Origin: Lethocerus indicus
Lineage: Eukaryota > Arthropoda > Insecta > Hemiptera > Belostomatidae
DNA: 64,000 nucleotides
Assembly: GCA_019843655.1 (NCBI GenBank)
Contig: JACDQD010000004.1
Coordinates: forward strand, 27,601,872-27,665,871
Direction of reading: 5' to 3'
The notes beneath the pieces are model-generated. The model was not told the origin of the DNA. It saw only the letters and a program-made list of their open reading frames with translations, and did no database searches. Numbering within the stretch: the stretch's first letter is position 1; every line of letters begins with the position of its first letter. The translations under genes were made by a program, and so were the position numbers. Of this stretch, positions 1 to 64,000 are shown piece by piece.

Positions 1-164
1 GTTCTGGCACAAATTCTGTGAACACCGCACTTTGGTCTCGGTTTGTTCACCACATTATATCCGTATGACAGAAAAATTGTGTTACTGAAAATATAATGAA
101 GACGTCGAGAAACCTAATCTGGTCCCGCTTAGGGCCAAAATAGAGATCCTGGCTTGTTTGTACG

Positions 165-170
165 TTTATT
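165..170 (-). terminator. Possible polyadenylation signal of gene D
   Basis: AATAAA on the minus strand, about 175 nt after the stop at 343. It applies only if gene D ends at that stop and is not spliced at 378. The rest of 1-342 is AT-rich flank with nothing else I can support. Confidence 0.3.
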
Positions 171-342
171 ATCCGTCAAATTTAAAACACGATGCCAATA
201 TTCGTACAATTTCAGAGTAGTAGTAATAGGAAATATTTAATTTACTCGTTTACTTATCGGGTCGAACATTATCGATAATTCCTCAAGCTACATTCTACGC
301 GATGCAAATAATTCAATTATGGAATGGAAAAATAATCTTATC

Positions 343-858
343 TTAGTACTGAGTAAATAGAAAGGTATGATTGTTACCGAGGTATGGGTCCTCATCCAGC
401 ATGTTCCTTGGTCGTATCACTGATTGGTGGTCGTTGTCGCTGTCGTCTGGAGGCGTCACGAGTTCTCGCATCAGGCTCTCGGCCAAAGGTAGGACTCGGC
501 TCCTGAAGCTCTCGACGAGGCGGCCGGCGGCGGCCAAGTTCTCCAGGGCCGACCTGACGGCCGCCCAGATGTCCGCCAACAGGGAGTAGTTGGCGAACGC
601 GCTGTCGAAGTTTTCGACTTCGTTACTGTCGTTTCGGCGGTCGGCCCCGTCGGCAGTCGGAGGAAGTGCCGAAGCCGCGGCCGCGACTTCAGTATTGTTT
701 TCGACCCGTTCGGACTTGGTCTGGTCGCGGCCGACACTTCCGTACCACCTTTCCGCCGTGTTCCTCGTCACAGCATCCACGCCCGGCGACCTGATCATCT
801 CCCTCGTGATGATCATGGACCCTGCCGCGCATCCCACCAACAGGCTCAAGGCGTACAT
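343..858 (-). CDS. Predicted small secreted protein, unrecognised (gene D)
   Basis: I do not recognise this protein. From the ATG at 858 it reads 171 residues. It opens with a short hydrophobic stretch (residues 2-18, ALSLLVGCAAG-like) that resembles a signal peptide or anchor. A polar, Asn/Asp-rich middle follows, with candidate N-glycosylation sites (NNT, NDS, NYS, NHT). Residues about 92-134 form a probable amphipathic helix, and the tail is acidic. I chose this ATG because the hydrophobic segment starts there and a TATA-like run (893-901) lies just upstream; the open frame continues further 5' without other support. The reading frame crosses a plausible donor at 378/377 (CTCG|GTAACA, phase 1). 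The gene may therefore continue in an exon beyond the left edge, in which case the last residues shown are intronic. It has only one Cys (residue 10) and lacks the paired cysteines of the neighbouring Osiris proteins. It is either a divergent cluster member or an unrelated gene. Confidence 0.6.
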   Translation of the reverse strand: MYALSLLVGCAAGSMIITREMIRSPGVDAVTRNTAERWYGSVGRDQTKSERVENNTEVAAAASALPPTADGADRRNDSNEVENFDSAFANYSLLADIWAAVRSALENLAAAGRLVESFRSRVLPLAESLMRELVTPPDDSDNDHQSVIRPRNMLDEDPYLGNNHTFLFTQY

Positions 859-892
859 CGTTACTGCAACGCTAGATACTCGCCGCCACACA

Positions 893-901
893 CTATATAT
901 A
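893..901 (-). promoter_or_regulatory. TATA-like box of gene D
   Basis: On the minus strand this reads TATATATAG. A GCAGT initiator-like motif follows about 32-36 nt downstream, with its A at 865. That would leave an unusually short leader of about 7 nt before the ATG at 858, so the true start site may be a little upstream. Confidence 0.45.
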
Positions 902-2840
902 TAACCGGATAATAAAACAACAATCGGCTCATCCCCGCGGAAGAATACGCGGAATAAAGGATTACCGGAACTAATGTCGTAGTTGGGATGTCCACCCGAC
1001 GTCCGCCGGGCGAACGTATAACGACCCAATTTATTTCAAACAGAGCAAAACCCGTTTACCTTACATAGCCCGTGATCTGATTTTAGGAATTCCGGTCATC
1101 CTCCGACTGTAACATTTATAAAATCTTCCAGTATGAACAACAGTATGTTCGGTTTCAACATTATTTGGCGTACTATTATACAGTTATCTAAAATATCGAA
1201 TTTATAACTCAATTATCAAAATATTCTTAATAGAATGTGCAATATTTACAGTGAAGTATTATTACCTTAGAAGTTAATAAATGGGCACAATTCGATTATC
1301 ACAATTACATATTCAATGAGCCTCAAACAATTTTGATTAAATCTTCCGAATACCATGTTGAGGATACATCATTTCCCGTCTACCGTCCAGAACGTCCGAT
1401 TTATTTTAGTTTGAAATAGTGAATACTTAATTGATTATTAATATAATTATAAAGTTTAGTATTTATTTATGCGATCACAATAAATTGTGGACGGGCTGCC
1501 GGTATGATAAATCTACGACCGGATGCCCACCGAAAATAGACGAACAAAAAGAAATGAAATTCTCCTATCCGTGGAATATATAATACAACATGGAATATGT
1601 TCATACTTATACTAAAACGTAATTTATAATAAAATATTATAACAAATGTATCACAGCTAAACCTATTCTAATTGCAGTGCTTAGAAGACCCAACAGGTAA
1701 TAACCTTTTCCTCCTAGGTGCAAATTATTAGGAATTAATTATAAACATGATTTAAGACATAATAATCTTCTATTCTAACAAAATGAGTATTAGACCGACC
1801 TAATAACCGTATCATGTTCTAAAACTTAGGAAACTGAATATAAACTTACAAACTACAATATACTATTATAGTAGATACCTATACATAAACGCATAATCGT
1901 ATCCTATACAAACAAATTTTATAATATATTTTCTATTAAAAATATGGCTACACAATAAAATTAACCTTAGTTGTATATTACTTAATACTGATTATACCTT
2001 GGAGTTTAAATTTTGGTTAAGTTTATTCACATTTTGGTAACCAAGATACCGTCAACTGCACACGCACATTTAAATGCCGTACAAAGTCCCTTAAACTAAT
2101 ATTGCATTGTATTTTAAAACTAATAGAATAATGCGTATTAACATCTAAGACATATAAAATACCATATAAGGTGTATATTATTGAATTATTAGTATTAGAG
2201 ATACTGTATACAGATATATACATTTGTTTTACTTCAGTGTCTAAAAATACCCGCGATTTTTTCTTTAACTTGTGTATTGGGCTAGAAAAAGTATTTATTT
2301 TGAGGACAAATCATGGCCGTGAAGGCGTGTTTTACTTAACTACTACCTTACGACTGTTATTTGAAATATATAGATAATAGTCTCTAAATACATAATTGGT
2401 AATAATATAATAAACATACTTCTAGAGAGCATAAATTTAATAAATTTATATAAAACTAACTTTATAATCGTACTTTGTTTAGAGTCGGTATTTATAACAA
2501 CTACAATCAATAAAAAAAACAGTTTTGCAGTCGCCCATTGGTGGTAGTTTGAAACTATCAGAGTTTTTGAATACAACCTAATATAGTTAAATTAATTTTC
2601 GTATTTCTAATATAAATCTAATTTAATATTTCAAAAATATTTAAGAAATAAAAAGTTTTTATGTAAAATTAAACTGTACATATCCCTAACTAGTAATAAT
2701 CTATGTAAAAGTTGAAGGTACATATAGTATTTTAAGTAAGAAATATCAAATCGTAATGTTGTGTTCATAAGTTATATATTGTAGTTAATGTTTGGTGTAT
2801 TGCTAAGGTAATTTATACTAGACGCCTAGACAATCTACCT
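902..2840. other. AT-rich spacer between genes D and C
   Basis: This interval holds the 3' flank of gene C and the 5' flank of gene D. It is very AT-rich and every frame is broken by frequent stops. I see no convincing polyadenylation signal close behind gene C; the nearest clear minus-strand AATAAA is several hundred bases downstream, near 2,290. No gene is supported. Confidence 0.6.
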
Positions 2841-5800
2841 CTAGACTAGTGTTCTTTCGCCCCGGTCGAGGAACGGGGAGGAGTCGGGATCGTGGACTAG
2901 AGTGTCCCGGTATCCCAGCAGGGGCTTGTGGTGATAATTGAAAGGCTGGTGAGAGTAGAGCGGGTAGTGGGAGCCGACTCCGCTGTTCAGGAGGGAGGCG
3001 CCGCTGAACAGGAAACTGAGTTTGCTCAGGATCAGAGCCTTCTTCGTGATCAGGACCAGGGCACCGAACAGCAGGGGGGTGAGCGAGGCAAGGTTCAGCT
3101 TCAGACCGAGGATAACCGGCAGCAGTGTCCGCTTCATCAGAAGTTTACCTGCAATTTGACACGTGAAAAGCGTTCTCATAGCGAGAACAAAGGGCTGATC
3201 CCTATATATAAATATAATTTGTTTATTACAAACACCCACATTCATAGTTCAAACTATGTACGCTCAATATTTCTTTTACTCACTCAAGGTTTAATCATTA
3301 AAAAAATGCATATCATGTATATAAATGTATGTATACCTGTAGAGAGCGATCTGTCATCAGACATTTTCCTATGATCCAGTTGAAACTCGAGTATGCCGCC
3401 CCTGGAGCCAGGGCCGACCATCATATATAGCCCGGGAAATACTCCGCTCAAGTCCCAATGGAAAGACCTTTGCTGCATGTACAGTCCTATCCCGTCCAAG
3501 AACGTCCGCGCTTCCCTTGGGTCCCCTTGGCATTCATCAGGAGAATAGTTACTTTCATGTATAAATTACACAGATCTATACTGCCTTAAACATGTAACAG
3601 ATATCTGTTACAATGGGTACGATTGGAACTAAACAGGTTACCTGTCCGTTTAGACCTTTATATTGTGAATATTTCGAAATTATTAACCGAATGAGAATGA
3701 ATCGAATGTTCGTTTCATTATTTGATATGAAACATGTTTTAAAGTTTTAAAAAACTATATCCTCGTGGTTACGAATATTATCATTTGCACGACTTACTGC
3801 AAAGTGGAGTTACCAAAATTAAATTGATCTATTTTTTCGATTATGCGTATTACAAAATGGTAACGAGGGTACGCTGTTTCAATAATACAATAGGAAAATT
3901 GGCGAATTGAATGATCCTTAAATGATTAATTCGTTAGTTTCTAGAGTCCCTTAATGGACATTCTGCGTATTTTCATGGACCAGGGAGCGGTCATACACGG
4001 ATGGCAAAGCTTCTTCAACTGCCACAAGCTGCGGTTTCAACCAGATGTTGAATGAATTGTCCTGCGGGCGCAAATATTTCTATGACAGGCTAGATGAAAA
4101 AAGTAAAAAAAACTCTTGTAGTAAGATATAGATTTCACGTTTGTCCGTGAAAATAAGTAGGTAGGGCTTGATTCAACGCCGCATAATGCGGGTGCAGTGA
4201 TGTGGCGCTAATTGCGCCTAAAATCGTGTAATCCGATTGCGGAACTATCCTCTGATTATCAGAACAGTTTCGATAGTGAAACTTTCACACATGCCAACCA
4301 TAAGAGGGAGAGAAAATTGCCCTAAGCAGTAAATATTACCAAATCTGGATATTGCCGTTCTTGTCCTTGGGGCCAACCTAAACCATCGCCAACGATGAAA
4401 CCACCAAATATTAGGGGCGCATTTTGGGGAAGTCGGTCGATATTAACACAAACACATGGAAATTTCTTCCTAAATATTTCAACGTGAAATTAGAAATTTA
4501 ACGGCCACTGTTAGTTTCCTCCTCGAAAGTTTGATCTTTGAAAGCGTTTAATCCAAATTAGCCACTTTCTTCCAGTTTTCTGGAGTCTTTTCTAGACAGC
4601 GGGATTGTTCTGGCTAATTGGCATTAACTACAAGTTAATTTAGTTCAGAAATCATCGCATTAGGTACTTCACTAATTTGCGTCGATTGACCAAATTCATC
4701 GGGTCAAGAATGATAACATTCGAAATAATTCCTCCGTGGTCGGGAGCGGCCATATTTCTTAAATTAACGCCGAGCCGGGCCCGAAAATCTGGCGTGACGA
4801 CACATTATTTCCTGTCGCTCATCTTTCGGAGATTGTTAAATAAACCGGCCGACCTATGACTCGAGACATTTTACAGATTGCAGGTGATGACGAAGTGGGA
4901 GGCGGTGCGGAAAATAAGGTCGTATTCCGTCGGGGGAGTAGAAATGGGGGTCCGACCGGAGCGGGCGACTTTCTAGGCGGACCTGGCACGCGAACACTCA
5001 CCGCCAAACTACCTCCGATAGAGCCCGCTCGCTCGCTAAGCCTTGCCAACTCTCTAATAACCCACCGACCAGAAACATATTCAACTGGGGGTTTCCTTGT
5101 CAACCTTCATACTACTGCCATTAAATACACAAGCTAGAATTCCAATTTCCTCCGTTCAGAATCGAATATATAAAAATTCATGAACCCTTCGTCGCAATAG
5201 TTATTTATGATATCGTCATGATAAGAACCTCCTAGTTGGTAGTAGTAATTAACGACAATTGTGAGCAAAGGAGGCAGAAAATCAGATGGTGGTTTCGCGG
5301 ACTCCTCTATGACCTTTCTAAGCTAATCATATTGAATATCATATCCCACAAATATTTATACTAATATTTGTTTATGATCCGTTTTAATAATCATAAACAC
5401 ATATTCTATACACGGATTGTCGGTGTAATAATAGACTGTAAAATATTAATGTGAGTTTTTATGCGTCAGCCTTGTGTTATGTCGTAACATCTGTACTTAG
5501 TCTGGTGATAATGGGAACATGAGTATTGTAGTTTTCCCGATCCTCTGTCTTCCCCCGTTGGTACCAGCGAGAAGAAGTTGAAAATCGATAAAACTACGGT
5601 ATTCCGTACCCTCGCAGACCACACAACGGGTATTCCAAACTGGAATACTAGTAATTAAAAATACACTTTCTTGGCATAAGATAATAAGAATAGAAGCTTC
5701 TAGACAAGGATTGATTATTGATTATTGATACCTCTGGGCATGTCTATAATGGGCTCGGAAGAGTCTCTTTTGAGAGACATGCCGTCGGTTAGGTAGAATT

Positions 5801-5993
5801 CGGAGGCCATGTTTGCGGTCTCTAGGGCGTGAAGGGCGCCCGAAGAGACGCACGGCAGTACCGGGCCGCCGCCCCTCAGGCACGTGCCCAGTCCCTCCTT
5901 GAACTCCTCTTCGAAGGCCTCCTTGCCAGGGAACAGCACACCCGCGGCACAGTTCACCGCCACGAACCCGACTATCAGGTATTTCGTCGCCAT
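2841..5993 (-). CDS. Osiris-family protein (DUF1676), three-exon type (gene C)
   Basis: Coding exons are 5993-5732, 3525-3337 and 3148-2841, giving 252 residues. Introns of 2,206 and 188 bp are both phase 1, with donors AGAG|GTATCA and ACAG|GTATAC and acceptors CCAAG| and TTGCAG|. The ATG at 5993 begins a signal peptide (about residues 1-18). A Cys pair (38 and 48) lies in a CLRGGGPVLPC segment, followed by ALETANMASEFYLTDGMSL, the usual Osiris N-terminal pattern. The middle exon encodes ARTFLDGIG, SFHWDLSGVFPGL and GGILEF, known from longer Osiris subtypes. Residues about 152-203 form the hydrophobic DUF1676 core, including KKALILSKLSFLFSG. Family knowledge: Osiris proteins are insect secreted or endosomal membrane proteins of cuticle-secreting cells. 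The tail lacks the AYRAY motif of genes A and B. It lies about 4 kb downstream of gene A on the same strand. Family assignment is firm; I do not assign an Osi number. Confidence 0.93.
3526..5731 (-). other. Intron 1 of gene C
   Basis: A 2.2 kb phase-1 intron from GTATCA (5731) to CCAAG (3526). It contains one GC-richer patch at about 4,680-5,100 with open frames on both strands. These frames have no domain, signal peptide or splice context, so I read them as composition effects. Confidence 0.8.
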
Positions 5994-6095
5994 TATCCAG
6001 CGTCGATACCGCGTTCGGACGGAGTATCGAAAGACCACTTTCAGGAACGGCGGCCGCCCCTAAGAAGCAGGATCCAAGCCGGAGGCACTAAGCTA

Positions 6096-6131
6096 ACTAA
6101 GGATAGCCCCGGGCTATACAAACTATTTATC
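6096..6131 (-). promoter_or_regulatory. Core promoter of gene C (TATA plus initiator-like)
   Basis: Minus-strand GATAAATAG (6131-6123) lies about 32 nt upstream of a TTAGT initiator-like motif (6100-6096, A at 6098). The spacing is right for a TATA promoter. It predicts a leader of about 105 nt to the ATG at 5993. Confidence 0.55.
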
Positions 6132-6139
6132 CCGGCTAC

Positions 6140-9100
6140 TTCCCACTTTCATCTTTCTTCTCCCGCGCTTCTAATAGCCCGCCTCTGTTATCAGTGAAAG
6201 TACTCCCACCCGGTTCGTGCGAAAATCGAGATGGATCTCCCCGGCGGCCGGGGATCGTGGGAGAAAATGGCTGTGCCGGGCGGGCCTCTTCCCCTCGCTC
6301 GGACTCTTTGTTTTCCCCCCGCTCTATTTTCGCATGACTCTTCCTTCGGTTACGCTCCGCGATGGTCAATGTCGTAATGCCGCTTCTCGCTTTCTTTTGC
6401 TTCCGACCGATTGGATATGCACTTCGGACGGCAATCGTTTTCATCCGCTTTAATTAGCTCGCAAGCCGCATTCTTTGGTTGCACACAGAGGCTTGTTTAT
6501 TGCACTTTACCGACGTATTTTTGCACCTGTTTATTGGTAAAATGAATCACGATATAAACTATTTTTTCAATAAAGGCGATTAGATATAAGCTTTAAGTGA
6601 CGGGTAATGCAAACGGGTTCAAGAAAAATTAATTCTGAACGTTCAAATAATGGTGAGACAAACAGGACTGCTTCGGAGGATTGCTTCCGTAACCACATTT
6701 GTGTCAAGTCATAACACATGCTTCCATCAGGCTTTAAGTATCATAAATTAATTCACGAGGAAGTATTACATTTCTGGGGGACATGTAACGCATAAAGAAC
6801 ATGAAAAATAGTTGGCATTCATTTTGGATGATGTTGGAGAGTTTCTGTTCTTGTAGCACAAGAGTGTGTAGTTTAAAAGGATAAATATTTGTAAAGGGTA
6901 AAATAATATCTAATAATATGAAAATTTGTCTTTCTTTTCATGAACTTGCTTATTAAATGTAGAAATAATAATCGTCCAATATAGTGAGACATATTTAAAC
7001 ATTTTCTTTCACTCTAGGTAGATTTTCTCCTCTCTCTTCAATGCTCAATATAGCATCCTATCTCTGACTGTTCCTATTCATGTTCGAACACAAAAATCTC
7101 TTCTTCGGATCTTATTGTGGTTCGTTCAACTGTTCACTGAATGAAATTAACGGTCCAAATCTGCATACATTACAACCGTTAGTGTTAGCCAGTTTCACTT
7201 TTCTCGACCGTGAGAAAACGATACTTTTACTTTTGTTTGCCCGAATCGTAGCACGATAAGGAAAGCGTTTGTTTTCACATTGCAAGAAAGCATTTAAACT
7301 ATGCGCAACGGATGAGAGTGATTGTGTAAGTGTGTACAAAGTATTTCTGTAATGATTCTGTCGTAAATATCAGCTGATATAATAACACTGACCAACCCAT
7401 TCATATGAAAATGTTTAGGGGAAAAATGTTAAACGTTTAATCATATTGACATTGATGCTTTCAAACCTGACATGTGAATTACTGAAATTAACTCATAATA
7501 TTCATAGTCATCCAGAATATATAGATGGGAATTTGGTATATTACCTTATCTTCCTATAAATATGGATATGAAGAAAATTTGTTGAAAATTTAAAGTTAAA
7601 AAACCTACAATAGTAATGTTTTTATGATGATTTTCAATATGAGAAAAAACTCTACGTAATTTCAATACTGAGTACTGCAAAAGGCCAAAATGTGGCTTCA
7701 GTTTAATTAATTATTACTAGTAATTCAAGAGAAAATGTTTGTCAGAGTCAGATACGTATATCGTGCACGATCTTTAAAAGAGGAAAGAAGGAAGTAACAG
7801 GAGAAGTGCCATCCGGCTAGCACCATCATTTTTCATCAGCCAGTTCTAGTATCTCGAGTGTACGATCGCCATTGTTCTAGGCGACTTCAACTTCGTTGAC
7901 AATTGTACTCATTTAAACAGCTCCTCGTCCCGCCAATGATAGCGCAGCATAAAAAAATCGATTAAGCAAAGAAGATAATTAGACGTTTCTTTCAAGTGTA
8001 TTTTCATGACTACTGTTAACTTTGTAATTTAGTACACTAGTAACTAACTAATAACAGAAATTCAATGAAAAAGTAATTACTATTCTAATTTCAGACTAGG
8101 CTTTTGTAATTTTGATCTTTTCAGTGTATTGTTCTAAGATTAGATACCATAGTATATTTTCGGTTCAACTATAATATTTTTTACTCAAATCAGGTTTTCC
8201 ATAATCACTAAATATCATGGAATTAATGGATAGACGGAATGGAAGAGTAAAAATGTTTATGACGTAAATAAATGTGTTTACTATTATTTTAATTATTAAT
8301 GATAATTACTACGATATAATTATCTCAACAAGAACAAGTAACATTGTAGTATATTTAAAAATAGTCAGATTCTTAGGCTACAAGGAAGTGGTAACAACAT
8401 AGATGTGATCGAACCGGAAGCCCGGTAATTATGGTGACATTCTTCCAAAGCTAACTCCTTTACAGGTCGCTCGACCTACTTAACCTAGTCGGTTCACAAT
8501 TTACGTCCTTTTCTAAGTCGATATTATTGAACATTCGTTAGGTTTATTGCTACAAAAAGGGATAGATACGAAAATGTTTCCGTTGAGGGAGACGCCGGGG
8601 GTATGATAAATGTATAAGACAACCTACTTCGTGCGCCCGTTAAAAATCCGACGATTTTAATTATTCATGGGCCGGACGATCGTCCCACTTATTCGGGAAT
8701 TTCTATTTTCGTTCCCCATTAAGAGTGGAACGGAGCCGAAAAATAATTTCCGATAACCAGTCGTCGGTAGGGCGTTTAACATATTTGTGAGGTCTCCAGG
8801 TGGCCGCCCGAGAAAGCCGGTGAAGGCTAGGGCCGGTCTGACCTTCACCTCCTCACAACAAGCCCCTCTCCCCTTATCCTCTCTTCAATGAAGTCAATCA
8901 ACTTTGTGGTTTTATCCCGTAACGGTACTCGGCGGCTTATAACTAGGCTACCACTCCGGTATATCCAGTCCAACAGTCCGACATTTTTGTCCCGACTAGC
9001 CGGCTTTCCACCGACTTCTGTAACCGAATTTTGGCCGCCCCCTATCCCTTATAAATCGTTGTCGGCGATAATAAACTCTCTCGTTCCAGGGACCGATTCC

Positions 9101-9544
9101 GAGGAGGAAGATACAGTTTTTAATGAGCCGGAGCTCATTTAGAATTTAATCATTTTCTAAACCGAAATTATAGGTAACATCCGAACACGTTTCTACGGCG
9201 GTTGAGATTCCAAATATACTTTATTCAAATGGTTACATTGCGTCGAATTTATGGAGTCAATATCGTAAAATTGAACAATTTCCAGGATTATTATCACTGG
9301 AGAAATTTCGTGTCTGCACTTGCCTATTTGATCTTGAAGGGGTGTAGCTCAAGACCGAATAGGCCAGTGGAAGGGTTAATAATATCTTAAATTGATTTAC
9401 AAGATCGACGAATTAGGATTAAAATGTACTAGGACAATTTCTCGGAGTAATGCCAGTTAATTACCGTGAAGCGGAATTAGCTCTTTGCGGACTTCCCGCG
9501 ATGCGGAAAGTAAGTATTTGAGGAGCGGATCGTACAAAAAGAGG
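6140..9544. other. Spacer between genes A and C
   Basis: 3.4 kb of mostly AT-rich DNA with a GC-richer patch at 6,140-6,440, just upstream of the gene C promoter, and another at about 8,400-9,140. Open frames in these patches have no recognisable motif. No gene is supported. The upstream patch is a reasonable place for gene C regulatory sites, but I see no specific one. Confidence 0.6.
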
Positions 9545-9982
9545 CGCAATTATAAAATATTTTTTTTATTAACAGTACACTATGTACAAGATAGAAAGCA
9601 GTCTTCGGTCCAGTTTTGTCATCGCCAACAGTCGTCAAGTCGGTCAGTGATCGTCGGTCAAGTTCGACTAGCTCCTGTCGAGTCCCATCAGTCCGTCGAG
9701 GTGGAAAAGGTTTTTTTAATTTATTTATAAATACAAATAATAATAGAAAAAAACGTTAAATGAAATACAATAAATTATTAAATACGAAAAATAAATAATT
9801 TTCACTCGGGGAGCTTCTCGTAAGCCGGTGGACTCTAAACCGGTTCCGATTGACCTGTTGTTGTGACCCGGTTAGAACAATGGTCGATGAGGGGGATGTG
9901 TATGTGTGAGTGGATGTGAGGGGGCTGCCGCGAGTGGAGTGTCCCTGAGAGGCGTGCGTCACGATGAGGGTAGCTGAGGGGG
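9545..9982 (-). other. 3' untranslated region of gene A
   Basis: This runs from the stop at 9983 to the minus-strand AATAAA at 9570-9565. It contains a UUAUUUAUU AU-rich nonamer (9798-9790), further AUUUA pentamers, and then a GAC-dense segment (9702-9598). The plus strand of that segment has about 13 GTC triplets in roughly 105 bases. The cleavage site is inferred. Confidence 0.6.
9565..9570 (-). terminator. Polyadenylation signal of gene A
   Basis: AATAAA on the minus strand, about 415 nt past the stop and followed by an AT-rich stretch. It is the most plausible end of the gene A transcript. Confidence 0.55.
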
Positions 9983-11451
9983 TCACTCCTGCTTAGGGGC
10001 GTAGGCCCTGTAGGCGATGTCCTGGGGTTCCATGGACCGGCCGTAGTGACCGTGCTCCTCGCTGTAGTGGGGGTGGGCGACCACCTCGTAGCTCTGGGTG
10101 GAGTGCTTGTTGCCGAGCAGCTTCTGGAGGCCGATCAGGCCACTGAGGACGAGGGCCAGCTTGCCGACGATGAGGGCCTTGAGGGCGAGCAGGGCCAGGG
10201 CGCCGAGGGCCAACGGGATCAGAGCGGCGGCCTTCAATTTCAACATCAACAGGAAGGGCAACAGCATCTTCAGCTTCTTCTTCTTGCCACGGGCTAAACG
10301 AAAAAAGCGGCTATTAAATTGTTGATCGGCGCGTGTCGTAAATTAAGACGATTAATTCGCGGCCGCCTAATTGGACAATATTTTCACGGCCCGATTGTCG
10401 AGATGCGTTAGATGGAAGTCGATAACGGTTCGCTTTTCTTGCTCTGATTGATCTTAATGTAAACGATTAGGCGTCATTTATTAGCCTCGAATTTTTAATT
10501 GCATTAATGTTCCCTATCTATCTAAGAAGAGTTATGAGATTAAGCAGCCTCTAATTCTAAGCTACGAGTTGAGTCATTTAGAGCATTTGAATACGTCATA
10601 TGAACATTGGGAACTTTCTTCCGATTTAAAGTTACTTCGATCAATTCCGGTAATTATTTTTGTTTCAATAATAAATAAGATTCACTTAATCGAAAATACT
10701 ACTTATTACGCTAACGCGACTGGCGGATTAGGTATTTGCGTCTTGTTTGTCATGTTTTAACTGAAAACAGGCTGTTTGTAGAATATTAATTACAACGCGA
10801 CTTTTTCTGAGTATATCAATAATCTATGGGTAAGTATTTTCCATTTTCATATCCGTTATATAAAATGGCGTTTCTTAGTAATTTTTCAAAAAAAGTTGTA
10901 CAGTGCTTTCGCGGAGTTTTTAAACCAAATTTTAAGATTTACAATCTACATCGCTTGGGCAGTCCGACCGACGAACGTTACTTACCTTCATCGAGGGACT
11001 TGCGAACTTCGTTGATGGAAGATTCGGGGACTTTAAGTTGAAGGGTGTGGCTCTGGAGGAAGCGGGCGACACGGTCGACGAGGAGGGATTCGACTTGGGC
11101 GTCTTTGTCATCGGCGTCCTTGGGTAGGGAGGCGTCCAGTTCGGCTTCGGAAAGGGCCCTGGCGTTGAGTCCTCTGGAGGCGGCATCGCTCTCGGTCCTC
11201 ACCAGGGAAACACCGTCGGTGATCTCGAAGTCCTCGGGTCTCCTGAGGGCCTTGTCGACGAGGGTGAGCGCTCTCATTTTCAGGCATAGGGACATGTCCT
11301 TTTCGCCGCATCCCTGGATGAACTTGTAGGCCGTTTCAATGCTCTCCTCCAAGAGGCCCGGTGATTGTTGTTGGGGTGTCTCGCCTTGGGCGGCGGGGAA
11401 CGCGCTGGCGGCCGCGACCGCGCACAATACGAAAGCTAATGCGACGCGCAT
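9983..11451 (-). CDS. Osiris-family protein (DUF1676), AYRAY-tailed (gene A)
   Basis: Coding exons 11451-10986 and 10293-9983 give 258 residues. The 692 bp intron is phase 1 (GAAG|GTAAG donor, TTTAG| acceptor). The ATG at 11451 starts a clear signal peptide (MRVALAFVLCAVAAASA, about residues 1-18). Cys 48 and 56 sit in GCGEKDMSLCLK, followed by FEITDGVSLV (75-84), the N-terminal Osiris signature. ASLPKDADDKDAQVESL, VDRVARFL and SHTLQLKVP (about 107-141) lead into RGKKKKLK (157-164). The hydrophobic DUF1676 region is about 165-215 (LIPLALGALALLALKALIVGKLALVL). The tail is His/Tyr-rich (SYEVVAHPHY) and ends with DIAYRAY, matching the AQXLAY-type motif of the family. Osiris proteins act in the secretory and endosomal system of cuticle-forming epithelia. 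It pairs closely with gene B. Family assignment is very secure; the exact Osi number is not assigned. Confidence 0.95.
10294..10985 (-). other. Intron of gene A
   Basis: A 692 bp phase-1 intron joining GAT GAA G to CC CGT GGC, which restores an Ala-Arg-Gly junction. It is AT-rich with no other feature. Confidence 0.9.
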
Positions 11452-11535
11452 GTTTTTAGCTTAGCCTATCTCGGTGCGTGTGTCCGTACTCTGCTGTGAC
11501 CGGGTGTGTTGTATCGTGTTGGTGCCGGACCGCCG

Positions 11536-11541
11536 CTTATA
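11536..11541 (-). promoter_or_regulatory. TATA box of gene A
   Basis: Minus-strand TATAAG in a GC-rich setting (AGATATAAGCGGCGG), about 90 nt upstream of the ATG. A start site near 11,510 is expected. The match to an initiator there is weak; a GTCACAG at 11,500 is slightly too far. Confidence 0.55.
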
Positions 11542-11559
11542 TCTGGGCCCCTGCCGGTG

Positions 11560-14500
11560 GAGGGGGTCGCTGGCCTCCTTTACCACGGATACTCCGGGCC
11601 CCCTCTCGGCCGCCCCCCACACACAAAAAGTGAAAACACACTTTTATGTATACGCACGCGCACGCACACACTTTTTACTCCGATGTACCCGCGATGCCCA
11701 GAATTCGATCCTAGGTTTCATCCGACTACGACTGTCTTATAGAGAACTATAGCGATGACGGTGACTGTTGAAGAACTTGGGTGGTACAGCCGGTGAAGCC
11801 TAACACTGTAAACGTTGCATCATCTAATAATGCGTGTTCCTCTCGGTGCACTGTTATAATACGATCGATCGGCAATCGTCCTTATTGAACAATTGAAACT
11901 ATGATCAACGCGATACTGATTAACACGGTTAAACAAATTATCCGATCTTAATTTATTCTTGGGAATAACGAATCTGTTTAATTTCTTGTTTTATACATTT
12001 TCAAAAGGTGTAATAAAGGCCTACGCTCTTTTCATTTAGCTCCCGTTATAATAGTTATAATGGTATATTACGATTTCCTTCTGATACCTGTTTCACTGCT
12101 AATAGTTTTAATACTTTTTATAATTTCGTTTAATATCATAACAGTATCCCGACGCTTTATTCGAATGTTGTTTCCTTCAATTTCCAGTAGAGTTGCTGAA
12201 TGGATGGAGGTTTTTATCAAACATGCCGTTACCAAATTGTCAGAAATGTGTATTTGTACTGTCAGTTTAAAATTTTAAAAAATACCGAAAAAATATAATA
12301 GTCTGGTATTGGCTTATTGACAGTGGTTAGGAAGGTGGAGATTATATTCGATTGTGGTTGGAGCCACGTGTAATTGAGGAGAGTCTCCCGAAGTTCAGAA
12401 AGGTTAATAGGGGCCGGGATTATGTCGGAAGGAGGGGCCTGGTTTTGGATCCTCGTCCGGGCTTAGGACTTATGACAAGCGACGAAGGCGACGCATAAAC
12501 CACTCATGCCCTAAATACCGATGGCCACCTTACCAACTGTCAAATCCTATCCTCCTAGTGTACTCCGGCTTCATTCCTTCCGATCAAATCGTCGATATAA
12601 CCGTTCACATCAAACAGACAAATATGGAATTGTAATATAAATGATGAAACAATGCAATGTATATAGCATATTTGGAATATACATTTTGAATCAACAATTG
12701 ATACATGAAACGTAATTATTTTATTTTATTTTAATTCTTTTCTAGCCCGGTTTCGACTTTCCGACATCGTCAGAAACTTCCTCTCTTTGATCTCTTTTGC
12801 ATACCAAATACTTGGTCTGAAATAAATTTTTGTATAAGTCATTGGTTTCATTGATTAGGGTTTATACCATTTCAAATTGGTAAGTAAATTTTCATAACGT
12901 TACGTACTTTTAAACATTCGAACTATATAATCAGTGTGCGTGTAACCACTTATATAAATGTTTAAGCAAATATTATTAAATATTAATAGAGTTATACATA
13001 TTATTATTGGAACACTAACGAGACAGGGTCAAGTTACCATTTAACCATTTCATTAAAAATATAACTGTAAAGGTAAGCTTTCGGAGTTTCATCAGAACAT
13101 TTACTGTTAGTTGATTAATGCTGAGCAAAGCCGAGGGAGGTCTTTACGGTGCGTGAATGTATTCTAATTCGTGTTGATAGGCTCCACTAATTCTGTAAAA
13201 ACCGTGATGAGCTTCCTACTTTCATATCTGGGCCAATCCCATTTGACACATCTTTAAGCTCTCATTATTCACCGATAATCTCTTCACGGGATTCTAAACA
13301 CTGCCTGAGCTTCAGTTCATTATTATCTCTACGCTCAAACGCCCCGCGTGTTCTCGTACCACGAAATATTCGAATTTAGACAGGAAATCGAACGAAACAA
13401 TAACGGATTCTTTAGAAGATTCGTTATTCTCCTGGAAGAAATATTCACGTTTGAAAACAGGGTAAAACTAAACACAAGTTATAGGAGGTATTTATAGAAT
13501 TATCTTCTGTATTGTATGATTTCGTTTCAGTAACGTAAGGCCAGTGCCGTTCATATACGAGTATGACGTTTCTTTTAGCTTAACTATTTGCGATATTGAG
13601 GTAATTTATTGATTATAAATAATGATATTATTTGCTACCCCCTTACTTCATCAGTTTAGAATAACAGTGTAGGTATTTTCACTACACTCTCGGCTATCGC
13701 TGTGTCATTTCCACGACGACGCCAGATCATATCGCCATCGCTCCAACTCTTGCCGGATAAAAAGCGCAGATAAAGAGAGAGAGAGAGAGAGAGAGAGAGA
13801 AGCCGGCAGTCTAACGCCGTGTTCCATTTGCTACCGAGTACGTGAGGCTGGGAAAACGAGTCTGTTGCTCCCTACTGGACCTGGACCTGAACCCAGTCGA
13901 AGAAAACCGACACCCGTTTCAGGTCTAACCTGCCTCGGCTAGGGGGTCACTTGGACAGACCGAGATACCCGAGACCAGATAGAACAACGCGGCTCGGTAG
14001 GAAGGAGGCCCACACGTATAGTCGCAATCTCTGTATTCTACTTGTATTTCCAAGGACGGTCACGGATAGGCAAAATGTACAACTTTATTCTTTATATGTT
14101 TTATATTATAAAGAAACACTGTTTTAACATCGTTCGAGCTAACAACTTAGACTAATGTATTTATTACGGGGAGTCGGCGAGATTATTTTATTAATTGGTC
14201 TCGTTATGTACATAAAATATTCGGAAGGAGTGTAAATGTCGGACATATTTTATTGGTCATTATTGAGTACGATGAACCCAGAATCCAGTGCAATAAACGG
14301 AAACGAAGAATGATATCCCGTTATTTTTTCTAATGGATTAGTCACCTCGACATAAAATTCTATTTCATCAATGTGTGATAACATTGAATGTATTTTTCCA
14401 TCTGTTATGTTTGAAGTATAATAACATATCGGATCGGAGCAAGGACTAGTCCGATTATTACTAATATAACTAATTATAAAATTTATAACTGGACGATAAT

Positions 14501-17500
14501 ATTAAACTAAAAGAACCTATTGTTAAATAATACTGTATTACTCCTCAGTAGAGAACTGACGGAGAATAAGATCTGATGCCCAACTTTTAGAAGTTTTAGA
14601 AGAATTCAGTACCATTCATAAAAATAAAAGAAGCACAATAAATCTGTTATTTGATTGATACCATTTATTCGATCTGCCGGCATTTACTGATGGCATGATG
14701 GTGTGTAAGTCATTAACACCAATAATTATGGATATAAATATGAAACACCAAATCATCAACTTGTTAAAATAGCATCGCTGTGAAAGTTGAATAGCCCGAC
14801 GCCAAATAATTTCAAGTACCGTTGTGTAAGTACGTGCCCAAATAAGTAACCTTTCTTTCATTGTTGAGTATCTCCGACGGAACCTGTGTGGAATAACTTA
14901 TACCTGGAAATTATTATTAAACTAACAACCACAACGACTATAATTCTTATTTAAATAATATCGTTTTCACCGATCGTCTACTGCAGTACAACACAGTAGA
15001 AAACTGATGCCGGATCCTCAAGACTTGTATTAGAAGAGATATCTAATAAAGCTAATTTAAACACTTAAAGGATATGGAAAACGATCAGACACGAAAATAT
15101 ATTAGTGTATATTCGTCAAACTCTAATTGTTACATTCATAAACAGTGGTTTTAGTGGATTAATAATAATTAATAATAATTAACTTCGAATTTTTATACAA
15201 TTTGAATGTTTAGATTATGTTTTACTCAATCTAGCCATGGCAGAAAAAAGAAATTTGCACTTAGTAAGAAAACATTTCAAGTCAAATTTTACAATTGAAT
15301 CTATTAAATGTTTAAATGTCTATCTGATCTCCTTAATGTTGCAATTCAGATTATCGTAAAATTTAATAATCGCAATTGTGAAAAGAGTTAAGAACACAGA
15401 AGATACTAGTGGACATCATGCACTATGGTCGAGTCAGTGCGGACTAATACGATTGGGATTAATGGGACCTCCCGATATCTCTCTCCCTCTCTCTCTCCGG
15501 GGTCGGTTTCAGTCCCGATAGCGAGTAGTTAGTTGTGATGCGAGTCATGTGCAGCACGGTTTTGGCTGGTGGGGGCGGCGGCGGCGGGGCAGACCCTACA
15601 GCTCAATATGGGATAGACAATTGAACTGGAACGTCGCACGTCGGCACGCTATGTTTATAAACCGTTTATTAACTTGGAAAAGAAAAAAGAAATTTCAATT
15701 GAGCGTTCCCAAGTGAAACGGACATTTGAATCCTATTCCTAATCAGGCCGTGAAAGCGTACAGGATTGCCGTTTTCAAGACTGCTCTCGGTGAGGGTCAC
15801 TGCCTCGGATATTCACTTTTTATCCGTTCATCCGAATGAAATGGTTGTACCGATTCGTTTCGCGTTTGTGCCCACGTTGTACGATTTATTTTAGCATGTT
15901 TTATAGAAAATAGGGTATCATTCCAGTTTCGGTAAAATTCGTTCACATACACATTTTATATGTATCAATTTGTATTCAGATACTGGTATCAGTATAACTG
16001 ACAGGAGGGTAGACAAGGTTTGAGTTGCAGTATAGTTGTTATATACATAAATTATATATTTTCCGTTTTCTATTACGCGGATTTGGTGACCTTTACTAGG
16101 AAGGAATTTTAATGTAACCCAGAAAAATGACTAGGCAGTCGCCGTAGTTGTTTTATTATTAAATTTCGTAATATAAGGCCACCCAGTATACTTAGTTTCG
16201 ACTTTCTGATAATTTCTGAGAAAAAAATTAATTTTTTCTTAAAAATAATATACCTATCGTAACAAAATCTTCCTTTTTGTAAACCTATACGGAATAACGT
16301 CTGCAATATTGTTTTAAACGTGCGTGACACATATTCAGGCTGTGGATCACAGAGAGACGGATGATAATTGTAAAGAAACTTGCCTAGAAAGTTATGACTC
16401 ATTTTACGAACGCCGACACATATAGACATCAAACGACTCACGGACATTCGCGGATTACAGGATATAATTACCGATATGTTGTTACCTTAGCAAAAGGGAC
16501 GACGTCACGCATGCGTAAAATTGTTTTTAAATCAACAACATGCAGCGTCGATTTACTTTCAGATGAATTATTAATATATACAGGCAATGTATAGAACCAG
16601 CAGTTCAATATCGCACAATCGTTTAAAAATAGAAATGATTTCATATTCGGGGGAATCCCATCGAATAAGAGGCCGCTTTTCCGCCTCTCAATACATTTCA
16701 ATTGGTGCCCTCAGTAAACAGTCTATCCACGTCTGTTATATGATATACCGCGATGTAGTATTAAATAAAAAAATTTAATAGTTCCAGCCTCACATAAAAC
16801 AGTTATAAACGGGAAGTCGCCTGGACATCACTAGTCGGTGAACTTGTTTTTTTAGAAGGTTTTTTCCTTCTGATACAACTTGATCTGGGTCAGTTTCTGG
16901 CAGAAGTAATATTCCTAATTCCAATTATTTCTCTTTTTTTTCATTTTTCTGTCACAGCTAAATTTAACGGATTCCTTAATACACTCGCGGAATAAAATAT
17001 AATACTGTGTTAACTTGATACATAACGAAATACGAAAAGATTTTAATGTTTTCCATTAACCAGAAATTGTAAGATTTTCAACCACGGTTACTGTTGGATG
17101 TGTGTTATTGTTGTGTAAATAAGGAGTGTAGAAAGAAGTCGTCTATTCTTCTCAAAGCATAAATAAGGTTACTCGATCTAGAAGATATTAAACAGTAACT
17201 AGAACGTTTTGTTTTTTACAAAATGAGACTTCAATTAGCAAACCAGGCGGTCATTGTTCCCTCCTTCGTGAACAGTATCGTGGCACTTGGTCGCGTTTAA
17301 AATGTTCCCACCTACCCGGAGACAATGAGCCCTCCTTACTTCGGCTTTGGGCCTCATTCACGAAGTTTCATTCCAATGAAACTAATTGCTTTCATTGGCA
17401 CCGTCCTGTTCCAGATTCTGTCCTCATTATGTTGGGAAGCTTCAGGGAGTATTATTTCCCCCAGTTTTAATGACACAAACACACAGAATATTGGTCTATT

Positions 17501-20500
17501 ATCACTGACTCTCTTTTGTCATGTGTGCTCAGTTCATTCATATTTAGCAGCAAAAAATAAGTTAATAAGGTTTACAATTACACACGGGAACCGTTAATAA
17601 AACCTAACGAACTTGACATAGCTTTCATTTTATCGTCGGATTGGAATTGCCTCTACAATATTATTTTTGTCTGGATATGAAGTTAAGTGCGCAAAAGAAT
17701 TTGTCTCTTATGTACATGTATCTGTCTAGGATATGTATCTAATAAAAAGTAGCTTATTCTGAAATTATTGGTAAGTACTGTGGTGTTTATTTTATGAAAA
17801 AACCAACGGTGTAATTTTATGTCGGTGTGGGAGATCGCTACTTATTATTGGGCTGCAACCGTTCTGGGCAATAGGATAATTCGGTCGCCCACTAAACTGT
17901 TAATTGTTGCTATGAATAACGTGCAGTCAAATGAATCTCACCGACAAAAGAATTTCGAAAATGCTTTTTAAGGCGGAAGGAATATTTTATAACCTGTTTC
18001 AAAAAGGTACAAAGTAGCAGAATTTTCTCAGAGCGCTGAATCCTCAGAATTAATTCTGAACTGAGTAAAAACCGAAACGCTGAGCACGTTTTTTTATGGT
18101 ATACACCGGGCGTATAATAACCGGTCAGTGAAGTGCAGTTGATGGACTCGAGGGTTGCAATCATAGACCCCTCGCATGACTCGGGATGTAAAAGAGAAAC
18201 CACAGCGCCAATTCTAATTAATCCGTCGGTATACTGAAAAGTAATTAAAGGCCAACGTCCCGCGAGAGGCGAGAAATTAAGGATAATGCCTTTCATCGAG
18301 TTTTCATAAAAATTCAATTTATAAGCAATACATTTCGCCCGGCAGGTATCTCAAATTGGGAACACTTAAATCCTATTCTAGGGAAAATCAAATATCGGCC
18401 ATAGAGCGCGACGAACCTCAAAAGCTTCAAAATTGAGCTAAAATAGGAAGAAATATGTTGTTAGTGGAGAGAGAAAATCGACGATAACTTTACCATCCAT
18501 CGAATGTATGGGAGTATTGTTTATCAGGTAAATTATTATATATAAAGAGCTTAGAAACACAAAAATCTTTTAAAAAATGTTTAACTCTACTCTTATTTTC
18601 CAGTTCATCTAAACACGTATATCAGATAACTAAGTAAGAAAGTTTATTTTCCCAAAAATCATCCGGCATGGAATTATAGATTACCTTCATAAGAGTCTCA
18701 AAAAGCTACAATGATTGAATTTATAATGAAGCAAGCAGCGTTTCATTCTGCCAACTACGAAAAAACGCGCCAGTTGAATTGAATTCTGTAGGCAATTGAG
18801 AATTGTCTTGTGTTTTAGGTTTCTGAAATCGGTCGAACCGAACGTGGGAACAGTCCTCCTCATGGAAGAATTAATGACAGTCATCGCCGCGGACCGAACC
18901 GACTTTCCATCATGAAAGCGCAGACTGGGAATACAGGGCTCCGAACAACTGCGGAAGCGACCCCCAATCCCCTGCTACACTCGCATCTTGACCCAATATC
19001 AAATGTTATCTGATCTCCTGGAACAACAAATTTTACTGTGTATGAGTAGTATTTAAAAACTATTTTCAATACAATGTACAGTTCAATTAATGAATCGGAA
19101 AGCTTCATTCTATCAAGCCATTTAGTGCGAAAATTGATTTAATTAAATTTATAATTCCGCATATTATTTTCTATTGACAGTAACCTTAACAGAATTAGAA
19201 ACTATTTAAGAAAATAACAGAATGAAGGCATTGTCAGCCCTTATCTCTATGTTTGGGCTGATAATTTATTAAGCTAATTATTAATCGGTATCCTGGAGCG
19301 TATTCTCGAGTTGGCGTTATCCGAGAAGGATATATTTGATGAATGGAAAGCTCGTTGTCGTTAATCTCCCACCGTCCCCACGGTCTCGTTTCAGGCGTTC
19401 TCGTATTCACCGTCCGGTGAATATTCAGACTATAGTCTATTTTAATTTTTTTTCGTTAATTCTCTCATCAGTGAAAGTTTCGCTCGCAAACGGCCTGAAG
19501 ACTAGCTTCTTCTTTTAAGTTAAGGTTCCCTCCTCGTCGGGGCCTCTCAATCCTGCCGTTGTGATAATATCGTTAGGGATACTTCTCCTCGTCCGGCTAC
19601 TCACGGTGGGAAAAACATGTAACGAAACATTTGTTTGGAAATAGTGGATCGCAGGGAAAAATACCCTTCTTTCGAATGGTCTGAACACTGAAAATGGATG
19701 ACATTAAGCGAGAAATTTATTTGTCATAAATCATTAGTTCGGTTATCGGAAAACAGGGGAATAAAGGAAAATATACTTGAGATTTCTAAGGTAGATCAGT
19801 GAATAATGAAATACCGATTGAGATTTACACTTTGTCGCCCCGAGACGAAATCTGTTTTAGCGAAGGTCACGCGTATGTGTGTTTTAAGGTCAATGCCCAA
19901 ATTTGTAAGTTTCACAGGGAGGAGGATATTTAAAAAAAATGGTATCGAGAAATACGAAATGTTGGTATCGGTACGGGGTACGTTCGGCGTATATTTCCGG
20001 TGTTGCCGATTCTTCGGCCGGCATCGAATAACGGGCGCCTGGGTGGACAAAATCGGATCGTGAATCGGGTGGAGCGAGGTGGGCGCGGCATGAGGGACTC
20101 TCAGGCCCCGGTGCCAAATAGTCGACTCCGAAGGCGCGATGTTACCCACATTGAACTAACCGACATTCCTCGACTCTCGGGGCCCGCCCCAACCGCATTC
20201 CCCGCCTAAGGGGCCGCGCGAAAGTTTTTTTTTCTTACAGAATCGTTAATTAGGGAATTGGGTATCTTCCATAACGCTGTTGCGTCTCGGTTATAAATCA
20301 ATAATACGGCCGTTCTTCGATAGCCTGTTATAAGCGGGCATCGTGCACAGCTGTTTCATTACCCGGTAAGATATATTTAAATGATAAAAACATAAAGACA
20401 GACATTACAGATTTTTATGAACAATAATGTATTTCGCTAATAAGCCGAATAATTTCTACCTGATTTAAGCTAGCTTCAATTTGTAAGTGGACGAATGGAG

Positions 20501-22303
20501 TAAAAAATACATTAAAATCGCTTCAAAAATTTAACAATTTTGGTGTAATATGTTTCTTAATTTTAAAATAGAAAAACGACAGTGCATATAATTCAATTAA
20601 TAATTGATTTCCATAAAGATTTTCTGTATAATTTTGAACACACACAAATTCCGCATATTATAAATATATGATAATTTAGTCTTTACCGTGATTGCTCTAA
20701 ATGGTTTTAAGCTACGAATCACCAATGAACCCTATAAGCAATGATAATGCGTAAAATTACTGTTAGTGTTTATATCTCACTATATTACTAGAATGGGGCG
20801 GATAAAACGTATGGATCGTCACAACCATGGCCCCCATATTACTGAAATTTTGGGTTTATTCTACTACGAATTCTATTACTTTTTTTAACTTATTATTTTT
20901 AACTAGATACCATTCGGCTGATCAAATGCGGAATGTCCAAAATTACGGACGTGTTCCCATTAAAGTGAAAAATTCATTCATGCTTCACTCATAACCCATA
21001 ATTGGCAGGAACAATAAAAACACTGTTTTAATATAATTAGAAATCATGTTCTTCACCTTCAGCTCTGAGTGAATGAGTAATCTTTTTTGGGGGGTCAACG
21101 ACCGGAAAATCTGCGGAGTGTGTCAAGTACTTGACATCAATGAAACGCGATTGAATTTCTTCTAGAATAATCGTATATAATATATTGTATATATTAGGCG
21201 AAGAATATCGACGATATCGATTTCATAGGATGATAAAATATAAATCAGTTGCACCTTCTCAGGACCAAGAAATGAAATTGAAAAAAAGAGGCAACTTTTA
21301 CCAACCGCATTACGGCGCGATAAAAAAAAATAATATTAATGCCCTAAAAACTTTCTTTCCAGTGTCGAAATGTGTAATAAGATAACTTTCTTCGTCATAT
21401 ATGGCAATGTCAAATCGGGAGACATTTTCGCGATGGAGCTTAGTGGTCTGGTTTCTCGACATTATCTGTAGTTTCGGCGAAATTGAAAAAATCCTTTTTC
21501 GAACACTAACAGCGGTTCAAAAAACCAACTACGCCTTCCCGAAATGAATCTGGGAGTTCGAAAAGTGGGGTTGATGCGCAATAAATGATAATGAGGTTTT
21601 CACCGATCGCGACGAAGCTTCAAAAAGAAAGCTAATAAGTTTTTATTCGTGAAATATACGCTGTAACTGAAACATGTAAGGCTTCCAAACCTGTATATCA
21701 TCACTTTTTTCATAATATTTTGAAGACTAAATATACTAATTTAAAATTGATAACGGCGGAGAATAAAATGTTGGGATATGTATTTATTATATATGATTGC
21801 GAAATCCATAAAGAATACAGAAATAGTAATAGTGGATTTTGATGACCTACTGTTACATATATATAACTAATTATATGAGATATAACACTACATGCTGTTA
21901 TATTATATATTATGCTATATTTATTCAATATTATTTATTTGTTGTTATTTACTTTCGCAGTTATAATTTTTAATGGAAATTTTATTTCTGTCAAATACCG
22001 GATTATATGGGACAATCGTGACAAGAATTTGACTGATAGTACTAATTATTATTTAAAATGACATGGAAAATATACAATCATGTGCTTGTATAAATTATGA
22101 AAAGCTCTCTCCCTCAACAAATCTATGCGTAGCATTGTGTCATATGCCCATCCAACTACAATTTTGATTTCTTAATTGGCTAGGCAATTTTATTTCTTTT
22201 CGAATGTTCACAATATGTTCCAGTTGATAAGTAGCTATGGTTTGATTCAGGATTGAAGGTGGTTCAGAGGAAGGCCCTGGCCGTGAGCGGCATTGAACCT
22301 GCC

Positions 22304-22305
<2 letters not shown>
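11560..22305. other. Long gene-free interval, first part
   Basis: About 10.7 kb with no supportable gene. Notable contents are a GA repeat (13,774-13,801) next to a GC-rich block, a CT-rich run near 15,480, and a CpG-rich block at about 19,340-20,220 with open frames on both strands but no protein motif. The proximal part (11,560-12,600) is upstream of gene A and may hold its control sites. Confidence 0.55.
13774..13801. repeat. (GA)n microsatellite
   Basis: About 14 uninterrupted AG units on the plus strand. GAGA runs can bind GAGA-type factors in insects, but nothing here shows that it does. Confidence 0.9.
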
Positions 22306-22372
<67 letters not shown>

Positions 22373-22375
22373 GGG
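22306..22375. repeat. (GA)n microsatellite, about 70 bp
   Basis: A nearly perfect AG repeat of more than 30 units with G interruptions at its right end. It produces artificial Arg-Glu or Leu-Ser repeat frames that should not be read as protein. Confidence 0.95.
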
Positions 22376-24859
22376 ACCCAGAAGTGGAACAAGTCCTCCC
22401 CTCCCACTTTAAAAGTAAAACTACTTCATCGCCCCCCCGACAAGGTTCCCAGCCCCTAACACCGCCTACCTTATCACAACCCGTACGTTTATACAGCTCC
22501 GGCTTCAACTGTCAACCCTTTGCCGCGCCCAGGTGTTAAACAAGCAGTTCTGGCATTAGTTTCTATTTCTATAGTATGCATTACTGGGACGTTATGGAGT
22601 ATTAGTCGGAATCGATTTGTTCCATATTATTTGGACGTAAATTTGGACATTGCATTATTTATTGCACTTAATTAAGTAACATAATTATTTTCCTGAAAAA
22701 AACCGTTGACTGAACAACCGTTTCAGATTCAAATCTATTTCTATTGTCCGGTTAGACAAAGGTATATAGAGAAATATTTATAATATGTAGTTGTATCGTT
22801 TGTGATCCAGAATTATTACTGCTGGTATAGAACGCATGTGCGTCTATTACGAATGTTACGAGGTTGGAAATAACATTTCAGAAAGACGCGAGGTGCTAAT
22901 ACTCGAGGTGTTAATATAATTCTTACTATATATAATATAATATATTGCGACCGCATAATCGACCTAATTAAACTAACTGCAATAAAACTCTGACAGATTA
23001 ATCGGGAAATAAATTTCGATGCTCAGATGACTAGCTAAAAAATCAATCAATCATTAATCAAAGATCAATTATTACATTAAAATTATTAGTTGGTATCTCC
23101 ATGTACAGTGCAAATTCTGAGCAAGTTGGATGAAAACATTTTTGGCACGATATATTTATTATATATTTTTTAAAAGGCGAAAATCCGATTGAACATTATT
23201 GTCAGTAAAATTTATTTACGGCCCCGTTCTCATTTTTGAATAGGTTTTCATTGAATTAGTTGTGGGCCGAATCTAGTTTCCTGCCGCACAAAAGAACCGG
23301 CCTTACGTTTCGCAATAATGAAATACTCGCGTAAGGGGATCGAGGGTTCTTCAAGAAAGTGTTTATGCCTCGTTGAAAACGCGCTAATGACTTTTTTACT
23401 CTTGTCATCATGAGAAAACGGGGCCGAGAAAATAAGGCTGTAATTCATAGAAAAGTGAGTCTTTTGACAAGCCGCGACAGACTGACACACATTTTAAATC
23501 ATTAAAGTTGTCCACCGGTAATTAATTAATTAAACCTCTTAACTAGAATGCGCGAAGATAACTAAACGACAATATGATTAATTCCATTGTTGTCTTTGTT
23601 CTTGTAAATGAGTAGACAATATTTAAGAATTTCAAAGACTTGAAAATAGATATAACTCTAGCGTCAACAGTTGAGGGGTAATTGATATAAATCCACAGAG
23701 AAATGTTCATTATTTATTTTCCTGATTTCCCAAAATTAAATATCTTTTGCGGATTTATGTATTCTTAACTTCAATATTTGGTTAATTCTATTACAATCTC
23801 TGAAGAGCTGATATTTTCAGGGATGTAACTACTTACTATAACAATTACGGTGGCGGATAGCCGAGACCGGTCTATCTCAAAGACAAAATACCGGAGGTAG
23901 AAAATTATTTATGTTTTAAAAGTTATATACGTTCTCTTGCAGTTCGGTGACTGGTCTCAAGTAGAAATCTCCGCTCACATGAATCGTCCATGAGTTTTAT
24001 ATTACCTTTTGGCTACCGGCTCTTCACAACTTTCACTTCGGAGTTTTGATCTCGTATTCAATATTAAAATAGAAAGTACGCCAGTACATTGGTGGGCCAA
24101 TAGTCTTACTGAATAATTCTAAAATCCATTGTTCATTTTTACTTTCTGTTTAAACACTCCATTGGGATAGGGGTTATATTAATTCGTATGATCTGAATTA
24201 AGTTATTGTAAAACAAAGTGATTCACAGTGTAAATGTGTTGAAAAAACACAAATACATTATCGGAATGGAATATACTCTTATGATACTCATCTGATTCGC
24301 TTTCCTATTCACGAGTGATATATTATAACTTTTATTGCAGGGTATAAATATTTGTAATATAAAAAATGATTTGTCCATGCATTAGGTGGAATGATAGAGT
24401 TGCTTGCATTTCAAATTGTTATCAATATTTAGTAATGTGTTGATTATTTTTAATATTTATTGGTACAATATTTCTGGGTCTATTCAATCTCAAACGCTAA
24501 ATCCGATATTTTTTTCGGAATAAATCTAGTGAAATCCCACCCTGAGAATCGCCTGAATTCCATTCGACGGGTTGAAATGGAATAATTTTCAAAATAGATA
24601 AGTCAAAACCGTCGTCAGGTCTGATCGGAGCCGGCCCCAAAAACTGTAAAAGGACCTTTTCCTTCCAACTTGACACCTTTCCAACCGAATTCCAAAGGTC
24701 CTGCCCTAAGTCGGTTTTAACTGAAGAGGCCCCCAGAGGAGGGGGTGTCCGACGCATTATTTCAATCGCTCCATTAGGTAAAACGATTATAAAGAATGGA
24801 GGTTAGGCGTAACAACACACATGGCTGGCTGGCTGGCCTACTCAGCCCCACTGGGCCAC

Positions 24860-24908
<49 letters not shown>

Positions 24909-25784
24909 GCCTAACAAACTTCATCCCGCTCGCTTTCCTCTTCACAACCTTGGCCCTCATACAGCCATCCACCTTTGTCTTCTCCGTCTTTACCTATACC
25001 AGTTCAGGCGTTCGATTCTTTTCTTGTAGAAAATACTTTTACAAAAACTCTGAAAATATCCGATTGTGTTTCCCTTATAAAAAAAACAGTCAAAGTAAAA
25101 AATTACTTTTATTTACTTAACACTACTGCAAATATTGTTACGTTATTGATGTCTATTGTTGCTGAAAATAATTATTTTACGTTATGCACATTATGCGAGC
25201 GAAAACAGAAAATACAAGAGTGATGATCAACCGGAAAAATTATTACATTTAATTTTATTCTAGATCAATACTACAGCTGTTTTGTATGCTTCTTACAAAT
25301 AGAATCAGTTTCGAAAAAAAAAATTCGAAGCATTTTTCGTTTATTACTTAATTCAGCGTTGAGTGTCACGATTTTTATATTCCTCAGACGGCCGGCGTTG
25401 GCATAAATTCTGGGACCGCTTTATATATTACGAGATCATTTCCTACTTTCTAGGTCAGCTGTCCGTCCAAAATTGAATTTTCTACTAAGAGGTCGGCCGC
25501 GAACATCTCCGGAAAGACATTTTTTTTTAGAAGGAATTCTCTCCGGGAGTTGTGATGAAGCCGGTCGTGTAAAGCCCGGAGGGATGGAGGGGGGGTGGTG
25601 GTAGTGCCGCTCCCAAAGCGGAATCAAATTTTGAGTTTCACTTGAGTGGAGACCGACCGTTATTCTCCAGCCCGATTCATTAACTGACTAAACTTTCAGG
25701 CACCCCGGGTGATGGGGGACACGGCGGCACCTGTCCCGGATATAAAAATTTCAGCCTGAAAACAGAGCCAAAATACCGAGAAGT
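22376..25784. other. Gene-free interval with a CA microsatellite
   Basis: Mostly AT-rich sequence. It contains a (CA)n tract at 24,857-24,904 and GC-richer patches at about 24,500-24,780 and 25,380-25,740. No gene is supported. Confidence 0.55.
24857..24904. repeat. (CA)n microsatellite
   Basis: About 24 CA units with one CG interruption near the left end. Confidence 0.95.
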
Positions 25785-25788
25785 ACAT

Positions 25789-26186
25789 GAGCCGTTTATT
25801 TTGAAAGTGGCCTAAGTCCATTTATCTTCCAATCGAGATATTTAAGGGTTTGCGTTTCAATGAATTTAAAAATATACGTATAGGATACTAATATGTCATA
25901 CTGCTTAAGTGTATCTAAGGGTGTTAAATTTATACCTATTAAAATAGTGGCAATTATTAAGCGAATAATATTCGTTTTCCTATCAAGAATGGAGTTAGGC
26001 CACTTTCAAACTACACTCTTCGATTATTAAACTAACTCTGAAAAATTATGTTTTAAGAATTATCGTATTTGCTCAGATTATAAGCAAACTGAAATGCTTT
26101 ACTGATTAATAACATAAAGTTGTGACTGTAACCATTACAACCGGAAAAAATTGAAAAATGGAGGCCACTTTCAAAATAAACGGCTC
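25789..26186. mobile_element. Non-autonomous DNA transposon (MITE) candidate
   Basis: A 398 bp element bounded by perfect terminal inverted repeats of about 25 bp. The left end starts GAGCCGTTTATTTTGAAAGT and the right end is its reverse complement, ending ...AATAAACGGCTC. It is flanked on both sides by ACAT (25,785-25,788 and 26,187-26,190), a likely 4-bp target-site duplication. A partial internal copy of the terminal sequence (AGGCCACTTTCAAA) lies at 25,997-26,010. The interior is AT-rich with no coding capacity, so it would depend on a transposase elsewhere. I do not assign a superfamily. Confidence 0.85.
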
Positions 26187-26190
26187 ACAT

Positions 26191-29100
26191 AATTGTGCGG
26201 GTTTTTCTTTTCGACATTTTTCGTCCCCGATAGGAAATGGGACTTGAGCTCATCACGAGAAAATATCAGCTTCTCTTAAAATACCTTCAAATAAATCTTT
26301 TGATATATTTAAGAAGGTAGTCAAAGTAGAAAGTCATTGTTCATCCATAAATAAATGTTAAATTCAATTCGATAGCTGACGATCAATAGAAAATAGAACA
26401 TTAATAATATGATAGGTGTTCGATATAAAAATAAGACTGAGATAGAACTCACGTGATCTGTTTATAAAAATAACATTAAGTTCAGGAAATTATTTGGGAT
26501 GGAGATTCGACGAAAAGAAATAGGTGAGGTGGTTAAGACAAAATAATCCTTTGTGGAATGAAGTGGTAAGAAGTGAAACAAGTAATTTAGATTCACGGCA
26601 TAATAATTTTCCCAATTCAGTCTTGTCTCTCAAATCACTGCCCATGGGTGAGTCTCGGCACTACGCGGAGTGATTGAACTTTGATAATGATCAGGTGTTT
26701 GTTACAGTTAATAACTGGCGGTGTGTCCGTCCACGTCGCCGGGAGGATGTGGAACAGAAAGGCCCATTGTTCTAAAAGCGGTGTCGGGCTCCACAGGCGA
26801 ACAGCATTTCTGGTGCGGAAACGATGCCCCGCAGCGATTACTTTTCGTGCGGCCAAGTATTTGATATTTCTTAATCGAGATAATAACAATTTACACTAAA
26901 ATTTTTTAGCCTAACGACGGAATCTAGGTGTGTATCCTTTTTAAATTTTACAAGAACATTCAGCAATATACAATTATTAATCCGATTTCTGGATGGAATT
27001 AATTGAATGGTGTTTCCCTGCAATGAATAACCGAGAAAAAACAAATTTTCTCATAAAATTCGGCACCTAGTTAACTATTTCTAGTCAACTGAGAATTATC
27101 TATTTTGTGTACAAAATAAGGAACGGAAATATTCCTTTGAAGAAACAATATTGTAAACGTAATATTCCACACGTTTCACCCCATAAAATACGTTAAAAAC
27201 GCATTAAAATATAACCATATTTATTATAAGGCATAGACCAAGACTTCATTTACCGGATATCGTGGATTAACTCTGTACGTAGATGTACCAATGGCAAAGG
27301 GTTTTGCCCGTATTATAATAGAATTTCTAATTGGATTCGCGGAATGGTTTCTGTTTCTCGGCGATCGAAAGATCACCGGCAGAGATCTGAAAAGCGTAGC
27401 AATTAGCGTGGAAAAGGACTTTCTAAATTTAGCGGGTTGTTAACACGAGTTCTCAGCCATCGCTAAAACGTTCAAAATGTGAAAGGTACATGGAAATATT
27501 TACCTCCAATTATGACCTGTTTCACTGAGTTTTAAGGACGTTCAACGCTCCCTGAGGTGTTTCTATATATAAAAAAAAGTTTTCTCTTGCGCAAATTAAA
27601 GAAAAAATATGGAGCAATTGATATATCAATGTAGGAGTCATTGAGGCCTATGATGGGACAGTCGTAAACGGTATAATCTCCAAGAGGTATTTGTATAAAT
27701 ATATATATTTTGTTACGCAATTTAAAAAAATGTATTGCAAATACCCTGTTTTGAATAGTATAAAGATATTGTTATCGATTTTATTAATGCAGATCAATTA
27801 ATGTTGCCTAGAATTTGAGTTACCTCACTGGGATAATCTCCTGCTGGATGGTATTCGGCTGGAGAAAGCGCAATAATAAGTTCCCAATTTTCAAATTCCA
27901 CTCATGATTGTAACGTGCCAACAGCACGAAGTAAATACGCATCTCAAGTGAATGGAAAATATGAAAGTTAATTCCGGTTTGTCGAATGTATATAGATATC
28001 AGCTTCGCATAATCAATGAATACATCGAACATTGCAAGCAGGAACAGTGAATTTCAGAATCATCTCCAAACATGTTTTCAAAGTGTATTTAATTCAAAGG
28101 AATTGAATGCTAGAACAATGCAGGATTTGTACCATGGGCAAAAGCTTAAAACCAAATTAAGAAAATCGATAGATTGATATTCTTATAGTGAACATATCTT
28201 AACATTGTACTTCGATTATGAATAACTGAGAATAGCAGTAAAATATTATCCTTTATTTTGGAATAAACCACAGCACTCGTTAGTGACGAACTAACATAAA
28301 ATTATTGAAGACGGTGTAAAACCGACACCGATTTACCGTTCTTGTAAAAGACCGAAACAGTGAGCGGACACAGAAGCTCACAACAATCACGATAATGATT
28401 TACTTTCACGTCTGAAGTGAAAGAAACATTATAATTCTATTTGAACCGATACATTACTTTCTACGGATTACTTAACATAAGTAAGAATTTATCACTCGTT
28501 GCGAAAGTAAGCTCTCTAAAGAAATGGAAATTTAACCAGCCAGCTGTTCGTATCTGCCAGGACGGGGATAGCCGATAGAAATCGCTGAGGCTCCTCCGTG
28601 TGGAGGATGTGATCTGTGAGGGGTAGATGTGTCGAGGATGTGTGCCCGGAAAGCATGAATGGTAAATGTGTGTCACAAAGGAAAGTTTATCAATGGGTCA
28701 ACGCGATCCCAAGCAGAGGTAGCCGACCGGCCAGACAACTTGTACCATTAGTACAGTCCGCCTAACAACTCCACCACGCCTTCTTCCACGTCCCCCCACA
28801 CACTCTTCTATTATTTCACTACCCTCTTCGACCCTTTTTTACATTTATTTCCATTTTTCATTTCCAATTAAAACAACCCCTAATCAAGGGTTGCAACATC
28901 AGCTCCAGTCTGGGCACCCGCACGTGGACGGTGGTTCTGTCCAGTTAAAGTGAGAACTGCTGCTGCAATATATACAAATAATAAATATCGCTTATGGCAA
29001 GTGGGTACATAGTGGGTATGTGGAAGATACATTCTCATTGAGGGATACGGTTACTACTACTCCTCCTTAGTGCCTTAGTCACTTAGTCTGTCATGAATTT

Positions 29101-32100
29101 CAAGAAAAACGGATATAAATGAGGATACCATTAACGAGAGTTGGTGTAGAATGAAGATCATAAAATTATTTTAACATTTTTCTCCTTATAATAGAATATA
29201 ATTTCGGTCTACCTTTATCGGTAGATTAGGTTCAATATAGTGTCCGATTGCTGTTCACAGCTTATCTGTAGAAAGCAGTCGTCCGGTGAAAAGGAAAAGT
29301 TAAAACGCGAAACGCGATCGGCCCGTTACGGCTCTCCTCAATACAATTTGAAGCCCTCCCATCGGTTAAACGCCGTTATTATAACTAACATAATCTCTCA
29401 AATTACGCACTTTCCTGGCCGAACCCGAACTTTTTCTCGGGTCCTGCCGTTCGTAGATTCGTCCCAGATTTCTAATTTTATCCGCCGTCTCTTCTACAGG
29501 AAAAATTGGGCCCGTTACAAGGCCAATAAATAAAAACAAGAAATATTCAATTTTTCGTCTGGTCGACCCGCCCTTATCCGCCGCGTACGCTCATCCGGCC
29601 AGAAATTGAGGCGAAATTATAACGTTCGCTGCTAATTCGTATCCGGCGATTCTTTTGAAGCGGACGCGGCCCCCCCCGCCGTTAATCGTAAATAGCGAAA
29701 AAAGTATGTCGGGACTTTAATACCGTCGCCGTCATTATTCATTTCCCACGATTATTTTCGTCGCCGAAATGTATTCTACGGGTATCTTCTTGAACTAATT
29801 CTGTCCAACGAAGTCGACTGATTTCAATTAAATAAAAAATTGTAGTAATCAACTGCTTTTATTACAATGAAAAGATTTATTGTACATGCTTTATGCATGC
29901 ATTATTACTGTTTGGAACTGGGAAGACAAACCTGTCTTCCATGTGTCACTGTGTTCAATTGTTACATAAATAAAGAAAAGTTAAATATTGTCAATTCCTC
30001 TATTATATAAAGTCTTAGATCAATTTTTTTATATTTTAATTTGTATATAACGCACGTTTAGTTTAATCGTTATTATATTTATGACATTTCTTTTTATTAT
30101 AATGCATCAAAATATACAGTGCACCGATTTTAGTAGTATGAAATGTACTGATATCGGTGAACCGTATTTGTATTTCCATTATGTGAAATAAGTTCGTGAT
30201 AAGATAGAGAGACAGATGTGTCGAATGGGTTTATAAAAAAGGACGTGGGTACAGTTCCAGTTTCAGGTTACCGAGCGCGTTGTTTCCCCCGGAGGCGGGC
30301 ATTATTCTAACGGTCGCCGCCTCCTCCTTTTCTGTTTTGAATATTAAGTGGGATCGATTAAGATCGTCTCGGAGGAGGCGACCTCCCTCCTTGAGGAAGT
30401 CCGCCGAGGAATCCCCGAGTTTCCCTTTTCTTTTGATCCTACTCCGAACAGGATCTTGTGTCCTCCCGGCCGGTGGAATTAAAAAATAAAAACGACCTCA
30501 GGGGGGGGAAGAAGAAATGGAAAAAAAACGGTAGTGTGAGTGCTGGTTTATCAGTGTTGTGCGTGAGTGTGTTCGGTTCGGCAGTGTGTTAGTGTGTGGC
30601 CGGGAGTGAAAGTGGAAGGGCGGTGCCGAGCCGGGTACTTTCTCGGACTAGTGGGCCACAGGATGTCATGTCATACACACCCACTACGGCCGTTCACTTT
30701 ATCACCTCCTTCATAACCCACCCGAGGATCTGGCTACCCCGCACCTTATAGTCTTATGGGGGGACGATCCGTTAAAATACTCCAGAGGAGAGCCAGATAA
30801 GTCCCGAGTAAAAAATAGAGTATACTTCAGGAATCATCGACTGAAAATTGTTGCGTTTAAAATGAATGGTGGGGAAGGGACTGCAAACTGGACACAGCAC
30901 AATGAAAATGTGAGCGCCATGTTCGCTTTATATACAGTAAACTATACGTCAACACTACATAATCGCGTAAATTGCGAATACGTTTTTCGCGTATACAATA
31001 TTTACAAATACAAAGTATATGAGATACTAAATCAAAATTATATTAAAATACATGATAAGATCACAATATTTTAAACAAAAAAATCCTTTTAATATTTAGA
31101 ATTAACCACAAATCTGGAATGATACATTTTTTTGTATTTATAATGTTTTAATAATTTCAAGAATTTTTTCTGAATATACAAAGAAGAAAATAAATAACGG
31201 TCTTTTTTCAAACCATTACCCTAAAATATTGCCTGAGCAGTAGTCTATAAGTTAAAATACGTTTCGAACCGTCGGTGGGAATTGATGGAAATTACAGCTC
31301 CCGCTATCGGTAAGTATTCTCCAATTGGACACGAGGTATATTGATTGTGACATCGTTTCTGCCTCTCGAAATTCTATCCCGTAACGGAAAATTGATTGGG
31401 CTCCTCCAGTGGGACTGGGAACGGAATCGGTGTTAGTTCCTGAACTAGCCGGTCGGTCTCCGGAGGTAGGGAGCCTCGGCGCCGCAGGTTGTTTTCTAAT
31501 CGAAGGTGAAACTCGAGCCTCTGTCCTAGTGTAATGCTACCCTACTGACACAAGAGGAGGAAGAGGTGGCGTGCGCGCGTGCGGGCGCCACAAGAGATTC
31601 CTGTTACTGCTGTATGTGCCAGTGAGTAGCACACTCGCTCACATGGTAGTGTTCACATTCCAGTGATGGCACATAAACCCAGTTGTGTGGCCCTACACGC
31701 GGAGGCGCACATACGACGCCGTTATAAATCGAACCAGCTCCGCCGGCGCGCTTTCAAGGACCCCGCTAGTGCTGCCAGGACGTTGCCAATCCTCCTTCAA
31801 TCGGTGCTCCATTCCTTCGACACGGATATCCTTCTAACTGTAGGATAGGACGAGATTTTGAAAAATTCCATCATTAACGTGAGGCATTCTACATTTATAA
31901 AACTGTGAGCTGCAATGCCATTCTCTAATTTTCACAAGAAAAAGTGACAGTAGTTGCAATCACAAGTGGGTAGTTAAATATGTAATTGTAGCTCATTGCG
32001 AGAAATATTTCCCTTTATGTTCGAATCATTCTCGGTTTTAAATTAAAATTTGCCAAAAATGAAACAATTACGTTTTTTATTACACTTTGAATACATTATT

Positions 32101-33191
32101 TCGAAATATGTCATTGCCATAGAGGAGGTAGGGCATTGAAATTTCGGTGACGATCGGGGAACGTTATGAGACGGAAGCCGCGAACTTTCCTAAGTCCGAC
32201 GGAGACTGGCAAATAACTAGCCGCACGTTGAGCATTACAAATCGTTCCCTTCGGGCCCAGACTGGGCCCCAGACTGGGAGAAAGCCCCATGCCCGCCGAT
32301 TAGATGGGCCAATTTACGGCGGTCCTCTATTTCCTCCGCTTATACGATATAAGTGGCTCACGCTCTTCTAATCGTCTCTGCCTCTCGTCGTCTTCAGTTA
32401 CCGACCCTTTGTGCCGCTACCAACAGTCACGCCAATCTCTCGAAATCAGTTATATTCCGGGGCGAGACGATTCGGAATTAACTGTGACATTATTATGAGA
32501 AAATCCGGGTGCCTCGATTTAATGCCAGCACTTCACCCTACATGTTTCATTTGTTAAACTAATAATCTCGATTGCTCTGATTCATCAGTTGTTAACAGCA
32601 TTGTGGTGCAGTCTTGGAATAGTGAAAACCGGAGACCGACGACGGAGGAAGCGTTTAAGATGTTTTTTTTTCTCCCCCGATAAAAAACCTGGTGAGGTGC
32701 TCAGGATGGTGTCTGGAAGGTACTCACATATAAGGTTGTCGAGCAAGGCCTACTTACGAGTAAGGAAACCTGGCCCCAACTCTATTTGACTAGTTTGACG
32801 CTTTCCGCAGACGTAGGACAGGCTTGTGTTGTACAGCTTATATTGGTACGATTGGTGGGGGTTCAGCTATGAATGGTCCTGCCATTTGTCTGCTTGCCAC
32901 TCTACCGTACACATTTGAACTGTAATCTACAAGGCGTTAATAAGTAAAAATAACTGTTTTACTACAATAACATGATTACAATAATTATGATTGTCATGAT
33001 GTCATTATTATACGCTGTCGAGCGGAAAGTGCCTTCGCGGAAGATATATCACTGTCTCTGGTAGAAGCAGGACTATCGAGCCTGATAGTCCGATTAATAG
33101 ACTAGTGACAGAGTCGATTGATATTTTACAAAACTTTTGGAGAATGGACAATAAAATTAATTCTGTCTTTTACACAGTAACAAAATAAAGA
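26191..33191. other. Gene-free interval, middle part
   Basis: 7 kb without a supportable gene. It alternates AT-rich DNA with GC/CpG-rich blocks at about 28,540-28,960, 29,260-29,760, 30,240-30,800 and 31,280-31,850. A short hairpin (8-bp arms, 4-nt loop) is at 29,921-29,940. Frames inside the blocks are short and carry no motif. Confidence 0.5.
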
Positions 33192-33210
33192 ACCAAACCA
33201 GCGAGAGGAG
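33192..33210. repeat. Fragment of the dispersed fold-back repeat
   Basis: ACCAAACCAGCGAGAGGAG is identical over 19 bases to the right arm of the fold-back element at 42,822-42,840. Similarity fades outside this core, so it is probably a degraded relative. Confidence 0.6.
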
Positions 33211-36200
33211 GCTAAAAATCACAAGATTCATGGTACTACAAGCTGTGCAAAGCAGTCACGAGGTAACATTGAAGACTCGAACGAGGAAGTGGGTCACGCC
33301 CATACCCAGGATAACGAAACCCATAATACTCAATAATTGATTAATCTTCTTGGGTATCTTTTGAATTCTGTACTTATACGTTTTCGCATTATTATTATAA
33401 ATTGATAGTACATTATACAATTATATCCATCACAAGTATATTAAGTGTTCGGTTGAGATTAAAACGATTTTTAGAGCCCCGCGATCTAATGACACGGATC
33501 TCGAATCGGCCGAATGTTTTCTTGGAACCGTCTATTTGTAGACGAACTGTGCCGCTTCTAGGCGGATCACAAGAGCGGAATAACAAGTTTTGAACAGTCG
33601 TTAATTCCAGTGGTCTAATTAAATTCAGGATTGTGCCCCGATGGCCGTTCGGACCGGACGGACCCGGCCGAAAGTACTTTCTACTTTCTTTTACGCCCGT
33701 TAGCCAGACGATCGAAAGTAATGTCAACTCGGTTCTCATTCTTTTTATCTGAATATCTGGAATCGCCGGCCAGCTATGTTGCTACTTTTCTGTTCATAAT
33801 CTATGCATAATTAAAAGGCCATTCGGGGACATTTTACGGGTTGCGGGCGGCCCGATTTCTAAAATGCGCTCGAAATACGGGCACCTCTCAGTTGACCGTG
33901 CCGTGGGAACGGTCCGTCCGACGCCCGCTCGTGGGAAGATGCGTGGATTTTCATTCGGGGCACATCGATAAAATTCATCCCGCAGCTGGACATACTACGT
34001 ACGCCCTTTTTATTTTCCGATTCACAGCATCTTCGCCATCTTATGGGGGCTAAGACCCCGGCGTCAATTTATTTGACCAATCATATAAGCATTATGGTAA
34101 AAGCAAGGCCGGTATCAACCGAGAAATAGCCTTTCAAATTTATTTACGGTACACAATGTATAGAATCGGTATAAAAAGTGTTTACGTAAGTTAATTACAG
34201 GTGTAGCTACAAACGCTCAGGCAGGCACAAAGGGATTGTACAACTGAAGAGTTGGGGCTTAAAGTTTAAATGGAAATTCAGGAAATCTGAGGAATGCTTC
34301 ATGAAACAAGATCTTAAGATTCGTTTTCAGACCATGCGACAACATTCCAAATAAATACTCCTTACCCATCCTACAGAGGTAGGAGTAATTCAATTTAATT
34401 TTCAACGACATCCTACATTCGATTGACTTGATGGCCGGTTCTATAGTGTTGACTGTGGTTTGAGTTTGCGTGGAGGGGGGCAGAGAGGAGGGGTGGAATT
34501 CCTCACGGGACTACTAGGTCAGACTCTTTTCTCACAGAGCGAGATAGCCTATAATTATAAAAAGGTCCGCCCTAAGGGCCAATTTCCGACGGAGAAGAGG
34601 GACGTTGAGAGTGGAGACTTAAGAAGGATATTGGTGGTGGGGATAGGTTGGGCCCACTTGGACCGGTAATACCTATCCGTCAATCTTCGGTTCGATTTGT
34701 AGGCGAAAATGAGGATAACGTTTTTTTAAGAACATCTAAATTACTTTCAACGACGAATATTCAGGCGCATAACGGGGAAACCATAATTACGTCTAACATA
34801 AATACTGAGAGAACTATCTCGGCGATGATAGAATATTACATATGATAAGTATTATAGTTGGTTCATAAAATTTTACTGGTAAAAATATTTCATTGTAAAA
34901 ACTTAGAAATTTATTAAATTTTGGGATAGCGGTTAACGCTCCGGTTCAGAAGATATAACATCCCGGTTGGATTTGGAAAGTCTCTCGAATATTAATTTCC
35001 GTTACAATTTATCCAAGCTGTTACTATTATTAAGGTGCCGCTAATAAGAAGACTGGAAAATGGAGAAAGTAATGCACCGACGTCGACCGGGGCCAACCTT
35101 ATTAGCGTCCACAGTTTACCAACCCGCAATTACAATTTTGTAAATATTCCGATCGGACCAGTTCGGAAGAAAAAAAAAACAAATTGGCGGCGTCCGGCGA
35201 CAGTTTTCGAACACCTTCATAAAAATTTATATCCCAGGTCGGGCGGGCGCTCTAATCGCTTAACAGTTTAACCGGGCACTCGATTCGAGATCGGCGATGG
35301 TAATGACCCCCTTGACAACAATTATAAAATTACCATTGCCCCCATCAATTTGCGTACGTTTATAAACAGTTATTGTGTTTTCACATCAGGGAATCTATCG
35401 TAATAATCGCCGCGAAATCACGTTCGTAAATGTCCACTGTTGAGGAGATCACAGACCCGTGACACCGAATAATTGAACCCCTTTATAAGAATAAAATTCG
35501 TATATATGAAATTGTAATTTTCGAACCCTGGATTGTTGGTGATTTTTCCTTTTTTCTTCGTTCACTATGATTTTTCTTTAGACGGAAAAGTATATTATCC
35601 ATTCAAGTTTATAAATTGAGGAGAGGGCTTAATATACACCAGTTGTGGCTATCATGCAATAATGAATTGAATCAACAAATTATCCGAAGTCAAACTTGTG
35701 CTTTAAACTAGAAAAAAGTAATATAAATATCACATTGACTCGTCAGTATTAATAATAATTAGTTTAGCAAGCATTGAAATTTCACCTCAGGATTGACACC
35801 TAGTTATTCTTAGAATAATAACAGGTCCCGAGAAAATTTAATCACAAAATGTTAAAGAGTTGTAATTGATATGTCTTCTTCCTCTTCTTCTCTAATGCAA
35901 AAGGAAATAAAAATAATATTCCTTTTCTGACCTCCAATTAAATATAAGAAATATAGGTTTTTTGGGTCTACTGAATTGAGTTGGACAAAACTGCTCGGAC
36001 GTTTTCTTACTATAATCCAACGTTTCCAATATCCTGAACATGAATAATGATATTGCTTTAAATTGTTTTTGGTATCGAATACTATATTATAAACCGTTTT
36101 TATCAGTAAGGTATTGTTTATATTGTAGGATTGTTTCAACGAATTCAATTCTGTGTACATTTATCTGTCAACGGATGAGTGATTGAGTACCGGAGAGGAG

Positions 36201-36639
36201 GCAGGGGCGGCCGATAGTGGGGTAGGAGGAGGGTACGTGTTCACTTTCACGTGGATGGCCGAAGCTTTCTCTTCGATCGAAGAGTCAGTCAGGTCTCAAT
36301 CGGAGCACACCTCAGCCGCCTACCCCGTACCGTTATGCCGTACACAGGCGGCAGTTTGATTTTTTAAAACCTCAAACTGGATCCGTCTCAACATAATTTG
36401 GGCGGAAAATTGGGCACACCTTGCGTATTTTATTTATAATTATTTGTTAAGTAAACTTATCCATTTAATTATTGGGTCACCTTATGATGTCCGGTTGATT
36501 TTGATCTTTGTAAAAAATGTTTTACGAAAATAATGTTTGCTTTCATCCCCCATATTTTGCCTTTTTCGGCTTCTTTGGTATCATTCAATTTGTAATACAG
36601 TGAACTACGTGTACGTATCGTATAATGAAGGCTTAGAAG

Positions 36640-36641
<2 letters not shown>

Positions 36642-36682
<41 letters not shown>
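36642..36682. repeat. (TA)n microsatellite
   Basis: About 20 AT units on both strands. Confidence 0.95.
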
Positions 36683-36684
<2 letters not shown>

Positions 36685-39600
36685 CAGACATTATTATCAA
36701 TTATCAAGTAAATATTAAACTATTGCGTAGAATAAGGTTCAGAGTTAAATGATGGATCTAAAAAATAGATCAAAGCTGATATTATTGCAGTACGAACGAA
36801 TACGTTGTTATAAATCGGAAAATCAATTAATATTAAAATTATAAGAGAAAAAGGGAATAATAGTATCAACGGATTAGAAAAACGTACCCACACTAAAACA
36901 AGAATTAAACATAAATTCTGGCTGTAAATTAGTAGTTCAAACGAATCTGTCATGCAGTTTCGTTCTCTGTGTTAGATAAAAAATGTTAGATTAAAAAACT
37001 AGGACATAGAATTAATGTTAGTATACTATTGCGCATGTATTGTACATATGTGCATATATAAAAATAAATTGCACATTTATGTTGTATAAACAAGATTAAA
37101 TGTAGGAAAAATAAATTATGAAAGATATTACTTTAAAACTAAAATCGGGCATTTCGATGAAAGCACGTCGCAGTAATTCAAAATAAAGAAAGTTTTACGG
37201 CCAGAAAATAAGACATTTATTGACTGCAGTATAAATCCGGATGCACTTTACTGAAATGGCGGGCCCAGGTTCTACTTTCGCCGGCCGGCGAAACTTCGCC
37301 TGTCTGCTCAAAAAGTGTGACTTCACTACCAGGTTACTTTTCTTCAAATAAGAATAATATATTTACTGAAAATGTAAGATATTTACATTTCAATTTATAT
37401 ATAACGCAAATTTAATAAAACAATAACAAAAATAGTCATCGAGTAAAACTGATGATTTGACTATTGATTTGAGTTTTATTTATATGATAGTTCCATAAGT
37501 ATAGAAATTGTAGGAATACAGATTTTTTGTTAATAAATTACAATAAAATAATGTACAAATGTCGAAATGAAGTAACACAATACCAGAAATATAAATTTTG
37601 TGTCCATAATATAATTGAGAGAACTTTTAAATTGGCCCTGTTTCGAATCAATCGGAATGTCTTTTACGTTACAACTTGTACCCAACTACTTCTGGTTGAA
37701 CCTAAATTACTAATCGTATTTTACTGAAAGAAGCAATCGCCTTCGGTGCACAGTACAGTGAAGTGTACTTCAGGGACTTCAGAGAAAGTATTATTCGGGC
37801 TGAGAGAGGTAAGATTGTCTTTTCTAGAAACTTCTGGCCCAACCTACGGGGCACGGTTCGACCGCTCGGTGAAAGACTTTTCCTTTGGCTTTGGCACGTT
37901 TCTAGATTTCTAGAGAAGATCAGAATACTAAGTTGTGTTCATCCGGGCAATCGCACTTAGTTCAAGTCGACAGGGTACCGATCTCACACCACACAGATAG
38001 ACGCTACTTTTAACAATTAGAAAAGAATTTATTATCCTTCTCCGTATCGAACCTCACACTCCAATGCTTGCCAAAATTCTGTCTGTTTCAGATTAATTTC
38101 GCTAATTCAATTTTATTCCTCACTATAAATTGGCGGGCAACCCGAATTCCTGAAAGAGAAACCCTGTTCACGATTTTACCCACCGTGGTTTCCCCTAAGT
38201 ATCATACGTGAAATATTTATTGGCTTATGAAAAATATATATTACAGAAAAGAAATCCAATGGAACGGATGGACCCATTTACGTAGTTATTCCAAAATAAT
38301 TCACGTACGAACACTTTAAAAATGTTTTAATCCATACTACATGCCATATTACAGGACAACCAGCTCGAATGAGAACCCCGAATAAAACTATTCTCATTAC
38401 CTCTGTTACTCCTTAGAATTCTGTAAACTTTTCTATGCTGTTGGTAAACTTCCAAGGTACAATGTTTTAGTTAAAGAAAAACTAGTGGTATGATGACACG
38501 TATAAATATCTCTTTCATATTACTTTTTCAAAGCTGTGACAAAACGACAGAAAATGAGGTTAATCAACACGATATATTAACACGAAATCAGTTTAGCCAT
38601 TTCGTTAGAAAATGTGAATGTCATTCACTGATAACCCTTACCCTTTTACCTTACAAACATCTTTTCTAACGTAAAATTTACGTAAGAATTTGGCTCAAAA
38701 CTCTTGACTATTCATTTATTTTCAAATAACCCCGCACTGTCCTAGTTTCCAAACATGTAAAATCTGTAATATTTCCCGGTTACGTGGGTGTGGAAAACTT
38801 TGAACTTGAACTGTTCTCCCCGGATTATGTTCTCCTGATACCATAGGGGAATATCTGACGGCCCCCTTCCACTTTACAGGACTCACTCCCCGTTTTGCTC
38901 TGTTTCTAGTTTTTAGAATTCTTTCGCTTATTGGAGGAAATACTGTCATACTATGAAACTTTCGTTTGCATGAGCCTATGATTTGCTCATTTTATTTGTA
39001 AGTAATTTGTCGGAGTTAAAAATATTATATACATTTGCGATATTCTTCTATGCCGAATCACCCTGTAATTGTTCCTTTTGCGACTCTCCTATTCGGGTCG
39101 AAACCAGATACGATTTTCGGTTTACAGGAAACGAAACATAATATTAGTCTGTCGACAAATAGTCCGCAAGAACGTTTCTTTCGAAATCGTAAATTGTAAT
39201 TTAGTAAAAGTCCAGTTTAAGGAGGCGGATCGATTTGACGGTCAAGCGGGCGTATTTTGTCTTGTATAATATTGTTTTTCCCGGCTGATATAACTGCGGT
39301 GTTTTCAGGTTGGCCGTGTGACGTGAAAGTGGTGGAAAAAGCGCCCGTCCTTGCCCCCCTCACCACCCCCCCCCCTCCGTCATCACTTCGCTGGCTCCCC
39401 TCATCCACCCCTTTACGACATTGAACTTTCTCGCCTTTTTGAATATTCAGTCGTCCGCATAATCAAAACACCCCTTTGTTACGGAATAGTAGAATTTAAG
39501 TATTTTCGAAGCGCCGAGATAACCTCGGGGGTTTCGCTTGGAAGCATCATCCCACGTGGAATAGACCCGCCTTGCAACTTAGACTTTGGCAATTACTAGA

Positions 39601-40910
39601 AGTTTCAGCTTTTCCTATTTTCGTACACTGTAATGTTTCCCCAGGTACGACAGTTTAATGTAAATGCAACGTAATGTAATATATACAATGTAAATATGTC
39701 GCGTTTAAAAACTAACGTTTTCAACAAAGGAGCGTATTATTATTTGACACGTTGTATAACTCCGTCAACTGTATATATATTTAAAACGCAATTATATTGT
39801 GCCGAATATAAAAATGTGTGAAAGCTATAAGTAATTAAAATGAATGTGTTTTGAAATGTGCATTATAATACAAATAAGTAATGAAATATTACCTTATTGA
39901 AGGAAATAAATAATAAAGATTTATTTAAGGATATGAGGTTACAAAAGGTATCCGTGTCATTCATGTCAGCGTAAGGAGGAGGTATAGCGCTATCTAGCGA
40001 ATTCAGTATAGAACTAAATAGAAGTAGAACTCATGTTAGTATTGTAGAAAAAGATATTTCCTCGTGTCCTCGTATAATTTCCTTCATATCTTGTACATCC
40101 TTGTGAAATCATTGTATTATGACACTTAATGCGATGCCTTATACTAACGTCATAATTGAGCACCAATCGGATTTGATAGGCTGAGGTGAATGATCAAAAC
40201 ATGAACAAACATTAATTATAGTACTGATAGTATTTAATGTTTCATATTGACGTTATTAACAACTATTCGACTACTATTTTAATACAATTGTAGGAAATTT
40301 CATACCCTAGGCCAAGTAACACCAATATAATCAGAATAAAAAATATGTATTTTTTATTCTCATATATGGATCTACAAAACAAATTAATACTGAAAACTCA
40401 ATCAATGAATTCGTAAGAAATAATTAATTTGGATGCAGAGATTATAATTTCTGTAAAGCTTTCCAGAATTAATGACATTAATAAAAACTTATGGCTACAT
40501 CTAAATTTAAGGCACTATGATTCCTCCAATTCGCCAGAAGTAAAATAAACTTAATGTTAGATAGAAAAGAACAATATTCTGTGACCTAAAACGTGTAAGT
40601 TTTCTGTTCAGAACTGGTATAGTTAGACGCATCTAGTCACATACATTATACATGAAAAATGCGAACACAAACGTTTCTATGGTTCTCCGTGTGCCGGAAG
40701 CCGGGTGTAAATCGGTTCAGTAGTATACTTTCGCAATATATATATCGGCCTTCTTCACGCCCGGCGGAGCTGATGGCCTCTGGACACGACGGGTCCCCGG
40801 ATAGCAGGAGCTTTCTTCTCCTAATTACCGGTGTTGTGTGAGCGGGGGGGGGGAGGGTTAGTTAGACGGAGAAAGAGAGCCGGGTATGTAGCGCGTGTTG
40901 AAGTGAGACA

Positions 40911-40958
40911 GAGCGAGAGCGAGGAGGAGGAGGAGGATGAGGAGGAGGTGGAGGAGGT
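40911..40958. repeat. GAG/GGA trinucleotide-rich tract
   Basis: An imperfect polypurine run of GAG/GGA triplets with GAT and GTG interruptions. The acidic and Ser/Leu-rich frames across it are artefacts of the repeat. Confidence 0.85.
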
Positions 40959-42736
40959 CACTACCGGCAGGAGAACTTGGGCCGAGGAGAAAAGTTTCCA
41001 CCGGCTTGATTCCAAGGTCCCCACTCCTGACTTTGAACTCACAATGCCGGTATATATAGGCAAGCTCGGTCCACGCTTTAGCAGGATTGCCAAGCTGCTT
41101 TCTCGACACACTGGTCCACATTCTACTTCGATATTCATTAACCAATAGTGGTGTACAGAGAATCACATGTGTGTACATACATATGTATATGCATATACAC
41201 ACTTGTACGTATATTCACTTGTATCTGAGGGTGCTGTAGAGGAGAAAACTGTTTTTCTTTTTCAGCTTCCACTCCAACTACGCGCATGGATTACGTTATA
41301 CTAGTCACTACACTTCTCCAATTGCCATTTACAAATATCACTTTAATAAAAATTATCCTTCGTTTATACAAGTATATTGTCGCATTCAAATCTGAATGTG
41401 TCAATTCAAGACACCTTATTAAATAGGAAATAATTTATAATTATTCTCCCAGATATTTCATTTTTTTAGGTACCTCCTTCATTGGGCGACACTACAATAT
41501 TTTATAACATTGCTAATAATATAACAAGTAGGTTCTGGTCGTAAGTACATCTGTATATTGTCTTATGTATATTTTTAAGTAAGCATTGTTGTTTTCTACC
41601 TCAAAGATGAAAAATGCCTAAGAGCGATCCGGGTATAACAGTTGTAAACACTTGAAATAAGAAATGGAAATAATTTTTGACACCCAAGAAAAAATAGAAT
41701 GGTGAAATTTAGAGTAAGATATTACAGATATTCGTCAAGTGTACTTTAGTTAGTGATGATAATTCTTCTAACAAAATTAGGATAACAAATCTGTTTTTAA
41801 ATTGCATTACCGGCAAAAAATACACTTTTTGTAAATCCACAAATTAACGATTTCGACGATTACCCACAGTTTAGCTTCCAAACGTATGTTCGTTTTTAAA
41901 TTTTTGTAGGTTTTTTTCACCACACATATTGTTCGTGATATACTTGCAGTGATATTGGCTACGACAAGTGTGTTTATAGTTTCCTGCATTTTCCATATTT
42001 CCTGTATATTATTTCCCTAAATCCCTACTCACTCCTGCCAGGTCCAATGCTCACAGTAACAACCACGCCAAAGTAATATATATTTCTAATCACGTATTTC
42101 AGAATACATTATACATATTTATGAGAAATGTACTTTTTTATCGATTTGCATTGAGATGTAAATCGAAGTATCATTAAAAATTAATAAGGACAAAATCTGA
42201 AAACATTAACGTACGAATGAATATTTTGTAGGTTTTGTGGGGATATTGGGATATTGGAGTCTGTATAAGGCTTTCTTGGTAATAAATCGATGGCGTTCAC
42301 ATTTTGGGGCCATGTTAATCTTATATATCCCGTAATTATTAAATTTGTCTACTCGGAACGGTGGTAAGAAGCAGACCACACCCAGGGTAGCTCCGGTGGG
42401 GAAGAGAATAAGACTTTCTACTGAATATTTTTTCTAAAGAACTCGCTCAAGTTTTCTTCAAAACCAGGCAGAATCTTGGAGAGTTAGCGGAAGCTCAACA
42501 CCGAAGTCCTCCCGACAGAATTACGCGATATTATTCATTACATTTCTCGTTTTCTTACAATACGATGACTGTATGTTATATACATCAATACTACAACGAA
42601 GAACATTTGTACATAACCAGTCGCGCTAATACTGATTGAAAATAAACTATTCTTCGCCATATCACTGACTTTAAATTAATTTCTTGGATTTGCCGCTCAA
42701 TAATCGTGTTATTTCTAGTTTGAAATCCTAATGAAC

Positions 42737-42906
42737 AGTGCCAAAGTTCGTAGATTTCGTGTGAGGGGACAGAATCCCTCTCGCTGGTTTGGTCTTTTGC
42801 TAAAGCCAAAAAGAGTACAAGACCAAACCAGCGAGAGGAGACAGAATCACACGAAATCAACGACTCGCAGACCACAAGACAGGTATGTTAAACTAGTGCC
42901 AAAGTT
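42737..42906. mobile_element. Fold-back (palindromic) insertion with flanking direct repeats
   Basis: The core is a perfect 20-bp inverted repeat, CCTCTCGCTGGTTTGGTCTT at 42,777-42,796 against its complement at 42,819-42,838, with a 22-nt loop. A second perfect outer pair (GATTTCGTGTGA, 42,753-42,764 and 42,847-42,858) extends it to a 106-nt hairpin. The block is flanked by 12-bp direct repeats AGTGCCAAAGTT (42,737-42,748 and 42,895-42,906), as expected of a target duplication. It has no coding capacity. A long hairpin RNA precursor is the alternative reading. Confidence 0.65.
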
Positions 42907-43324
42907 ATAATTTTGTATACAGATTTGTCGAATGATTGTGCAAGCTGTATAATTTCAATCACATTTATTTTCTCTTGGCCTAAACTGACTTCAGGCGAAA
43001 ACACTGAAATATTTCAGCGTTTTTTTTAAACACCAACTGATCAAATGTCATCACTTTCTTTGAAATCTATTCTTGACATTAATGCAATACTACCAGAATA
43101 ATAATTTAATAATAGAAATTTCACCCATAGTCAATTACCTATATTAATGAAATAATTAGGAACTAAATAATTTTATTATACAACTCAGTCCTTGTTGAAT
43201 AGGTTGTGCCGTTGCTCACTCTATTGGGAATAGACCGATGCACTAACAGTTGAATATAGTTGCGGCATACGCCAGGAGAGAGCGGGAGTTTTGGGTAATC
43301 GTTTTTTTGTGGCGGGAAAAAACA

Positions 43325-43344
43325 TAATAATAATAATAATAATA
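43325..43344. repeat. (TAA)n microsatellite
   Basis: About seven TAA units on the plus strand. Confidence 0.85.
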
Positions 43345-44344
43345 CATGTATAGTTACTTACTACTTTTAACATACATTTTACTGGAATACTAGTAATTGT
43401 GTATTTACCCTGGTAAACAGTTTTATAGATTTATATTTATAATGATTTATGTCATTTTTCTGTAGATTTTACTCGCGTTAATGATTGAAAAAGAGTTAAT
43501 AAGTAGCTAATGTATCAGTTTAAGTGTATATTATTTCTTTTAACGTAAAATAATCACTTGAAATTGCGATTCAATGAGTATTATAAACTTTAAAGTAGAT
43601 ACGTTCCTAGTATTGCACCTTATGAACGGTTTATTGTTATCTCCAATTATCTATTGAATATTGGTACAGAAAAGTTATCAATGCTATTATTTATTTATTC
43701 AAAACTAAGGGCCATATAAAATTTTCATTAGGGCCATCGATCAAAATCATTTTTACAGTATTTGTATCTTTGTGATATTCATTTCTTGTATTCACGTGCA
43801 TGGCTCTTACGTTTTATGTCATGATGGAATTAATTTAAAGCTGATCGATAATAAATGAATGAAATAATACACAGTTTAAATTGGTTGTGTAATCCGATGT
43901 AATACCGAAACCAGAAATAGAACACACTGGGTTTGTTTGGCACCATCAGATCGCTTCTGTTTAATCGTCATTGTATATTTCTGTCCACCCGCAATATCAC
44001 TTAAGATCATCTAAATTATAACAATTTATCAACATAACTAGAAACTACTCCTATGCGTACATCATACGTTTCTATTGAGATCAGAAAAAACGCATCTAGG
44101 TAATCATACGCGTCATTAACTCCCCCAAGACTGCATGCAATTCCCGCTCGAATATTTTAAAAGAACTCATTTGAATAAGATTATATTTGATGATGCAGCA
44201 TCGTGACTATCACTGATTAACTTCTGGTCAGATCGCGTAACCTTGCGAAGTAGTGAATCAGTATGAATGCTTACATTAAACTTAATCGTTTACGAAATGA
44301 TAATACTTAAATTTGAAATGATTACATTGGATTTTCTTTTGTTC

Positions 44345-44349
<5 letters not shown>

Positions 44350-44404
<55 letters not shown>
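44350..44404. repeat. (TA)n microsatellite
   Basis: About 27 TA units, the longest TA tract in the window, roughly 600 bp beyond the stop codon of gene B. Confidence 0.95.
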
Positions 44405-44409
<5 letters not shown>

Positions 44410-44769
44410 TATGTTTAATGTATAGAATATTTATTTTATCAAAATAAGTAATGTTTAAAATATATAAAATAAAGATCGTATATTAATAGAAAGTACTTGT
44501 TTGGTGAGTCCGTAGAATTTTAATATGTGTAGGGTCACTGCAGTGATCCTTTGGAGGTCTTGTGTCGGAGTTTTCGTTATTACTTTTTTATCGCCACAAA
44601 TTTCAATAAAATCAGTGACATTCAGGTTAAAGAAGCACTAATAAGAAATAGAGCATAATGGAGGTGATCTCCATTGGCTTTCCCTTTCCTTTTTTAAATT
44701 TGTTTCATTATTATTTCTATTTTATATGTCAGGAGGGGGACTATGTATGGTTTGTGGACACATGTAAAG

Positions 44770-45018
44770 TTACAGAAAAATATTTATTTTTTTTGTTCGA
44801 TTTTTTACAGCAGAATACCAAGCAAAGTACTAATATTTACAACACATTTCTCAACGACGCACTCACAATCTATTCTCATCTTTGGCATCCGGTCGTAATT
44901 ACCGCTTATAATTAAAATAAATAAATAAATATTTGTCGGTCGAAACGGTCGGTAGTGTCGACTGGGTTTCGCGTGTCGAGAATGTCAATCGGTCATAAGG
45001 ATAAATGTAAGGCGATGT
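44770..45018 (-). other. 3' untranslated region of gene B
   Basis: From the stop at 45,019 the transcript crosses a GAC-rich stretch (44,998-44,936; seven GTC triplets in about 65 plus-strand bases). It then runs into overlapping AUUUA pentamers (44,934-44,914). A minus-strand AATAAA at 44,788-44,783 is the likely polyadenylation signal. The order of elements differs from gene A but the elements are the same. Confidence 0.55.
44783..44788 (-). terminator. Candidate polyadenylation signal of gene B
   Basis: AATAAA on the minus strand, about 230 nt after the stop. Confidence 0.4.
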
Positions 45019-48000
45019 CTAGGAGTGGGTTTGGCCGGCGGTGTAGGCCCTGTAGGCGAGGTCGGAGGCTTCGATGTTCCTTCTGTGTCCGTGATGCGGC
45101 ACCTGGACCACCTGGTAGGCGGCGTCCTGGTCGAAGCCGGGGCTGAACAGCCGCCTCAGCCCGAGAATGCCGGCCAGCACCAGCGCCAGCTTGCTGATGA
45201 TCAGCGCCTTGCCGGCGAGGATCGCCAGGGTGCCCAACTTGAGCGGCACCAGGGTGCTCACCATCACCAGCCACATCAGCAGCAGGGTAGTCAGAGTCCT
45301 CTTCTTCTTTCCACGTCCTGGGGGACAAAGTTACTTAAATTATCAGGCAATTCGTAGGCTAAACCGATATCCTAATCGTTTAACTACTCGAGATGATCTC
45401 GAATTTTACGGCGCTCAAATCTAGGTATGCCCTTTATTTTATAATCAGTTCATTTATAAAATGTCGTCTATTCTCTCTTAGATGATTCCGTCGGTATTTC
45501 CGGTATAATTGGAAATTTCTGCTTGTATGACATCAGCTGAGACGCTGTAGTATGCAGATATTCAATTATTGAAGCGTATACAAGCAATACAGATATATGT
45601 TCTAATATTTGGCCAGTTCTTTCCTAATCTTAGGATACAATAATCTTACATAAAACTTGTTTATTTCATGGGTACGTTAAAACGCATCGTAAGAATTATT
45701 TGGATCGAATGAGAATATAATAGCTAATAAGAATGAACGATTAGCGAAAATAAGAATGACGTAAAATTTAGAAGCATGCGAATCTGTTAATTGATAAAAC
45801 CTATTTTGGCTATGTTTTCTCGTTTCGTTCAAAAGTGTTGTCAATCTAATTTGATAACTGAGCTATCAGAAAGCTATCAATGTGAGTTAATATAGTGAAA
45901 AATAAGGTACTGGAGGTGGACAGTGACAGAAGATATTGGTGTATAGTGAATTATTAAAGTATTACTTGCGTGGCGGAAATGTTAGTGGGAGCCTTTCGAA
46001 AGGAGGCGGGGGAAGGGAGCGCCTGCTAACTACTTGATGAATTCCGATTGCCCGCCCCTAAGTAAGTGTCTCGCGTTTCGAGCCCGTGTTTGTAGCAGAG
46101 CCAATCCCGTTATGCAAAGTACAGTTGAGCCCATTTAAAGGGGGGACCGGGCAACCGGAGCGAATGCTAATGCCTCGGGCAATTGATTGCTTTCTACGTA
46201 TATTAGTTCATCAAGGGGGTTTTAAAGTAGCAGTAGAACTAGATGTGTGTAATGTGAGATGCATCAAATCGGTTTTCCAAGTGTGCGTTAATCTGTAGTG
46301 TTAGCTTCTGAATTAAGAAGCGACAGGAGGGATAATAAGCGCGCTAGTATTCGCAACCGATTAGGGTTGAAAAGTAACAAAAAAGAAGTCTTTTAGAACG
46401 GGTACGCATTACTGTCAAGCGCTTATCCCCCGAGTGAGTACGAGATAAAATGTGGTCCATTTAAACTCGGCCAAAGAATGCGAAGAGTGGAAAGATCCCT
46501 GCAGCACAGTAGGATACGTACGTGCCTTTTCTGACTGACAGACGTGGACGCATTACAGGACTCCTAAGCCTCCAGGTCACGAGATCCCTCGGCAGACTCA
46601 GTTTTGAGAAGACTATGTATTATTTCGGTATTGTTGAAAGCCCGAAGAATAAGAATTTTGGCACACAGTAAGTATCGAACAGTGAAATTCTTAATTGGGG
46701 TAAATAAAATCATAAACAGTTTATCACTAACTATTCATATCAGAAGGATTTAAATGATTATGATCACATTAATAGTCAGACCAGAAAGTCACAACATATA
46801 GTAGTACAAATGATGTAGTAGTAAATGAAAACTATAGTTATTAAATTGTGCCAAATAAGGACAAATTTTGGTTATTTTATGCGTTACAATAATAAATTAT
46901 TATTATTATAACAGATTCTTATTTGAGATTTTAGAAAGAATGTGTTCGTACAAGAGTGGTCCATGTAATTTATAAATAAGTACCTCCTCAAGACTAATGA
47001 AATGAATTACTAATCCGACAGTTTTTTAATCATATTTTTTTGGCTAATTATATCAGTTCTGGTCAAGAGAAAGTCATGTACCAGTTGCGTCGGATTCAGA
47101 GCTGAGCGTTTCGAGTGTCAGAGTCGGGGCAGTGCGGCTCCAATACGGAATGGAATTCTGCCGTGAAATTTAGCCGTCCTCTAGCCATTGTCCACCTCGG
47201 CGGTCACCCTATCGGACCGTTCACTATGGAATAATGAGGTCCACTGCACGCCAACCTCGCGTCTTCCACATCATATCCACAATTATGTCCGCTCTACAAC
47301 TGGCAGATGCGTTTTTCTGAAGGTTTCTCTCGCCGTGAGTACCCAACGCGAAAACCACATGGTGGGACATTGATCCCCGCTCGGATTTGAGGGAAACACC
47401 CCTAAGGAACATACACGGGGAGAAACCAAAGGCTTGAGCGAACAATGAGATAGTTCGCGCCTTAATTATTAAAATCCAGTTGCCAGGCGGTTTGAGAGCA
47501 AAACAGAAAAATAAAAAAGCTATCGATCCCTGTCGCAGACTGATGGAAATGAGTTCTGAATCCCGAATATAATTTCCTATAGGGGGACGAGGACGTGAGC
47601 ATTGTACAAATAACAATATCGGACCGAGAGCCAATAGTCGATAATGGGTTGGACCTTCTTCATCAAGCTGAAAGAGAAGGCCAAAAATATTAAATACGGA
47701 AAAAAGTCAAATTTTGAGGAAACACGCATAACAGGACCGACAAACGAAAATATCCATTTCATTGGAACAAATGAAGGGGTGGAGATAAGGGAAAATTTCA
47801 GTACCTTCGGGCAATGTTACGGGTGAAGTAATCAACACAAAACACTTCAAAGACAATGAGTTAATTAGGTTTTAAAGTATATTGTATGTTGTTATTTTAA
47901 AATAAACTAGATCGAGAGCTGATAGGAATATTATTTTTTGGATAAATTCAACAGTTGTATTCCAATTATTCCCCAAATTTCTATCGGAATACTGTCATAA

Positions 48001-50001
48001 TTTCTCCCGCAATACTCCTACGCACTTTGGTTTTCTAATTGGATCACATCCCTCATGATTTCTAATTGTCACTTATTAACATTTCGTCCGTGTCCGAACT
48101 GTCTGGCGTTGGCTGCTCCAGTTAGTCCCACCGACTGCCCATTATCAGAGCTAAAGGGCGAATAAAGATTGTATTTTTTTAAATAACATTAATCAATTCC
48201 GATATCTGTATGTGCAGCCTAAAATAGTCTGAAACTACGGTGAATTCCCACGATGAATTCTCTCATTCGCAAATTTCCAAATTGACGCTTCTGTGAATGT
48301 ATCAGATGAGAGAAATGAAAAATGTTTACTGAAATGATTATTTCCTGGTCTACGAGGGTTGGTGGGATTATCGCAGATATGATTAACGGAGGTGAAATCT
48401 TTACCACCATTTCCATCTAACCTTTCGATACAAAGGATACCGTTATGTCGAAAACGGTCTACCAATGGACCGAAAACGCCGTTGATCCGAAATTAAATAC
48501 TATATCTTTGACGACATTAAACCGAAAACTACATTGATCATTTCGATATTCACCTCACGGTTGTTTCGAAATATAAGAAAACATTAAATCTTAAATTATT
48601 AAATTGAAACGACAACGTTTTTTCGATAACGATTAAGAGAATGTTAATTATGATCTGTTTCCTACCATTAAAAAGTTATATTTCCACTCGGTTATTATTA
48701 AATTGATGTTTTTCTAGTACGCCCTTTACACGCGGTTAAGCTTTTGAACACCTTACAATGACTGTGAAATATTTACATTTCCCCAATAGCGTCAATGATC
48801 CATTGTTAAGTGGTTGTAATTAGAGTTGACAAAGAGAACGTGTCTATTGGGCCCAGGCTTATAATGGCCTGAAAGCGATCCTATTACTAAGGCGGTTATT
48901 ATAATGCAGATAATGGTTTGTGGCCGGGGGGCTTTAAAGCATTTTTGCGTGTCAATGGGCCCTAAGCGAGTCGCTTTGTGGACGGCGCGCGCGAAACAAT
49001 CGGTTTCGGAACGCATAACTTAAAAGTATCTCGAGAAATATTCTTCCCTACCGGGAGTACCATTTATATAATATTTACATTATGCTACTATCGCGTGATC
49101 CACGCGATCCGTCCGATTCGCGGGGGGCATTCCTCGAATCGGCCAATTAGGCTGTTAACCCCGATTGGACAAAATTAAGATTCGGTACAGTTTTACGGAT
49201 TTTTCAATCTATTTTTAATCGTTTGTACGGTGGGGCCATTCGAATATTACGGTGTTTTCTAGTCAACTGTATACAGTAAAACACTAACATGGATACATGT
49301 ATATTGACCGACTAATTATACCGCATAAGTGGGTTTACTTCCTCCAGCCAACAAAGCAGAATACAGTACATGTCCTACATGTTTCTAAATTATTGTATTC
49401 CTAAATTATTCGCTCCGATACGGATGTGCGAAACTCGAAAAGTAGGCGGTAGTTACGTTTATTGGCCCCGGAATAAAAACAAATACTAAATGCGGCCGGA
49501 ATTATTATAATAGATAATGTCATATTATACCGCACCTTCTTCAACACCGCTGCCGAACAAGTCAAGATCGGAAAGTTTGACCTGAATGGAGTGGGTATTG
49601 ACAAATTGTGCGGCTTTGTCTTGTATGAGGTTGTCGAGGGCTTGATCCTTGTCGCCGATGGACCTGGGTAGGGACTGCTCGATCTGGGCCTCGGTGAGGG
49701 GCGGCCTCTCCTGTTCGGCTCCGGCCACCTTGACCAGCTTGACGCCCTCGAGGAGGCTGAGGTCGGTGGACCTGGCGGCCCTGTCCAGGCTGGCGATCAG
49801 CTTGAGCTTGAGGCAGGAGGCGGAGCCGGCGCACTGTCGGTAGTGCCTGTAGAGGGCCGCCAGGAGGCCGGCGGGAGTCTCGGGGGTGGCGGCCGCCCTC
49901 GGGCCGCCCTCCAGGCTGTTGCCCCCCGGGTGGGGTGCGCTGCGCCCCGCCGCCCCCAACACCGCCAGTGCCACTAGAAGACAGACTGCCTTGGACTGCA
50001 T
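45019..50001 (-). CDS. Osiris-family protein (DUF1676), AYRAY-tailed (gene B)
   Basis: Coding exons 50001-49536 and 45317-45019 give 254 residues across a 4,218 bp phase-1 intron (GAAG|GTGCGG donor, CCCCCAG| acceptor). The ATG at 50,001 is chosen because the signal peptide (MQSKAVCLLVALAVLGAAG, residues 1-19) starts there; the open frame runs further 5' into the promoter. Cys 57 and 63 lie in YRQCAGSASCLKLK, then LSLLEGVKLVK. QSLPRSIGDKDQALDNLI and FVNTHSIQVKL (about 109-143) match the same positions in gene A. RGKKKR (157-162) precedes the hydrophobic DUF1676 region (about 167-212, with LAGKALIISKLALVLAGILG). The tail VVQVPHHGHRRN ends in DLAYRAY. The Ala/Gly-rich insert at residues 20-45 and high third-position GC in exon 1 stand out. 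The exons match in strand, phase and junction (EEG|RGKKK), which supports joining them despite the distance. Confidence 0.9.
45318..49535 (-). other. Intron of gene B
   Basis: At 4.2 kb it is six times the equivalent intron of gene A at the identical residue position. It contains GC-richer blocks at about 45,960-46,620 and 47,090-47,640 and no coding sequence I can support. Intronic regulatory elements are possible. Confidence 0.8.
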
Positions 50002-50020
50002 CCTTGTTTGCTTGTTGCCT

Positions 50021-50061
50021 GACTGACTGATGCCCGCTCTGGGACCGCCCGCCCATTTATA
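50021..50061 (-). promoter_or_regulatory. Core promoter of gene B (TATA plus initiator)
   Basis: Minus-strand TATAAA (50,061-50,056) lies 33 nt upstream of the A in a consensus arthropod initiator TCAGT (50,030-50,026), which is followed by a second overlapping CAGTC. This predicts a 27-nt leader to the ATG at 50,001 and strongly supports that start. Confidence 0.75.
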
Positions 50062-53000
50062 CTCCGCGCTCCTCATCCCCCACCCCCGCCAATCACGGAG
50101 CCCTCCTTCTGTAACACAAGTAGAGCGAGTACCTCCGCGAAAATATTCGGCACGAAACGTAAAAAACCGCCTTGTAATGTTTCGATTGTCCTACTGTCAC
50201 TACCTAAAATAGGAGTTATACATACATTTATTAGTTGAATAATTAAAACAATTTATTTTTTGTATCGGTATCTAACGCCATGGCAGCCAAAAATAATTCA
50301 ACTTAATATAAACTAGAGAAGATTCCTATACTTTTCAAGAAGGATAGTGGCTTAAAGAGCTCGGTGTAGGTAGCAAAAGTTTCCATATTTCTACTGGTAT
50401 TGGGCCAAACCTGGACGCCTTCCAAGAAAAGAATCACCGTCTGTCCTACCTGCTAGGAACTTTTCTTCGACCGATTAGATCTGGAGCCCTTCCTTGGAAG
50501 TTCGCAAAATATTTGGTATATATTATGATTTTTCTTTCGGTTATTTCTCCCGCATCTAGACCGTTTATTATCTACCTATTACGCTGTCTACTGTCAGTAA
50601 AGTGGTAAAAATTAAAGAAGAAACCGGCCTTGGTTAAGAACAAATAAAGAGAGGAAACGCGAACGTCATTCCCTGTTGTTTCCAAACTCGAGCAGAATAT
50701 AAAACGTACAATCCACTTAAATTCCATTCTTTCTATTGTGCGGGCGGATAAATAACCGGACTTGAGACTTATTTCTATAAACAATAATTATTACATTTAA
50801 ACCCGATAAGGTCCTGGTTAAGTACTTTTATTCGCCCAAAAAATACAAGCGGGTGTGCACAATTTACCATAGAGCATCTTAATATTTAAACCCATTATCA
50901 TTATTATTATTAAATAAAACCGTTGGACATTTTCATTGAATTGACTATATGTCAGTTGTTAGGTTCAAATTAACTTCCTGTATGTCCTGTGTAATGACAA
51001 TAACTACTGTTCCTGTAAATATATCTGTTTTTGTAGAGAGCAAACTAGTAATGTCATAATGTCAAAACCCTGTGAGAAAAATTCACGTGTTCGTAATAAT
51101 TTTGCAGTGAAATCGATTTAATAAAAAATATAAGTAACTGCCTCTTAATGATTTTCAGTCAAATTTCATAGAATAGGACCCCAAGTTGTACTTGTTTTTA
51201 CTGAGATATATTTATATGAGACAGAATTTTCGTATTACGCTGCAACCAAGTCACTTCTTATCCTAAACGTATTCTCGTAACCTGTATATTTGATGAATTT
51301 AACTGGTTTTCAATGAAATATATTAGATTATATAGGGTTCGATTAGTCGTCTTTATTAACAGAGTAATGACTGAAAAACACGGTTTCGCTTGTATACTTC
51401 TGGTCGACCGTTCTAGTCGTCTGTCTTCTGATTCAGTCGATCGTTATTAGGAAAATTGGAGACTGTTTAATCTGTCTTCTTTAAAATTGCAAATAACCAG
51501 CTTTCGCGGCCTATTATGCTAAAAATTATGCAGTCCCTTTGTGTTCATACAACGATAGAACTATCCATAACTATCTCCTCGAATACCCATCTCCTTTCCA
51601 TATCGAATTTCTTTCTTCACGGCAAGTAAATTGTTAGCGGAAACTCCGAGGGCCCGCTATCATACTGATGCTTGTTGTTTTTTCGTTAATGTGGATATAT
51701 TTGTACGTTTTAATTAAGTTCAACTAATTTCAACTAATTAATCCTCCGCGACTAGGATTTTAGATAATTCAGGGAAATTATTTCCTTTCTGCATACTTTA
51801 TAAAACCAAACATTATTTTTTTGATGTTACTCTTATAAATTAGTAGAATTAAATAATGACTTAAACAATTCAATTTAATATACCAATGATTATAAAAGTT
51901 TTAAACAATTGCAAGTGCCACATTTGTGGCGCTATAAGAAGTTATAGTGAAATTTTTTGAATACAACACTACATTTAGCATAAAATTACTAATTCTGGTC
52001 CAGATCAACATCGCGATGTTATTGCAGCCATAAAGGTATGTTTCTACTGCGTAACAAATGTTGCTAATTCACAGATTTCAAGTTTCAGGTTGAAATCACA
52101 CGAACAGATTATACCTTTCTTCGGATAGAACACCTCGTTAGCCGCCGAGAAGAGAGGAACGAACTGCTAAAATGACCGTTGTTCCTACGTGTTATGGTTT
52201 CATGTTCAATTCATAGGGTCGAGTTTCGTGGAGCCTAATTGTATAATTACAACTGTAATAAGGTCAAAATTTTATCAAGCCAAATAATTAGTGATGCGCC
52301 CTGAGTTTTTCAGAGACTCCTTTGTCTTCGGAATTTTTCCTACCTTGAAGGTCGTGAAGACTGATGGACCGACCAGGGTAGACAAGTTGTTCGTGGAAAC
52401 ATGAGATATAAAATGAAATTAAAAGAAAATGTACTATAACACAATACTATAAATAATATGCAAAAGACTATAAGTTATAACGTTTTAACAACATATTCGA
52501 CTCGCTTGTTAACGAATCCTTGCAATCGTAATTTAACTTTACCACTTCTCATCCTTGGATTCTGAAAAACCTTATTCATTTCGCGTTACATATTCTTTTA
52601 AATGTTTTCCTATACAAACTCATAGCGGTTGTTTTGAAACTTCGCTATGAACAGTATTTCAATGTCGGAGGAATAAAAATGCAGCCCTCCACCAAACCTC
52701 TGTGAACAACGTCATCAGAGTATTGTTTCCTGGCAGAAGAATCTCAGCTTGAACGTTTTTGGCCATAAATACATTTGTCGATCTGTAGCTAAGCTGAATC
52801 TATTTTTGCATATTATTTCGTTGCATACTATTTACAGTTGAACAAAGTAATAAGAAACGAAAAGTTGAAAGCCCTATGCATTTTTCATTAGAATCGGCTT
52901 CGTACCTTAGCGGTGCAAGAATCTAATGGATGTATGACCATTCTCTCGATCCCATTACGGCCTAGTACCTACTGAACAATACGAGTTATGAACTCCGTAC

Positions 53001-55639
53001 AACTAACTGGCCCCGTTTATGACTGATAAACGTTTCTCCTAATGCATTTTTAATTTATTCATCCGACACAGGTCCGAGGGGCACGTGACTCAGTCCGCCC
53101 GTGACCGCCGCATACATTATTAAAAGATACGCCACTCTGTTAATAAATAAGTACTTCTCATTACTGGCCCCGCACTTGTGGCCAGTGAAATTCCGCTTTC
53201 GGAACATATTAATTTTACTTTCTGCCTTTGCACCTCTTCGCAATTACAGAATAAGATCATTATGGAAACCCTTTGAAATTGTGCCTGAAATTAACTGAAA
53301 ATTCCGCAAACGTCCTTAGTTACTATATAACAACGCCACTACAATTATAACAATTCTTGTGTGAACGCGTAGTACGGGGTAGAATTATTAAAGAAAATTA
53401 TATGCTATGATGGGACGTGTTTAAGACATGATATATTCAATTTAATGAAATAACTAAGAACCATAAGAAATGTCTTGCAAACATAGTCAGTTACAAAGAT
53501 GAAACTGTGGATACATAAAACCAAAGACACCATTAAATATTTCCAATTAAAATGACAGAATTTAAACCTCTGAATTAGAACATAATATCAAAAAATTACT
53601 GGGATTTAAACAGTTCACAGAATTTTCATATTGATGCATAATTGGACCATGAACTTAAACTTAAACTCCTTTTGTTCTATTCATAATATTATCATGTCAG
53701 TGGGCTATTCCTCCTTCATTCTTCTAACTCCGCTCCGAAATCATACGAGACTTTATTAACCACTAGGAAGCACTTTATTAAGTGCTACGATGGTTAAGGA
53801 ATGCTCAGTTTTCAATATAACAATATTGACCTCACAGACTGTGAGGTTTGAAAATTTCGTCCACCACCCGTGGACCTTCAGGTCTGATGTGGATCCAGTT
53901 GATCAGGTACGAGTTATAATGTACGCAAAATAATTGTATTAAAATTAGTGTGAAGAAGTTCAGAAAATCTGAATGTTTTGCTTAGTTCAATTTTACGGTT
54001 TCAACAGGTTTCATTGACTTGTGTCGGAATCAGTTTTTTAAATACACTTCGTTATATGATGATCAGTAAGGCGGAATAATTGTTCGTTAACGGGGTTTTA
54101 AAAGAGAAATTGTACAGTTCCTCCGCCTTGATCCGGGCGCTCGGATATAGAGTGGTTTACAGACGGAGCCGGCGAATTATGAGAAATGAGGGTGAGCCTG
54201 TGAAAAAGTGGGGAGAAGTTTTCGCTTTCGGGCTGTTGGCAGAAAGCGTGTAGTCGGTGGGCGAGGGTGTCGGGAAAATATTGAGGACAGTCATCTTGGA
54301 ACTGTTGGCCGGGGGTGGCAGCATAGCAACACAGCAAGACCCGCAAACTCAGTTTAACGGAACAACGCCGCTTACCGAACGCCGCTCCATTGATCCCTCA
54401 CCGTAAACCTGAAGTCCAATCCCGGCCCAACCATATTTACCCTCCCTCCTAAATAACATTATAAGATTATTTCAAGTACCATTTGAAAACGCTCGAAGAA
54501 TTGCGCGAAAATACATTAGAACAGCGGACATACGTGGGGAAAACTTGTCTTTTCCTTCTTTAAATAAATTTCATTTTATCTTTAGCAGCTCACTACATAT
54601 TTCAATACATGGAGAGTACGAACCCGTGCATTAGAACGTGTTTTCGAATAGAGTTTATATCGTTGATACGTATTTTAAAACTCCGTTGAATAAAAACTTA
54701 AATATAACAACAATGTAGGTAATAGATATAAAAGAACATTTATCTTGATTCGTGAGACGAGAATTATGCGAGATATTGATATAACTATCAGCGAATTATG
54801 AATACCTGAGTTATCGTGATTTGATCCAGATGATACTTTATACCCTATTAATGCAGTTGTACTACTTTAAAATTTCTATAATAGATGGAAGCAAAGTATC
54901 TGTTAGTGATACAATGGTCTATAAGGTAAATGTGACGCATCGGTGATCAGTTTCCTCCTCCTGACAGACAGCAAATTGCATAATTGTAATATGTATCGAA
55001 AATTTACCGAGTTGTGATAATCGAAACGGTCTTCGAAATTAAGACTAAGCGAGAAAGTCAGGATGAAAACAGTCGCTTTCTACCAATCTCAAGCCCAATT
55101 AATCACATCACTAGCATAATTAAATCGAGTATTAAGGCCGTAGAATGTAGATTAAAGGTAGTTAATGATCGGTTGTTTCCAACATGACATGTACAAAATG
55201 GATAATGCCAATCGCAAATTTTTCTAAATATAACTATTACAACTATTATTCGTTAGCAGTTAGTTTTTCTTTTTTAATTTAACTGTGGCGATCACTGATG
55301 CGGCTCGCTAAAACCGGAGGAGAAACGAAAACACGAATTCTAATCAATATTACAAGTGTTTAACACTTACATTTTCACACTTCACGTAATTTAACATTAC
55401 TTTCACTTGTTATCACCTATATTAGAAAATGGCGTACTTTCATAAATTTCCCTGCATCTGTTGTGCATTCTATAAAAGTTGAAAGCTATTCAACGTACAA
55501 TCAGGCAAATTTCAACGTACAATCTTAACGATAAATGTTGATCCAACTGAATTGAACAGTCACGCTTATTAATAGAAATATTTGTGATAAAGCTTGGTCA
55601 AGAATTAAGTCCGTGGTGGCTCTTAATTTAAAGGTATTT

Positions 55640-55718
55640 GCTTCTCATCATACTTACCATTTTCTTGGAAATACCTCACTAGTTTCATCATGGAACGGTA
55701 CTTACAATGATGAGAAGC
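55640..55718. repeat. Imperfect hairpin, 79 nt
   Basis: The arms GCTTCTCATCAT (55,640-55,651) and ATGATGAGAAGC (55,707-55,718) pair perfectly. After a small bulge a second paired block (about TACCATTTTC against GGAACGGTA) extends the stem. Size and shape resemble an insect microRNA precursor, but no mature sequence is recognised. Confidence 0.5.
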
Positions 55719-56205
55719 CGAGACTGTCCTAAGTTATGGCTAAAGAGGTGAAGAGGCTGGAGAAAATAATAGCATATCTACAGTTATTGTCGTACCCATT
55801 GACAAATGGAACGAGATCACTTTGAAATTCATATCAAATAGGATGTCCTACATAAGATATTTACAGTTGGTTATATATACGGTCCACGTTCCATTTCCCA
55901 TGGTCTCCTGTCGGTCGTAAATAAGTGAAATTTGATCAATCCAATAAAACCAAAAATAGAAAGTTTATAAAATATTAACTTTTCAACGATGTTTATTGAA
56001 GTCCCACCTGAGTGTTGGATGAAACATCCATCCATACCGAAATTAAAAAGGATACTAACATACATAATAATTTCAAGGATCGTTACTTATTGATTCATGT
56101 CTTTGGAAGTTCTTCAAATTTGCGATACGGGGGGTTCATTGGGCGCAATTAGCCGACAACCTTTGTTACGAGTGAAAATATGAAAGTGAACCGTAACGAA
56201 GACGG

Positions 56206-56260
56206 GATGATGATGTTGATGATTGGCGATGACGATGATGATGACGGTGTTGATGATGAG
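56206..56260. repeat. GAT trinucleotide-rich tract
   Basis: An imperfect (GAT)n run on the plus strand with GGC and GTT interruptions. Frames reading Met- or Asp-rich across it are repeat artefacts. Confidence 0.85.
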
Positions 56261-59200
56261 GGAGTTAACCGCAAGTCGGGGGGACGCGGCTCGCCCGACG
56301 CCGGCTCTGGGAGTGGAGAGCTTTCTAGGATTAGTCCTACCGAATTATCCCTCTTCAACACTACATCAACTCCATCGACCATTGTCTCAGTCACACTACA
56401 ATCCACTCAGGATATTGTCTTCGGCAAACAATGAAACGCCGAGAGAATGACCACGTGGTTAGAAAAAGGATCTAATTTCTATCTATATACGGCGGGACCA
56501 ACACTTCTGAAATTCTGAAATGGATTTCTTTTGGAACGATTAAACTTTTATCCTGCAGAACGTGGATACTGATAAAAGTTCGTACCAGTTAAGTCTCACC
56601 GCGTTCACAGCTTTTCATTCATCATGAGTTTTCGGCTGTCGAAAAGCCATAACATAAACCTACATCCGTTTTCTTTCTATCAGACAGGTAATTCAATTTT
56701 TCTTACTCATGTCTCATTCTGGATAGAGATCAAATATAAGAAAATCAATATATATATATAATAACCAAATATAATAAAATTTTGGTGAACATGTTGCGGC
56801 GTTTGGTGGAAGGGAGGGCCAACAAAGGAACATGGAGACGTACATGGGATATAATATAAAAGCAACTGGCAGATTTTAGCCTGAGATAGTGTAGATAATA
56901 ATACAGAAATACCTCAATTAATTATTAACAGTAATACATTTTTAAGACGCTTTAGAATGTTTTAAGGTTTTTAATACGAACACTCTTGCAATCCAGTTGG
57001 CTCATATGGGCCTGCTGCTATCCCAGTTTCAGCTTTTAGCAGGTATTTTTTATTTTTAGGGAGGAAAACTGAAAGAGCCTATTCCAAACCCATGAGGATC
57101 CACAAACATATATCGTGCACTGAAGATTATTATAAGATCCCCACAATGAAGAGTATTGTGCGATGAAATCCAGGCTAATGTACATTCAATCGTCTACGCA
57201 CTTCTGCAGAACGCTCACGAGATGCAACGAAAGTAATTAATAAAATGTACGCCATATAAAGGCGAAAGTAATATCAAATTACGTGAAGTATGGAATCCAA
57301 TATAAAAATTGTATTTTATTTATATCAATAAAATTGCATGATGTTACTGTATATATAATAATAAAATTATCGAGAGCAGAAAAAATTCATTATTTTTATT
57401 AAATTTTCTTTTAAATGGTGATTTATTATAGACATGTTGGTCCAGAATCGTTTCTCCAAAATTACTGGGCCAGTTATTCGAGCTTGGTTCTGGGTCGAGA
57501 CACGTACGTAGAAACACGTCCCGTCTAGGATATCTACGCTGGGATTCCTGCGGAGATGGAGCGGCCCAGTTATCGCTCTACGGATTGTCCCTGAATCGAT
57601 TTCCCATCCGAAATAATAGAACTCCGGCGTCTATTGTCCGACCGAGGAGAAAGTTGTCCGCAGCCCCCTCACCTATCATCAACCGAAGAGAGACCCAATA
57701 AAATAATTCTCTCCAGTCAAACCATTGACATCGTCCAGTCCCGACACGTAGAAAGATCTCAGCCGCATCATATGTTAATTTTATTCCCTAATCCGGATAT
57801 CCCGATCAATAGGTTTTCACTAGGGTTTTCCAGTTACCAGTCGGAAGAAGACAAGCCAGCGCGCGCAACAAGATTTGAGTATTTAAATCAGCACGCGCAA
57901 GGGGATATTCTTAAACGAAGTGCAAGAATGGTGATTAGAGAAACCGAGAATTGGCGGTTTTTTGAGACCTTTTCCTGATGGTTTCGGCCTTCCGATGAGA
58001 GGTTTTCCCACCCTGCATAAAGAGAAGAAGACATGAAGTGGATCGATGCGAGCTGGACAGTGGCAGAACCCATGCCCAAGAGAGTACTCGGGTGGCTAAG
58101 ACTCGCTTTATCTATCGGATGAAAGTGATTGAAACTGAGCGGATATACGGGCTTACCCCTTTCAGTACTGAGAATAGAGCAGTGGCCAGGAAATAAAAAA
58201 AATCCGGATATCGAATTTTATTCTGCCAATAAATCTGGAAATCTTGAATTCCAACGATTACCAGAGTAAATTGCGGTGAAGTTAATAACTAAGTGAAAAC
58301 TTAAAACATCGGTTAACATGAACCAGAATATTGTGGTTCGAACAAAATGCTATGTATAATTCCATACAGACACGGATGCTGTGGAAACTTTAATATTAGA
58401 TTAGTGTAGATGCTCATGACAGGTGAAAGATACTGATCGATTTGCCAGTTCCTCTTTTTCAAATCCTGAAATCTGTACAGGAATTCAGTAATCCGGTCGT
58501 CGTAATTGTAACGCTGTTTTTTTCTTTCCCCACAACAGCGACGGGACCTTATACTCGTGTGTGAGATTCGAAATCCACGAAACGTATTTCGTTGTATTTC
58601 TAAAGGCTGGGCTATTTTTCAAACGACTTTCTCTGAATCGTCGAATCTTCAAGGGGAGCACATTCCGGCGCAAATCTGTGAAAAGCGCGTGCTTCTTCCA
58701 CATTCTTGTTGTTCGGAATGGTTTAATCTATGGGCTCCTTTCTTGCAAACGAAAAGCAACGGGACCCGCACGTCTCGTTTCGTCAGACCGGTTCTAAAAA
58801 TGTTCCCCGTCAAAACTGGCATTATTTTTTCTCTTTTTCAATAATTGTCTAATATTATACAGCATTGTTCCTTTCCGGTCAAGTAAAGGACGTTGTTTGA
58901 TTTGTACTGCCCTTTTCCGAATCGTGTCTACTACATTCTAAGGAGTGCATTCTATAAAATACATGTCAGTTATCTTGAAGCTTACATTGTTATCAGAGTA
59001 CGCATCGAATGACCAATATGACCTTGTTTTTGGCATTCATTTTTGAACGGATGTTTTCATTTCATTACCAGTTCATAAATTCTAGTAGCCGACCTACATA
59101 CACTGCATTATACCATACTGCAATATACGATGGTATACGATCTTTAAGAGAACACAAGCAATAAAAACCATTTTTTACACGTAATAATATAAGGACCAAT

Positions 59201-60965
59201 CGATGAAGGAGTACTTATTTTAACGAGTATGCAAAATATTGCAGAATTGATTAAGGAAGTAACTGCAGTAGCACAATTAGAATTTATCATATTTTGTAAT
59301 TTAGTTCAATGGCGTAGATGAGGCAGGATAGATGGCAGCATGGGTCGTTAGGAGACGTCACTAAGGAATGAAAGTTAGATCCTTCGTATCCTACTAGATG
59401 GCGCAATGTATTTACGGATTTCAGAACTCAAAAAGTTAACTCGCACATAGATAAGAAATACTAAGATAAAACTATGTACAATAGTATATAGAGGGTACGA
59501 CAAATGTACATAATGAGAATGTGGTTTGTACTACTTACTCATTGGTAGCCGATTGTTTTTTTTTTGTTTTAGAAGTAAAATTGAAATTTCCTTACTAATC
59601 ATCACTAACAACAATAACATAATTTCTCAGTATTTTGAAATAGTAGTATGATCCAATGAAATACAAGGAAAGGAAAATTTAATAAATACTAAAAGTAAAT
59701 TATTTAAACAAATTGTACGGTTTGTTCATACGTTAAACATCAGTGGTGACATTTTATTTGAATTATCGAATATACGAATTTTTATATTCAACTATGCTGA
59801 ATGTTATAAAAGGATACGCAATGACCAAACAAATTTTGGTGAATAAAGTCATCATTTTTAGGGATTTGATTTTGTATTTCTTTACCCAATAGTATATTAA
59901 ATAAATACGTCCTCGTTTTAATTTTGCGTGTATTGCCTATATGGCCCATTGGTTTTTGTTTATTCATTCCATTTGAACATTCACTTACAATTTTTTCTCC
60001 ATTATTTTTGTTTATATTGTTACAACATGTAAATGTGCCTAACTACACTGCTGAGAATAATAAGGTTAGTATAGTTAAGAGCATAGTATTTTGAAACTTT
60101 CCTTAAACATTATATTCATGTTTAAATTAAATGTATTTTGCAATGCATTTTTCGCCGATACTAAAGCTCTGTTTTCTTGGATAGGAGGAAGGGTTATTGA
60201 GCCGTGAACAAACATTGAAACTCGTATATATTTCAAGAATAATATGTTATTTATTTGTTAAAAATACATGAAAAATCAAAGTGCAATGGAAGTAGAATTC
60301 ATTAGTTGACCTTACAGCAATTAGAAGAGAATTTTATAAATATAAGCAGTTAATAGATTAAATCAATGTCTTCAGTCCAAAATGTCCTAGCACAATGTGT
60401 TGTGTATAAAATTACAAAACATTGCTGGTCTTACGTTCATTTGTGATGTCATAATAATTGGGTTAGTAAGATTACGAATAAAATGTACACCTTGTCATTT
60501 CACACTTCAAAATAACAATTGAAATAAATACGGAGATAGCATTTAAACTGAAATTGCACTATTTCTATCAATATGTAATTCTTACTAGCCATTTTACAAA
60601 GACCATTCTTCGGTATACAAATGTTCATTTGTCACTGAGGTAGCCAAGTCAATCTTCACGTGTATTCAAGTATGACGTCTTATGAGGTCCGTATGACCGA
60701 TTCACATTCATCGTAATATGTCACTACATTTTAGTCATCATTTTGTCTTCATTCTGTAGACAATTCATAAGGCACTTTTTCCAATGTAATTCTTTTAAGC
60801 ACTACTCGGAAAACACGTCTGTTAATTTGTTCAACTTGAACAATACGCCCGTTGTACGTTCCGTTATGGTCAGTGGGTGTATTTTGTCGTCAGACCGCTG
60901 TTTCTCTCGCGTATTGTCTGTTCAGTTAGGCCAATAAATAATCTAACAGTAATATTTTAACATGA

Positions 60966-62275
60966 TCAGTAGTCTGTCGCTGTCCTTGAACTTAATTAAT
61001 TTATCAGTTACGTTAATAGTCAATCTAAGTAGTGGATTTCAGTTCTTCCAGTCATTTTGTTGAGTCATTAAGTCACTAAGTGAGGTCGTCAATGCTTCAG
61101 TTTGTTATATTTCTAAAGTAGTTCAATTTAGTCTGTCGTGTCGATTTTTTAAAATTATGTCAGTGGCAGTTTGTCGAGTCATGTGTCAGTTTAGTTGTAT
61201 TGCATTGACTTATGATTCTGTATAAGGTGAGTGATCTGTCAATCTGTCCTCGCAGGTCATGTCAGAGTATGGTTTTGTGATAGCAGTGATAATGTTCAGT
61301 CAAGAAACTGTTCGTTTTATTATTGGAGCTCGTGTTTCATTTTTATAATAATGTATTAGTAGTCTTTAGTCGCGGTTTGTTGTAATTCAGTCGTTTATTC
61401 GTGTAAGTCAATTTCATTAAATTGTGTCAATATTAGTCATCAATCAGTTGCTATCGTATCGCAACATGTGTCCATGTTCCAGGTTGATTACGTCAGTTCC
61501 TTTCGTATTTCTCTAATTGTAGCTGTATCGATTATTTGGCGAAGGTGGAGTCAAATGTGTCAATAGTCGCTCAGAACTATATCGGTAGGATTCTGGCATA
61601 AGAAAAAACAGTAATATATTGCATTTGAATATTTGTATTTTACACTCATAAATTCCAGTATACAGTTGTAAAGTCGATTTCAATACAGTCGAGAAGTATA
61701 CAGTGAAATTACAGTTACAATCAAGAGATTTACAAGTTAATGTCAGATGTTGAGTTTTCAGTAAAGAGAGAAGTGATTGTTAGTCACGCGTCAGTAGAGT
61801 GTTGAGTCGGGTCAGTATAAAAGGCAGTAGTAACTGGAAGCGTTTGGGTGAAGTCGTGTAAAATTATCAGCATGGTACAAAATCAGTGGTCCCCAACCAG
61901 CAAGCGTCAGTCACAGAAAGAGTTTAAGCTCACTACAGAGTAAGTAGTAGTCTCTAAGGTCTTACAGTGTCAATCATATCAATGACCGAAGTGCAAATTA
62001 GAATCTGAAGGTAAAGAGCTGAAGCGATCATCATTATCAACCTAATCTTTGGTTTTCGCATCGCCCCGCTCCCACTAGACGAGCGGGACGCCTTTTAAAT
62101 AGTCAGTGTTAGTCAGTTTTCTGTCGAACGTGTTAGTCGGAATTTACACGGGGCCACGGATTACAGTCGAAACTGTGAGCTAGACCGACAGTTAACTATT
62201 GAATAATAGATCTTTGGTTCATCCGAGTCGTCCGTCTGTTGTTGGTCAGTCCCATCAGTGAGTCCATCAGTCGAG
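60966..62275. other. Strand-asymmetric TCAGT/GTC-rich tract
   Basis: I count 20 TCAGT pentamers on the plus strand in about 1.3 kb, against little or no ACTGA on the same strand. GTC-containing words are also very frequent. The tract is not a regular tandem repeat because the spacing varies widely. It shares the 12-mer AGTCCCATCAGT (62,248-62,259) with the gene A 3' region (9,681-9,692). The two likely readings are the long 3' untranslated region of a minus-strand gene ending near 62.5 kb, or a plus-strand non-coding transcript or initiator-rich promoter region. Confidence 0.6.
61816..61824 (+). promoter_or_regulatory. Possible plus-strand TATA box
   Basis: A textbook TATAAAAGG inside the TCAGT-rich tract. 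An ATG follows at 61,873 with a 23-codon frame that crosses a good donor, GTAAGT. No protein family is recognised, so this may be a non-coding promoter or chance. Confidence 0.3.
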
Positions 62276-62428
62276 TTAAATATGTAGAAAGTCACCGCGA
62301 TTAAGCTATTTACACCAAGTGTCTGTCTCCTCAAGCTTGGCGGGTCACTAGCTAGGCGTTAATTAACCTACATTAGAAGGAGACGAGGTCCAGTGAAGAC
62401 AATAGATAAATAGAAGAAAAAAAGAAAT

Positions 62429-62437
62429 AATAAATAA
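62429..62437 (-). promoter_or_regulatory. AU-rich nonamer, candidate 3' UTR element
   Basis: Minus-strand UUAUUUAUU, the same nonamer seen behind genes A and B. It lies about 60 nt past the candidate terminal exon at 62,496-62,573. Confidence 0.35.
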
Positions 62438-62495
62438 CAAATCAAATAACAAAGCCCCGACGGAGCTTTTATATAAATATTTTAAATAAAATAAA

Positions 62496-62573
62496 TTAAC
62501 ATGGCTGAGTATTTCTTTGTACTGGTTCGAATGTTGATCGAACTGTCTGTACCTCTCGTGATGTAGCTCCTAC
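62496..62573 (-). CDS. Candidate terminal exon of a further minus-strand gene
   Basis: A strong minus-strand acceptor (TTATTTCTTTGCAG|) opens a GC-neutral segment that ends as AT-rich DNA begins at TAA 62,498-62,496. Read in phase 0 it gives 25 residues. Phase 1, the phase used by every intron in this cluster, gives about 29 residues ending slightly further on. A third reading from GTAG at 62,570 gives an Osiris-tail-like HHERYRQFDQHSNQYKE but then runs into AT-rich sequence without a prompt stop. The frame is unresolved and no DUF1676 core is visible before the right edge. The 3' context (AU-rich nonamer, GAC-rich tract) resembles genes A and B. Confidence 0.25.
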   Translation of the reverse strand, partial: VGATSREVQTVRSTFEPVQRNTQPC

Positions 62574-64000
62574 CTGCAAAGAAATAATTCTCGAATAATT
62601 ATTACGAAAATTGTTACTATAAATCAAATAAATATTGTTTTATTTTAATTCGAAGATTCGATTAACTCGTATATCGAATGTTGGAATACGTATAAACCGG
62701 TGAAACTTTACGTTTCTAATCGATCAGACTAAGCGGTCGACTTCGTTCTGATGATCGGTTCGGAATGGTATTTAGAACGGCGTTCGTTAGAAAATAAGGG
62801 CTCGAGAACAGAAAACGGCCGGATAATTAGGCTGGGGCCGGGGCCGGGGCTCATCGCCTTATGCGCACCACCTTTCAGGCGGACTTTCATCTCGTAAGAA
62901 GTTCCGACCGGATGCGGGGGCAATTAAGTCCCGTGGTCAAGGCCAGTCGCCAGTCGCCGCGCGAAATTATTTATTTTAATTACTCTCTTCTTTCTTTTTT
63001 GTTAACCGTTCGCACTTATCGGGAGGTGGGCCAACGCAAAGAATATGATACACGTCGGGGGTAACAATCCGAGCAATTCCCAGTTTCCTAAACTGGGAAC
63101 CGTAATATTTGCAATTTGAATTTACCGGGGAGATGCTTCTAGACTGCATTATTTTCTATGATTCCTATTCCCTACCTCTAGGCGAATAAAGTTTGTTTAA
63201 TGTTATTATAATACAATAAATAGTCGGATAGTGTTGATGTTAGAGTGTGGAATTCGGCAGTGCGGTCCTCCGAGACGGGAGGATGTGACTCCACGTGAAA
63301 GTCAAGGGTAGGCGGGTTGGTGTCGGACTGTGAGCCAGTGTGTGTGCGCGTGTGAACACACACACACACACCTGTAACGCCGGTCAAGAACATAAATTAC
63401 ACTTATTAACCCTAAACCGGTACCGGAGTGGGTCAGTGGGCCGTCGGAGGAGGCGATCGTTCCGGCCTAACCTGTTGCCATAATGGGTTGAGCGACTAGC
63501 AGCTAGCTAGATGGCCGCCGCCTCCGTCTCTCCCCCGAAGTAAGACACTGGGACACGGCCACTCCACGCCTACCAGTGAAACTGGATTCGCTCCCGCCCG
63601 ATTTCGGGAACTCACTCCACTCGCCGACTCCTCTCCCGTCCGGTTTTGTTCCCCCCTCTGGACCCGGATACGCGGATTCGGGTTTCCGAAATTCCTAATT
63701 AATAATCTCCCCCTTCGGGTCGGACGACCCGGCCGGAATCCGGGCCACCCGAATACCAGCAATAACGGCGTGATTTATTCGATAACGCTCAATAAGGAGT
63801 TAATATGATCTAACCGGCACCCTTTAATACCCACTATCAAAATTACGTAGCGAAAACGCTAATAGTAACTAATAAAGTAAATAATATCGAATACCGCTTA
63901 CGCAATGTAAATCGTCCCCGGCATCGAATTATTACGGTGAAATTTACTTCTGCCAACTAAAGTTGCGGGAATGTTTCTTTTTCCTTCTCGTTATTTTTAC
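62574..64000. other. Right-end interval, possible intron
   Basis: This holds CpG-rich blocks (about 62,720-63,070 and 63,420-63,770), a short (CA)n run at 63,357-63,372, and a 10-bp hairpin with a 3-nt loop (63,077-63,099). No coding exon is supported. If the 62.5 kb exon is real this would be intron. Confidence 0.45.
63077..63099. repeat. Short perfect hairpin
   Basis: TTCCCAGTTT and AAACTGGGAA are separated by CCT. A 10-bp stem with a tight loop is stable, but no T-run or gene end is attached to it. Confidence 0.6.

What the first reader, a model, noticed from the sequence alone, without database searches (positions are those of the whole stretch)
60966..62275. 1.3 kb strand-asymmetric TCAGT tract
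There are 20 TCAGT words where one or two are expected, almost none in the opposite orientation, and no fixed repeat unit. TCAGT is the arthropod initiator consensus; in the other direction the tract would be an ACTGA-rich RNA. Irregular spacing argues against simple satellite origin. It could be a repeat-degenerated 3' UTR, a protein-binding non-coding RNA or a scattered initiator platform.
Basis: seen in the sequence. Interest (0 to 1): 0.75.

Follow-up and report, generated by a model that had tools for sequence, protein, structure and literature searches.

The report
Strand-biased GAC array behind Osiris genes
A 1.4-kb stretch of insect DNA packed with short one-way words (GAC/ACTGA when read on the other strand) lies downstream of an Osiris gene, and weaker versions lie in the same direction behind several sister Osiris genes, which suggests a shared, so far undescribed 3'-end RNA control element.

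Summary
60966-62275 holds 20 TCAGT and 0 ACTGA (about 1.5 expected), with no tandem unit and one genomic match. TCAGT is one face of a broader signal: AGT/GTC on +, ACT/GAC on -. The initiator reading fails. The key lies outside the window: an Osiris (DUF1676) gene on the minus strand stops at 64057, so the tract (60870-62327) lies 1.7-3.2 kb downstream in that gene's direction. In 264 kb, the five other segments scoring >12 are all on the same strand, and 4 of 5 follow an Osiris stop within 3.5 kb (permutation p 0.0002-0.0004). Of ten further Osiris genes, 3 show it in sense, 0 in antisense; the strongest is a + strand gene. Ten cuticle-gene flanks show none. 6 of 9 segments end within 50 nt of A[AT]TAAA, against 14% of random points; the main tract does not. 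Best reading: a multi-copy GAC/ACUGA array in extended Osiris 3' UTRs, probably bound by an RNA-binding protein. Transcription, binder and function are inferred. 8 of 13 cluster Osiris genes lack it; no other species could be compared; Osiris specificity is unproven.

The parts
60870..62327 (-). main GAC/ACTGA array (the TCAGT tract on +); in the direction of the Osiris gene it lies 1.7-3.2 kb after the stop codon
   Evidence: trinucleotide segmentation (1733-3191 nt after the stop); GAC 67 against 16.9 expected and ACTGA 22 against 2.0 over 60840-62460 read on -
62062..62090 (-). stable GC-rich hairpin (12 pairs, one bulge) inside the word-free gap of the array
   Evidence: -20.9 kcal/mol, z -2.44, 4 of 200 shuffles as stable
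9598..9700 (-). short GAC array about 0.3-0.4 kb after the stop of the Osiris exon that ends at 9986; ends 26 nt before an A[AT]TAAA
   Evidence: score about 22; distance
9986..11460 (-). Osiris (DUF1676) gene with exons 10981-11460 and 9986-10342, followed by the 9598-9700 array
   Evidence: Pfam 4e-22 for the first exon; phmmer and Pfam for both
45022..50190 (-). next Osiris gene, exons 49528-50190 and 45022-45330; only a weak GAC peak at its end (44875-45184, partly coding; no segment >12)
   Evidence: Pfam 1.9e-17; GAC peak 11 per 250 nt
60250..60255 (-). first A[AT]TAAA on the minus strand after the whole array, a possible 3' end of a long transcript; unproven
   Evidence: pattern positions

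Best explanation
The tract is minus-strand, non-coding sequence belonging to the extended 3' UTR (or transcribed 3' end) of the Osiris gene whose stop codon is at 64057-64059, just outside the window. Read as mRNA it is an irregular array of roughly 65-100 short GAC / ACUG / UGAC words that cannot pair with one another, so the RNA stays open. Shorter arrays of the same words, in the same sense, lie behind several sister Osiris genes, often directly before a poly(A) signal. Most likely mechanism (inferred): the array is a multi-site platform for an RNA-binding protein that recognises a GAC-containing word and so tunes stability, translation or localisation of Osiris mRNAs. Shown: words, asymmetry, position, direction, recurrence. 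Not shown: transcription, protein, effect.
For: Strand asymmetry beyond shuffles. Osiris last exon at 64060-64440 on -, followed by TAG. The five other segments with score >12 in 264 kb are all on -, none on +; 4 of 5 lie within 3.5 kb downstream of an Osiris stop (permutation p 0.0004, or 0.0025 with strand fixed; 0.0002 and 0.003 after correcting one stop). Further set: of 10 other Osiris 3' flanks, 3 have a sense segment >12 (29.0, 13.4, 12.1), 0 an antisense one; the 29.0 belongs to a + strand gene, so the word follows the gene's direction. Among all 64 trinucleotides GAC has the largest mean local sense excess over 22 Osiris flanks that exclude the main gene. 6 of 9 segments end within 50 nt before A[AT]TAAA against 14% of random points. 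Both strands of the tract fold less well than locally shuffled sequence (+1.96 and +3.25 kcal/mol per 150 nt; 20 control segments mean -0.48, largest +1.43). 0 of 10 cuticle-gene flanks have a segment >8 in either sense.
Against: The main array starts 1.7 kb after the stop, with nearer poly(A) signals at 229 and 278 nt, and its own end is 613 nt from the next signal, so it need not be in that mRNA. 8 of 13 cluster Osiris genes show no sense segment >12 within 3.5 kb (3.0 kb for one), and 7 of 10 further genes show none. One independent hit (12.1) barely passes a threshold chosen after seeing the data. One segment (93369-93530) follows no recognised Osiris stop closely. For GAC the sense maximum exceeds the antisense one in only 12 of 22 flanks (8 the other way), and in total counts over these flanks GAC (503 against 433) ranks only sixth. 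GAC against GTC in the first 1.1 kb: 149/124 and 127/100 for the two Osiris sets, 101/118 for cuticle genes. The strongest sister array (L031) contains a short tandem repeat GACGACATGACC. The model was trained on the main tract; random genome gives more weak hits than the simulated null (7 segments of 8-10.7 in 50 kb, both strands, besides a microsatellite, against 18 per simulated Mb of one strand). No RNA data, no second species.
Confidence: 0.5

Rival explanations
1. A neutral patch of cryptic simple sequence: local slippage and biased mutation built a polar AGTC-like composition with no function.
For: All four rotations of AGTC are enriched, as an eroded tetranucleotide array would give; trinucleotide composition explains most of the TCAGT count; one sister array contains a short tandem repeat.
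Against: Little phase coherence, no excess of repeated 7- to 12-mers, no tandem array in the tract, one genomic match; recurrence in one sense behind several Osiris genes.
Confidence: 0.22
2. An independent long non-coding RNA, from either strand, that carries the array as protein-binding sites and is not part of the Osiris mRNA.
For: 1.7 kb gap to the stop codon with earlier poly(A) signals; on + there are AATAAA signals at 62429, 62485, 62490 and donor-like sites inside the tract.
Against: AATAAA is common in this AT-rich DNA; the sister arrays lie behind Osiris stop codons in mRNA sense.
Confidence: 0.17
3. A DNA-level element: a cluster of directional binding sites for a chromatin or transcription factor within the Osiris cluster.
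For: Nothing specific here; short repeated words could also be sites on DNA.
Against: Ordinary factor sites need not share one orientation over 1.4 kb; here the orientation follows gene direction, also for one + strand gene.
Confidence: 0.07
4. A scattered platform of arthropod initiators (TCAGT) on the + strand.
For: 22 TCAGT in 60841-62400.
Against: 0 of 22 have RGWYV at +28, one TATA box that is not spaced for a TCAGT; non-initiator words also enriched.
Confidence: 0.02

Closest known systems
FMRP target words (GACR, ACUK, WGGA)
   Same: GACR 27 against 9.0 and ACUK 51 against 13.8 expected in the main array read on -; the three words are named for FMRP KH domains in the introduction of PMC8903291 (one passage seen).
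   Different: WGGA is not enriched (10 against 12.1), and GACR is not favoured over other GACN in the main array (27 of 67 GAC). No binding data.
RNAs with many scattered short protein-binding sites (S. pombe meiRNA for Mmi1, NORAD for Pumilio, Gomafu/MIAT; all recalled, from no call)
   Same: Many copies of one short word in one sense, irregular spacing.
   Different: Different word; here apparently downstream of a protein-coding gene. The Pumilio word is near expectation in the main array (1 against 0.4), though 3 against 0.1 in the 133992 array.
m6A motif DRACH (recalled)
   Same: GAC core; DGACH 42 against 9.9 in the main array.
   Different: GGACU is not clearly enriched (2 against 0.9), and 18 of 67 GAC are preceded by C, which DRACH excludes.
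SR-protein GACGAC sites (SRSF7/9G8; recalled)
   Same: GACGAC 3 against 0.3 in the main array, 4 in the L031 array.
   Different: Most words in the main array are ACUGA/UGACU rather than GACGAC.
STAR-protein word ACUAA (HOW/QKI; recalled)
   Same: ACTAA 8 against 2.0 in the main array.
   Different: 0 or 1 copy in each of the eight sister arrays tested.

Membership tests
FMRP-type 3' UTR target element | enrichment of GACR and ACUK | tested here: inconclusive
   Both exceed expectation in the main array, but GAC- and ACT-containing words do so generally; GACR share of GAC is not raised.
FMRP-type 3' UTR target element | enrichment of WGGA | tested here: not met
   10 against 12.1 expected.
FMRP-type 3' UTR target element | binding by the insect Fmr1 protein | not testable with these tools
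   needs CLIP or a binding assay
Osiris 3' UTR feature | downstream of an Osiris stop codon in gene sense | tested here: met
   main tract and 4 of 5 other cluster segments; 5 of 13 cluster genes and 3 of 10 further genes carry one, 0 of 23 an antisense one >12
Osiris 3' UTR feature | part of the mature mRNA | not testable with these tools
   no RNA data held
Osiris 3' UTR feature | specific to Osiris genes rather than 3' ends in general | tested here: inconclusive
   0 of 10 cuticle-gene flanks, but these are only 0.9-1.2 kb long and few; genome-wide pattern counts did not complete
Satellite or tandem repeat | head-to-tail unit or many genomic copies | tested here: not met
   one match in the genome (which skips very common words)
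Arthropod core promoter array (Inr with DPE or TATA) | DPE at +28 or TATA at about -30 of TCAGT | tested here: not met
   0 of 22; one TATA box, none correctly spaced
Known structured RNA family (Rfam) | match at gathering score | tested here: not met
   0 matches in the window

The most novel reading that the evidence does not exclude
The Osiris genes, a dosage-sensitive, syntenic, insect-specific family, carry a family-wide post-transcriptional code: polar arrays of GAC/ACUGA words at their mRNA 3' ends, read by one RNA-binding protein, so that many clustered genes are switched off or localised together; the 1.4-kb tract is its extreme form.
Probability: 0.25. Interest if true: 0.75.

Novelty: new variant of a known kind. 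Interest (0 to 1): 0.5.

Why it matters
The Osiris cluster is dosage-sensitive in flies (Tpl locus) and its synteny is widely kept among insects (PMC3284338 and PMC9870157, abstract starts and passages seen); why the block is kept together is posed as an open question in PMC3284338 (passage). A shared RNA word at the 3' ends would be a concrete, testable handle on joint regulation. I found no report of such a shared word in full-text searches pairing Osiris terms with UTR, post-transcriptional and long noncoding RNA; 'UTR' does not occur in the main text of the two Osiris papers looked at. One listed paper names osi9a as a putative miR-190 target (PMC6219076, passages seen). The other papers listed were seen as listings only.

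Tried and rejected
Initiator platform. Tandem or eroded tetranucleotide repeat. Known RNA family or tRNA (0 matches). Protein-coding tract: the longest stop-to-stop frame within the tract is 88 aa. A + strand spliced lncRNA with an intron in the word-free gap 61975-62100 was considered (donor-like AAG|GTAAAG) and set behind once the Osiris gene and the minus-strand hairpin were found. miRNA sponge: considered from memory only, no test. Motif fitting gave a low-information [GAT]TCAGTC[AG] with about 70-100 sites. Homologous proteins: the search with one Osiris exon returned none. Word searches in the literature (TCAGT, UCAGU, GUCAGU, each with other terms) held 0 papers; one search held 0; one search listed two m6A reviews, not read.

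Corrections made on rechecking: the reading frame of four flanks (L029, L033, L036, L038) was picked wrongly, so their stops were off; with the frame set by the Pfam match the outcome is the same (3 of 10 sense, 0 of 10 antisense >12) and L038 scores 13.4 instead of 12.3. The stop of one cluster gene was taken at -535 and is at -600; the permutation p changes from 0.0004 to 0.0002 (strand fixed: 0.0025 to 0.003).

Rows dropped or limited: 11 further Osiris flanks were wanted, 10 fetched (C4:24212208 left out for lack of letters). The GAC-rich end of L029 (score 11.0, below 12) was cut because its translation looks like a decayed LINE reverse transcriptase (my reading). L025 1728-2115 (37.8) was dropped as a CACTCTCT microsatellite. 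Two of the 13 cluster Osiris exons (-61451, 127263) are weak calls. The threshold of 12 was chosen after looking; at 8, segments occur on both strands (10 on +, 19 on -, in 264 kb), and a simulated 1 Mb of one strand gives 18 above 8, none above 12. The cuticle flanks assume that the matched exon is the last one.

Genome-wide pattern counts (ACTGA triplets, and the reversed word as control) were asked repeatedly and never answered, so the genome-wide frequency of such arrays is unknown.

Full report
What is there. The signal is therefore carried by trinucleotides: AGT 75 and GTC 58 on +, 11 and 6 for their reverse complements. A search over 5-mers with at least three different bases, at all positions, puts this tract first (score 8.96; 40 shuffled windows reach at most 5.21). 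A segmentation gives 60870-62327 (in-sample).

It is not a repeat. Tandem Repeats Finder, phase analysis, repeat finding (three two-copy families of 14-18 nt in 60500-62500) and the count of repeated 7- to 12-mers show no unit. A DNA search of the 427-Mb assembly finds one match only (the search skips very common words).

It is not an initiator array. 0 of 22 TCAGT have an RGWYV element at +28, and one TATA box exists, not spaced for any TCAGT. Words that do not fit the initiator (TAGTC 12, AGTCG 11) are enriched as well.

Context. The window lies in an Osiris (DUF1676) cluster. I fetched 80 kb to the left and 120 kb to the right. Osiris exons were found by phmmer with pieces from the window and by the Pfam model over the genome (41 exon matches, seven of them on the apparent duplicate contig C144). 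All but one of the exons found in the 264 kb are on the minus strand. The gene at 64060-66912 ends with a stop at 64057-64059, so the tract lies 1.7-3.2 kb downstream of it in its own direction. In that direction the words read ACTGA, GACT, TGAC: GAC 67 against 16.9 expected and GTC 9; ACTGA 22 against 2.0.

Recurrence. A trinucleotide model trained on the tract was run over both strands of 264 kb. Above 12 it gives six segments, all in the same strand sense as the tract: the tract itself (126), -29806..-29472, -8798..-8562, 9598-9700, 93370-93531 and 132569-132817 (window coordinates, negative to the left). Of the five besides the tract, four lie within 3.5 kb downstream of an Osiris stop; random placement with random strand does this in 0.04% of 20000 trials, with the strand fixed in 0.25% (0.02% and 0.3% with one stop corrected). 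As a further test I fetched 2.4-kb 3' flanks of ten other Osiris genes, five on + and five on -: three carry a sense segment above 12 (L031 29.0, L038 13.4, L035 12.1) and none an antisense one (correcting the frames used). L031 belongs to a + strand gene, so the word follows the gene's direction rather than the chromosome strand. A model-free count agrees in part: of 64 trinucleotides GAC shows the largest mean local sense excess over 22 Osiris flanks without the main gene (6.68 against 4.32; next best difference 1.64 against 2.36), but its sense maximum exceeds the antisense one in only 12 of 22 flanks, and in total counts GAC ranks sixth. L031 has 22 net GAC in 250 nt, part of them in a short tandem repeat.

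Position. Segment ends lie 1, 26, 21, 18, 21 and 48 nt before the next A[AT]TAAA in six of nine cases; the other three are 150, 703 and 613 nt (the last is the main tract). Random points on the minus strand fall within 50 nt in 14%.

Controls. Ten cuticle-gene (PF00379) 3' flanks of 0.9-1.2 kb have no segment above 8 in either sense. Five random 10-kb stretches give none above 12 except a CACTCTCT microsatellite, but seven weaker ones of 8-10.7, more than the simulated null leads one to expect. These controls are small, and the cuticle flanks are shorter than the Osiris ones, so Osiris specificity is only suggested. 8 of 13 cluster Osiris genes and 7 of 10 further ones have no segment above 12.

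How it may work. Both strands of the tract fold less than locally shuffled sequence, as expected when complementary words are absent, with one stable hairpin at 62062-62090 on the minus strand (-20.9 kcal/mol). An open RNA with many copies of a short word near a poly(A) signal is most simply a binding platform for an RNA-binding protein. The GAC and ACUG words recall FMRP words (GACR, ACUK; introduction of PMC8903291, one passage seen), but WGGA is not enriched and GACR is not favoured over other GACN, so this is a lead, not a membership. Everything after 'the words are there, in this sense, behind these genes' is inference.

Weak points. The main array does not sit directly at the end of its gene: poly(A) signals occur at 229 and 278 nt after the stop. 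Most Osiris genes have no strong array. The model was trained on the tract and the threshold set afterwards. No other insect could be compared; the assembly has no relatives in the set held here.

Noticed in passing
window 170410-170856 (right flank, L020): A frame that looks like a neuropeptide receptor (GPCR; my reading of the translation, not tested). NPFR1 is reported to lie by the Osiris genes in the insects examined except Hymenoptera (PMC3284338, passage), so the insect may be non-hymenopteran.
   Followed up: no
G000 contigs C144, C100, C99, C133: C144, C100 and C99 hold matches equal in score to those on C4, C9 and C10 at a constant offset (C133 one such match to C3), so the assembly probably keeps duplicate haplotype contigs.
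   Followed up: no
window 93370-93531 (right flank, L004): GAC array on the minus strand not close behind any recognised Osiris stop (nearest 5.5 kb); perhaps an unrecognised gene end.
   Followed up: partly
window 62062-62090, minus strand: GC-rich 12-pair hairpin in the word-free gap of the array.
   Followed up: partly
window 11500-45000: A 33-kb stretch between two Osiris genes in which no Osiris exon was recognised; other genes were not searched for there.
   Followed up: no
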